A stretch of DNA of 37,205 nt. Origin: a virus. Numbering within the stretch: position 1 is the first letter of the stretch; every line of letters begins with the position of its first letter. The notes beneath the pieces are model-generated. The model saw only the letters and a program-made list of their open reading frames with translations, searched no databases and had not been told where the DNA came from. Position numbers and translations under genes: made by a program. Shown piece by piece: positions 1 through 37,205 of the stretch. Location: positions 1 through 37,205 of IMG/VR virus record IMGVR_UViG_3300044631_002046; one strand, given 5' to 3'.

Positions 1-536
1 GCAGAAGTTATGTCTGAGTCAAATTGAGTCCTGGGGGCAGCGTCAATTCCTGGGGAGAGGGCATTAAAAATGCTTGAACAAGTGGAGACCGCAGTATCTC
101 CGCCACCAACCATAAGACAGTATCCACGATCCAGACCATAAACACCACCGCTAGTGCCACAATCAATATATTGGATACCAAGTTTTGCCAAGCGTTCTGC
201 TCTCTTCCGACTGTCCTTAAAATTGCTATTGCCATGATCAATAATAATATCTCCTTCACCACAATATCGTAGTAACTCATTAATCGTCTCCTCTACAGTT
301 TCTGCGGGCACAACCATTTGGAAAATTCCTGGTTGAGTTGCACCATTTTTATTTTGCTTAACTACTTTAACAAGATTTTCAATAGTAGTTGTAACTCCAT
401 CCACAAATCCCTTTTCATAAGCTTCTTGTGCTTTTTCATAATTTCTACGATAACCCCAAACTTCTATTCCTGCCTTCATCATACGACGAGACATTCCTTC
501 ACCCATTCTACCTAATCCAATTAATCCTACTTTCAT
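1..536 (-). CDS. gnd: 6-phosphogluconate dehydrogenase, decarboxylating (N-terminal part, runs off the window)
   Basis: This enzyme oxidises 6-phosphogluconate to ribulose 5-phosphate, giving NADPH and CO2 in the oxidative pentose phosphate pathway. Only the first 178 codons are inside the window. Visible features are the N-terminal Rossmann motif GLGRMG (residues 7-12), the segment DHGNSNFKDS near residues 97-106, and the substrate-binding CGTSGGVYG, all typical of the family. The ATG at 536 is preceded by a strong Shine-Dalgarno (AGGAGGG, 541-547) that overlaps the zwf stop codon, so gnd is the next gene of a zwf-gnd operon. Cyanophages are known to carry gnd as an auxiliary metabolic gene. 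The catalytic C-terminal half cannot be judged here. Confidence 0.95.
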   Translation of the reverse strand, partial: MKVGLIGLGRMGEGMSRRMMKAGIEVWGYRRNYEKAQEAYEKGFVDGVTTTIENLVKVVKQNKNGATQPGIFQMVVPAETVEETINELLRYCGEGDIIIDHGNSNFKDSRKRAERLAKLGIQYIDCGTSGGVYGLDRGYCLMVGGGDTAVSTCSSIFNALSPGIDAAPRTQFDSDITS

Positions 537-545
537 AATTCCCTC

Positions 546-1874
546 CTAAACAAGTTTGAGTGGATAATCCCACTTAGTAATCTTTTCTATTTCTTCTTGT
601 GGACCCCAAGTACCAAAATTATAATTATAAGGTCTTGTATTTACTGGACACTGCTCCCCAACACAAAGAAGATCATCAACAATTCTCCAAGATTCCAACA
701 CTTCTTCCGAATGAACAAAGTGTGATTGATCTCCCATTATTGCATCATATAAAAGTTTCACATACCCATCAATTGCACCCTCTGGGTAGCTATGAGTCAA
801 AATTGCAGTTTCAATTTTATCATCCAATCCAGGGGATTTAATATCAATCTGAATATCAAAATGTGGGTCTGGTTGGAATCTCATTACGATTCTATCTTTT
901 GGTTCATGCTCACCAAACAAATTAAGTGGTGGTGATTTTAATTTAATTACAACTTCCACACAAGAAACAGGAAGTTTCTTGCCAGTCATAAAATAAAAAG
1001 GAACACCTTTCCATCTCCAATTGTCTATATACATGTCTCCAGCAACAAAAGTTGGTGTTTGCGAATCACCGTTAACTCCAGACTCATTGCGATATCCTGC
1101 ATATTGACCACAAACCAATTTTGTTCCCAATCTTGCAGCAGAAAGAACTTTGACCTTCTCTCTACGAATTTCTTTTGCATCATTTTTGCAAGGTGCTTCC
1201 ATTGCAATTAGAGCAAGTAATTGCAACATATGATTCTGCAACATATCCCTGACCGCACCAGCAGTCTCATAGTATTGTGCCCTACCCTCACAACCGATAA
1301 TTTCAGTTGCAAAAATTTGGACCTCCTCCACATAATCACGATTCCACAAAGGTTCTAGAAGAATGTTACTGAATCTAGTTGCCAGAATATTATTAACAGT
1401 ATCTTTTCCAAGATAGTGGTCTATACGATAGACCTGTTTTTCTCGAAGATTTGACGAAACAATTTCTTGAAGTTCTTCTGCAGAGTTAAGGTTATACCCA
1501 AAGGGCTTTTCAATAACAACCTTAGTATTATCCTGGTCATCTACAAGACCAGACATTTTAAGATTAAGAATAGCATCAGAATATCTTTCTGGTGGAACAG
1601 AAAGAAAATAAGTATTCTCATCACCTAAGGGCAAAAGTTTAAGTGATTCTAAATCACTTAAATCACAAGAAACATAATCTAAAATTCTTACAAAATCCTC
1701 AGAATAGGATCCCAAAGTATGCAACCAACTCTGTTTGCTGTGCTTAGTCCGTGATGCACCAATTATTTTAAAATCTTCTGGTAGAAGTTTTCTTTTATAG
1801 AGTTCATAAAGTGCTGGTATCAACTTTTTTCTACAAAGATCTCCTGTTGCTCCAAAAATTACTATTGTTTTCAT
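546..1874 (-). CDS. zwf: Glucose-6-phosphate 1-dehydrogenase
   Basis: This is the first enzyme of the oxidative pentose phosphate pathway and makes NADPH from glucose 6-phosphate. The 442-residue product has the nucleotide-binding GATGDL (residues 8-13), EKPFG (122-126) and the family signature RIDHYLGK (150-157) with the catalytic His and substrate Lys. It is somewhat shorter than typical bacterial enzymes of about 480-510 residues. I chose the ATG at 1874 (MKTIVIFGATG) over an in-frame TTG at 1883, because the TTG lies inside the upstream gene's last codons and adds nothing conserved. The upstream gene stops two bases before this start, and gnd follows with its ribosome-binding site over the zwf stop. 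In cyanophages zwf and gnd redirect host carbon toward NADPH and pentose. Confidence 0.96.
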   Translation of the reverse strand: MKTIVIFGATGDLCRKKLIPALYELYKRKLLPEDFKIIGASRTKHSKQSWLHTLGSYSEDFVRILDYVSCDLSDLESLKLLPLGDENTYFLSVPPERYSDAILNLKMSGLVDDQDNTKVVIEKPFGYNLNSAEELQEIVSSNLREKQVYRIDHYLGKDTVNNILATRFSNILLEPLWNRDYVEEVQIFATEIIGCEGRAQYYETAGAVRDMLQNHMLQLLALIAMEAPCKNDAKEIRREKVKVLSAARLGTKLVCGQYAGYRNESGVNGDSQTPTFVAGDMYIDNWRWKGVPFYFMTGKKLPVSCVEVVIKLKSPPLNLFGEHEPKDRIVMRFQPDPHFDIQIDIKSPGLDDKIETAILTHSYPEGAIDGYVKLLYDAIMGDQSHFVHSEEVLESWRIVDDLLCVGEQCPVNTRPYNYNFGTWGPQEEIEKITKWDYPLKLV

Positions 1875-1876
1875 AG

Positions 1877-2113
1877 TTACCAATCGTCGTTGTCTTCGTT
1901 ATCCCCGTCAAGTTCCTTTAAATAATCAATCCACCATTGTGGGTCTTTTTGAATCCTCCATTTCGGAACATCCAACCCACGTTCAAAATACCAATCAAAG
2001 ATTGCTTTTTCTATAATTTCCTTAGTTTCAATAATTTTCTTCCTTTTCATCAACATCTCCATATGCATTATCCACATAGGGTCCGTGTGGTCGTTTGGTA
2101 TCTTCTCTGACAT
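1877..2113 (-). CDS. Small conserved-type hypothetical protein upstream of zwf
   Basis: I do not recognise a function. The 78-residue product begins MSEKIPNDHTDP, has a Met-rich, charged helix-like middle, then WYFERGLDVPKW and a Trp-rich stretch (DPQWWIDYLKEL), and ends in an acidic tail (DNEDNDDW). No membrane segment or known motif is visible. The ATG at 2113 has a GAGGT Shine-Dalgarno about six bases upstream, which decides the start over an upstream non-ATG codon. It overlaps the end of the 63-residue membrane-protein gene by 86 bases in another frame and stops two bases before zwf, so it is probably co-transcribed and translationally coupled with the pentose phosphate genes. Confidence 0.65.
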   Translation of the reverse strand: MSEKIPNDHTDPMWIMHMEMLMKRKKIIETKEIIEKAIFDWYFERGLDVPKWRIQKDPQWWIDYLKELDGDNEDNDDW

Positions 2114-2219
2114 AATTGACCTCAGAAACACTTGTGGACAACCACAATGATATTTTCATTATTATGTAGATAATTGCCAATGGCAGAAAACATAAAGTTA
2201 AGATTAATGTATGTTTCAT
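2028..2219 (-). CDS. Small single-pass membrane protein, unknown function
   Basis: The 63-residue product has an N-terminal hydrophobic helix (about residues 3-26, with LILTLCFLPLAIIYIIM), followed by a charged soluble tail ending GDVDEKEENY. The ATG at 2219 overlaps the stop of the 29-residue upstream gene in the sequence ATGA, which suggests translational re-initiation. Its 3' end overlaps the next gene by 86 bases in a different frame. That overlap is unusually long even for a phage, so one of the two may be mis-called, although both have protein-like composition. Function unknown. Confidence 0.5.
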   Translation of the reverse strand: MKHTLILTLCFLPLAIIYIIMKISLWLSTSVSEVNYVREDTKRPHGPYVDNAYGDVDEKEENY

Positions 2220-2305
2220 TGTGGATATGCGTTATTAAGTCCCCAATTTACAAATACTATTATTGTACCAAAAATTAAAATTGAAGACAGTATTAAATTA
2301 TTCAT
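2216..2305 (-). CDS. 29-residue hydrophobic mini-protein
   Basis: A very short gene encoding one hydrophobic helix (roughly residues 4-21, with LILSSILIFGTIIVFV) and a short polar C-terminus ending NNAYPQ. It is supported by a strong Shine-Dalgarno GGAGG (2312-2316), by a start codon overlapping the previous gene's stop as TAATG, and by a stop overlapping the next gene's start as ATGA. The size recalls one-helix subunits of photosynthetic complexes, but I see no match to a named one (PetL, PetN, PsbI, PsbT), so no function is assigned. Confidence 0.6.
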   Translation of the reverse strand: MNNLILSSILIFGTIIVFVNWGLNNAYPQ

Positions 2306-2427
2306 TACATTCCTCCGTTTCTAATTCCTACAATATATCCAATGATAATTCCGCACATAAATGCCACAAACATGTATAACATATGAGAAGTAAATTGAAT
2401 AACCTCCAACCATTCACTATTCGTCAT
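2305..2427 (-). CDS. 40-residue single-pass membrane protein
   Basis: The product starts MTNSEWLEVIQF and contains one transmembrane helix (about residues 16-34, MLYMFVAFMCGIIIGYIVG) ending in IRNGGM. Three ATG codons stand in a row at 2433, 2430 and 2427. I prefer 2427 because the GAGG at 2434-2437 lies six bases upstream. A longer in-frame extension to 2505 exists but runs inside the upstream gene and is hydrophilic, so it is probably not translated. It overlaps the upstream gene by 11 bases and its stop overlaps the next start (TAATG). Function unknown. Confidence 0.6.
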   Translation of the reverse strand: MTNSEWLEVIQFTSHMLYMFVAFMCGIIIGYIVGIRNGGM

Positions 2428-2707
2428 CATCATCCTCATAGGTTGAAGGTTCCTCAAAGAGTTCGTCCATTTTTTGCTGTAGAACTCTTTTTTGTAATTT
2501 TTCAATATCTTCTTCCGTAAATTTAACCACTAGTAATGGATCTCCTGCTTTAACGTCGTTAAGTTCTGGATGCTTTACTTTTGGACTTTTTGAATACCCA
2601 TGATAGGCATTCATAATCATCCATCCCTGTGCAATCATCGTTAAGGATATTCCCATTAGAACAAACCAAGGAACTAAAAAGATTAGTTCAGAGTGATGTT
2701 GAGCCAT
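2417..2707 (-). CDS. Small membrane protein with acidic C-terminus, unknown
   Basis: The 96-residue product has an N-terminal hydrophobic segment (about residues 7-33, LIFLVPWFVLMGISLTM followed by GWMIM). Next come a polar linker with KVKHPELNDVKAGDPLLVVKF, a charged helix (EEDIEKLQKRVLQQKMDELF) and an acidic tail of consecutive Asp/Glu. The hydrophobic helix plus the HPEL-VK-GD-LLVVKF segment has the look of a recurring small cyanophage membrane-protein family of unknown role. This resemblance is from memory, not a search. It overlaps the upstream gene by 25 bases. No clear Shine-Dalgarno is visible, so translation may be coupled. Confidence 0.7.
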   Translation of the reverse strand: MAQHHSELIFLVPWFVLMGISLTMIAQGWMIMNAYHGYSKSPKVKHPELNDVKAGDPLLVVKFTEEDIEKLQKRVLQQKMDELFEEPSTYEDDDDE

Positions 2708-2886
2708 GGAAATACTGGCGGAATTACTCCAATGAGTCGAAGAAGACCCTCAGCAAAAAGTGCAAGAACAACCCAACCAACGCACATTGAAATAATCGAA
2801 GCATTGCGATTGTGTTTTCGTATTGCATCATCAATCATCTCCTGAACTTCAGAACGTGTAATAAACTCTTCTTGTTCATTCATCAT
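2683..2886 (-). CDS. Small membrane protein, unknown
   Basis: The 67-residue product starts with two Met codons followed by NEQEEFITRSEVQEMIDDAI, an amphipathic helix. It then has one hydrophobic segment (about residues 31-54, SIISMCVGWVVLALFAEGLL) and a second short hydrophobic C-terminus. The upstream GGAGACGAG suits the first ATG at 2886. Its start overlaps the stop of the upstream 49-residue gene (ATGATG over TGA). It belongs to the chain of overlapping small genes that feeds into zwf-gnd. Function unknown. Confidence 0.65.
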   Translation of the reverse strand: MMNEQEEFITRSEVQEMIDDAIRKHNRNASIISMCVGWVVLALFAEGLLRLIGVIPPVFPWLNITLN

Positions 2887-3032
2887 TTCTCGTCTCCAAG
2901 AAACTTTGCAAGAGGGTCTCTTCTGGTCTTTACAATTTCGACAGCTCTTTTGTAAAACATGTTGTCTGTATTTCCAGACTCTTCAAAAGTTGCCTTGATC
3001 TTCACCCAGTTATCGTAGGTGTGTTGATCCAT
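2883..3032 (-). CDS. 49-residue hypothetical protein, first gene of the zwf-gnd cluster
   Basis: The short product begins MDQHTYDNWVKIKATFEESG and ends RDPLAKFLGDEK. It is charged and helical with no membrane segment. The composition and the Trp/Tyr-containing start look protein-like, and the stop overlaps the next start. It is the first open frame after an AT-rich gap (3033-3133), so it probably begins the transcript that ends with zwf and gnd. No Shine-Dalgarno is visible. I recall similar short proteins in T4-like cyanophages, but function is unknown. Confidence 0.6.
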   Translation of the reverse strand: MDQHTYDNWVKIKATFEESGNTDNMFYKRAVEIVKTRRDPLAKFLGDEK

Positions 3033-3058
3033 AAGGATTAAAATACGTATACTAATAT

Positions 3059-3064
3059 ATTATA
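3059..3064 (-). promoter_or_regulatory. Possible -10 box (TATAAT) upstream of the small-gene/zwf/gnd cluster
   Basis: A perfect TATAAT on the minus strand lies 27-32 bases upstream of the ATG at 3032, in the only gap before this cluster. No good -35 is found at 16-18 bases, so this is only a candidate. Confidence 0.3.
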
Positions 3065-3133
3065 ATTCAGACCAATAAAACGCCTACCTAATGTGTTCAA
3101 TACGACACACTGATTAAGAGATTATTAAATTCT

Positions 3134-3385
3134 TTACCTAATTTCAAAATTTAATTTTTTAACCTTTCTTGTCCTTCTTGCTTCTTGGTACTGCAAATCT
3201 TCCCTGCTCAACACAGATTTTGTATCATCTAATTTATTTAAATTAATCAACTCAACCAAAGAAAGATCGACTGCACTTATCTTATCTCCAGTAATAGAAG
3301 TCAAATTATCACAACCGCAGCATTTAGTTTGCGTAGAATTTGATTCTAATTCTGTATTACAATTTTTGCATCTTACTTTTAACAT
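3134..3385 (-). CDS. Small zinc-ribbon protein, unknown function
   Basis: The 83-residue product has two cysteine knuckles, CKNC (residues 6-9) and CCGC (22-25), about 12 residues apart, which predicts a small zinc ribbon. It is followed by a Thr/Ser-rich stretch and GDKISAVDLSLVELI, and a charged C-terminus. I chose the ATG at 3385, because an in-frame extension to 3448 would read through the tRNA gene at 3417-3486. Similar CxxC...CCGC...GDKISAVDLS proteins occur in other phages and bacteria as a DUF (probably DUF7695, from memory). The tRNA lies directly upstream, so both are probably cut from one transcript. Confidence 0.65.
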   Translation of the reverse strand: MLKVRCKNCNTELESNSTQTKCCGCDNLTSITGDKISAVDLSLVELINLNKLDDTKSVLSREDLQYQEARRTRKVKKLNFEIR

Positions 3386-3416
3386 TTTTCTAATGATTTC
3401 TACTGAGTTATAACAA

Positions 3417-3486
3417 GCGGACAACGAGGATCGAACTCGTGATTTCAACTTGGAAGGATGACGTGTTACCGCTACACCATGTCCGC
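3417..3486 (-). tRNA. tRNA-Gly (anticodon UCC)
   Basis: The minus-strand sequence folds into a full cloverleaf of 70 bases. The acceptor stem GCGGACA/TGTCCGC has seven perfect pairs. The D arm has stem GTGT/ACAC and a GG-containing loop. The anticodon loop is CTTCCAA with anticodon TCC at 3452-3454. The T arm is ACGAG/CTCGT with loop TTCGATC. One T-T mismatch sits in the anticodon stem. No CCA is encoded. It reads GGA codons, which suits an AT-rich phage genome. Confidence 0.93.
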
Positions 3487-3524
3487 ATTATTTGCATTAT
3501 ATCTTACATAAAAATTATCTGTCA

Positions 3525-3550
3525 AGGGGAGAGACCTTTGCTTCTCCCCT
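3525..3550 (-). terminator. Hairpin downstream of the lysozyme gene
   Basis: Arms AGGGGAGA (3525-3532) and TCTCCCCT (3543-3550) form an 8-bp GC-rich stem with a 10-base loop. It sits 14 bases after the lysozyme stop and before the tRNA. On the minus strand the T-rich stretch comes only about ten bases later, so it may be a weak terminator or a processing signal ahead of the tRNA. Confidence 0.5.
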
Positions 3551-3563
3551 ATTATTCAGTTTG

Positions 3564-4229
3564 TCAAACTTCTACCGTGATCAGTTTGGAAGCATATTCA
3601 TGAGCATATGAAGTGCGGGCACCATGAATGCCCCAACCAATCCAACTATACGCATAGTCCATGTAACGATTTATAGATTTGCCAGGAGTTTTCATCCTGT
3701 CTTCAATTCGTTTCCATTGAACTTCATTCGTAAGATAACGAAGTTGCGTTGGAAGTGCTGATGGAGAACCACCATACCTCTTAGCAAAATCACCCAATCC
3801 ATAATAACGATCGGCAGATGTCCATTGGATCAGACCATAACCACGACCGCAGTGATGGTACTGAGTCCTACTACCACCTTCACAAATATTAGGCACGAAC
3901 ATAGATTCTTGCTTAATATTGCCCAGGATAGTAGCAAGGGCGTTTCTGTCTTTAATTCCTTGCTCTTGGAAATAATCCACAGCAAGTTGTTCATGTTCTG
4001 AACACCCTTTACAAATTAGCCTTTTCTCTTTTGGTTTTTCGGGAGCAACCTCTCGGATTGCTGTCTTCTTTTCATCCACAAGTTTCAAATCTTTAATCTC
4101 GATAATAGAGACTTTTTGTTCCACTGGAGGTGGAGGTCCCTGCATCTTGTAGTTGACGAATGGCAGTGATGCCGTACTGGTTGTAACCGATGCCAGAAGG
4201 GGCAGGGCTACAGTAAAGATGTTTTGCAT
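3564..4229 (-). CDS. Lysozyme-like peptidoglycan hydrolase with signal sequence
   Basis: The 221-residue product begins with a hydrophobic stretch (MQNIFTVALPLLASVTTSTA) that looks like a Sec signal peptide or signal anchor. A Pro/Lys-rich linker (residues about 30-70) follows, with a Cys pair (CKGC). The C-terminal half resembles the phage tail lysozyme family (Phage_lysozyme2-type): ALATILGNIKQESMF with the likely catalytic Glu, then GYGLIQWTSADRYYGL, and a C-terminal YSWIGWG. This fold cleaves peptidoglycan glycan strands. The export signal suggests a periplasm-directed endolysin or a particle-associated enzyme. No adjacent holin is recognised. The start is the only reasonable ATG and a hairpin follows the stop. 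Confidence 0.8.
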   Translation of the reverse strand: MQNIFTVALPLLASVTTSTASLPFVNYKMQGPPPPVEQKVSIIEIKDLKLVDEKKTAIREVAPEKPKEKRLICKGCSEHEQLAVDYFQEQGIKDRNALATILGNIKQESMFVPNICEGGSRTQYHHCGRGYGLIQWTSADRYYGLGDFAKRYGGSPSALPTQLRYLTNEVQWKRIEDRMKTPGKSINRYMDYAYSWIGWGIHGARTSYAHEYASKLITVEV

Positions 4230-4234
4230 TAAAA

Positions 4235-4345
4235 TTAATTGAACTCTACATCCGTATAGAAGAGGGGTATACCCAACTCTCGAAGGGCATCTTCCACGGC
4301 TCTAATTTTCACACTCAAAGTCTCATAATATAAAAACCTACTCAT
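4235..4345 (-). CDS. 36-residue hypothetical protein
   Basis: The short frame begins MSRFLYYETLSVKIRAVEDA and continues LRELGIPLFYTDVEFN. Composition is protein-like with a predicted amphipathic helix, and it fills the gap between neighbours, ending six bases before the lysozyme start. No Shine-Dalgarno is visible. A TCTAAATA late-promoter-like motif lies about 40 bases upstream (4385-4392). Function unknown; it could be spurious. Confidence 0.4.
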   Translation of the reverse strand: MSRFLYYETLSVKIRAVEDALRELGIPLFYTDVEFN

Positions 4346-4384
4346 AATAGGAATCCAAAATTGGATTTTTTCATAATATCAGAT

Positions 4385-4392
4385 TATTTAGA
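4385..4392 (-). promoter_or_regulatory. Possible late promoter, variant TCTAAATA
   Basis: The minus-strand octamer TCTAAATA differs from the T4 late consensus TATAAATA at one base. It lies just after the stop of the 65-residue gene and 39 bases before the ATG at 4345, so it could drive the 36-residue gene and the lysozyme gene. Confidence 0.35.
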
Positions 4393-4397
4393 AGACC

Positions 4398-4595
4398 CTA
4401 AAGGTCCAAGAAATAACCGCTGATATATTCCAAAGATAATACTTCCAGATTCTCTTTCTGAATTACCCAATCTCGAATCTCACTATAGACACTTTCAGCA
4501 TCTTTAATTCGACCCTCATCACACAATTCGTGCATACGATTAATATGGTCTTCAATAAGAGTATTGCAGACTTTTTTAACTTTTAGGTCAATCAT
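4398..4595 (-). CDS. 65-residue hypothetical protein
   Basis: The product starts MIDLKVKKVCNTLIEDHINR and is mostly charged alpha-helix with no membrane segment or metal motif. It has an AAGGA Shine-Dalgarno about ten bases before the ATG at 4595 and overlaps the end of the SegE-like gene by eight bases, so it is likely co-translated. I do not recognise it. Confidence 0.6.
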   Translation of the reverse strand: MIDLKVKKVCNTLIEDHINRMHELCDEGRIKDAESVYSEIRDWVIQKENLEVLSLEYISGYFLDL

Positions 4596-5013
4596 TAAAA
4601 TAATCCTTCCGATAATATCTTCCTAGGACATTAGAATTATAATACGCAGGAGTCCCGTCGTCAAGAGACTCAATTAAAACGTTATTTACAAAGAGTTGTC
4701 TAGTTTCTTCGTAATTGCATTTTCCTTTTGTTTTGTGGAGGCTAAGTATTGTTCTGTTGCAGGATGTTTTGCCCCAAAGTTTAACATCAGCTTTGAGTTC
4801 GGGACATGATCCATAATAATTTTTCCAATCTGACTCTGATTTAACTTTTCTAGATTTTCCCTTTGGTGTGCGGAAACTCCAGAAATATTTTCTGCCAATG
4901 TAACTACGACCAGTTTTATCACAATGTATAAGATATACAAAACCAAAATTATCTTGAATATTATCAGACTCAAAAATTTCCCCATTGAATCTCCAAGGGT
5001 TTTCATAACTCAT
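4588..5013 (-). CDS. SegE-like GIY-YIG endonuclease
   Basis: The 141-residue product has the two GIY-YIG signature strands in degenerate form: FVYLIH (residues 25-30) and SYIGRK (37-42), with Arg41 matching the conserved arginine. WKNYYGSCPELKADV and a C-terminal YYNSNVLGRYYRKDY follow. The order fits the SegE_GIY-YIG group of small T4-family proteins, which make DNA breaks and can act as free-standing homing endonucleases. No intron or intein accompanies it. A TCTAAATA late-like motif lies 22 bases upstream. It overlaps the following small gene by eight bases. Confidence 0.72.
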   Translation of the reverse strand: MSYENPWRFNGEIFESDNIQDNFGFVYLIHCDKTGRSYIGRKYFWSFRTPKGKSRKVKSESDWKNYYGSCPELKADVKLWGKTSCNRTILSLHKTKGKCNYEETRQLFVNNVLIESLDDGTPAYYNSNVLGRYYRKDYFND

Positions 5014-5035
5014 ATTGTATTATTGTACTTTGAGC

Positions 5036-5043
5036 TATTTAGA
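5036..5043 (-). promoter_or_regulatory. Possible late promoter, variant TCTAAATA
   Basis: TCTAAATA on the minus strand lies 22 bases upstream of the SegE-like ATG at 5013. That is the same spacing as the TATAAATA in front of the 825-residue gene (22 bases). The strong terminator at 5086-5112 just upstream separates it from the preceding transcript. Confidence 0.45.
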
Positions 5044-5085
5044 ACCTAGAATTTTCTTGAAACTCCACAGAGTCATTTTAGACAT

Positions 5086-5112
5086 AAAAAAACACCCCCG
5101 TCAAGAGGGTGT
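5086..5112 (-). terminator. Rho-independent terminator after the 473-residue late gene
   Basis: On the minus strand the arms ACACCC (5107-5112) and GGGTGT (5092-5097) enclose a short loop, followed directly by a seven-T run (5086-5092). It lies 18 bases after the stop at 5131 and ends the second late block. Confidence 0.9.
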
Positions 5113-5130
5113 AAAATTGTGTGAAATGTA

Positions 5131-6552
5131 TCAGTTTACATTTTTTAGAATCTGACTTAACCACACTTCACTCATATTTTCAATGATTACATTTGCATCA
5201 TTGAGAGTTTCAGCAAAGTTGTTCTCAAGGAGGTATGATGCTACAATCTGATAAACTTCTCCCAACTCCTTCTTTTCTCTTGGGGTTAATGTTCCAGCAG
5301 ACATGGCAGAACTTCTTGCACTCTGCAAGTCCTTATCACCACCTTCTACCTTAGCAGCATAACCTCTTAATTGTACTCTTGGTTTATCTCTCACAGAACC
5401 CCTTCTAGATGCTGCTAGACCTCTTAGAGTTCTACTTTGTCTTTCTTCTCTCTTCTTTCTGTCTGCGTCAGACTCATCACGCTTGTGCTTGATATAAGGA
5501 CGGTCGGCACCTCTTTCTGCTGCTGCAATGGTCTTGTCTACACTACCAGAACGTTGGTATGCCTTGGAACGTGCTGCAAGTTCTTTACGGACTGAAGTTT
5601 CACCTTCCTTGCCGAGTTCCTTACGCATTCTGGTTGCTTCATCAAGTCCAAACTCTTCATTATATTCTTTATTTCTGACCGCTGCAATTGCTTCTGCTTT
5701 TGACATTCCAGAAGCCATCATTCTTGCAATTCTTACATCTGCGAAGTCATTATCACCATCTTGGTCTTGGTCTTTTTTCTTTGCTTCATAAATTGAAGAA
5801 TACGCATTTGCAACATCTTTAAGAGTTGCTTTTGTTCCCCATTCAAATGATGACATAACTGCTCCTGGTTTTTTAATAGGTGAGGTTGAAGGTGTAGGTT
5901 TTGGTGCTGCAACAACAGGTGCTGCTGGTTTTGGGGCAGGTGCTTCAACTGCAGCAGCAGATCTATTCAAACTTGCCTTTCCAATCTGATTTGCAGTTGC
6001 TGATTTTGCGGTCCCACTTAGAATATTTTTGGCACTTGAAGATTGAGAAATACTATTAACTGCCGCATTTCCTCTAAGTTGATCCAATTCTGCTTTATTT
6101 TGACCTGGCATATCCTTCATTAAAGGATTTGGAGTCTTTGGTTTAGCAAAATTATCACCATATTTAAGTTTATTAACTGACATTCCAGTTTCAGCAGCAC
6201 CTTTCACATCACCTGCTTTTTTCTGTGCAGAATATACTTGCATACCACCCTTAATTTTATCTGCAGTTGATGCAGAAGCAGATGATGAAGTTCCTGGTTT
6301 TGCTGGAGTCACTTTAGTTGGAGTTCCAGTAGTTGGTTTGGTGTATGTTGCCTTTGCGTCTGGATTTACACCACCCAATGAATTAGTTACAGGGAATCTA
6401 TCACGAGCACGAACTGGAGTTGATTTTGCTGGTTTCATTGGACCAGAAGGTTTATCATTTGGACCATCCCAAAGAGGTTCATCTCTCAAAGGAGCTTCAG
6501 TAATAATGCTTTCATATAAATTTTTAACCGCACCAAAATCTTCCTTATTCAT
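5131..6552 (-). CDS. Putative virion/internal head protein, low complexity
   Basis: The 473-residue protein is rich in Ala, Lys, Pro, Ser and Thr, with long disordered repeats (PAPKPAAPVVAAPKP) and no known enzyme motif. It starts MNKEDFGAVKNLYESIITEA. The YESIITE/A segment resembles a T4-type capsid-targeting leader with a prohead-protease site (hydrophobic-x-E then A). Near residue 262 there is DQDQDGDNDFADVRIARMMASGMSKAEAIAAV. A C-terminal module (about residues 434-473, YQIVASYLLENNFAE then IIENMSEVW) is shared in pattern with the 825-residue protein. Late promoter motifs lie upstream and a strong terminator downstream. Cyanophage proteins of this sort are usually called virion structural proteins; its exact role is unknown. 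Confidence 0.7.
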   Translation of the reverse strand: MNKEDFGAVKNLYESIITEAPLRDEPLWDGPNDKPSGPMKPAKSTPVRARDRFPVTNSLGGVNPDAKATYTKPTTGTPTKVTPAKPGTSSSASASTADKIKGGMQVYSAQKKAGDVKGAAETGMSVNKLKYGDNFAKPKTPNPLMKDMPGQNKAELDQLRGNAAVNSISQSSSAKNILSGTAKSATANQIGKASLNRSAAAVEAPAPKPAAPVVAAPKPTPSTSPIKKPGAVMSSFEWGTKATLKDVANAYSSIYEAKKKDQDQDGDNDFADVRIARMMASGMSKAEAIAAVRNKEYNEEFGLDEATRMRKELGKEGETSVRKELAARSKAYQRSGSVDKTIAAAERGADRPYIKHKRDESDADRKKREERQSRTLRGLAASRRGSVRDKPRVQLRGYAAKVEGGDKDLQSARSSAMSAGTLTPREKKELGEVYQIVASYLLENNFAETLNDANVIIENMSEVWLSQILKNVN

Positions 6553-6588
6553 CTTATTGAGAGTAGTAAAAAGTACTTTTCTTAATAT

Positions 6589-6608
6589 TATTTATTCTTT
6601 TATTTATT
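6589..6608 (-). promoter_or_regulatory. Tandem late promoter motifs AATAAATA
   Basis: Two AATAAATA octamers lie on the minus strand at 6589-6596 and 6601-6608, exactly 12 bases apart. They are 36 and 48 bases before the ATG at 6552. The upstream copy includes the stop codon of the preceding gene. They match the T4-like late motif except for the first base. Confidence 0.6.
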
Positions 6609-6998
6609 CTCAGAATCAACCCAATCCCCCTTTATACCCATTGCGCCACCTAAAAGGTCTTGTGCTTTACTTCCATCTTTTTCCTCTTCATAGTAGATAG
6701 AAGTTTTTTCTTCTGGTTGTTCTATTTTTTTATATTCTTCTATTGCTTTATCAACTTCACTCTCAACTCTTTGGTTTAATAATTCTGGTGTATTAATTAC
6801 ATAGTCATTTATTGTATCATCGATTAAACCACGTTTCAAAAGTTCTTTTTGTATTTCATCAACAAGTTTCCATAATTTATTTTTGTCTATTTTAAATTTA
6901 GAAGACAAAATCTCGATAATGCCTTCTAGCACTATCGAGATTTTTGCCCATTCTATAATTCCTTTTTTCTTTTTTCCAACTTGGAAATTAAAGTTCAT
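6600..6998 (-). CDS. Hypothetical charged helical protein in the late block
   Basis: The 132-residue product starts MNFNFQVGKKKKGIIEWAKI. A predicted helical middle (EILSSKFKIDKNKLWKLVDEIQ) is followed by a strongly acidic, Glu-rich C-terminal third. There is no membrane segment or known catalytic motif. Its start overlaps the stop of the upstream CTS-bearing gene (ATGA), so translation is coupled. The coding sequence contains a perfect 12-bp inverted repeat (6907-6944). I recall similar proteins among cyanophage structural genes but cannot assign a role. Confidence 0.65.
   Translation of the reverse strand: MNFNFQVGKKKKGIIEWAKISIVLEGIIEILSSKFKIDKNKLWKLVDEIQKELLKRGLIDDTINDYVINTPELLNQRVESEVDKAIEEYKKIEQPEEKTSIYYEEEKDGSKAQDLLGGAMGIKGDWVDSENK
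6907..6944. repeat. Perfect 12-bp inverted repeat inside a coding region
   Basis: AAAATCTCGATA (6907-6918) and its exact reverse complement TATCGAGATTTT (6933-6944) flank a 14-base loop, within the codons for ISIVLEGIIEI of the 132-residue protein. On both strands the stem is followed by T-rich sequence, so the mRNA could form a stable hairpin. Confidence 0.75.
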
Positions 6999-7594
6999 TT
7001 TTTGGGGGGTGCAGAAACTTTTGCATACACCATTCTCTTACCCCATTTTTCTGGAGTAGTTCCTTTTCCTGCAATGTCTTTGGTAATTTGGGGAGACACA
7101 TCAAAAGAAACATCTTTATTTACATTTCCAGTTCTTCCAAAATCACCAACATCATTAATTTTTGCTGTTGTAGATTTTGTCTTTGTTCCCTGTGGATTTG
7201 CAGTTAACTGCAATTTGGAACCATAAGAAATAGATGGTTTTCCTTCTTGTCCTTTTGGTGCCTGTCCTTCCTTATACTTAAAAGGAACTGCAGCATTTCT
7301 AGTTGTCCAGTTATGGGGGTCACCAGTTGCTGTAGTCTTGTTTGGAGTGAATTTATCTCCAGGAGCATACACTGATGCCTTTACTGGTTTCCAACCATAT
7401 CTTTGTTGTTCTGCACCAGTATGTGCTCTTTGAGTGAATTTACCAGTAGATTTATCAAGTTCACCAGACTTATAATTTTTATATGCCAAAACCTTTGTAT
7501 TTGGTTTTGGTTTTGCTGTTGGTTTAGATGCAAAAGGACCAAAGAACTCACTCAATGAATATGCTTCCGCACAAAATTCTTTATAAGTTTTCAT
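6995..7594 (-). CDS. Putative internal head protein with T4-type capsid-targeting leader
   Basis: The 199-residue basic protein begins MKTYKEFCAEAYSLSEFFG. The first eleven residues closely match the T4 IPIII leader (MKTYQEFIAE/A), which targets internal proteins to the prohead and is cut after Glu by the gp21 protease. A Lys/Pro/Thr-rich region follows, then VLAYKNYKSGELDKSTGKF and, near the C-terminus, DVGDFGRTGNVNKDVSFDVS. The latter is faintly like a double-psi beta-barrel or 3D-type domain, but I would not rely on it. It sits four bases after the 825-residue gene and overlaps the next start (ATGA). It is likely expressed late from the promoter at 10098. Confidence 0.7.
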   Translation of the reverse strand: MKTYKEFCAEAYSLSEFFGPFASKPTAKPKPNTKVLAYKNYKSGELDKSTGKFTQRAHTGAEQQRYGWKPVKASVYAPGDKFTPNKTTATGDPHNWTTRNAAVPFKYKEGQAPKGQEGKPSISYGSKLQLTANPQGTKTKSTTAKINDVGDFGRTGNVNKDVSFDVSPQITKDIAGKGTTPEKWGKRMVYAKVSAPPKK

Positions 7595-7597
7595 AAT

Positions 7598-10075
7598 TTA
7601 TTTTGCTGGTTTTTGAAGTGATTGGAAACTTCTATTTCCTTTTGCATCATATTTAACTGTGCCTTTGACACCACCCAGAGTTGCACCATAAGACTGTCCA
7701 ACTTTTGCCTTTCCTTTTGCTACTTGGTTTACTCCAGAATTTCCAAGATTTGCACGAACCATTCTTTGTCCTTTATCCCCATAAGTAGCAGTTCCCTTAA
7801 CTCCACCAACCTTTACATCATATGCTTTATTAGTAGCAACTTTTTGCTGCTTTCCTGCGATATTTGTTGCAGAAATTACTTTACTTGGTTTTACGTCAGA
7901 AGGACCTGACTTTCCTGTTCCTTCTTGTGATGGAATGTTTCCTACTTTTGGTTTTGCTCTTGTTGCTGCCATTCCTGCTGCTTGAATCTGTTGTCTGGTC
8001 TTTCCAGATTTTGCAGCGGCATCACCACCTCCAGCACGGAAAGCAGCATCACCACCTCTTGCCGAGTCAGATGACATTCCTGTAGGTTTTGGTTTATTTT
8101 GCTTCCCTAGTAATGCTGCTCTATTTTGTGCCTTTCCAGCATCGGTTTTCCCTCTTTGAACTGCCCTACTAAATTTTCCAGTAAGTCCACCAGTTTTCAT
8201 AGTATTGATTGCTGATTTATTGATATTACTAATTGCACTTCCAACTGCTCCAGCTGCTTTTCCTACTGCTGCTCTATTTTGTGCTTTTCCAGCATCAGTA
8301 GAACTCCTAGAAACTGCTCTATTAAAAGAACCTAATACTCCACCACCATCAGAAAAGGACTTAATATTTTCATCAATTTGTAAATCGTCATTTTCCACAA
8401 TAAATTGTTTCCAGTATTCATAAGCAGTCATCTCTTCGGTCTTGGTTGCTTGATAAGAACGAACTCTAGATTCACCTTTTTTGTCGGGTGCTACCATATG
8501 GGTTTTGATTTTCTTTGATGTTGGTGCTTCCTTCTTTTCTTTCTCAAATGCCTTATGAACTTTGGCAGCATCATCATACATATGGATTTTCTTAGCACCA
8601 CTTTGCTTTGCTACTGCATTTGCAACATCAACTTTCTTCTTACCAATATCACCACCTTTCATTCCACCAGTGTAGTGAATGTTCTTCTTATCTACGTCAA
8701 CACCATGCTTCTTGAGGTGTCCTTGGAATTCACTTGGTTTATCAAACTTAGAACGAGCAGTAATGAGATGAACGTTTTGTCCTCTTGCTTGCTTTCTCTT
8801 GATATCCTTAATTACTTTTTTGTTTGGACTAGCAGTTTGGGAGAACTTTTTAGCACTTTGGAACTCACTAAAGTCATAAGAATGTCCCTTATCTAACTTA
8901 TGAGTATTGAACTCCTGGTTGCTTAAACTCTTGACTCTCTTGCCAGATGCATCCTTAACGTGAACCTGAACGTTTGGTTTACCTTTCTTACCGTGTCCGA
9001 AGAGAGTTTCGTCAACATCATATGCATGAACTGTTGTCTTTTTTCTAGTTCCTCTTGCCTTCTCTTCAATATACTCCTCAAGAATAACTGAGGTAAACTC
9101 ATCACTAATGTGCTCAAACATTACTTCTGCTGCTTCATAACTCTCTGCGTAATCTGCAGCAACTAGCATTTCAATAACATAATCATATGCATCATCATAG
9201 TCAAAAGACTGATTCAATTGCTTCATTTGATTAGCATATCTATTTCCACCAATAGGAGAAGTATTTCTTGCTTTATCAATTGCAGAATCTGCTTTTTTCT
9301 TAAGTGCTTCCATACCTTTACTTGCAGCCATAATGCCACCAGCAGCTAAAGCACCTTTAACTAGAAGTCCAGCAACCTCATCAATTTGCTCACCTTCTGG
9401 TTCAAATGAATTTGCCATTGCTTGCTTACGGATAGTGGCAAAATAAATCTGAGTTCCTTTCTCTTTACCGTATTGGTCAATCATACTCTTCTTCATTGAT
9501 GAAGTGTCATACTTCTTTTTAAGTTTTTTCTCTTTCTTCATCTCTCCAGAAGTCATTTCTCTTTCCAAGATATACTCTTCCTTATAACCTTTTGCTGCAG
9601 AACTCCAATAATCATCCCAAGACTTTTGATTTGCTTCAGCATCTTCTCTAGAAGATGGTTTGAAAGTTCCACTTGTTTTACGAATAGAACCTTGAGGTTT
9701 TCTTGTTTTCTTTTTAGTTCTTGCCTTTGCTGCCAAGGATTCAATTTCTTCTTTTGATGCTGGTTTATCTTGGACTTTTTTTGTCACTGGATTCCAGTGT
9801 GCTTCATCTACCATATCTCCATCTAGTTCATATCCAGCAACTTGCATTCCTGGTTTTGCTTTTGCGAGAGGAAGTTGAGGTCCAGTTCTCTTCAAAAATT
9901 CTTTCTTTTCGTAAGGATTATCAGTTCCAGTTCCTTTATTGTATAGTTTTTGTGTCTTCTGGGCACCTTTATGTCCAGGACCAATCTCAAAACTTTGCTC
10001 AGAAAGTAAAGTCCCTGCAGTTTCAGAGGTTTTAATTTGAGTGTACAAGTTTTTAATATCGTTAATACTGGACAT
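7598..10075 (-). CDS. Large multidomain late protein with embedded HAD-like phosphatase
   Basis: The 825-residue protein combines several parts. The N-terminus MSSINDIKNLYTQIKTSE, with LLSEQ soon after, offers possible prohead-protease sites. A charged segment at about residues 188-220 (EMKKEKKLKKKY, then IYFATIRKQAM) is of a kind seen in cyanophage structural proteins. A module at about 292-335 (YDYVIEMLVAADYAES) also appears at the C-terminus of the 473-residue protein. Residues about 349-515 form a HAD-type phosphatase: HAYDVDETLFG with Asp353 and Asp355, HLITARS (Thr near 439) and GDIGKKKVDVANAV with MYDDAAK (about 500). A second leader-like segment follows (EYWKQFIVEN, about 550-560). 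The C-terminal third has the repeats TDAGKAQNRAA twice and GGVKGT twice. Expression is from a TATAAATA late promoter. A virion role is inferred; enzyme activity is untested. Confidence 0.75.
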   Translation of the reverse strand: MSSINDIKNLYTQIKTSETAGTLLSEQSFEIGPGHKGAQKTQKLYNKGTGTDNPYEKKEFLKRTGPQLPLAKAKPGMQVAGYELDGDMVDEAHWNPVTKKVQDKPASKEEIESLAAKARTKKKTRKPQGSIRKTSGTFKPSSREDAEANQKSWDDYWSSAAKGYKEEYILEREMTSGEMKKEKKLKKKYDTSSMKKSMIDQYGKEKGTQIYFATIRKQAMANSFEPEGEQIDEVAGLLVKGALAAGGIMAASKGMEALKKKADSAIDKARNTSPIGGNRYANQMKQLNQSFDYDDAYDYVIEMLVAADYAESYEAAEVMFEHISDEFTSVILEEYIEEKARGTRKKTTVHAYDVDETLFGHGKKGKPNVQVHVKDASGKRVKSLSNQEFNTHKLDKGHSYDFSEFQSAKKFSQTASPNKKVIKDIKRKQARGQNVHLITARSKFDKPSEFQGHLKKHGVDVDKKNIHYTGGMKGGDIGKKKVDVANAVAKQSGAKKIHMYDDAAKVHKAFEKEKKEAPTSKKIKTHMVAPDKKGESRVRSYQATKTEEMTAYEYWKQFIVENDDLQIDENIKSFSDGGGVLGSFNRAVSRSSTDAGKAQNRAAVGKAAGAVGSAISNINKSAINTMKTGGLTGKFSRAVQRGKTDAGKAQNRAALLGKQNKPKPTGMSSDSARGGDAAFRAGGGDAAAKSGKTRQQIQAAGMAATRAKPKVGNIPSQEGTGKSGPSDVKPSKVISATNIAGKQQKVATNKAYDVKVGGVKGTATYGDKGQRMVRANLGNSGVNQVAKGKAKVGQSYGATLGGVKGTVKYDAKGNRSFQSLQKPAK
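8115..8296. repeat. Pair of near-identical 29-base direct repeats
   Basis: Copies at 8115-8143 and 8268-8296 differ at one base. They encode the repeated peptide (T)DAGKAQNRAA of the 825-residue protein. They are 153 bases (51 codons) apart, so unequal recombination between them would delete or duplicate a unit in frame. Confidence 0.8.
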
Positions 10076-10097
10076 TTTTATACTCTAGTTTTTTAGT

Positions 10098-10105
10098 TAT
10101 TTATA
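10098..10105 (-). promoter_or_regulatory. Late promoter TATAAATA for the second late block
   Basis: A perfect T4-type late motif lies on the minus strand, 22 bases before the ATG at 10075. It begins at the last T of the terminator that ends the nrdB transcript, so termination and late initiation are fused. It would be recognised by gp55, encoded in this window. Confidence 0.8.
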
Positions 10106-10129
10106 AAAAAAGGGGAGCAACTGCCCCCC
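10105..10129 (-). terminator. Rho-independent terminator after nrdB
   Basis: On the minus strand GGGGGGC and GCTCCCC form a 7-bp stem (one G-T pair) with an AGTT loop, followed by seven Ts (10105-10111). It lies six bases after the nrdB stop. The T-run leads straight into the TATAAATA promoter. Confidence 0.9.
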
Positions 10130-10135
10130 AATAAA

Positions 10136-11320
10136 TCAAAGTTGGAATCCAGCAAATGTATCCTTTTTCAAGTCTTGCTTAATACCACCAACAACATAAC
10201 TTTCAACTTCTGTTTCTTGTGGAGCAACTTGAAGACCTTTAGAAGAAATCCAATGCTCTGTCCAAGGAAGGGGATTATTCTTCGCAGAAATATCATAAAG
10301 TGGTTTAAGTCCAACTGCTTTCATTCTACGATTTGCAATCCACTCTACATACTGATGAAGAAGTTTATCATTAAGACCAATCATAGAACCATCCTTGAAT
10401 AGGTATTGTGCCCATCTCTTTTCTTCATTTACACAATTTTCAAAAGCAGATCTCACCCATTCCTCTTCTTCCTTAGCAATTTGCTGCATTTCTGGATCAT
10501 CCCCTTCACGCCACTTATTGAGGATGTTTTGAGTAATGACAAGGTGCTGATTTTCGTCTCTTGCGATGAGAGAGATAATTTTAGCGGATCCTTCCATAAG
10601 TTTGAGTTCACCAAACGCAAATGAGCAAGCGAACGAGACATAAAACCTGATACCTTCGAGAATGTTGACATTGGCAATTGCTCTATAAAGTTTCCTCTTT
10701 AATTCAATTCTTCCTTCTCTTGCATAACCTGCACCCTCTTGTGCAAACAACCAATCATTAGAAGTTCCATATTGTTGGGCAGAATTAATAAAATCATCAT
10801 AAGCACCAGTCACAGAAGATGCCCTTTCTATAATATGTTGATTTGATAGAATAGAATCAAAAACTTCTGATGGGTCAGAATATACATTTTTAATAATGTA
10901 TGTGTAAGAACGACTATGAATCATTTCCATAAATTCCCACACAGTCATACATGCTTCCAATTCAGGAAGAGAGCAGTATGGGACAAATGCCATTCCAGGT
11001 CCACGACCTTGAACAGAGTCTAGAAGAATCTGATACTTCAAATTGGAAGTAAAGATATGCTTCTGTTCAGGACGAAGGGTTTGGTAATCAGCACGGTCTT
11101 TTTGGAGGGAGACCTCTTCAGGTCTCCAAAAGTATCCAAGTTGTTGAGTGGTTAATTTTTCAAAAATTGGATACTTATAGGAATCATATCTCTGAACCCC
11201 TAAAGGTTGACCAAAAAACATAGGTTGCTTTTTGGTCTCTACCTCTTTGGTATTAAAAACAGTCATACCATTTATTTCAGTAGTTTCTTCGGAATTAAGT
11301 CTAAATTTTACAGGATTCAC
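10136..11320 (-). CDS. nrdB: Ribonucleotide reductase small (beta) subunit
   Basis: This subunit supplies the tyrosyl radical for class I ribonucleotide reduction with NrdA, making dNTPs for phage DNA. The 394-residue product is close to the usual 375-390. Visible family signatures include LLDSVQGRGPG with the first Asp ligand, WEFMEMIHSRSYTY with Glu, His and the radical Tyr, EGIRFYVSFACSFAFGE with a Glu ligand, and LIARDENQHL with Glu and His, so all iron ligands are present. I chose a GTG start at 11320, which overlaps nrdA by 20 bases and has AAGGAG nine bases upstream. The alternative ATG at 11266 lacks a ribosome-binding site. It is followed by a strong terminator. Confidence 0.96.
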   Translation of the reverse strand: MNPVKFRLNSEETTEINGMTVFNTKEVETKKQPMFFGQPLGVQRYDSYKYPIFEKLTTQQLGYFWRPEEVSLQKDRADYQTLRPEQKHIFTSNLKYQILLDSVQGRGPGMAFVPYCSLPELEACMTVWEFMEMIHSRSYTYIIKNVYSDPSEVFDSILSNQHIIERASSVTGAYDDFINSAQQYGTSNDWLFAQEGAGYAREGRIELKRKLYRAIANVNILEGIRFYVSFACSFAFGELKLMEGSAKIISLIARDENQHLVITQNILNKWREGDDPEMQQIAKEEEEWVRSAFENCVNEEKRWAQYLFKDGSMIGLNDKLLHQYVEWIANRRMKAVGLKPLYDISAKNNPLPWTEHWISSKGLQVAPQETEVESYVVGGIKQDLKKDTFAGFQL

Positions 11321-13601
11321 AGTCTTCTTCTCCTTCTGAACTTAAAATTTCTGCAATTAAATCATCAACAGTTTGCTTTTCCTCCTTTACCTCATCTGTC
11401 TTAATATCATATGTATTCTGATAGTAAGAGGTCTTCCAACCATACTTGTATGTTTTGAGGAAGTCATTTGCCATTACAGTCACTGGAACTTCATTATCTG
11501 GATAGTTTTCTGGATTATAACTCCAGTTTCCAGAGATTGCTTGGTCAAAAAACTTTTGCATTACCGAAACAATATTGATATAACCAGTATTGTCTTTCAT
11601 TTCCCACAAAAGAGTATAATTATTCTTCAGTGTGTGATATTGGGGAACAATTTGCTTAAGAGGTCCTTTCTTGGATTTCTTAATGGACAAGAATCCACGA
11701 GGAGGTTCAATTCCATTAGTTGCGTTTGACACAACGGAACTGCTCTCCGATGGCATCTGTGCGGACAGTGTTGAGTGCCTGAGACCGTGTTCCAGGATAG
11801 ATGCTCTAAGAGTTTCCCAATCATGCTGATAATTAATGGATGAAATTTCGTCTACATCTTTTTTGTAAGTATCAATGGGAAGAATTCCATCGGCATACTT
11901 AGTGCGATTAAAGTACCCACATGCTCCCTTCTCTTTTGCAATTTGGTTGGAAGATTTCAGTAGATAGTATTGGAAACTCTCAGAAAGTCCATGGATTGCA
12001 TCCCATGCCTCTTGAGAATCATAATTAAATCCAAGTTTAGCAAGGTAGTGTGCAAGTCCGATGTAACCAATACCAAGAGACCTACGTGCTTTAGTTGATT
12101 TTTCTGCAGCAACTACTGGATATTCTTGATAGTCAATCAACTCTTCCAGACCACGAACAGAAAGATCGCAAAGTTCTTCAAACTCATCATCAGATTTAAC
12201 TTTTCCCACATTTACAGCAGAAAGAATACACAAAGCAATCTCACCATCAGGGTCATCAATGTGTTGTAGTGGTTGAGTTGGAAGTGTAATCTCTTGACAA
12301 AGGTTACTCATCCATACTTTATCTTTAAAAGAAGAGTGTGAATTGCAATGGTCAATATTCATAATGTAGATACGACCCGTTTCCGCACGTTCCTTAAGGA
12401 GGTCAAGAATAAGTTCCTGTGCTTTAATAGTTTTTTTCTTAATGGACGGATTCTTTTCATACGAAACATAGAGATCGTCAAACTCAGGGAGTCCGAAAGA
12501 ATCATAAAGTCCAGGTACGTCGTGGGGACTGAAGAGAGTAATCTCTTCATCTTTGATGAACCTTTCATAGAACAATTTACTAATTTGAATTGAATAATCT
12601 AGTTTACGAACACGATTATCTTCCGTTCCCTTGTTATTCTTAAGAACTAAAATGTCTTCGATTTCTTGGTGCCAGATTGGGAAGTGGACAGTTGCTGATC
12701 CACCACGGATGCCATTTTGAGTGCAGCATCTGACAGTGCTTTCAAATTTTTTGAGGAATGGGACAACACCTGTGTGCTGAACTTCTCCACCTCTGATTTT
12801 AGCGTTGATGCCCCTGATGCGACCTGCGTTGATGCCGATACCCGCCCTTTGTGCAACATATCTGCCGATAGCCATATCAGAACTAAAGATGCTATCGAGG
12901 GTGTCATCAGAATCAACAAGAACACAGCTAGCAAATTGTCGAAGTGGAGTTCGCACTCCTGCCATGATAGGTGTGGGAATGTTGATTTTGTGCTTTGAGA
13001 TTGCGTCATAGTACCTCCTGACATATGACATTCTGGTTTCTTTTGGATATTGCGAGAAAATAGTCGCAGCAATCATCATGTACATAAATTGTGGGGTCTC
13101 ATAGACCTTTCCACTACTTCTATCTTGCACGAGGTACTTATCAACGACTTGACGTAGACCTGCATAAGTGAACAAGTAGTCACGATTATGATGGATATAC
13201 GAACCAAGTCTATTAAGTTCTTCCTCAGTGTAGTTGTTGAGAATTTCTGCATCATAAACACCAATGCTTACGCATTTTTTAATATGCTCCAAAAATGTAG
13301 GATGCTCCTGAACTCTACCGTACAGGGACTTTCTAACAGAAAAAAGGAGAAGTCTTGCTGCAACAAATTGATAATTTGGATTTTCCAAATCAATCAAGTC
13401 AGAAGCAGAACGAATTAGAATCTCTTGAATTTCTGCAGTTGTAATTCCATCATAAAATTGAATGCCAGATTGCATCTCAACTTGAGAAGCAGATACTCCT
13501 GCCAAATCTTTACAAGCTTCATCAACCATCAAGTGAATTTTATTCAAATCCAAAGATTCCACTCGACCGTTTCTTTTAATAACTTTTGTCCCGTTGCTCA
13601 T
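11301..13601 (-). CDS. nrdA: Ribonucleotide reductase large (alpha) subunit, class I
   Basis: This is the catalytic subunit, reducing ribonucleoside diphosphates. The 766-residue protein has an N-terminal ATP-cone-like region (VIKRNGRVESLDLNKI). Active-site cysteines are in ASCVLVDSDDTLDS and ALCILSAVN, and the radical Cys with Asn and Glu is in NLCQEITLP. It also has AGIGINAGRIRG, the loop NGIEPPRGF, and a C-terminal redox CESC pair. The ATG at 13601 (MSNGTKVIKRNG) overlaps the primase stop as ATGA, whereas an upstream in-frame TTG lies inside the primase gene. It is followed by nrdB with a 20-base overlap. No intron or intein is seen. Confidence 0.97.
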   Translation of the reverse strand: MSNGTKVIKRNGRVESLDLNKIHLMVDEACKDLAGVSASQVEMQSGIQFYDGITTAEIQEILIRSASDLIDLENPNYQFVAARLLLFSVRKSLYGRVQEHPTFLEHIKKCVSIGVYDAEILNNYTEEELNRLGSYIHHNRDYLFTYAGLRQVVDKYLVQDRSSGKVYETPQFMYMMIAATIFSQYPKETRMSYVRRYYDAISKHKINIPTPIMAGVRTPLRQFASCVLVDSDDTLDSIFSSDMAIGRYVAQRAGIGINAGRIRGINAKIRGGEVQHTGVVPFLKKFESTVRCCTQNGIRGGSATVHFPIWHQEIEDILVLKNNKGTEDNRVRKLDYSIQISKLFYERFIKDEEITLFSPHDVPGLYDSFGLPEFDDLYVSYEKNPSIKKKTIKAQELILDLLKERAETGRIYIMNIDHCNSHSSFKDKVWMSNLCQEITLPTQPLQHIDDPDGEIALCILSAVNVGKVKSDDEFEELCDLSVRGLEELIDYQEYPVVAAEKSTKARRSLGIGYIGLAHYLAKLGFNYDSQEAWDAIHGLSESFQYYLLKSSNQIAKEKGACGYFNRTKYADGILPIDTYKKDVDEISSINYQHDWETLRASILEHGLRHSTLSAQMPSESSSVVSNATNGIEPPRGFLSIKKSKKGPLKQIVPQYHTLKNNYTLLWEMKDNTGYINIVSVMQKFFDQAISGNWSYNPENYPDNEVPVTVMANDFLKTYKYGWKTSYYQNTYDIKTDEVKEEKQTVDDLIAEILSSEGEEDCESCKI

Positions 13602-14599
13602 ACTCGTTTCCAACCAATAAGTTTTGTTTTTGCTTCTAACCCCATAAAGGTATTTTCTTTTACGATTTTGTTGACATCAATGCCTTCAAGTATCATATCA
13701 TTGATATCCTTTTCTTTCAAGTCATTTGGCCAAATTACAATAGGAAATTTGGAATCAATTGCCTTTTCCATTCTCTGAATGATTTGCTTATTTCGTTTTT
13801 CATTATCATAAACCATCACAAAGTCTGATTCGAAATTAGTAATAAAAAACATATAGTCTAAATCTGCTCCAACCATAGCAATTGTATTATCTAAAAACAT
13901 ACTATCGATTGGTCCTTCAACGACATATACAGTCTTGTTAAAATCTGCTTTATCTAAACCATATATTTTTGGATGGCTGTCGTCTAGGATAATTGTAATG
14001 TATTTGACTTTTGAATTCTTATTCAGACTGCGACCTTGAAACCCGAAGATTTTTCCGTGATTGATAAGAGGAATGATGATTCTTGGTTCGTCGTTGTCCA
14101 AATTATCGAATGTGTGCTTCTGAGTGTTTGTCCACTCTTTGAAGTTTTGACAAAAATACAATTCACGAAAATATTCTTTTGGAATTTTTCTGTTCTCTAG
14201 ATATTGTCTTGCCAAGTGTTCTTTATTTAGTTCTGCTATAGTAGGTAGGTCAAAAGACTTTTTTGAAAAGTTAGGTTTTTCAAACTTAAATTCTGGAGTC
14301 TTTGTTTGACTTCCCTTTCCTGTTAGACCATTCTTATATCTCTCCATCACATACTGGTCATACAGAACAGTATCAATATCCTTCAGGAAGTTTGTAAACG
14401 TCCTAGAAACCCCACAATTATGGCATTTGAAGTTGTGGTCATTCTTCAGTTTATACAAGTATCCCCGTGCCTTATTCTTAGTCCTCTGACTATCTCCACA
14501 ATAAGGACAACGAAAATTATACAAACCTTCTTTTTTTCTAGCGAACTTATGCAGTCGGGAAGAAACCAACCCGATATATTTGGAATCAATAAAACTCAT
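13598..14599 (-). CDS. 61: DNA primase (T4 gp61-like)
   Basis: It makes RNA primers at the replication fork with the gp41 helicase. The 333-residue product has an N-terminal zinc-binding domain with CPYC (residues 31-34) and CHNC (59-62). Its TOPRIM-like region has YVVEGPIDSMF with the conserved Glu, then a strand VMVYDNEKR with an acidic residue. Length matches T4 gp61 (342). It is separated from gp41 by the first late block here, but cyanophages often have it beside nrdA. Its stop overlaps the nrdA start. The gene name is inferred from the T4 family. Confidence 0.93.
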   Translation of the reverse strand: MSFIDSKYIGLVSSRLHKFARKKEGLYNFRCPYCGDSQRTKNKARGYLYKLKNDHNFKCHNCGVSRTFTNFLKDIDTVLYDQYVMERYKNGLTGKGSQTKTPEFKFEKPNFSKKSFDLPTIAELNKEHLARQYLENRKIPKEYFRELYFCQNFKEWTNTQKHTFDNLDNDEPRIIIPLINHGKIFGFQGRSLNKNSKVKYITIILDDSHPKIYGLDKADFNKTVYVVEGPIDSMFLDNTIAMVGADLDYMFFITNFESDFVMVYDNEKRNKQIIQRMEKAIDSKFPIVIWPNDLKEKDINDMILEGIDVNKIVKENTFMGLEAKTKLIGWKRV

Positions 14600-14611
14600 T
14601 TCAAAGGGGGT

Positions 14612-15049
14612 TCACTTTGCTCTCTCTATGCTACTCGAATATGGAGAGGGTGTCAATTGCGAATTCCCTATGAACTTGGGAACAAAGGCATTGAAGACGG
14701 TGACTGCGATAACTGCAACAGCAGCAACACCACCAACTTGCCATCTAAACTTAACTAAATCTTCTATTTTCTGTTCTATCTTTTCAATCTTTCTTGCAAT
14801 TTCTTGCTGGTCCTTTTCATTCTCGTCTTTAATCTCATCAATCATCCTGACAAGAAGTTCGTCGGTTTTCATACTTTGTTCAATTCTTTCATCGTGCTTA
14901 GCAAGAATAGTAGCAATTCTATTGTTCCCTTCCGATATCTTTTCTACTGCTGCTTCCAGTTTGCTCAGCATCTCACGAGATAAATCCTCATAAATGCCAA
15001 GTTTCGATTCAAGAACTGCTAATTTTGAATCCTGAGAAAATACTGCCAC
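14612..15049 (-). CDS. Coiled-coil protein with C-terminal membrane helix
   Basis: The 145-residue product is mostly coiled coil (about residues 10-105, with SREMLSKLEAAVEKISEG, HDERIEQSM and EIARKIEKIEQKIEDL). One transmembrane helix (GGVAAVAVIAVTVFNAFV) and a short Ser/Pro tail follow. This layout recalls XhlA-type hemolysin/holin accessory proteins, but that is only an analogy. I chose the GTG at 15049, where the upstream stop and this start share a base (TAGTG) and GGAG lies nine bases upstream. The TTG at 15064 is less likely. It precedes primase by 12 bases. Confidence 0.7.
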   Translation of the reverse strand: MAVFSQDSKLAVLESKLGIYEDLSREMLSKLEAAVEKISEGNNRIATILAKHDERIEQSMKTDELLVRMIDEIKDENEKDQQEIARKIEKIEQKIEDLVKFRWQVGGVAAVAVIAVTVFNAFVPKFIGNSQLTPSPYSSSIERAK

Positions 15050-15246
15050 TATCCTTGTCTCCAAAGTTTTCTAGAGTTTTTTTGATAGATATACTTCTTC
15101 TTTCTTCCAGTCAATCTAACTGGAGGATTTCCTGGGTCTGCCTCTGGAGTTCCCGCAATATTTCCACTTCCAACATTATTAGTTGGAAGTGCCCCAAGTT
15201 CTTCTCTTATATAAAAAATGATTTTATCCAGGAGTTCTCTTTTCAT
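15049..15246 (-). CDS. Small conserved cyanophage protein with TNNVGSGNIAG motif
   Basis: The 65-residue product has a helical N-terminus (MKRELLDKIIFYIREEL), then the Gly/Asn-rich segment PTNNVGSGNIAGTPEADPG, NPPVRL, and a very basic C-terminus (GRKKKYIYQKNSRKLW). I recall the TNxxGSGxIAG motif in short proteins of many marine phages, of unknown role. The ATG directly follows the upstream stop (TAAATG), and its own stop overlaps the next GTG start, so translation is coupled. Confidence 0.7.
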   Translation of the reverse strand: MKRELLDKIIFYIREELGALPTNNVGSGNIAGTPEADPGNPPVRLTGRKKKYIYQKNSRKLWRQG

Positions 15247-15618
15247 TTAAATACAATCTAATTGTTGCATACAATTATCATCAATTTTAATATCATGAAT
15301 AACTGTGTGTGGATATTCAGGAAGTCTATCCAAATAAACAATAAAAGTTTTCAGAACAGTCCAAAATTCTTCATCAATTTTATAAAATAAAAGTGGAGTT
15401 GCTGCATCACCAAAAACATTATAAAGTATAATGAAATGATTAATTAAAAGATGAATTTTTAATTCTCCATCTTTTTTATATCTTCTAAGTAATTTTTTTA
15501 TCCACTTAAATCTCTTCAAATCATCATAAAAATCTTCCTTGGTTACTGCCTGAGGATTTTCGTAATGTTTAATTGCAAAAAGAATATAATTATCTTCATT
15601 CAATTCATCAAATCTCAT
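15247..15618 (-). CDS. Conserved T4-like phage protein of unknown function
   Basis: The 123-residue product begins MRFDELNEDNYILFAIKHYE, then has EDFYDDLKRFKWIKKLLRRY and a long helical middle (LLINHFIILYNVFGDAATPLL), ending with a Cys/Gln-containing tail. The sequence pattern is one I associate with a DUF7207-type protein conserved across T4-like phages (from memory), often near DNA metabolism genes. There is no catalytic motif. It sits between the late gene at 15629 and the TNNVGSGNIAG gene, with no terminator in the ten-base gap. Confidence 0.75.
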   Translation of the reverse strand: MRFDELNEDNYILFAIKHYENPQAVTKEDFYDDLKRFKWIKKLLRRYKKDGELKIHLLINHFIILYNVFGDAATPLLFYKIDEEFWTVLKTFIVYLDRLPEYPHTVIHDIKIDDNCMQQLDCI

Positions 15619-15628
15619 ACTTCATAAA

Positions 15629-16147
15629 TTATGGAAGGAACTTGCTATCGTCTGCTGCATCACCACCAGTACCAGTAGTGCTTGCTACACCAGTTGTAAT
15701 ACCAGACATAGCAACAAGAACTTCATGCTTGACTCTAAGGTTGCCGTGAGTGTCTATGTATGTAGTAACTCCAACCCATCCACCATGAGTTACAGAATAA
15801 GCAGTTGTTCTTGCTACACCAACTTCATCTTCAGAAACACCAAAAATCTCTGTTGAAGAATAATTTGGGTCCCAAAGAGTATACTTTGGTCTCTGGGATG
15901 CAGTCCACTGCTGTCCAGAAATTGCTGCACCACTCAAATATTGAGTTGATGCAATCGAAATAACAGTATTTGAGGTAATTCCAGATACAACTGCTTGCCC
16001 AAAAGTATTACCTGTTCCAATTGAAATAATATCACCAACACTCAATGCTGTGAAAGTAGTACCAGTTCCAGTTACAGTTTTATTTGTATAATTTACTGCA
16101 ATGGTTCCAGCAGAATAAATGTCGTCTTTTTTACCCCAGAGTGCCAT
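15629..16147 (-). CDS. Putative virion structural protein, beta-rich
   Basis: The 172-residue product starts MALWGKKDDIYSAGTIAVNY. Alternating Gly/Thr/Ser/Val strands follow (TVTGTGTTFTALSVGDIISI), and then YTLWDPNYSSTEIFGVSEDE, GWVGVTTYIDTHGNLRVKHE and an acidic C-terminus. The composition suggests a beta-rich structural or decoration protein, and I recall MALWG-starting proteins in cyanophage virions. It has a clean TATAAATA late promoter 35 bases upstream and a terminator before that, so it is a late gene that may read through into 15618-14612. Confidence 0.7.
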   Translation of the reverse strand: MALWGKKDDIYSAGTIAVNYTNKTVTGTGTTFTALSVGDIISIGTGNTFGQAVVSGITSNTVISIASTQYLSGAAISGQQWTASQRPKYTLWDPNYSSTEIFGVSEDEVGVARTTAYSVTHGGWVGVTTYIDTHGNLRVKHEVLVAMSGITTGVASTTGTGGDAADDSKFLP

Positions 16148-16182
16148 CTTGTTCTTTTCCGTAAAAAATTTTTTCCTAAAGG

Positions 16183-16190
16183 TATTTATA
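16183..16190 (-). promoter_or_regulatory. Late promoter TATAAATA
   Basis: A perfect late octamer on the minus strand lies 35 bases before the ATG at 16147. It overlaps the end of the T-run of the terminator at 16190-16216, repeating the terminator-promoter fusion seen after nrdB. Confidence 0.8.
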
Positions 16191-16216
16191 AAAAGGGCAA
16201 ATATTATTTTTTGCCC
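16190..16216 (-). terminator. Terminator overlapping the end of a 53-residue gene
   Basis: On the minus strand GGGCAAA (16210-16216) pairs with TTTGCCC (16195-16201), then five Ts follow. The stop codon of the 53-residue gene (16204-16206) lies in the loop, so translating ribosomes could affect folding. Confidence 0.8.
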
Positions 16217-16365
16217 CGCATTAAAACAAATCTTAAAAAGTTTTTAGTTAAATCAAGTAATCCATTCTCCTCAAATCTTTTTGTTTTTGCTAACCATTCG
16301 GAAGCAGTTAACAATAGACCAAGAACAATTGTTACTCCCCAGTTAGTTACAAAGCAGGTAATCAT
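16204..16365 (-). CDS. 53-residue membrane-type protein, unknown
   Basis: The short product starts MITCFVTNWGVTIVLGLLLT (one hydrophobic helix, about residues 9-22). An amphipathic basic region (EWLAKTKRFEENG) and a hydrophobic/basic C-terminus (FLRFVLMRGKK) follow. Its start overlaps the preceding stop as ATGA, indicating coupled translation with the 57-residue gene. A terminator forms across its last codons. Size and topology would allow a membrane-active role such as a small holin, but nothing specific supports that. Confidence 0.6.
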   Translation of the reverse strand: MITCFVTNWGVTIVLGLLLTASEWLAKTKRFEENGLLDLTKNFLRFVLMRGKK

Positions 16366-16535
16366 GCTTGTGGTGTAAAGAGTTTATCCTTTACCATTTC
16401 ATAAACTACATTATCAATGCTGTTATCTGTGCTATCAACATACTTCTTGAGCAGGTCAAGAACAAGTTGCTTAACTGCTGGACTTGTAGCAATTTGAAGA
16501 AGAAGTGGTTTTAAGACCGCAACTACTGCACCCAT
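16362..16535 (-). CDS. 57-residue late protein, unknown
   Basis: The product starts MGAVVAVLKPLLLQIATSPA, with a hydrophobic N-terminal helix, then a charged helix (LVLDLLKKYVDST) and VVYEMVKDKLF. I chose the ATG at 16535 because GGAGG lies five bases upstream. In-frame ATG 16547 and TTG 16559 have no ribosome-binding site. An AATAAATA late motif lies 28 bases upstream. It is coupled to the 53-residue gene through ATGA. Function unknown. Confidence 0.65.
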   Translation of the reverse strand: MGAVVAVLKPLLLQIATSPAVKQLVLDLLKKYVDSTDNSIDNVVYEMVKDKLFTPQA

Positions 16536-16563
16536 GATGCCCTCCATGAGGTAATTCAAATAA

Positions 16564-16571
16564 TATTTATT
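16564..16571 (-). promoter_or_regulatory. Late promoter AATAAATA
   Basis: The octamer on the minus strand lies 28 bases before the ATG at 16535, in the short gap after the 529-residue gene. It differs from TATAAATA only in the first base. Confidence 0.6.
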
Positions 16572-16594
16572 ATAAAAAATTATTTTTTAATGAT

Positions 16595-18184
16595 TTACCA
16601 TTTAACTTTGTTTGCCCAATAAGCAGCAGACATTTTTCCCTTTTTAATATTTTTTGCATGTCTTGTTTGAAATCTATGACGACGACTTGCATATTTCTTA
16701 GATTCTCCCTTTTTCTTGGGAGAACCCTTTACACCAAGTTGACCAAAACGAATTAATCTTTCTTTACCACCTTCACATGCCTTTACGACATGGGATTTTC
16801 CAGTTTCACCAGAACCATGTGCCTCAGCTCTAGGCTTATTGCACTTCATTTCAGACTTTTTTGACTCCTCTATTTCAACCCCCTCTCCAATTATACCATT
16901 GATTAGTTGTGAATTTTTTCTTCTTTTTGCATTTTCAAGTGCCTTTAATACCATTAGCATTAAAATTTTTTTTTTATCTAATTCTTCAGAAAGTTTTTCA
17001 TCACTCTGCATATACTCAGAGGCAGTATCAATATAATCTGCAGCTCTGGTAATTTTCGATTGAACCCAGGCAGGCATTTGTGTATCTGCCTTCTTTATTT
17101 TTTTACGAAGTGCCTTAATTGCTCTCTCCATTTGATCCAATTCAACATTTGCCATATAACCTTCATCATCTTTCTTTTTACCACTAGCAATTTCATTATG
17201 GTCTTCCATAATTCGTGGATTCATCTCAATTTTATTTTTTCCTTTCATCACATCGATAATTTTTTTCTTGGAAATCTTTTCTTTATTTCCACCTTTTTCC
17301 TCAATTTCAAATAAAAACTCTTCTTTCCAATTTGAATACTCTTCCATTCTTGCTTGAATTAAATTAGTTTTCAACTTTTTATTTTGCCTTGCTTTTTGAC
17401 CGAGAGTTGGTTCTGTTCTCGAACCTTCTGCAGGACCAGCAGTTCTTCTTTCTCCCTCAGATGAAGGTTTCAGCATTTTCCTCTTATCCACCCCATAAGG
17501 AAGTTGTGGTCTATCTGGAGATGGTTGTCCAATTCTCTTTGCTGGTTGACCAACTCTAAATCCACCTTCAGAAGAAGCAGGAAGTCTCCTTCTTTTACTT
17601 ATTAGTTTTCCTGGGGGAAGAGCCTTTCTTTCCGAAGAATCAACATTTTTTGGACCAGTTTCTCTAGACTCTTCTCTTTTTGGTCTTCCTGGTTTTCCTA
17701 AATCTTTTTTCTCATTTTGTTTTTTCAGGGAGTCTTTTGCTTCTTTTTTCTTTTGGAGTGCCTTTGCCCCATGGTAAGCACCCTTTGCCAATCCAGCAGC
17801 AAGAGATCCTAGATTTTCAATTGCCTTGGAATGTGCGGTAAGTTCTGGGTCTTTATATCCAATTTTTTGCACCTTTACACTTGCTAAAGCCTTTTTTGCC
17901 TTAGCACCTTCAGTTTCTGCTGCTTCTTTCCCTTTTTCTAACTGCCTCTTTTTTTGATCTTCGTATTTTTGTTTTTTAAATTCAAGTTGTTGTTGAAGAT
18001 ACTTGGTATAATTAGATGACTCCTCCTTGCCCTTACCCTTTGCTTTCTTATTTTTCTTTTGCTCAGACTCCAAGGCTTCTCTTCCTTTTTTGTTTATTTC
18101 GGAAGAAGTTAACTTTTTTCCATCCTTTTTGGATGTTCTTTCATATTTTTTATCTTCAAAGATATACTTTTCCCAGTAGGTCAT
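16595..18184 (-). CDS. Putative virion/internal protein, very basic, with conserved C-terminal domain
   Basis: The 529-residue, extremely Lys-rich protein starts MTYWEKYIFEDKKYERTS. YWEKYIFE resembles the capsid-targeting leaders nearby, with I-F-E as a possible protease site. Lys/Glu coiled and low-complexity regions follow (residues 20-290, with repeats of SSEGGFR/SSEGERR type), then a second leader-like NWKEEFLFEIE. A helical block MERAIKALRKKIKK with PAWVQSKITRAADYIDTAS comes next. The C-terminal domain (about 445-529) has MKCNKPRAEAHGSGETGKSH, RFGQLGVKGSPKKKGES and RRHRFQTRHAKNI. I associate that domain with a DUF (DUF6321, from memory) of T4-like phages. A late promoter TATAAATA lies 29 bases upstream. 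DNA binding is plausible from charge. Confidence 0.72.
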   Translation of the reverse strand: MTYWEKYIFEDKKYERTSKKDGKKLTSSEINKKGREALESEQKKNKKAKGKGKEESSNYTKYLQQQLEFKKQKYEDQKKRQLEKGKEAAETEGAKAKKALASVKVQKIGYKDPELTAHSKAIENLGSLAAGLAKGAYHGAKALQKKKEAKDSLKKQNEKKDLGKPGRPKREESRETGPKNVDSSERKALPPGKLISKRRRLPASSEGGFRVGQPAKRIGQPSPDRPQLPYGVDKRKMLKPSSEGERRTAGPAEGSRTEPTLGQKARQNKKLKTNLIQARMEEYSNWKEEFLFEIEEKGGNKEKISKKKIIDVMKGKNKIEMNPRIMEDHNEIASGKKKDDEGYMANVELDQMERAIKALRKKIKKADTQMPAWVQSKITRAADYIDTASEYMQSDEKLSEELDKKKILMLMVLKALENAKRRKNSQLINGIIGEGVEIEESKKSEMKCNKPRAEAHGSGETGKSHVVKACEGGKERLIRFGQLGVKGSPKKKGESKKYASRRHRFQTRHAKNIKKGKMSAAYWANKVKW

Positions 18185-18212
18185 TTTAAGTTAAGAAGTT
18201 CCCTTTATATCT

Positions 18213-19367
18213 TTATTTATAGTTTTTGCGGGAAATATGAGATTTCTTTTTTTTACTTGCAGAGAAATCTCGAACCTTTTCTCCTGGGGTAATCCCCTGA
18301 ACATAATTTAAATACTCAAGAGTACCTATCTCATGAACTTCTCTAACATCTCTTAACCAACTCTTAAACATGAGATTGTCTTCTGTTACACAAATCAAAT
18401 AATTTGCACCTCTTCTAATAATTTTACCAATCAATCCACTATTTACATTTTCAACAAAAGTACCAACTTCAAAAAGATTATTGTTTTTATAATTCCATCT
18501 CAACCCATCATAGTCAAACTCTGGTTCTATTCTCCAAGCCTCAGTTGACTCATTAACTTTCATGGATTTTCTAAGAGTATTAAACATCTCTTCTTTTTCT
18601 CTCTGATCCATATTAATTGGGAGACCTGCCTCAAATTTGTAAAAATCTCCCATAGCAACTGCAGCTTTCATAAGAGCAGAAGAACCAGGGGATTCTACCT
18701 CGCTATCTGGGTCCTTTACTCCTGCAGTGATTACTTCCAAATTAGAAAATTCATATCCCTGTCCTTCTGCTTTATGAGCCAAACTTTGAAATTCTCCAAG
18801 TCTTTCTTGCCCAACAACTAAAGTAACATCAGTATACCCATCAGAATATACAGATTCAAGAATATCAAATATTGTTCTAGCATCTTCACTATCAACAATG
18901 TATTCCTCGTAATCAGGAAACATTGATTTCATATAAGCAATCTTTAAAGTGGGGTTTAGTGGATTTGAAGAAGAATCTTGTATTCTACTTGGGTATATTC
19001 TATATTCAAATCCTTTTCGTTTTGCCTGAGAAAATCCTGCTTTTAGCAATTGCTCATGATTTTTTGATGGGGGATTAAATCTTCCAAGAACAACAACAAC
19101 TCCTTTTGGTTCTTGTTCCTGTGTTTGTTGCTGTGTTTGATTCTGGTAGTTGGCACTAACTTTTTCTTCTTCACCAGGAATACCATCTACAGATTTCGAA
19201 TCACCTTGCCCATAAAACTTTAGTTTACCATTAACAGTTTTTGCAACAAAATTTCCTTGATTGTCATACCAATCTCCATGACCATTACCTACAAGTCCAC
19301 GGTTCTTTGCCTCAGTAGATGCTAAGGTCTCTACTGCCTCGTTAAAAAATTTAGCAAAAGTCTTCAT
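18213..19367 (-). CDS. Nucleotidyltransferase-domain late protein with capsid-targeting-like leader
   Basis: The 384-residue protein begins MKTFAKFFNEAVETL, matching the T4 capsid-targeting pattern MKTYQEFIAE/A with a likely cut after Glu10. The central region (about residues 89-250) looks like a cytidylyltransferase/NMN-adenylyltransferase fold: VVVVLGRFNPPSKNHEQLL at the nucleotide-binding position, VTLVVGQERLGEF, and GSSALMKAAVAMGDFYKFEA near the second site. The usual T/HxGH is SKNH and the usual S-x-T-x-x-R is altered, so activity is uncertain. The C-terminal domain (FEVGTFVENVNSGLIGKIIR, then RGANYLICVTEDN, FKSWLRDV) is an SH3-like module I associate with cyanophage structural proteins. 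A late motif lies 18 bases upstream. Confidence 0.78.
   Translation of the reverse strand: MKTFAKFFNEAVETLASTEAKNRGLVGNGHGDWYDNQGNFVAKTVNGKLKFYGQGDSKSVDGIPGEEEKVSANYQNQTQQQTQEQEPKGVVVVLGRFNPPSKNHEQLLKAGFSQAKRKGFEYRIYPSRIQDSSSNPLNPTLKIAYMKSMFPDYEEYIVDSEDARTIFDILESVYSDGYTDVTLVVGQERLGEFQSLAHKAEGQGYEFSNLEVITAGVKDPDSEVESPGSSALMKAAVAMGDFYKFEAGLPINMDQREKEEMFNTLRKSMKVNESTEAWRIEPEFDYDGLRWNYKNNNLFEVGTFVENVNSGLIGKIIRRGANYLICVTEDNLMFKSWLRDVREVHEIGTLEYLNYVQGITPGEKVRDFSASKKKKSHISRKNYK
18214..18221 (-). promoter_or_regulatory. Late promoter TATAAATA inside the end of a gene
   Basis: The octamer on the minus strand encodes the last Tyr-Lys and part of the stop of the nucleotidyltransferase gene. It lies 29 bases upstream of the ATG at 18184, which it is placed to drive. 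Confidence 0.75.
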
Positions 19368-19385
19368 TATTACTTGGTTTTTAAA

Positions 19386-19393
19386 TATTTATT
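19386..19393 (-). promoter_or_regulatory. Late promoter AATAAATA
   Basis: The octamer on the minus strand lies 18 bases before the ATG at 19367, in the gap after the 308-residue gene. The spacing is at the short end of the set in this window. Confidence 0.55.
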
Positions 19394-19404
19394 TGTATAA
19401 TAAT

Positions 19405-20331
19405 TTATTCAATATCCAAAACAATAGAAGATGCGGGAGCAATTAATGTTTTAGATTTCGTAGCATCAAGAATTGCTTTCTTTAACATTTCTGGAAGTTG
19501 CTGCTTTTCTCGTATTTGAACCCTAGCACCAATATCACCTTTTGATAAAGATTTAGAGAATATTCTAAGAAATCCGTCTTTTGTCCTAAGAGCATTTCCT
19601 CTTGAATCCCATAACGAAAAAAATTGATCTGCTCTTCTTTTTCTAATAACCAAATATAAAGTTTCACCAGAATTAACCATATTGGATGTACTTAAAATAT
19701 CACAATCATTTATTGTTATGATTTTAGAAGTTGTATCTTTTGACATAGAATTAGCAGTTCCATTCAAAATATAATAATTTATAGGACCTCCAACATTTGA
19801 AGCAGTAAATATATTAAGTCTCATAGAATCAGGTATTTTAATGTAAATATCTGGAATTATTATAGATTTTAATTTATCATATTCTGCTTTTATATTGTCC
19901 TTAGTTGTATTATCTAAGGGAGAATTAATTGAATTTTTTTGAATATCTTTAATTAAATAGTCTCCAATTTTATCCATAATTTTATTTTTTTGTGGAGTAT
20001 AATAAGCATTAAGTTGTTCTGCAACTTTTCTCAATGCTTTATTCATCCACGATTTCATTTCTATATCATCTACAAAACTTTTTAATCCAGCACCAGCAAA
20101 GTTAATAGGATTATGCTGCTTGCAAGAAATTTTGTAACTACTACCTGAAGAAGTTGAGACTATTAAATCTGCTGCGGATCTGTCTCCCAATGGATCTTCC
20201 ATAATATCAGAAACATCTTTAATTTGAAATCCATTTTTTCCTTTTATGGAAATTGGACCTCCAGTTGTAGAAATAAACTTTTTAACTTCTCTCAAAATAT
20301 TAGTTTCTTGAGCAGACCTATTGCCAGACAT
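19405..20331 (-). CDS. Unknown protein, possible PD-(D/E)XK nuclease-like core
   Basis: The 308-residue product has no firm match. Near the N-terminus, DRSAADLIVSTSSGSSYKIS followed by CKQHN has the spacing of a PD-(D/E)XK core (Asp on a strand, short hairpin, then a strand ending in Lys), though the usual Glu before Lys is Ser-Cys. The rest is mixed helix and strand, with a long central helical segment (about 85-150) and SKSLSKGDIGARVQIREKQQ near the C-terminus. It is the first gene of the late block and has GGGGA six bases before the ATG. A terminator containing a TCTAAATA motif lies directly upstream. It has no capsid-targeting leader. Confidence 0.6.
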   Translation of the reverse strand: MSGNRSAQETNILREVKKFISTTGGPISIKGKNGFQIKDVSDIMEDPLGDRSAADLIVSTSSGSSYKISCKQHNPINFAGAGLKSFVDDIEMKSWMNKALRKVAEQLNAYYTPQKNKIMDKIGDYLIKDIQKNSINSPLDNTTKDNIKAEYDKLKSIIIPDIYIKIPDSMRLNIFTASNVGGPINYYILNGTANSMSKDTTSKIITINDCDILSTSNMVNSGETLYLVIRKRRADQFFSLWDSRGNALRTKDGFLRIFSKSLSKGDIGARVQIREKQQLPEMLKKAILDATKSKTLIAPASSIVLDIE

Positions 20332-20332
20332 G

Positions 20333-20369
20333 AAAAATCCCCATTTTCTTTTATTTAGAAATGGGGATT
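20333..20369 (-). terminator. Strong terminator before the late block
   Basis: AATCCCCATTT and AAATGGGGATT form an 11-bp stem (20359-20369 with 20336-20346), followed by a T-run on the minus strand. It ends the gp41-mazG-side transcript just after the stop at 20374. It finishes only one base before the next start codon, and the same bases form that gene's Shine-Dalgarno. Confidence 0.88.
20352..20359 (-). promoter_or_regulatory. Possible late promoter TCTAAATA in a terminator loop
   Basis: The variant late octamer is in the loop of the terminator hairpin, 20 bases upstream of the ATG at 20331. It has one mismatch to TATAAATA. The same variant occurs at similar spacing before the SegE-like gene. 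Confidence 0.45.
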
Positions 20370-20373
20370 AATG

Positions 20374-20556
20374 TTATTCTGCCTTATCTACCACCTGACC
20401 AATTGCATCATCCAGGTCAGTAATCACTTCACGAATATTAAAAATACGAGGAGGAACTGTATTAACATCGTTAGTATATCCTTTCTGTGATTCAAATAGT
20501 ACTTGTCGAACTGCAGCAGCAGAACGGACATTCATTTCGAGTTTTACTTTACTCAC
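20374..20556 (-). CDS. 60-residue conserved-type hypothetical protein
   Basis: The product starts (GTG) MSKVKLEMNVRSAAAVRQVL, then has FESQKGYTNDVNTVPPRIFN and an acidic end (DLDDAIGQVVDKAE). The GTG start overlaps the mazG stop as GTGA and has GGAGG seven bases upstream, so it is coupled to mazG. I recall similar short proteins beside mazG in cyanophages; function unknown. A strong terminator follows the stop. Confidence 0.68.
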   Translation of the reverse strand: MSKVKLEMNVRSAAAVRQVLFESQKGYTNDVNTVPPRIFNIREVITDLDDAIGQVVDKAE

Positions 20557-20963
20557 AGGTCTCCCTCCTCACGATTTTCAGAATAGTACACATCAAATGC
20601 ACCACCAGGATAACGTTTCTCCAATTTTTTCACATTGCGAGCAATTACTTCATCAAAAGAAACTTCAAGTGCCATACAAGCTTGAGCAACATACCACATC
20701 AAATCACCCAGTTCAAGCAAAAGATGTTCTTTATTATCTGCATTCCAAGGTTTACCTTGGAAAATCATCTTCTTGATAATTTCAAGGAACTCTCCCCCTT
20801 CTGCATTAATTCCAACACCAGCAGTTAGAAGACGTTCAATATTAGCACCCTTTTCATCTAACTCAACCATTCGGTCTGCCAAAGAAACAAACTCCCTGGA
20901 AGCATCAGAGGTTACTGCATCTACAAATTCTTGATACTTAGCAAAATCAACTTGTTTCGTCAT
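20553..20963 (-). CDS. mazG: MazG-like nucleotide pyrophosphohydrolase
   Basis: The 136-residue protein has the metal-binding EGGE (residues 55-58) and ELGD (84-87) of the all-alpha NTP pyrophosphatase family, followed by MWYVAQACMALEVSFDEVIA and RNVKKLEKRYP. MazG enzymes hydrolyse (d)NTPs to monophosphates. In cyanophages MazG was first thought to lower ppGpp, but tested enzymes act on deoxynucleotides such as dGTP and dCTP. It lies between gp41 and a coupled small gene. Length is typical for phage MazG. Confidence 0.92.
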   Translation of the reverse strand: MTKQVDFAKYQEFVDAVTSDASREFVSLADRMVELDEKGANIERLLTAGVGINAEGGEFLEIIKKMIFQGKPWNADNKEHLLLELGDLMWYVAQACMALEVSFDEVIARNVKKLEKRYPGGAFDVYYSENREEGDL

Positions 20964-20965
20964 AT

Positions 20966-22339
20966 TTAAAATTTAAATCCAGAAAATTTACTTGTTTTTT
21001 CTTCATCATTACTATACTCTTCTTCTTGTCCAGAGTCAAGTATATCTTTTTGAGCACTTTGCTCAACGTCGTAAAGACGCATCTTTGCCCTATCAATCCC
21101 AACAACAAATCTTTTATTCATTGTTGGGTCATTATATCTGTTCTTTAATTGCTTCACCATAATCTGACCAAGTTGCTCTAATTCTTCTGTCGAGATAAGA
21201 GCAAACATAAGATCAGCAGTAGCAGGCAACCCAAAACTTTCAGAAGTATCAGTAAGCTCAACATCAGAATTTCCGTAACCAGAACGAGTAGTTTGAGTGG
21301 CAGAGACAATTGGTACGTTAGTTTCAACTGCTAATCCACGAAGTTCTTCAGCAATTGCTTTAATATAAGTATATGAATTGATGGAACTATTTGCCTTATG
21401 CCTAGAAGAAGCACAAATATTCAAATAATCAACAAAGATAATATCAGGTTTAAATGATTTTTTAAGTGACAACTCATTCAAAAGTGCTCGGAAGTGTCCT
21501 GCGTGTGCGGAAGCAGTTGGATACTCTTTAATAATAAGAGTTCCTTGACTTTTTTTACTAATATTATTCACTTTAGATTCAAACATCACTTTAGGAAGTG
21601 ATTGGATATCTTGAATATTCACGTTCAAAAGATTTGAGTCAATACGTTCCGCAATCCTCTCTTCAGCCATCTCCAAAGTAATATACAATACATTCTTACC
21701 TTGAAGCAGAACAGAAGCAGCAACGTGACACATAAAGAGGGACTTACCCACACCAGTGCCTGCAAGAGCAATATTGAGAGTTTTATTAGGAAGTCCACCT
21801 TTTGTAACTTTGTTGAAGAATTCCAAATCGAAAGGAATTTTGTCCTCACGTTGGTGGTAGAACTCATATCGTTTTTCCGAGTCCTTAAAATAATCGTGTC
21901 CAATGTTATTATCGAAAGAGACTGCTAGAGCATCCGATAGAATACTTGGAATTGCATCTCGATTTTTCTTTTCATCTTGACCATCTGCAATCTTAATAGA
22001 TTCCATAAGTGCAAGGTATATAGCACGGTCTCTACACCATTTCTCAGTAGTATCTACCAACCACTTGTAGTCAACATCATTATTATCCAACTTAGACACA
22101 TACTCACAAATAGTTTTGTATGTGTCTTCGGTAATATCAGTACGTTTTTCAGTTTCAATAAGGACAACTTCTTTGGTTGCAAGTTTTTCGTAAGCAACAA
22201 TAAACTTACAAATCTCCTCAAAAACTACTTTCTCATGCAAGTTTTCAAAATATTCATTTTTAATAAAAGGAAGAACTTTTCTACAATAGTCATTGTTGAA
22301 AAGAAGATTCCTAAGAATAGTAGTTTCGACTTTTTCCAT
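20966..22339 (-). CDS. 41: Replicative DNA helicase (T4 gp41-like)
   Basis: This hexameric helicase unwinds DNA 5' to 3' and loads the primase. The 457-residue product has a DnaB-type C-terminal RecA core: Walker A in ALAGTGVGKSLFMCH (near residue 190), Walker B in DIIFVDYLNIC, and a later SATQTTRSGY sensor motif. The N-terminal third is helical. Length is close to T4 gp41 (475). The ATG at 22339 overlaps the uvsX stop (TAATG) with GGAGG upstream. Confidence 0.95.
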   Translation of the reverse strand: MEKVETTILRNLLFNNDYCRKVLPFIKNEYFENLHEKVVFEEICKFIVAYEKLATKEVVLIETEKRTDITEDTYKTICEYVSKLDNNDVDYKWLVDTTEKWCRDRAIYLALMESIKIADGQDEKKNRDAIPSILSDALAVSFDNNIGHDYFKDSEKRYEFYHQREDKIPFDLEFFNKVTKGGLPNKTLNIALAGTGVGKSLFMCHVAASVLLQGKNVLYITLEMAEERIAERIDSNLLNVNIQDIQSLPKVMFESKVNNISKKSQGTLIIKEYPTASAHAGHFRALLNELSLKKSFKPDIIFVDYLNICASSRHKANSSINSYTYIKAIAEELRGLAVETNVPIVSATQTTRSGYGNSDVELTDTSESFGLPATADLMFALISTEELEQLGQIMVKQLKNRYNDPTMNKRFVVGIDRAKMRLYDVEQSAQKDILDSGQEEEYSNDEEKTSKFSGFKF

Positions 22340-23346
22340 TAACCTCCGTATGAAAACTCTTTCTTTGCTGCCTCATCAAGTGCTTGCATTACTTCACCAG
22401 TAAAATATTTCTCTGGATTCTCCATAATGGTCTTACCATATTGAGAAGTTCCATCAGGAACTTGATACCTAGTACCAGACTTTTCAAATATACCATACTT
22501 CTCAGCAAGGTCAAGAAGACCATAATACTTATCAAGTCCACGTTCATCATAGTAAAGACGAACTTCTACAGTTTTATTCTCTTTACTCAAACGAGACTTG
22601 TGGGTAGTTGCTTTAATGATATTGCCAACTACTTCTGTTCCATCCTTTTCTTTTTTCTTAGAAAGATAGATGATGGTGGATGCTGCGTACTTAAGACCAG
22701 AACCCCCACTCATTTCTTTCATTGGAACATAGGAACCAACAACATCATAAGTATGATTAGTAACAATCATTGGAATCTTTGCCTGCCCCAATTTCAAGGT
22801 TAGCATCCTAAAGGCACCTTTGACAAGTTGGGATTTAGTCATATCACGAACTTGCTTGTCATCCAAAGCATCTTGAATTTCCTTTTCTGTAGAAAGCATA
22901 CCAAGAGAATCAAGAACAAACATACAAGGTTTACGTTCACCCTCTTTCTTTTTGAGATACAAATCTACCGATCGAAGTGCCTTTGAACGGAACTCCTCAA
23001 TAGTCACCACGTTTACAACAACTACTCTACTGGTATCAAGACCCCTACTTGCAAGAAGGGATTTAGTTATAGCAGCCTCAGTATCAAAGTAGAGGCAATA
23101 ACCATCGGGATTATTATCAAGGAAATTCTTAACCACAGCGAGAGAAAAGAAAGTCTTTCCAGTACTAGACTCTCCAGCAATAGCAGTAATCTTATTCCCA
23201 GATACACCACCAAGTACACTACCTGAAACCAGTGCATTAAAAATGAATGAACCCGTGTCAACATAAGTCTCTGTTTCATCAATATCAGAGGCAAGTTGAG
23301 TGTATTCGCCTCCAATTTCTTTTACAATATCTTTAAGAAAATCCAT
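22339..23346 (-). CDS. uvsX: UvsX recombinase (RecA-like)
   Basis: It forms filaments on single-stranded DNA and performs strand exchange for recombination-dependent replication, with UvsY as mediator. The 335-residue product has Walker A GESSTGKT (near residue 60), a strand CLYFDTEAA with the conserved acidic residue, Walker B in [11 protein letters not shown], and [15 protein letters not shown]. It is shorter than T4 UvsX (391). I chose the ATG at 23346, overlapping the previous stop as TGATG, rather than a TTG one codon earlier. Confidence 0.95.
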
Positions 23347-23510
23347 CAAGCTACCATCCCATATTCTTCACGTAAGATTTTTTTATAAGGAAGTCCCTGT
23401 TCTTTTAGTTCCTTCACAAGTTTAAGTTTTTGATATAGTGCAGTGTCTCCACCAAGAGACATTGCTCTTACAATTGTATTCAGTTCTTCGTCGTTAATAG
23501 GCAAATCCAT
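23346..23510 (-). CDS. 54-residue protein between DNA polymerase and uvsX
   Basis: The product starts [20 protein letters not shown], then has [20 protein letters not shown] and [11 protein letters not shown]. It is helical and charged with no catalytic motif. The ATG overlaps the gp43 stop (TGATG) and its own stop overlaps the uvsX ATG the same way. I recall a gene of this type in this place in many T4-like cyanophages. Its constant position suggests a replication or recombination accessory role. Confidence 0.72.
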
Positions 23511-26008
23511 CAGGCAAAAAATGATTCTAGAGTAATTGTTTTTTCGACTTTCCAACCAATTGCATCAAGGATAACCCTCATAGGTTCCAAGAATGCTTTG
23601 TTGAATTGTAGTTCATAGTCGATGTATTTGTCCAATCCCAGTTCTTTGGGGAACTCTTGAATGTAAGAAATTACATTCTCTCGGATTGGATTGGGAAGTT
23701 TTAGATAACAAAATTTAATTTTTTCACCATTCTGAATTGCTGCATACTTTTTATCAAGTTTCTTTTCCTTAATAAAATGATTATACAGAAGAGCACCACG
23801 AACGTGAATGGGAGTTCCCTTTCCGTAAATTGTTGCGTGTGCTTTATGCTTTACCACATCAGAAACAGTTCTTGGAAATGATATTTCTTCCACAGAACGA
23901 TTAGTAAACTCTCTCCGAGACTGTTCAATATAATCAATCATATCATCTTCAGTCTTAGTCATAATAATTTTGAGAGCATCCTTAATCATCTGACGACAAG
24001 GAGCAGGAGTAGAAGACTTAACTGCTTCCAGTCCCATAATCTTTAATTTTGGTTGTTCGTATCGAACACCTTCACTATCCCAAACATTAAGAATGTATCG
24101 TTTCTTGGCAGTCCAGATTCCACGGTCAGCAATGTTCTCCCGTTTCATCTGCATCTTTTGCTCATAAGCATTCACATAGTCCGCCAATTCTTGATAAGCA
24201 CTTTCAATATAAGGCTCAAGTTCCATTTTACACAACTTGTCAAGGAACGAGACAACTTTCTCACGAGTCTCCTCTCTTCCCTTGTATACACATTTAACCA
24301 AAGGACCCATATTAAGATAAATGGAATCAGTATCAGAAGCAATGACATAATCTACGTTTTCAGTTTTCAACACCTTATTTAGATACTTGTTCATCTTACC
24401 CTCAATCCAACGAATTGAGACTTGCCCAGACAAAGTAATTGCCTCAGCATTTGCTAGTTTATAGTATCTAAAGTATTGGTTTCCGATGGCACCATAAGCA
24501 GAGTTCAGAGAAATCTTCTTTGCCATCTGAATATTATTGCAACGAGCAATCTCTTTTTCCAATTCTTTGGTTGGAGTCTTCTGATATTCTTTCTTTGCCT
24601 CAATCATCTTCTTTTTGAAGATAACTCGGTCCCCATACATTTTTTCCATTAACTCTGGAAGAAATCCTTTCACATCCTTACGATACATTGCACCGTTAGC
24701 ACAGACTGCATAATCTTTATACAGTTCAAAATTTATTTGTTCTTCAAGGATTCTATCAACAGTTGCTTGTGGATGTTTCTCGTTGAGGAGTGTCTCTGGA
24801 GAAATATTGTACTGCATAATAAGATGGGGATACAGAGAATTAAGGTCAAAACTGACCACCCAATCATATATCCCAGGAATCGGTTCCTTAACATATGCCC
24901 CCGCATATTTTTCATCTTTTGATGATTTATCTTTTGGAGGAATAACAATGTTGCGTTTCTTAAGATAATTATAAATGATGGCATCCCAAGTTCTTACCTG
25001 AAAAAACACATCATTATAATTAACCTTAGCATCGTATGCCATAGTAAGGCATAACTCAATAAGTTTCATCTTGTCTTCCAATTGGTCAACAAGTTCAACG
25101 TCTTTGATGTTGTAGTCTACAAACTTTTGCCAGTCTTTCGTATAAAAATCCTTAAAGGTTTCAAACTCAGAGTGGTCTAGTTTTTTCTGTCCCAGTTCCA
25201 CATTTGCAATATGGTCAAGACGATATGACTCTTGATTTGTATAAGTAAACTTTTTATACAAATCAAGATAGTCAATCACAGAAACCCCCGCAATTTCGTA
25301 AGAGATTTGTTCTCTTCCCTGAATCACAAGTTCTTTCCTGCGGATATTACCCCAAGGAGAAAGACGACGTGCTTCCTTATCTCCAAGAATCCGTTCAATA
25401 CGTCCAGCAATATATGGGATATCATACAACTCACAGTTCCATCCAGTAATAGCATCTGGAGTATTCTGTTGCCAGAATGCAAGGAATCGGTGAATCAAAT
25501 CAATTTCATCAGAACACTTTACATATGCAAGGTCTTTGCGAGTATTATTATACTCTCTAGAATTTGCAAAACAGATAATCTGCTTTGTTGCATAGTTCTG
25601 AAGGGTAATTGTAAGAATTTCTTCCGCACAATCAAAGACATTTGGGAATCCACTTTCAGCAGAAACCTCGATGTCAATTGTAAATAATCTGATTTTTGAA
25701 ATATCAAATTTTATTTCTTCTTCTGGATATTTGTCAGAAATATACTGTGCTTTATAGTTGTCATTGCCATAGACAACAAATCCCTCAACCTTAGAATATT
25801 TTTCTAGAAATTCTCTACACTCTGAAATTTTTCCAGGTTGAATAGGTTCTACTGGATATCCATCCAACGTTCTATATTTTGTTTTTTTCTTTGAAGGTAC
25901 AAATAAAGTAGGTTGATAATCTTCTTCTATTTGAAAGTATTCACCGTTGTCATAACCACGGACCAACATTTTATTAAATTTTTCATAGACGTTGGTGTAA
26001 AATCTCAT
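23510..26008 (-). CDS. 43: DNA polymerase, family B (T4 gp43-like)
   Basis: Replicative polymerase with proofreading. The 832-residue protein is shorter than T4 gp43 (898). Exonuclease motifs are FTIDIEVS (Asp and Glu, near residue 108), GWNCELYDIPY and YNIKDVELVDQ. Polymerase motifs are DLNSLYPHLI (A), KISLNSAYGAIG (B) and ASDTDSIYLN (C, catalytic Asp pair). It ends in a short hydrophobic ESFFA tail that may bind the clamp. The start overlaps the previous stop as ATGA. No intein or intron is seen. Confidence 0.97.
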   Translation of the reverse strand: MRFYTNVYEKFNKMLVRGYDNGEYFQIEEDYQPTLFVPSKKKTKYRTLDGYPVEPIQPGKISECREFLEKYSKVEGFVVYGNDNYKAQYISDKYPEEEIKFDISKIRLFTIDIEVSAESGFPNVFDCAEEILTITLQNYATKQIICFANSREYNNTRKDLAYVKCSDEIDLIHRFLAFWQQNTPDAITGWNCELYDIPYIAGRIERILGDKEARRLSPWGNIRRKELVIQGREQISYEIAGVSVIDYLDLYKKFTYTNQESYRLDHIANVELGQKKLDHSEFETFKDFYTKDWQKFVDYNIKDVELVDQLEDKMKLIELCLTMAYDAKVNYNDVFFQVRTWDAIIYNYLKKRNIVIPPKDKSSKDEKYAGAYVKEPIPGIYDWVVSFDLNSLYPHLIMQYNISPETLLNEKHPQATVDRILEEQINFELYKDYAVCANGAMYRKDVKGFLPELMEKMYGDRVIFKKKMIEAKKEYQKTPTKELEKEIARCNNIQMAKKISLNSAYGAIGNQYFRYYKLANAEAITLSGQVSIRWIEGKMNKYLNKVLKTENVDYVIASDTDSIYLNMGPLVKCVYKGREETREKVVSFLDKLCKMELEPYIESAYQELADYVNAYEQKMQMKRENIADRGIWTAKKRYILNVWDSEGVRYEQPKLKIMGLEAVKSSTPAPCRQMIKDALKIIMTKTEDDMIDYIEQSRREFTNRSVEEISFPRTVSDVVKHKAHATIYGKGTPIHVRGALLYNHFIKEKKLDKKYAAIQNGEKIKFCYLKLPNPIRENVISYIQEFPKELGLDKYIDYELQFNKAFLEPMRVILDAIGWKVEKTITLESFFA

Positions 26009-26232
26009 TGTGTAAGTTCTAAATATTCGTCAAGCAAAGTTTGTTTAGGTTCAATTAGTGTCAGAATCTTATCCGAACTAATCATCAATTGGTCGGCATC
26101 TGTATAGTCTCCTATCCATGGAGATAATTTTTCACCTTCAGACACAACAAAGGGATTTGTAAGTTTACAATCTGGTTGTCCCAAGTCCACAACTAGTTCT
26201 TCAATTTCAGATATCAGGAATGTATTGTTCAT
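26005..26232 (-). CDS. Small beta-type protein, paralogue of two others in the window
   Basis: The 75-residue product starts MNNTFLISEIEELVVDLGQP, then has CKLTNPFVV, LSPWIGDYTDADQLMISSDK and ILTLIEP. The pattern (strand with Glu/Asp, L-x-N-P, P-W, D-D/A-D, then I-x-x-I-x-T-x-x-E-P) matches the genes at 26207 and 34041, so these look like three copies of one family. The ATG at 26232 is inside the 3' end of the upstream gene. A longer frame to 26268 is non-conserved. Its stop overlaps the gp43 start. Function unknown; an Sm-like fold is possible. Confidence 0.65.
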   Translation of the reverse strand: MNNTFLISEIEELVVDLGQPDCKLTNPFVVSEGEKLSPWIGDYTDADQLMISSDKILTLIEPKQTLLDEYLELTQ

Positions 26233-26560
26233 TAAGAGAATTAACATTATTGTTTTGTTCGTTTCCATTCATTCGTTCCTCATAAGATTTTTTTACCATT
26301 TCTACTGGTTCCACTATAGTCACAATCCAGTCCTTTTTTACTGGAATATTTGTATCAAAAGATAAAGGCATCCAAGGATAAAAGGCAATTTTATACTCAT
26401 GCTCCTTTTCATTCTCAAGTAGAGTTTGTGGGGAAATCAATTTAACAACAACTGGATTTGAAAAAATTAAAGAAATTAAATTCCCTTCGTCATCAACTAA
26501 TTCCTTAATATCTGCTACTACATCTTCACCAGATTTAAGTACAGCAAGTTTAATAGTCAT
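26207..26560 (-). CDS. Small protein of the K-x-SGE family upstream of gp43
   Basis: The 117-residue product begins MTIKLAVLKSGEDVVADIKE, then has LIFSNPVVVKLISP, a charged loop, IAFYPWMPLSF, KDWIVTIVEPVEMVKKSYEE, and an Asn-rich tail. The LK-SGE-VVADI, NPVVV, PWMP and VTIVEP landmarks match a small beta-strand family common in T4-like cyanophages beside gp43 (from memory). The ATG at 26560 was chosen over a TTG-started extension. A near-consensus sigma-70 promoter lies upstream, so it starts the polymerase operon. Confidence 0.72.
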   Translation of the reverse strand: MTIKLAVLKSGEDVVADIKELVDDEGNLISLIFSNPVVVKLISPQTLLENEKEHEYKIAFYPWMPLSFDTNIPVKKDWIVTIVEPVEMVKKSYEERMNGNEQNNNVNSLNEQYIPDI

Positions 26561-26581
26561 ATTTGTCAAGTACCTCAAAAA

Positions 26582-26610
26582 ATTATAGCAAGAAAAAAGG
26601 GGGAAGTCAA
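26582..26610 (-). promoter_or_regulatory. Near-consensus sigma-70 promoter of the gp43 operon
   Basis: On the minus strand, TTGACT (26605-26610), a 17-base spacer, then TATAAT (26582-26587) lies just upstream of the 26560 start. The spacer is the T-run of the hsp20 terminator and the -35 box is in its hairpin, so the two signals are merged. The host RNA polymerase should read it early. Confidence 0.85.
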
Positions 26611-26633
26611 CTGGATTTTGCCAGTTGTTCCCC
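26593..26633 (-). terminator. Terminator after hsp20, overlapping a promoter
   Basis: Arms GGGGAA-CAACTGG and CCAGTTG-(AC)-TTCCCC form a long stem with a two-base bulge and a CAAAAT loop (26600-26633), followed by six Ts. It lies 25 bases after the hsp20 stop. Confidence 0.85.
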
Positions 26634-26657
26634 TGCGCCGACGATATTCAATATTAT

Positions 26658-27098
26658 TTATAAGTAGTCTTTACGTGTATGATGCTCTGGAACTATTTTA
26701 CCAAGTTTAATCATTAACAATCCATCTTCGAATGCAACCTCTCGTACTTCCGTGTCGTCTGATAGTGTCCATGCTCTCTTGAAACTTCTTTGAGCCAATC
26801 CCTTATGGACGTATTGGGTATCAGACTCCCTATCTTCCTTTTGCCCTTCGATAAAAAGTTTTCCATACTCTGTGTATACATGGACTTCCTCCTTTTTAAA
26901 TCCAGCAAGTGCAAGTTCAAGTCTTGATTCTACATTGCTTACTTGAACAAGGTTATATGGGGGATAGTTAGAAGTTGTTTCATGAAGATGAAACAGACGA
27001 TCAAAATATTCATCCATTCCAATGCTATTGCGGGTAATTCTTTCCATCAAGGCAGGAAGATCCGCAGCAGTAAACCGTGATGTTGCAAGGTTAGTCAT
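26658..27098 (-). CDS. hsp20: Small heat-shock protein, Hsp20/alpha-crystallin family
   Basis: An ATP-independent chaperone, common in T4-like cyanophages beside gp43 and perhaps acting on capsid or photosynthetic proteins. The 146-residue product has an N-terminal region with FDRLFHL, then an alpha-crystallin domain with YNLVQVSNVESRLELALAGF, GKLFIEGQKED, an RSFKRAWTLSDDTEV strand and FEDGLLMIKLGK. The C-terminal I-x-I motif is not obvious (KIVPEHH). The ATG at 27098 has AAGGAG eight bases upstream. A TATAAATA octamer overlaps its stop codon, probably by chance. Confidence 0.93.
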   Translation of the reverse strand: MTNLATSRFTAADLPALMERITRNSIGMDEYFDRLFHLHETTSNYPPYNLVQVSNVESRLELALAGFKKEEVHVYTEYGKLFIEGQKEDRESDTQYVHKGLAQRSFKRAWTLSDDTEVREVAFEDGLLMIKLGKIVPEHHTRKDYL

Positions 27099-27155
27099 TA
27101 TAGTAGCTCCTTTAAAAGCGAGTTTGTGTTTTGTGGACCCATTCGGCATCCCACA

Positions 27156-27161
27156 ATTATA
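27156..27161 (-). promoter_or_regulatory. Possible -10 box of an hsp20 promoter
   Basis: TATAAT on the minus strand lies 57 bases upstream of the hsp20 ATG, just after the terminator at 27176-27206. The -35 region is only T-rich, so the promoter is uncertain, but the terminator upstream means hsp20 needs its own start. Confidence 0.4.
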
Positions 27162-27175
27162 TATCGCAAAAGCAT

Positions 27176-27206
27176 AAAAAAGGGAGGTTCGGACCTCCCT
27201 AAAAAA
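27176..27206 (-). terminator. Strong, possibly bidirectional terminator after regA
   Basis: AGGGAGGT and ACCTCCCT (27181-27200) form an 8-bp stem with a four-base loop, flanked by A-runs and T-runs on both sides. It begins at the regA stop and ends the gp45-regA transcript. Confidence 0.93.
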
Positions 27207-27650
27207 TTATTCGGTTTCTTCTTCCCCTCTCTTTTTCTTTGCACCAATATTATATTTTGTTTCCAAAATCCAATCACCTTTATCTTTAAAAGATAAAACT
27301 TTAATTTGATTCAATGGTGCAATATCAGAGATTTTACTAACATCAACTACAGTAATCAATCCCCAATCTGCCAATAACTGCGTAATTCTGTTCCTTCTTT
27401 GAACATCATTCACAGTCAAATTTGCTGGTTTACCATCCAAAGCAAATAGTTCTTTAAAATGAACAAGATAATACTTACCTTGCTTATGAAGAATATGACA
27501 AGACTGATAGATTTTCTTTTCTTTGCGAGATGCTACTCCAATACGGGTCAAAGTCTCACGAACTTTCAAAAAGTCATCAGGTTCATTAAGAATAACTTCC
27601 ACCATTTGGTCCGAAGACCACTTCACTTCGGGCTCCTGCACGACACTCAT
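27207..27650 (-). CDS. regA: RegA translational repressor
   Basis: RegA binds the start regions of early phage mRNAs, including its own, and represses their translation. The 147-residue product contains the family core VILNEPDDFLKVRETLTRIG, KEKKIYQSCHILHKQGKYY and LVHFKELFALDG, followed by a longer C-terminus (NRITQLLADWGLITVV and a charged GAKKKRGEEETE tail). T4 RegA is 122 residues. Its start overlaps the gp62 stop (ATGA) and it ends at a strong terminator, matching its T4 position after the clamp loader. Confidence 0.93.
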   Translation of the reverse strand: MSVVQEPEVKWSSDQMVEVILNEPDDFLKVRETLTRIGVASRKEKKIYQSCHILHKQGKYYLVHFKELFALDGKPANLTVNDVQRRNRITQLLADWGLITVVDVSKISDIAPLNQIKVLSFKDKGDWILETKYNIGAKKKRGEEETE

Positions 27651-28033
27651 TTTTTTCCTCCAACATCAAGTTTTTGTTTAATAAAATTAATTTGTTCTTT
27701 ACTAAGAATTTTCAAAGCTTGCTCTGCCTTTTCATTACTATATCCATAGTAAGATTTGACATATTCAATATCTTTGATTTTCTCTTTTTTGACCCAAGGA
27801 GAATATCTCTTCTTGATTCTGATTATATTTATATAAAAATCATATTGAAGTTTCTTGTTCAGTCTATGATTTATATTCATTTCATTTGCATACATTATGC
27901 AATCAATATGCCCAGACAAGCATTTGTTAATAATATATGGAGGATATTCCTTCTCCAAAGAAAGATCTTCATCTAAAATATTATCTTTTGTTTGGTTAAT
28001 ACTGCTCAACCAGTCCTTCAAATCGATACTCAT
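27647..28033 (-). CDS. 62: Sliding-clamp loader small subunit (T4 gp62-like)
   Basis: This partners gp44 in loading the clamp. The 128-residue product starts MSIDLKDWLSSINQTKDNIL, then has EKEYPPYIINKCLSGHIDCI, NHRLNKKLQYDFYIN and KKRYSPWVKK. That order (YPPYIINK, D-x-x-x-x-A-NEMN, LQYDF, R-x-x-W) is typical of gp62. It is shorter than T4 gp62 (187). The start overlaps the gp44 stop and its stop overlaps regA, all by ATGA. Confidence 0.9.
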   Translation of the reverse strand: MSIDLKDWLSSINQTKDNILDEDLSLEKEYPPYIINKCLSGHIDCIMYANEMNINHRLNKKLQYDFYINIIRIKKRYSPWVKKEKIKDIEYVKSYYGYSNEKAEQALKILSKEQINFIKQKLDVGGKK

Positions 28034-28974
28034 TTAAACTTGCACTCCACCATAATTTCTGTGAGTGCTGCCAGCAGGTTTATTTCTTGGTCTGCCACAA
28101 ATGCTGCTTGATACTGATACTTAGCAACAATGAGGACGGCAGCAGCAATAGAAGGACCATCAAGGGTTTCATAACAAGCATCGTAAACACGACGCAAAAG
28201 TACCCCAGAATCATTGTCCAAATTACTAACGACCCACTTACGTACCTCAGAAAAGTTTTTTTCCTTAAGATGTTTAATAAGGTCATCTGTCTTTACCTCC
28301 CCAAAAGACGCAAGAATCCCCGTGTCAATTTCACCACCCACCGAATATCGTTGGCACTCGTTAAGGACCCTTCTCCAGTCTGGGAAGTGTTTATTAATGA
28401 GTTCTGCAAGGACTTTTGGATCGTACTTGATTTGTTCCAGTTCAAGTACTTGCTGTAGTCTTTTAAAGAATTGTCCTGCAATTTGTGGTCGTTGTCTTCC
28501 TTGAATGGAAAACTCCACAACGGCACAACGGGAATGGAGTGGTTCAATGATTTTGTTTTTGTAGTTGCAGGTAAAGATAAATCTGCAGTTTCCACTAAAT
28601 TCCTCAATAGACGCCCGTAAGAGGAGTTGTACATCTGCGGTCGTATTATCTGCCTCATCAATGATGATGACTTTGTGTTTAGCAGTTGACGAAAGTGAGA
28701 CGGTCGAAGCGAAGTTCTTCGCATTGTTTCTGACAGTATCGAGGAATCTACCTTCGTCGGATCCATTGATGACATAAAAATCAGCTCCCAATTCATTACA
28801 AAGTGCCTTTGCTACTGTTGTTTTTCCACAACCAGCAGGACCTGTAAGAAGCAAATTTGGCACTTCTCCCTTATTTAGAAAGTCACTAAAGGTTTTCTTA
28901 ATATTCTCTGGGAGAATACACTCTTCAATTGTCTTGGGTCGATACTTTTCGACCCACAAAAAATCACCACGCAT
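28030..28974 (-). CDS. 44: Sliding-clamp loader large subunit (T4 gp44-like), AAA+ ATPase
   Basis: The 314-residue AAA+ protein opens the gp45 clamp and places it on primed DNA. It begins MRGDFLWVEKYRPKTIEECI, with Walker A TGPAGCGKTT (near residue 45), Walker B VIIIDEADN, sensor-type FIFTCNYKNKI and the SRC-like HSRC. Length is close to T4 gp44 (319). It lies two bases after a small gene downstream of gp45 and overlaps gp62. Confidence 0.96.
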   Translation of the reverse strand: MRGDFLWVEKYRPKTIEECILPENIKKTFSDFLNKGEVPNLLLTGPAGCGKTTVAKALCNELGADFYVINGSDEGRFLDTVRNNAKNFASTVSLSSTAKHKVIIIDEADNTTADVQLLLRASIEEFSGNCRFIFTCNYKNKIIEPLHSRCAVVEFSIQGRQRPQIAGQFFKRLQQVLELEQIKYDPKVLAELINKHFPDWRRVLNECQRYSVGGEIDTGILASFGEVKTDDLIKHLKEKNFSEVRKWVVSNLDNDSGVLLRRVYDACYETLDGPSIAAAVLIVAKYQYQAAFVADQEINLLAALTEIMVECKFK

Positions 28975-28976
28975 AA

Positions 28977-29126
28977 TTAAGAAATAGGTTGAGGTCCACC
29001 AATAATAATAGCAGAAGGAATCTGAGCTTGGGCAATATGTTTTGCCTGTGATTGACTATCTGCATCAACAATTACTTCCAGGTATCGGTTATCACCTGGA
29101 AGTTTATATTTAACTTTATATCTCAT
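28977..29126 (-). CDS. 49-residue protein between the clamp and clamp-loader genes
   Basis: The product starts MRYKVKYKLPGDNRYLEVIV, then has DADSQSQAKHIAQAQIPSA and IIIGGPQPIS. The beta-alpha-beta pattern with DADSxxQAKHIA suggests a small compact domain. The ATG overlaps the gp45 stop (ATGA) and it fills the space to gp44. I recall a similar protein in this position in cyanophages; function unknown. It is too short to be found by length filters but well placed and protein-like. Confidence 0.7.
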   Translation of the reverse strand: MRYKVKYKLPGDNRYLEVIVDADSQSQAKHIAQAQIPSAIIIGGPQPIS

Positions 29127-29788
29127 TCAAAAGAAGAATCTGGTTCTAACGCAATATAGTAATTAAGATTATACCTTTCATTAGTAAACTTAGAGAGTAA
29201 TTTTTTAGAAACAACTACATCATATGTTCCTGGAATAATTTTAATATTTTCTACCTTAAAATTAAATACGAAATTATTTTTCGTTTCTCCAACATCAATA
29301 GAGAATTCATTAGATGTATCATTTTTCTTATCTCGAACTAGCAAACGAATAACTCCATCTTCACCAACAGCAGAAAGGTCAGGAAGTTGGTACACTGCTG
29401 CTGCTTTGATGAGTTTATCCAATTGAGAGTGCTCCAGTTGGAAACAAACATCTTGAGTTGGAAGTTCTAGTTCTTTTTCAGGTGGAGTTACAATAACTTC
29501 AGGGTCTGCAAAGAAATATTTTACTTTTCTTTTTCCCTCACTGATTACAATGTATGAATTATTTTCAAAATTCAAATCTGGGTCTTGGTGAAGACCCAAT
29601 CCATTCAGAAATTGATTGAGATCATAAATTGCAAAATCTTTTGGGAAAGTTTCATTGACAGTTGCTTCTGCTAGAATATTTTTCATTACAGAAATAGTTC
29701 TAAGTTTAGAACCAGATTTTACCAAAATCGATTGGTTAATAGAAGCAAAGTTTTTAAGTACGTTAATAGTTTCAGAGGAAAGTTTCAT
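29123..29788 (-). CDS. 45: Sliding clamp (T4 gp45-like)
   Basis: The trimeric ring tethers gp43 to DNA and, in T4, also activates late transcription with gp55 and gp33. The 221-residue product (T4 gp45 is 228) starts MKLSSETINVLKNFASIN and has repeated clamp-fold strands, with FAIYDLNQFLNGLGL and later SQLDKLIKAAAVYQLPDLSA, ending YNLNYYIALEPDS. I chose the ATG at 29788 over an in-frame TTG at 29794. It is coupled to the next small gene through ATGA. Confidence 0.95.
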   Translation of the reverse strand: MKLSSETINVLKNFASINQSILVKSGSKLRTISVMKNILAEATVNETFPKDFAIYDLNQFLNGLGLHQDPDLNFENNSYIVISEGKRKVKYFFADPEVIVTPPEKELELPTQDVCFQLEHSQLDKLIKAAAVYQLPDLSAVGEDGVIRLLVRDKKNDTSNEFSIDVGETKNNFVFNFKVENIKIIPGTYDVVVSKKLLSKFTNERYNLNYYIALEPDSSFE

Positions 29789-29790
29789 AA

Positions 29791-30354
29791 TCAATAAGGA
29801 AAATCAGAATTAGGTTTTTTGTGGAGACCAGAGAAATGATACAGGAGAATACAATAATGTATTGCCTTCAAAATGTCCATCTTGGATTTACCATTCTTCT
29901 TACCAAAACGAGAAAGGTATTTAATTGCATTTGAACGGGTAAATGCTTCCGCATCACCAATACTCTCAATCAAATCCAAAGTCTGGGTTTTGGACTGCTC
30001 AGAAGTGTAATGGGAATGATAAGTACTTGAAAGATATTGCTCTACTTCTTTAAGGGTTTTATCTTCTTCATATTTCCAGAATCCATTTTTGTTGTTTTGC
30101 TCACTCATGCTATTAACTGTATTAAAACTAATTGTATCAGAAGAATATGGTCCAGGGTTTCCAACAAGACTAAATCCGTCTTCATACCAAAATTGTTGAC
30201 TAGGATGGTCTGCTGGATAGATTGTATCACCTCCCTTTGCCCCCACAACAGTATCACCACTAAAAGTAATTACATCTGGGTTTTGGTTTACTACTTGGGC
30301 AGCAGGAGGATTATTAAGGTTAATGTTGTACGTTGTAAAATTTTTATCGTCCAT
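29791..30354 (-). CDS. DUF3310-type protein with disordered N-terminus
   Basis: The 187-residue product starts MDDKNFTTYNINLNNPPAAQ and has a polar, probably disordered first half. The second half has the DUF3310 pattern: SHYTSEQSKTQTLDLIESIG, FTRSNAIKYLSRFGKKNG and KSKMDILKAIHYCILLY. DUF3310 proteins include the T7 gp1.7 group linked to nucleotide metabolism, but a role here is not proven. The ATG at 30354 follows a GGAG about 11 bases upstream, and a host-like promoter just before it overlaps the end of gp46. It begins the gp45-gp44-gp62-regA transcript. Confidence 0.72.
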   Translation of the reverse strand: MDDKNFTTYNINLNNPPAAQVVNQNPDVITFSGDTVVGAKGGDTIYPADHPSQQFWYEDGFSLVGNPGPYSSDTISFNTVNSMSEQNNKNGFWKYEEDKTLKEVEQYLSSTYHSHYTSEQSKTQTLDLIESIGDAEAFTRSNAIKYLSRFGKKNGKSKMDILKAIHYCILLYHFSGLHKKPNSDFPY

Positions 30355-30376
30355 AATAAAAGATTCACTCCAAATC

Positions 30377-30404
30377 AGTATAACAGATTTCAAGAAGGAG
30401 TCAA
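30377..30404 (-). promoter_or_regulatory. Sigma-70-like promoter of the clamp/clamp-loader operon
   Basis: TTGACT (30399-30404), a 16-base spacer and TATACT (30377-30382) lie on the minus strand, straddling the end of gp46 and 22 bases upstream of the ATG at 30354. It is likely an early promoter for the DUF3310 gene, gp45, gp44, gp62 and regA. Confidence 0.75.
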
Positions 30405-32119
30405 GACACAATCTTGCTAAATCCTTTCACCTTCTCGACTTTTAAAACTCGATCAAACAAATCTATCATCTCATCGGTTTTATGTGATATTACTAAAATA
30501 TTAGAATCTGTGATGACATATCTTATAATTTTAGTAAAGTATTCAATTCCTGTACTATCCAAAGAACTATCAAAAACTTCATCAAGTATCAACAAGTTTG
30601 TTCTTATAGAATTTTTAATTCTAGCAATTTCTCTCCAAGTAAACAGTAGTGCAAGATTAATTCTCATTTTTTCACCCTCACTGAAAGATTCATAACTAAA
30701 TTCTTCATGTATTGGAGATTTAATACTTTCAGAAAATTCTTCGTCTAGGGAAAAATTAATATAAAAGTCCATCATCTGGAGATACTTATTAATTTGTTGA
30801 TTCATGATTGGGAGGTATTTTTTAATAATTTTTGCTTTTACCCCACCATCTTTCAATAAACCTTGAACAAATTCATAGTAAGAATTAATTTCTTTATACT
30901 TTGCTCTATCTTCTTCAAGTTTAGAAAAAGAATTCTTCAATTCCTTTAACACATTTCTTTCAGTATTTTTATTTTTGTTTCGTGTGTTAAGTTTTTGAAT
31001 TTCTTGCTGAAGTTCTCTTGTTTGCTTATTAAATTGAGAAATTTTAGTGTTGTTGTTAGATACTTCATTGTTTATGTTTAGAATTTTCTTAGAAAGTTCA
31101 GAAAATCGTTCTTCTCTTTTTTCTTCTTGAGAAATCGATTTTTCCAGTTCTACAAATCCAACTTCTAATTCATCTAATTTTTCTCTAAACTCTTCAATCT
31201 TATTTAATCGAAAGTTATCTTCTATCTTTTGTGTGCAAGTAGGGCATTCCGAACTATTTTCAAAAAACTCTTTTTGCTCAGAGTGTGTGCTAACTTTTTC
31301 TTGTATTTTTATTTTAAGTGATGTTAGTTGTTTTATTTTTTTAATGCATGAGGAAAGTTCCTCAATCTCTGGTTGAAGATTGGTCTCAATTAAATTTTGT
31401 TTTGTATTATTTTCTATCTCAATTTCTTTTACCTTTAATTCAAGTTCTTTTATTTTATTTTCCTTCTCTTCTATTTGATTTTCAATATCCCTTTCTATAC
31501 TCTCTATAAACTTTTTTTGCATTTCAATTTTTTCACCAGTATTTTGGTGCTTAAATGCAATTTCTTTTATTTTTTCCGAAGTTGTTTTTATTTTCTCTTT
31601 TACAATTGAATTCATTGCTGAAAATATTTTTATATCAAGCAAGTCTTCAACAATTTCTCTTCTGTTAGCAGTTGATAATTGCATAAAGGGAACAAAAGAT
31701 GCACTTCCCAATATTACAATTTGAGTAAACGATTTATAATTTAATTTTAAAACTTGTTTCTCTAACCAATCTTGCTGGTCATTATTTGATGCCAATTGAT
31801 CTACAAGTTTACCATCTTTATAAATTTCAAATAATGCTGGTTTTATTCCTCTGCGAACCATCCAATTTGACTTTTGTGCTTCAAACTCAATCTCAACTAA
31901 ACAATCTTTTTCATTTGTTGAGTTAATCAACTGATTTTTTGTAATTTTTCTAAAAGCTTTATTGAAAAGAACAAAGCATAGTGCATCAAGTAGTGTAGAT
32001 TTTCCACTTCCATTTGTTCCAATTATTAGTGTTGTAGATGTTTCTTTAAAATTTATTTCTGTAAAATTATTTCCTGTCGATAAAAAATTACGGAATCTGA
32101 TTTTGTCGAAGATAATCAT
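30401..32119 (-). CDS. 46: Recombination endonuclease subunit (T4 gp46-like, SbcC/Rad50 family)
   Basis: With gp47 this resects DNA ends for recombination and degrades host DNA. The 572-residue protein has an N-terminal ATPase half with Walker A GTNGSGKST (near residue 34), long coiled coils flanking a zinc hook CPTC (about residue 288), and a C-terminal half with the signature FSEGEKMRINLAL and Walker B LLILDEVFD. Length matches T4 gp46 (560). It overlaps the DUF3110-like gene by 32 bases at the start. Confidence 0.96.
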   Translation of the reverse strand: MIIFDKIRFRNFLSTGNNFTEINFKETSTTLIIGTNGSGKSTLLDALCFVLFNKAFRKITKNQLINSTNEKDCLVEIEFEAQKSNWMVRRGIKPALFEIYKDGKLVDQLASNNDQQDWLEKQVLKLNYKSFTQIVILGSASFVPFMQLSTANRREIVEDLLDIKIFSAMNSIVKEKIKTTSEKIKEIAFKHQNTGEKIEMQKKFIESIERDIENQIEEKENKIKELELKVKEIEIENNTKQNLIETNLQPEIEELSSCIKKIKQLTSLKIKIQEKVSTHSEQKEFFENSSECPTCTQKIEDNFRLNKIEEFREKLDELEVGFVELEKSISQEEKREERFSELSKKILNINNEVSNNNTKISQFNKQTRELQQEIQKLNTRNKNKNTERNVLKELKNSFSKLEEDRAKYKEINSYYEFVQGLLKDGGVKAKIIKKYLPIMNQQINKYLQMMDFYINFSLDEEFSESIKSPIHEEFSYESFSEGEKMRINLALLFTWREIARIKNSIRTNLLILDEVFDSSLDSTGIEYFTKIIRYVITDSNILVISHKTDEMIDLFDRVLKVEKVKGFSKIVS

Positions 32120-32375
32120 TTGTTCTGGGAGGAATTACAAAGTCATTATTGGTAATTATAACATAATTATAATCATGCAGTTCACAAGTTCTAACTGCTA
32201 GATCACCATCAACCTCTACTACAGACATTGGTGGATAATCTTCTGCTTCTAAAAGTCCAGCATATCTCTCTGCGTCATCTTCTTCTTCAAAAAAGTATAC
32301 TACTTGTTCTCCAGATTCATCAAGGACAGCATATGCTCCTTCATCTTCTTGCCCCTCTATTGTTAATATGTACAT
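32088..32375 (-). CDS. DUF3110-like protein
   Basis: The 95-residue acidic protein starts MYILTIEGQEDEGAYAVLDE and contains the signature YFFEEEDDAERYAGLLEAED with PPMSVVEVD. This resembles DUF3110, a small family of cyanobacteria, plant plastids and cyanophages, so it may be host-derived. The C-terminal third (CELHDYNYVIITNNDFVIPP) is less typical. It overlaps gp46 by 32 bases. An AATAAATA motif lies 24 bases upstream. Function unknown. Confidence 0.75.
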   Translation of the reverse strand: MYILTIEGQEDEGAYAVLDESGEQVVYFFEEEDDAERYAGLLEAEDYPPMSVVEVDGDLAVRTCELHDYNYVIITNNDFVIPPRTNDYLRQNQIP

Positions 32376-32399
32376 CTCATGGCAATGATGGTTTTTATG

Positions 32400-32407
32400 T
32401 ATTTATT
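32400..32407 (-). promoter_or_regulatory. Possible late promoter AATAAATA
   Basis: The octamer on the minus strand lies 24 bases upstream of the DUF3110-like ATG, in the gap after gp47. It would put this gene, and perhaps gp46, also under late control within an early-type cluster. Confidence 0.45.
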
Positions 32408-32412
32408 AATTA

Positions 32413-33456
32413 TTATTCCACTTCCAATGCCTCCATATAAACATCTTTAATAATTCTTTTTGCCAAATTTTTATCTAAATTAAACTCCGAATCCTCAATA
32501 TAACTTGTCAAAATAGACATAGTATCCTCTACATCCAACTCTGAGCACTGATAATTTGAATCATCAATATCTAAAATTTCAGATACCTTTAATTCAATAA
32601 ATGAAACTTTTGACAATTCATCTAAAAACAAATCGAACTTTTTCTGGTTTGTTTTTTTCCTAACAATTAATTTAATAATTTTATCTTTTAGAAGATTTTT
32701 ATCAATTGAATTAATGTTTGTATCTTCATAGTATATTTTTTCAAAAATAGTATGAGGATTTTCTATAAAGTTTAAATCGAGAGTTTCCGTATCAAAGATA
32801 TTAAATCCCCTTTTATCATTATAGTCATTCCAAAACATCTGATAAGGATTTCCTATATAAAATATTTTTCCATCATCACTTTTAGTGTGATAATGTCCAG
32901 AAAACACCTTATCAAATTTGTTAAATATTTTTTTATCCATCCCATGTGGTTGTAGTTGTCCAGGAAAAACAGAGAACCCACACAACTCCAAGTGTCCAAA
33001 TACAACTTTAGATTCTGTTGTTTCTAATAAATTAAAGATACTTTCTTGATTTTCTGGACAAATCCAAGGAAGTAATAACATATCCAACCCATCAATAGTT
33101 ATTTCTTTTGGACTGGATATTTTTATAACATTACTATAACTATCCAATAAAATGTCAATAGAGTTTACTTGGTTTGTATTTTTATAGTAAGTATCATGAT
33201 TTCCCACTATACTATAAACACTTATTCCCAATTTTAAAAAATTATCATATACGTTTTCTTTTGCCCATTTAAGTGCCCAATAATCTACCCCTTTACGATT
33301 ATCAAAGGCATCACCTAAATGGATTACGGTTTTTATATTATTTTCTTTTAAGTAAGGAAAGAAAATTTCTTTATAAAATTTTGCAAAATAATCATGAAAA
33401 TTTTTATTTGCTTTTTTGAAGTTATAATGAGTATCAGTAATTAAAGCAATCTTCAT
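32413..33456 (-). CDS. 47: Recombination endonuclease subunit (T4 gp47-like, Mre11 family)
   Basis: The nuclease partner of gp46. The 347-residue product has the metallophosphoesterase motifs in order: ITDTHYN (Asp and His, near residue 7), HLGDAFDNR (GD, near 48), IVGNHDTYY (GNHD, near 89), FGHLELCGF and FSGHYHTKS (GHxH). T4 gp47 is 339 residues. The start overlaps the gp55 stop (ATGA). Confidence 0.96.
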   Translation of the reverse strand: MKIALITDTHYNFKKANKNFHDYFAKFYKEIFFPYLKENNIKTVIHLGDAFDNRKGVDYWALKWAKENVYDNFLKLGISVYSIVGNHDTYYKNTNQVNSIDILLDSYSNVIKISSPKEITIDGLDMLLLPWICPENQESIFNLLETTESKVVFGHLELCGFSVFPGQLQPHGMDKKIFNKFDKVFSGHYHTKSDDGKIFYIGNPYQMFWNDYNDKRGFNIFDTETLDLNFIENPHTIFEKIYYEDTNINSIDKNLLKDKIIKLIVRKKTNQKKFDLFLDELSKVSFIELKVSEILDIDDSNYQCSELDVEDTMSILTSYIEDSEFNLDKNLAKRIIKDVYMEALEVE

Positions 33457-33923
33457 TGATATAGTTTAATTTGAATATTGTCCTTAATGCTATTGTACTC
33501 CGAACTATTGGTTCTGTCACCATCAACTGAAAAAACTTGGTCATAACCGCTTCTTTCAATGATTTTTTCCTTGATCTCCATTTGCTTCTTTTCTTTATGA
33601 ATTCTTCTCAGAAATGCATAGTAAACAATCTGAGTAAAATATGCAAATGGATTTGTTCTCTCTACATCAAAATTGTTTATATAATGAACACAGTTTTCAA
33701 CTCCATCACTTATCATATCTTCTCTAAACATATAGTTTACAAAATTAGGACGATATGATAAGTGATTTGCAATTTTCAAAAAACAATCCCCAAGATAATT
33801 TGAAATCCTTGGTGGTGGTAAACCTTTTTTCTTTGCAACGTCAACTTTCTTTTTATGCTCAATAAGAGCAAGGTGAAATTCTTTGTTATTGACGTAATGG
33901 GGATTTTTTCTTTCCTTACTCAT
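33453..33923 (-). CDS. 55: Late-transcription sigma factor (T4 gp55-like)
   Basis: It directs host RNA polymerase to late promoters of TATAAATA type, several of which are in this window. The 156-residue product (T4 gp55 is 185) has the sigma-70 region 2 relic: DMISDGVENCVHYINNFDVE, NPFAYFTQIVYYAFLRRIHK and EKKQMEIKEKI. The start MSKERKNPHYVNN is typical for the family. A sigma-70-like promoter lies upstream and gp47 overlaps its end. Confidence 0.94.
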   Translation of the reverse strand: MSKERKNPHYVNNKEFHLALIEHKKKVDVAKKKGLPPPRISNYLGDCFLKIANHLSYRPNFVNYMFREDMISDGVENCVHYINNFDVERTNPFAYFTQIVYYAFLRRIHKEKKQMEIKEKIIERSGYDQVFSVDGDRTNSSEYNSIKDNIQIKLYQ

Positions 33924-33956
33924 TATTGATTAGTTTAATTTTTGTTTATGGTTTAA

Positions 33957-33986
33957 ATTATAACACTAATACTAGAGAGTTGACAA
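33957..33986 (-). promoter_or_regulatory. Sigma-70-like promoter of the gp55-gp47 operon
   Basis: TTGTCA (33981-33986), an 18-base spacer and a perfect TATAAT (33957-33962) lie on the minus strand, 33 bases upstream of the gp55 start. The surrounding 117-base gap holds no gene. Confidence 0.7.
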
Positions 33987-34040
33987 GGGTTATGCTTTCT
34001 GTGTAAAATAACTCTGTGGAGGTTCAAGACTATAATAGAA

Positions 34041-34433
34041 CTAATTTTCTAGTTTATATAATTTCTCTAGGTAAATCCTTGCATCTGCAATTGAGGATAG
34101 ATATCCCATGTTTGCTGTTGGTTTATTTACTTTAGATTCTTTATTTTTATTTCTAATATACTTACTATACATTTTAAGCATATCCTCATCTGTTACTTCA
34201 GACATTGTTAATACTTTGTCCATATTAATAATAAACATTGAATCATCAGTAAATTTAATCCATGGATTTACCTTTACTCCAGTTAATCCAAATTGCTTTA
34301 AATTAATAGTTTCAATTGTAACTGGATTATCCAAAATTAACAGTGTACGTTCATCTTCCTCACAAGGACAAACCTTTGAGAATATTTCTTCTCCAGATAT
34401 TAATTTAATTACTGCATAAAATTCTTCTTCCAT
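34041..34433 (-). CDS. Small protein of the K-x-SGE family downstream of uvsW
   Basis: The 130-residue product starts MEEEFYAVIKLISGEEIFSK, then has LLILDNPVTIETI, VNPWIKFTDDSMFIINMDKV and LTMSEVTDEDML, plus a C-terminal helix. The KL-SGEEIF, L-DNPV, NPW and DD-x(n)-I-x-x-V-L-T landmarks match the pair of proteins upstream of gp43, so this is a third paralogue. A small strand-rich (Sm-like) fold is suggested, not proven. It starts eight bases after uvsW. Confidence 0.7.
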   Translation of the reverse strand: MEEEFYAVIKLISGEEIFSKVCPCEEDERTLLILDNPVTIETINLKQFGLTGVKVNPWIKFTDDSMFIINMDKVLTMSEVTDEDMLKMYSKYIRNKNKESKVNKPTANMGYLSSIADARIYLEKLYKLEN

Positions 34434-34441
34434 AGTTAAAA

Positions 34442-35905
34442 TTATTCTTTAAAATTAATTTGTAATACTTCATAATTAAAATTCTCTTCGTTGTAAATTT
34501 TAATTCTCTCAATCAAATGATTTAACGTATAATTTTTTTTAGACCTATACGTAATATCATCTGCAATGTCATAAAGAATTGCTTTTGATTTATTATCTCC
34601 TTTCCTTAATACTCTTCCAATGGATTGGAGATTTCTGATTCTTGATTTTGATGGTGAAGCAAAAATAACATTGTGTAAATTTTTAATATTTACTCCTGTT
34701 GAAAATGTTCCGTAAGAGGCAACGATAATTGCATTATTTTCTTTTTCTGTAATCTCTCTTACTTTTTCTCGTTCTTCTGCATCAACTCCACCATAAACAA
34801 AGAATATTTTTCTATCTTTTGAAGCAGAATTATTTATCAGGTTGTAAATTGGTACTCCATGAGTTTCTACTCGATTAAAAAGCACAAGAGTATTGCCTTT
34901 TAAATCTAGTGCTAAATTTTTTATAAATTTATTTCTTTTCTCATGTCCAATTATATACTGAATTTCTTCTTCGTATTCATTAAATTGATGCTCACTATGT
35001 TTTAATAGAAGAACTTTTATTTGTAGTTTAGATAGATGTCCTTTTTCTATTAGTTCTTTAGTTTGAGTTACCTTATATGATGGACCAAAAAGACCTTCCA
35101 AAACCCATTTATGCGTCTGTGAACCATCCAATGTTCCAGTAAATCCAAATCTATATTTTGTATTATCCAACTTACCCATAATACCAATTAATGATTTAGA
35201 TTTAAATTGATGTGCCTCGTCACCAATTACAACATCAAAATGTTCATAGAATGTTCTTGGTAGTTTATAAATTGATTGCCATGTAGTAATCACTACTGGG
35301 TGTTCGTTTGTCTTTTCACGACCACTATAGATACGATGGCAGAAGTCCTCAGCATTCCATCCATAGTCTTGAAAGTCTTTGAACATTTGTTCGACCAAGG
35401 AGGTTGTGGGGACCACTAGAAGAATCTTTTGATCTCTTTCTGCAAAATATCTAACAATCGAGTAAATCATCAAAGACTTTCCCGATGCAGTTGGTGAAAT
35501 TAAAAGTTTACGATTGTATCTAAGTGCATCATAAACAGCATCAATTTGATAATCCCTAGGTTTGTGTTTAGAGATTCGAGTCATATAATCTTTAATTCCT
35601 TCATGGGAGACATGTTCATTTTCTTCAAATGGAGTCCCATAAAATTTATTATTTTCAAATTCAATTGAATAATTTGATTTCTTTGCCCAAGAAATTACCT
35701 TATCCAAAAGACCTACATAAATTTCTCCAGTAGCAATTGAAAATAAACGAATTTTTCCATCCCAATATTTACTTCTATATTGAGGCATGAACTTTGCCCC
35801 TGGAACATCAAAAGTAAAATAATCACTAAGTTCATGCTGAATATGGGGATCAGCAGTAACAGTTAAGTATACTTCATTCTTTTTTCGTATTTTAATATCA
35901 GTCAT
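34442..35905 (-). CDS. uvsW: UvsW DNA/RNA helicase
   Basis: This superfamily 2 helicase acts on branched DNA and R-loops and in T4 shifts replication from origins to recombination. The 487-residue product (T4 UvsW is 503) has an N-terminal domain with PQYRSKYWDGKIRLF, then motif I SPTASGKS (near residue 140), motif II GDEAH, motif III GFTGTL and motif VI QSIGRVLRKG. It overlaps the uvsY end by eight bases. Confidence 0.96.
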   Translation of the reverse strand: MTDIKIRKKNEVYLTVTADPHIQHELSDYFTFDVPGAKFMPQYRSKYWDGKIRLFSIATGEIYVGLLDKVISWAKKSNYSIEFENNKFYGTPFEENEHVSHEGIKDYMTRISKHKPRDYQIDAVYDALRYNRKLLISPTASGKSLMIYSIVRYFAERDQKILLVVPTTSLVEQMFKDFQDYGWNAEDFCHRIYSGREKTNEHPVVITTWQSIYKLPRTFYEHFDVVIGDEAHQFKSKSLIGIMGKLDNTKYRFGFTGTLDGSQTHKWVLEGLFGPSYKVTQTKELIEKGHLSKLQIKVLLLKHSEHQFNEYEEEIQYIIGHEKRNKFIKNLALDLKGNTLVLFNRVETHGVPIYNLINNSASKDRKIFFVYGGVDAEEREKVREITEKENNAIIVASYGTFSTGVNIKNLHNVIFASPSKSRIRNLQSIGRVLRKGDNKSKAILYDIADDITYRSKKNYTLNHLIERIKIYNEENFNYEVLQINFKE

Positions 35906-36326
35906 ATCCAGCAGTAAATCTCATGAATTCAATTGCATTTTTTATTTGGTAAGTTCTATTTAAAATTGTCTTTAAAATACTATCCAAATAATTTAACATA
36001 GTCTGAAAATATTCAATTTTTGATGAAGTCTTCATAATTTCTTCATCAGCATCCATATACTTATCTATATCTGGTTTCAATACCTTGTGGTCAAATGGTT
36101 TTTCCTTGTATACTTCTGGGTCTGCTTTTCCAGAGTAATACATCCATTTTTCTTTTCTTAAAATTTTAAATTTATTCTCCTCTATTTTTTTAAGAAGAAG
36201 AATATTGTTATATATTTTATAATATTTTGCATGTAATGATGGAATTTTTATAGATTCTGAATGTAGATTGTCTGGATCTAATTTTGAATCTTGTTCCCAT
36301 AACGATTGAATTTCATCAATATTCAT
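35898..36326 (-). CDS. uvsY: UvsY recombination mediator
   Basis: It helps UvsX displace the single-strand binding protein. The 142-residue product (T4 UvsY is 137) starts MNIDEIQSLWEQDSKLDPDN, then has HAKYYKIYNNILLLKKIEEN, KFKILRKEKWMYYSGKADPE and a C-terminal helix with TYQIKNAIEFMRF. These are family landmarks. It lies between the gp3-like gene (ATGA overlap) and uvsW. Confidence 0.95.
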   Translation of the reverse strand: MNIDEIQSLWEQDSKLDPDNLHSESIKIPSLHAKYYKIYNNILLLKKIEENKFKILRKEKWMYYSGKADPEVYKEKPFDHKVLKPDIDKYMDADEEIMKTSSKIEYFQTMLNYLDSILKTILNRTYQIKNAIEFMRFTAGYD

Positions 36327-36874
36327 AGTTCAATTTTTGTAATATTATATATTGTATATTTGAATGTTACTTGTGCTGTAATGTAATTGGAATTTGAATC
36401 CTTTGCGTCAAATCCAATTGTTGAAAGAGATACTGGAAAAAGTCCTTCAAATTTTACCGATGCAACTGGTCTAAAATTGCTATTATATACAACCAATGTT
36501 CCATCGGACTGTCCAGAAAATGCAGTTTGTTTTCCTGGATTTAAGGAATCTTCGTTTAAAAGTCTTTGATACTCCTCAAATGATTCTGGGTATCCAAATC
36601 CCCTTAACCAATTGTGGACAAGTAAATAATTCTCCATGTTCTCATCAACAATGAAATCCAAGGAGAAATCATCGTAGGTTAATTTATCTCCAGGAATTGG
36701 AATATCCTTTAAATAAGTTGATTGTTGAGCAACACCCAAATTTATTGATGGAATGAGTGCAGTATTTGAGAAGAAATCGACTTTCGGACTTTTTGCTAAT
36801 GTAAATTTAAATCCAGTAGTAGTTAGAAAATTTCTATTACTTAACTGCCTTTGTAATGGTAATAAAGTCTCCAC
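36323..36874 (-). CDS. Tail protein, gp3 position, tail-tube-like sequence
   Basis: The 183-residue product shows DFFSNTALIPSINLGVAQQS, KDIPIPGDKLTYDDFSLDFI, VDENMENYLLVHNWLRGFG and a C-terminal FEGLFPVSLSTIGFDAKDSN. These fit the order of strands in T4 tube-fold proteins such as gp19 and gp54. In cyanophages the gene between gp23 and uvsY is, as I recall, usually annotated as gp3 (tail completion and sheath stabiliser), so the symbol is left blank. There is no ATG. I chose the GTG at 36874 with GAGAT five bases upstream; a TTG at 36886 is the alternative. A late motif and the gp23 terminator lie upstream. Confidence 0.75.
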   Translation of the reverse strand: METLLPLQRQLSNRNFLTTTGFKFTLAKSPKVDFFSNTALIPSINLGVAQQSTYLKDIPIPGDKLTYDDFSLDFIVDENMENYLLVHNWLRGFGYPESFEEYQRLLNEDSLNPGKQTAFSGQSDGTLVVYNSNFRPVASVKFEGLFPVSLSTIGFDAKDSNSNYITAQVTFKYTIYNITKIEL

Positions 36875-36899
36875 TTTTAATCTCAAAATTATCTTTAAT

Positions 36900-36907
36900 T
36901 ATTTATT
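36900..36907 (-). promoter_or_regulatory. Late promoter AATAAATA
   Basis: The octamer on the minus strand lies 25 bases before the GTG at 36874 and five bases after the T-run of the gp23 terminator. It could drive the gp3-like gene late. Confidence 0.55.
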
Positions 36908-36912
36908 TGCAT

Positions 36913-36937
36913 AAAAAAAGAGGGTCCGAAGACCCCC
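36913..36937 (-). terminator. Terminator after the major capsid gene
   Basis: GGGTC and GACCC with a TTCG tetraloop (36922-36935), followed by seven Ts on the minus strand, lie 20 bases after the gp23 stop. UUCG loops are very stable, so this should be efficient. Confidence 0.92.
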
Positions 36938-36957
36938 TTAATTTCCTTAGTGATGAA

Positions 36958-37205
36958 TCACATTAGGTTGTCAACACGTACTCTTCTGTAGTAACGGTTG
37001 CTGTTTGCTTCAAGACGGCCAAGACCAGCACTAGTGCCTTCCGCAAATGGGTTAGCAACAATGCCATAACGAGTCTTGAATCCGATTTTTGGCTGGAAGC
37101 TGTTCTCACCAACTGCACGTACCATCTGGAGAGGTACATATGGGCAGTAGAAGAGACCTGCATCATAAGGTGAAGAACCCTTATAACCAACAACGTAGTA
37201 CTGGT
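36958..37205 (-). CDS. 23: Major capsid protein gp23 (C-terminal end only)
   Basis: Only the last 81 codons are present. The visible sequence (QYYVVGYKGSSPYDAGLFYC, then PYVPLQMVRAVGENSFQP, IGFKTRYGIVANPFAEG and a terminal RYYRRVRVDNLM) matches the C-terminus of T4-like gp23, which forms the hexamers of the head. The reading frame continues beyond the window. A strong terminator follows the stop at 36958. Confidence 0.95.
   Translation of the reverse strand, partial: QYYVVGYKGSSPYDAGLFYCPYVPLQMVRAVGENSFQPKIGFKTRYGIVANPFAEGTSAGLGRLEANSNRYYRRVRVDNLM

Follow-up and report, generated by a model that had tools for sequence, protein, structure and literature searches.

What a HAD-type phosphatase domain does inside an 825-residue protein of a T4-like cyanophage, and at which point of the infection cycle it would act, is the question raised by this locus. 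The window, i.e., the whole stretch of DNA analysed, is a 37.2-kb IMG/VR record (IMGVR_UViG_3300044631_002046; 37,205 nucleotides), which also encodes DNA polymerase, clamp and clamp loader, UvsX, gp41/46/47-like proteins, Hsp20, MazG, NrdA/B, zwf and a tail lysozyme; its NrdB shares 86% identity with the one from the lake Synechococcus phage DSL-LC03. With the 825-aa protein as query, 131 relatives were obtained from IMG/VR, 80 of which were retained, and with the domain alignment as query the number was 147; the family is spread over about 150 IMG/VR contigs, in proteins of ~330 to 1020 aa. Two peptide patterns of the family found no relatives in GTDB genomes. None of the cultured phages in the collection searched carried a HAD-family protein, and none has been seen in virions so far. 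The features of the locus are reported in Table 1.

Table 1. Features of the HAD-bearing gene and of related genes in the window (residues are those of the 825-aa protein)
Feature	Positions	Strand	Basis or conservation
nrdB, fixed neighbour upstream of the HAD gene	10136..11320	-	
Modular protein with HAD domain, 825 aa	7598..10075	-	ORF list, full-length alignment
N-terminal peptide MSSINDIKNLYTQI..., not a canonical CTS; type also on two annotated S-SCSM1 virion proteins	9986..10075	-	
54-aa module, residues 21-74, in common with small cyanopodovirus proteins near scaffold/capsid genes	9854..10015	-	
Helical module ...YGKEKGTQIYFATIRKQAM, residues 172-224	9404..9562	-	confident helices, full-length model
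Helical tag before the HAD domain, residues 294-340, in common with gene 5131-6552 and homologues	9056..9196	-	HMM search
HAD phosphatase domain, residues ~341-545	8441..9055	-	41-member alignment, AF2 model, Foldseek, dN/dS
Motif I DVD, D353 (predicted nucleophile) and D355 (predicted acid/base)	9011..9019	-	invariant
Motif II, T439 in HLITARS	8759..8761	-	invariant
Motif III, K480/K481 in GDIGKKKVD	8633..8638	-	invariant
Motif IV, D501/D502 in MYDDAAK	8570..8575	-	invariant
CTS-like tag TEEMTAYEYWKQFIVEN at residues 546-562; many relatives end in it (...YEYWKQFID/K stop)	8390..8440	-	
C-terminal beta module, two GGVKGT-type repeats, residues 750-825	7601..7828	-	block pLDDT ~81-91
Next gene, 199 aa, N-terminus MKTYKEFCAEA, a T4-type CTS	6995..7594	-	
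Basic protein, 473 aa, ending in a helical tag of the residues 294-340 type	5131..6552	-	
Basic protein, 529 aa, N-terminus MTYWEKYIFED, CTS-like motif at residue 4	16595..18184	-	
Cytidyltransferase/NMNAT-like protein, N-terminus MKTFAKFFNEA (CTS)	18213..19367	-	

HAD motifs I to IV (DxDxT, T/S, K and DD) follow one another in order, motif I being D353-V-D355-E-T357, and T357 and the catalytic residues listed in Table 1 showed no variation in 41 relatives with identity down to 57%. The dN/dS of the domain, measured between the relatives and the window, was 0.04-0.11, indicating purifying selection. The AlphaFold2 model of the domain (pLDDT 84.3, pTM 0.79) was compared to the PDB by Foldseek, and the best annotated matches were HAD phosphatases, namely the HAD domain of Lem4 (E 9e-4), AphA and e(P4). 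Since the residues are invariant, the dN/dS is low and the model matches known HAD phosphatases, the conserved domain is not a product of chance; the 825-aa protein almost certainly contains an autonomous HAD-superfamily domain with a Rossmannoid fold, which we predict to be, very probably, an active phosphatase. D353 would attack a phosphomonoester in a Mg2+-dependent phospho-Asp mechanism. The preliminary description had claimed a HAD-type domain in this place and named its residues, all of which are present; given the motifs, the dN/dS, the model and its PDB matches, neither another fold nor a missing Asp nucleophile, the two outcomes that would contradict this claim, was found, D353 being present in all 41 aligned relatives. 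The location held as well, although the proposed span, 8540-9030, was slightly narrow in respect to the conserved part, 8441-9055.

To which HAD family the domain belongs is less easily said. Pfam and NCBIfam gave no family above its cut-off for the domain, Pfam had no match at all in the 825-aa protein, and phmmer and hmmsearch of PDB sequences returned nothing relevant for the domain. In the viral structure library BFVD, the matches were uncharacterised Caudovirales proteins at 22-30% identity (E 4e-9 to 6e-18), together with several PNKP phosphatases and Swiss-army-knife HAD proteins. Four proteins of uncultured Caudovirales (A0A6J7WD63, A0A6J5L613, A0A6J5KPZ7 and A0A6J5MBE6), 22-30% identical in the structure alignment, probably share a branch with the HAD family; two of them are part of long proteins whose annotation is deaminase or cytidyltransferase.

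The preliminary description had considered a nucleic-acid 3'-phosphatase, which is one candidate among others, and the most specific form of this idea is that the domain belongs to the T4 Pnkp family of polynucleotide 3'-phosphatases and is a repair enzyme, an assignment of substrate and family that would be compatible with packaging. PHROG 415 (polynucleotide kinase) was matched weakly (E 4e-4 to 1e-6), by 35 of the 41 members at E down to 1.4e-6, PNKP phosphatases are among the BFVD matches, and the T4 Pnkp phosphatase, which shares with our domain the HAD fold and the DxDxT and DD motifs, matched with a TM of 0.64 on its own length, the top target-normalised value among the PDB matches listed. 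However, hhalign of the family against T4 PseT gave a probability of 5.7% over 27 columns around motif I only, and the insert after motif I is different; by E-value, acid-phosphatase folds come ahead of T4 Pnkp, and they score equal or better; the protein has no kinase domain, with no Pfam match for one in the 825 residues and none confident in the full-length model. On the profile comparison we rejected a place in the T4 Pnkp family, and we regard this identification as rather unlikely. AphA and e(P4), acid phosphatases of HAD subfamily IIIB, match in fold, and Acid_phosphat_B was matched by three members (best E 7e-4), but these matches are weak and under the curated cut-off, and a secreted enzyme differs from the phage internal-protein-like context observed here. 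As judged from these comparisons, the domain falls in no named HAD family tested, T4 polynucleotide kinase-phosphatase included, and the family was filed as unassigned HAD phosphatases, which should act as phosphatases. Nucleic-acid ends or nucleotides would be the likeliest substrate class, and for a nucleic-acid or nucleotide substrate we consider the case evenly balanced. That the fold is catalytically dead and retained for binding is most improbable, as nucleophile, acid/base, Thr, Lys and metal-binding Asp are invariant in relatives down to 57% identity, with dN/dS of ~0.1 or below, and nothing in support of it was found in the sequence or alignments.

The HAD domain is strongly conserved, and the flanking parts are swapped modules. 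The mean column identity of the full-length alignment (27 members) was 29%, compared to 78% for the HAD domain alone in the 41-member alignment, and all invariant columns of the former, Met1 excepted, are within residues 342-539. In the full-length model the flanks are mostly of low confidence; what is modelled confidently is the HAD domain, the helices 172-224 and the C-terminal beta module 750-825. The cyanopodovirus proteins sharing residues 21-74 are ~75 aa long and lie near scaffold and capsid genes; the module of this myovirus protein is 66-70% identical to small capsid/scaffold-adjacent proteins of the T7-like cyanophages S-B28, WH11-B and 7B11-B, a case of gene traffic between the head regions of unrelated phages. 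The helical tag recurs near the C-terminus of the 5131-6552 protein and of its homologues, which in other loci are likewise encoded downstream of the HAD gene. The proposal that the flanks are common to virion-type genes was confirmed by these two segments. As for the label of "large structural-type protein", a modular cargo of the internal-protein-like kind is a better description than a component of the particle's structure. The repeats of the C-terminal beta module, modelled confidently, are DVKVGGVKGTATYGDKGQRMVRA and GATLGGVKGTVKYDAKGNRSFQS. The low-complexity stretch towards the C-terminus contains a Walker-A-like AAKSGKT, which was taken as chance.

The segment following the HAD domain resembles the T4-type capsid-targeting motif (CTS). 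In the CTS of T4, positions 4 and 7 serve targeting and positions 8 and 10 processing (review PMC9026906). The N-terminus of ipII/ipIII is MKTYQEFIAEA and that of ipI MKTFKEF; EYWKQFISEA aligns to them as aromatic-x-x-F-I-x-E-A. Most family members have M(T/S)(A/S)YEYWKQFI after the domain, preceded by EE, one form of the tag being MSAYEYWKQFISEA. Among 60 unique proteins, the tag core lies at most 80 aa after the HAD domain in 44 and within the final 12 residues in 37, and about a quarter are without the tag; where it is C-terminal, as in most relatives, it stops ahead of the cleavage-site Glu, and in other members it runs on as F-I-(S/N)-E-A into another basic region. With a matrix built from seven CTSs, the HAD-family tag excluded, and a background of 52,903 10-mers from the S-CREM2 proteome, EYWKQFI(S/N)EA of the relatives was level with the top 10-mers (fraction 2e-5), and the window's own EYWKQFIVEN was weaker, in the top 0.1%. 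The 825-aa protein has the CTS-like motif together with a hydrophobic-x-Glu site, WKQFIVE at residue 555, and no N-terminal 10-residue CTS, its N-terminus being of another type, with a score of -12.8. A gp21-type protease (PF03420) was found in three of five HAD-bearing records, including those of 247 and 155 kb (E ~1e-36); this region lies outside the window. I/L-x-E protease sites in the HAD cores were 1 against 34.7 expected (61 sequences), a depletion that is not strong evidence since the cores are one conserved sequence with ~0.6 sites expected in each; by expectation, roughly every second sequence would have no such site in its core.

Motifs of this kind are frequent in the window, whose proteome contains nine occurrences of [FYW]xx[FY]hxE versus 2.2 +- 1.4 in shuffles; in three proteins (6995-7594, 16595-18184 and 18213-19367) it starts at residue 4. 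Behind an internal Met, the 16595-18184 protein contains a similar stretch, YSNWKEEFLFEIE, and it looks like two fused internal proteins. The 247-kb HAD-bearing genome has five ORFs with the residue-4 motif, of which MKTYQEFISEA is one letter from T4. At 216333-219332 of that genome a cluster of CTS genes (MKTFKEFLEEA, MKTYQEFISEA, MKTFKEFIEES) was observed, whose products are probable further internal proteins.

To see whether such N-termini go with the virion, the cyanophage S-CREM2, whose virion proteome comprises 52 proteins (PMC10665884; detected set as in its Table 3), was examined. All four ORFs with the residue-4 motif, i.e., the SAM hydrolase gp6, the kinase gp14, gp136 and the cytidyltransferase gp154, were detected by MS, and the motif was present in 0 of 167 undetected and 0 of 24 structural ORFs. 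The association (p=2.2e-4) comes from a small test with a motif refined on the data, and its p is optimistic because a first regex (P2) for CTS N-termini gave no enrichment among the virion proteins and the residue-4 form did; a looser regex gave p=0.0016, and a rank test across the ORFs was borderline (p=0.05). The S-CRM01 orthologues of these proteins have N-termini of like kind. As for the tags at the other end, the detected S-CREM2 gp12 carries RFASFMAEAA close to the N-terminus and finishes with KTFRDFLN-stop, and gp93 of S-SCSM1, an annotated virion protein, ends in RTFKEFLEYIE-stop, tags that in sequence parallel the C-terminus of the HAD family. The N-termini of the S-SCSM1 virion proteins gp89 and gp92 resemble that of the HAD protein (MTHLNDISKVY versus MSSINDIKNLY); in the part of S-SCSM1 examined, this peptide type was on 2 of 7 virion proteins and on 0 of 30 others, and among the virion proteins of S-CREM2 it showed no enrichment. 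Proteins homologous to the window cytidyltransferase were detected in virions of S-SM1 (PMC3037559), of S-CREM2, by MS (PMC10665884), and of S-SCSM1. The CTS of the window enzyme would offer a sequence explanation for the presence of such enzymes in cyanophage virions. In S-CREM2 gp12 and gp14 and in the 18213-19367 protein (residues 16-56), the CTS is followed by a module of ~40 aa (LVGNGHGDWYDNQGNFVAKTVNGKLKFY; E 8e-7, 6e-5); its carriers are virion enzymes otherwise unrelated, and it may be another module for packaging or for holding DNA.

The HAD gene lies directly after nrdB in nearly every locus and, in the loci reaching far enough, the order nrdA - nrdB - HAD - (CTS protein) - (132-aa protein) - (helical-tag protein) - GIY-YIG - lysozyme is for the most part preserved. 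In P-SSM2 the slot after nrdB holds the MKSLSQFIIET and VKTYQQFNES proteins and a helical-tag protein, and in S-SRM01 an MKSFSQFLEES protein, both without HAD, indicating that the HAD domain joined an internal-protein-like cluster and not the nrd operon as such.

Putting these observations together, we consider it reasonably probable that the 825-aa protein is a modular "internal protein", a phosphatase packed in the virion and injected into the host, and packaging in the head taken alone is slightly more probable still. The short tags (N-terminal peptide, helical tag and CTS-like YEYWKQFIxE) would bring the protein into the prohead core, and a gp21-type prohead protease could cut hydrophobic-x-Glu sites in the flanks, leaving the compact basic HAD domain (pI 9.98) free, a step that we regard as possible, if doubtful. 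The freed domain would stay with the DNA, enter the host at infection and act on DNA/RNA ends or nucleotide pools ahead of phage gene expression. The data show the HAD fold, the catalytic residues, the purifying selection, the conserved slot, the CTS of neighbouring proteins and, for one cultured relative, the association of CTS N-termini with virion proteins. Packaging, cleavage, injection and substrate are what we infer, in the case of packaging because the N-terminus is not a canonical CTS; this poor N-terminal score, the C-terminal position of the tag in most relatives, its end before the Glu and its absence from about a quarter of them were counted against packaging, as were the small, partly post hoc CTS statistics. 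The packaged enzyme, which the preliminary description had mentioned as a possibility, is now the best-supported reading by way of the T4-type capsid-targeting motifs, with packaging itself still at the level of inference.

The position directly downstream of nrdA-nrdB, and the presence of the nucleotidase/acid phosphatases e(P4) and AphA among the top fold matches, could also be explained by an intracellular enzyme of nucleotide metabolism, e.g., a nucleotidase, working with ribonucleotide reductase, with the flanks incidental. On the other hand, the P-SSM2 and S-SRM01 slots contain CTS and helical-tag proteins and no recognised enzyme, the flanks are common to other virion-type genes, and a soluble nucleotidase has no need of a CTS-like tag; this explanation seems unlikely to us. 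Even less likely is that the protein belongs to the prohead core or scaffold, where the HAD domain would act in assembly, for instance on DNA ends at packaging, and would not be injected. The flanks are indeed scaffold-like and of low confidence in the model, and one module is in common with proteins near podovirus scaffold genes, but T4 core proteins are cut up and then expelled, a fate that requires no intact catalytic domain under strong selection.

The proposed packaged phosphatase has a close parallel in the gp21-processed IPI, IPII and IPIII of T4, with which it has in common the CTS-like motif, the basic character, the clustered genes and the gp21-type protease in HAD-bearing genomes. 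The T4 proteins differ in that their CTS is N-terminal and they have no HAD domain, whereas in the HAD protein, which is far larger, the motif follows the enzyme domain or ends the protein. Enzymes in cyanophage virions include an NMNAT/cytidyltransferase, an APH-like kinase and a SAM hydrolase (PMC10665884, PMC9602691, PMC3037559); they are likewise enzyme cargo in Kyanoviridae particles, and the homologues of the window cytidyltransferase bear the same CTS and are detected by MS, but no HAD phosphatase is among those that these papers report. Internal proteins packaged in the head are known, as are enzymes in the virions of cyanophages. In the open-licence PMC literature we found no description of a HAD phosphatase as virion cargo, nor of T4-type CTSs on cyanophage virion enzymes. 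More tentatively, capsid targeting in T4-like cyanophages might be an extended system in which N-terminal, internal and C-terminal CTS-like tags on large multi-module proteins serve to load and inject a swappable set of enzymes. A dedicated family of HAD phosphatases would be among them and, within the first minutes after infection, would act on nucleic-acid ends or nucleotides, possibly to counter nuclease or nucleotide-based defences of the host. If true, the metabolic enzymes of cyanophage virions would be explained in a testable way by a T4-type head-import label readable from sequence, the injected proteins of abundant uncultured cyanophages could be listed, and a phosphatase conserved in about 150 contigs would join the enzymes that maybe act on the host before phage expression.

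Finally, in loci L022, L024, L025, L052, L053, L057 and L078, the homology to nrdA was observed in two pieces with ~700 bases between them, which looks like an interruption by an intron, an intein or a homing insertion.
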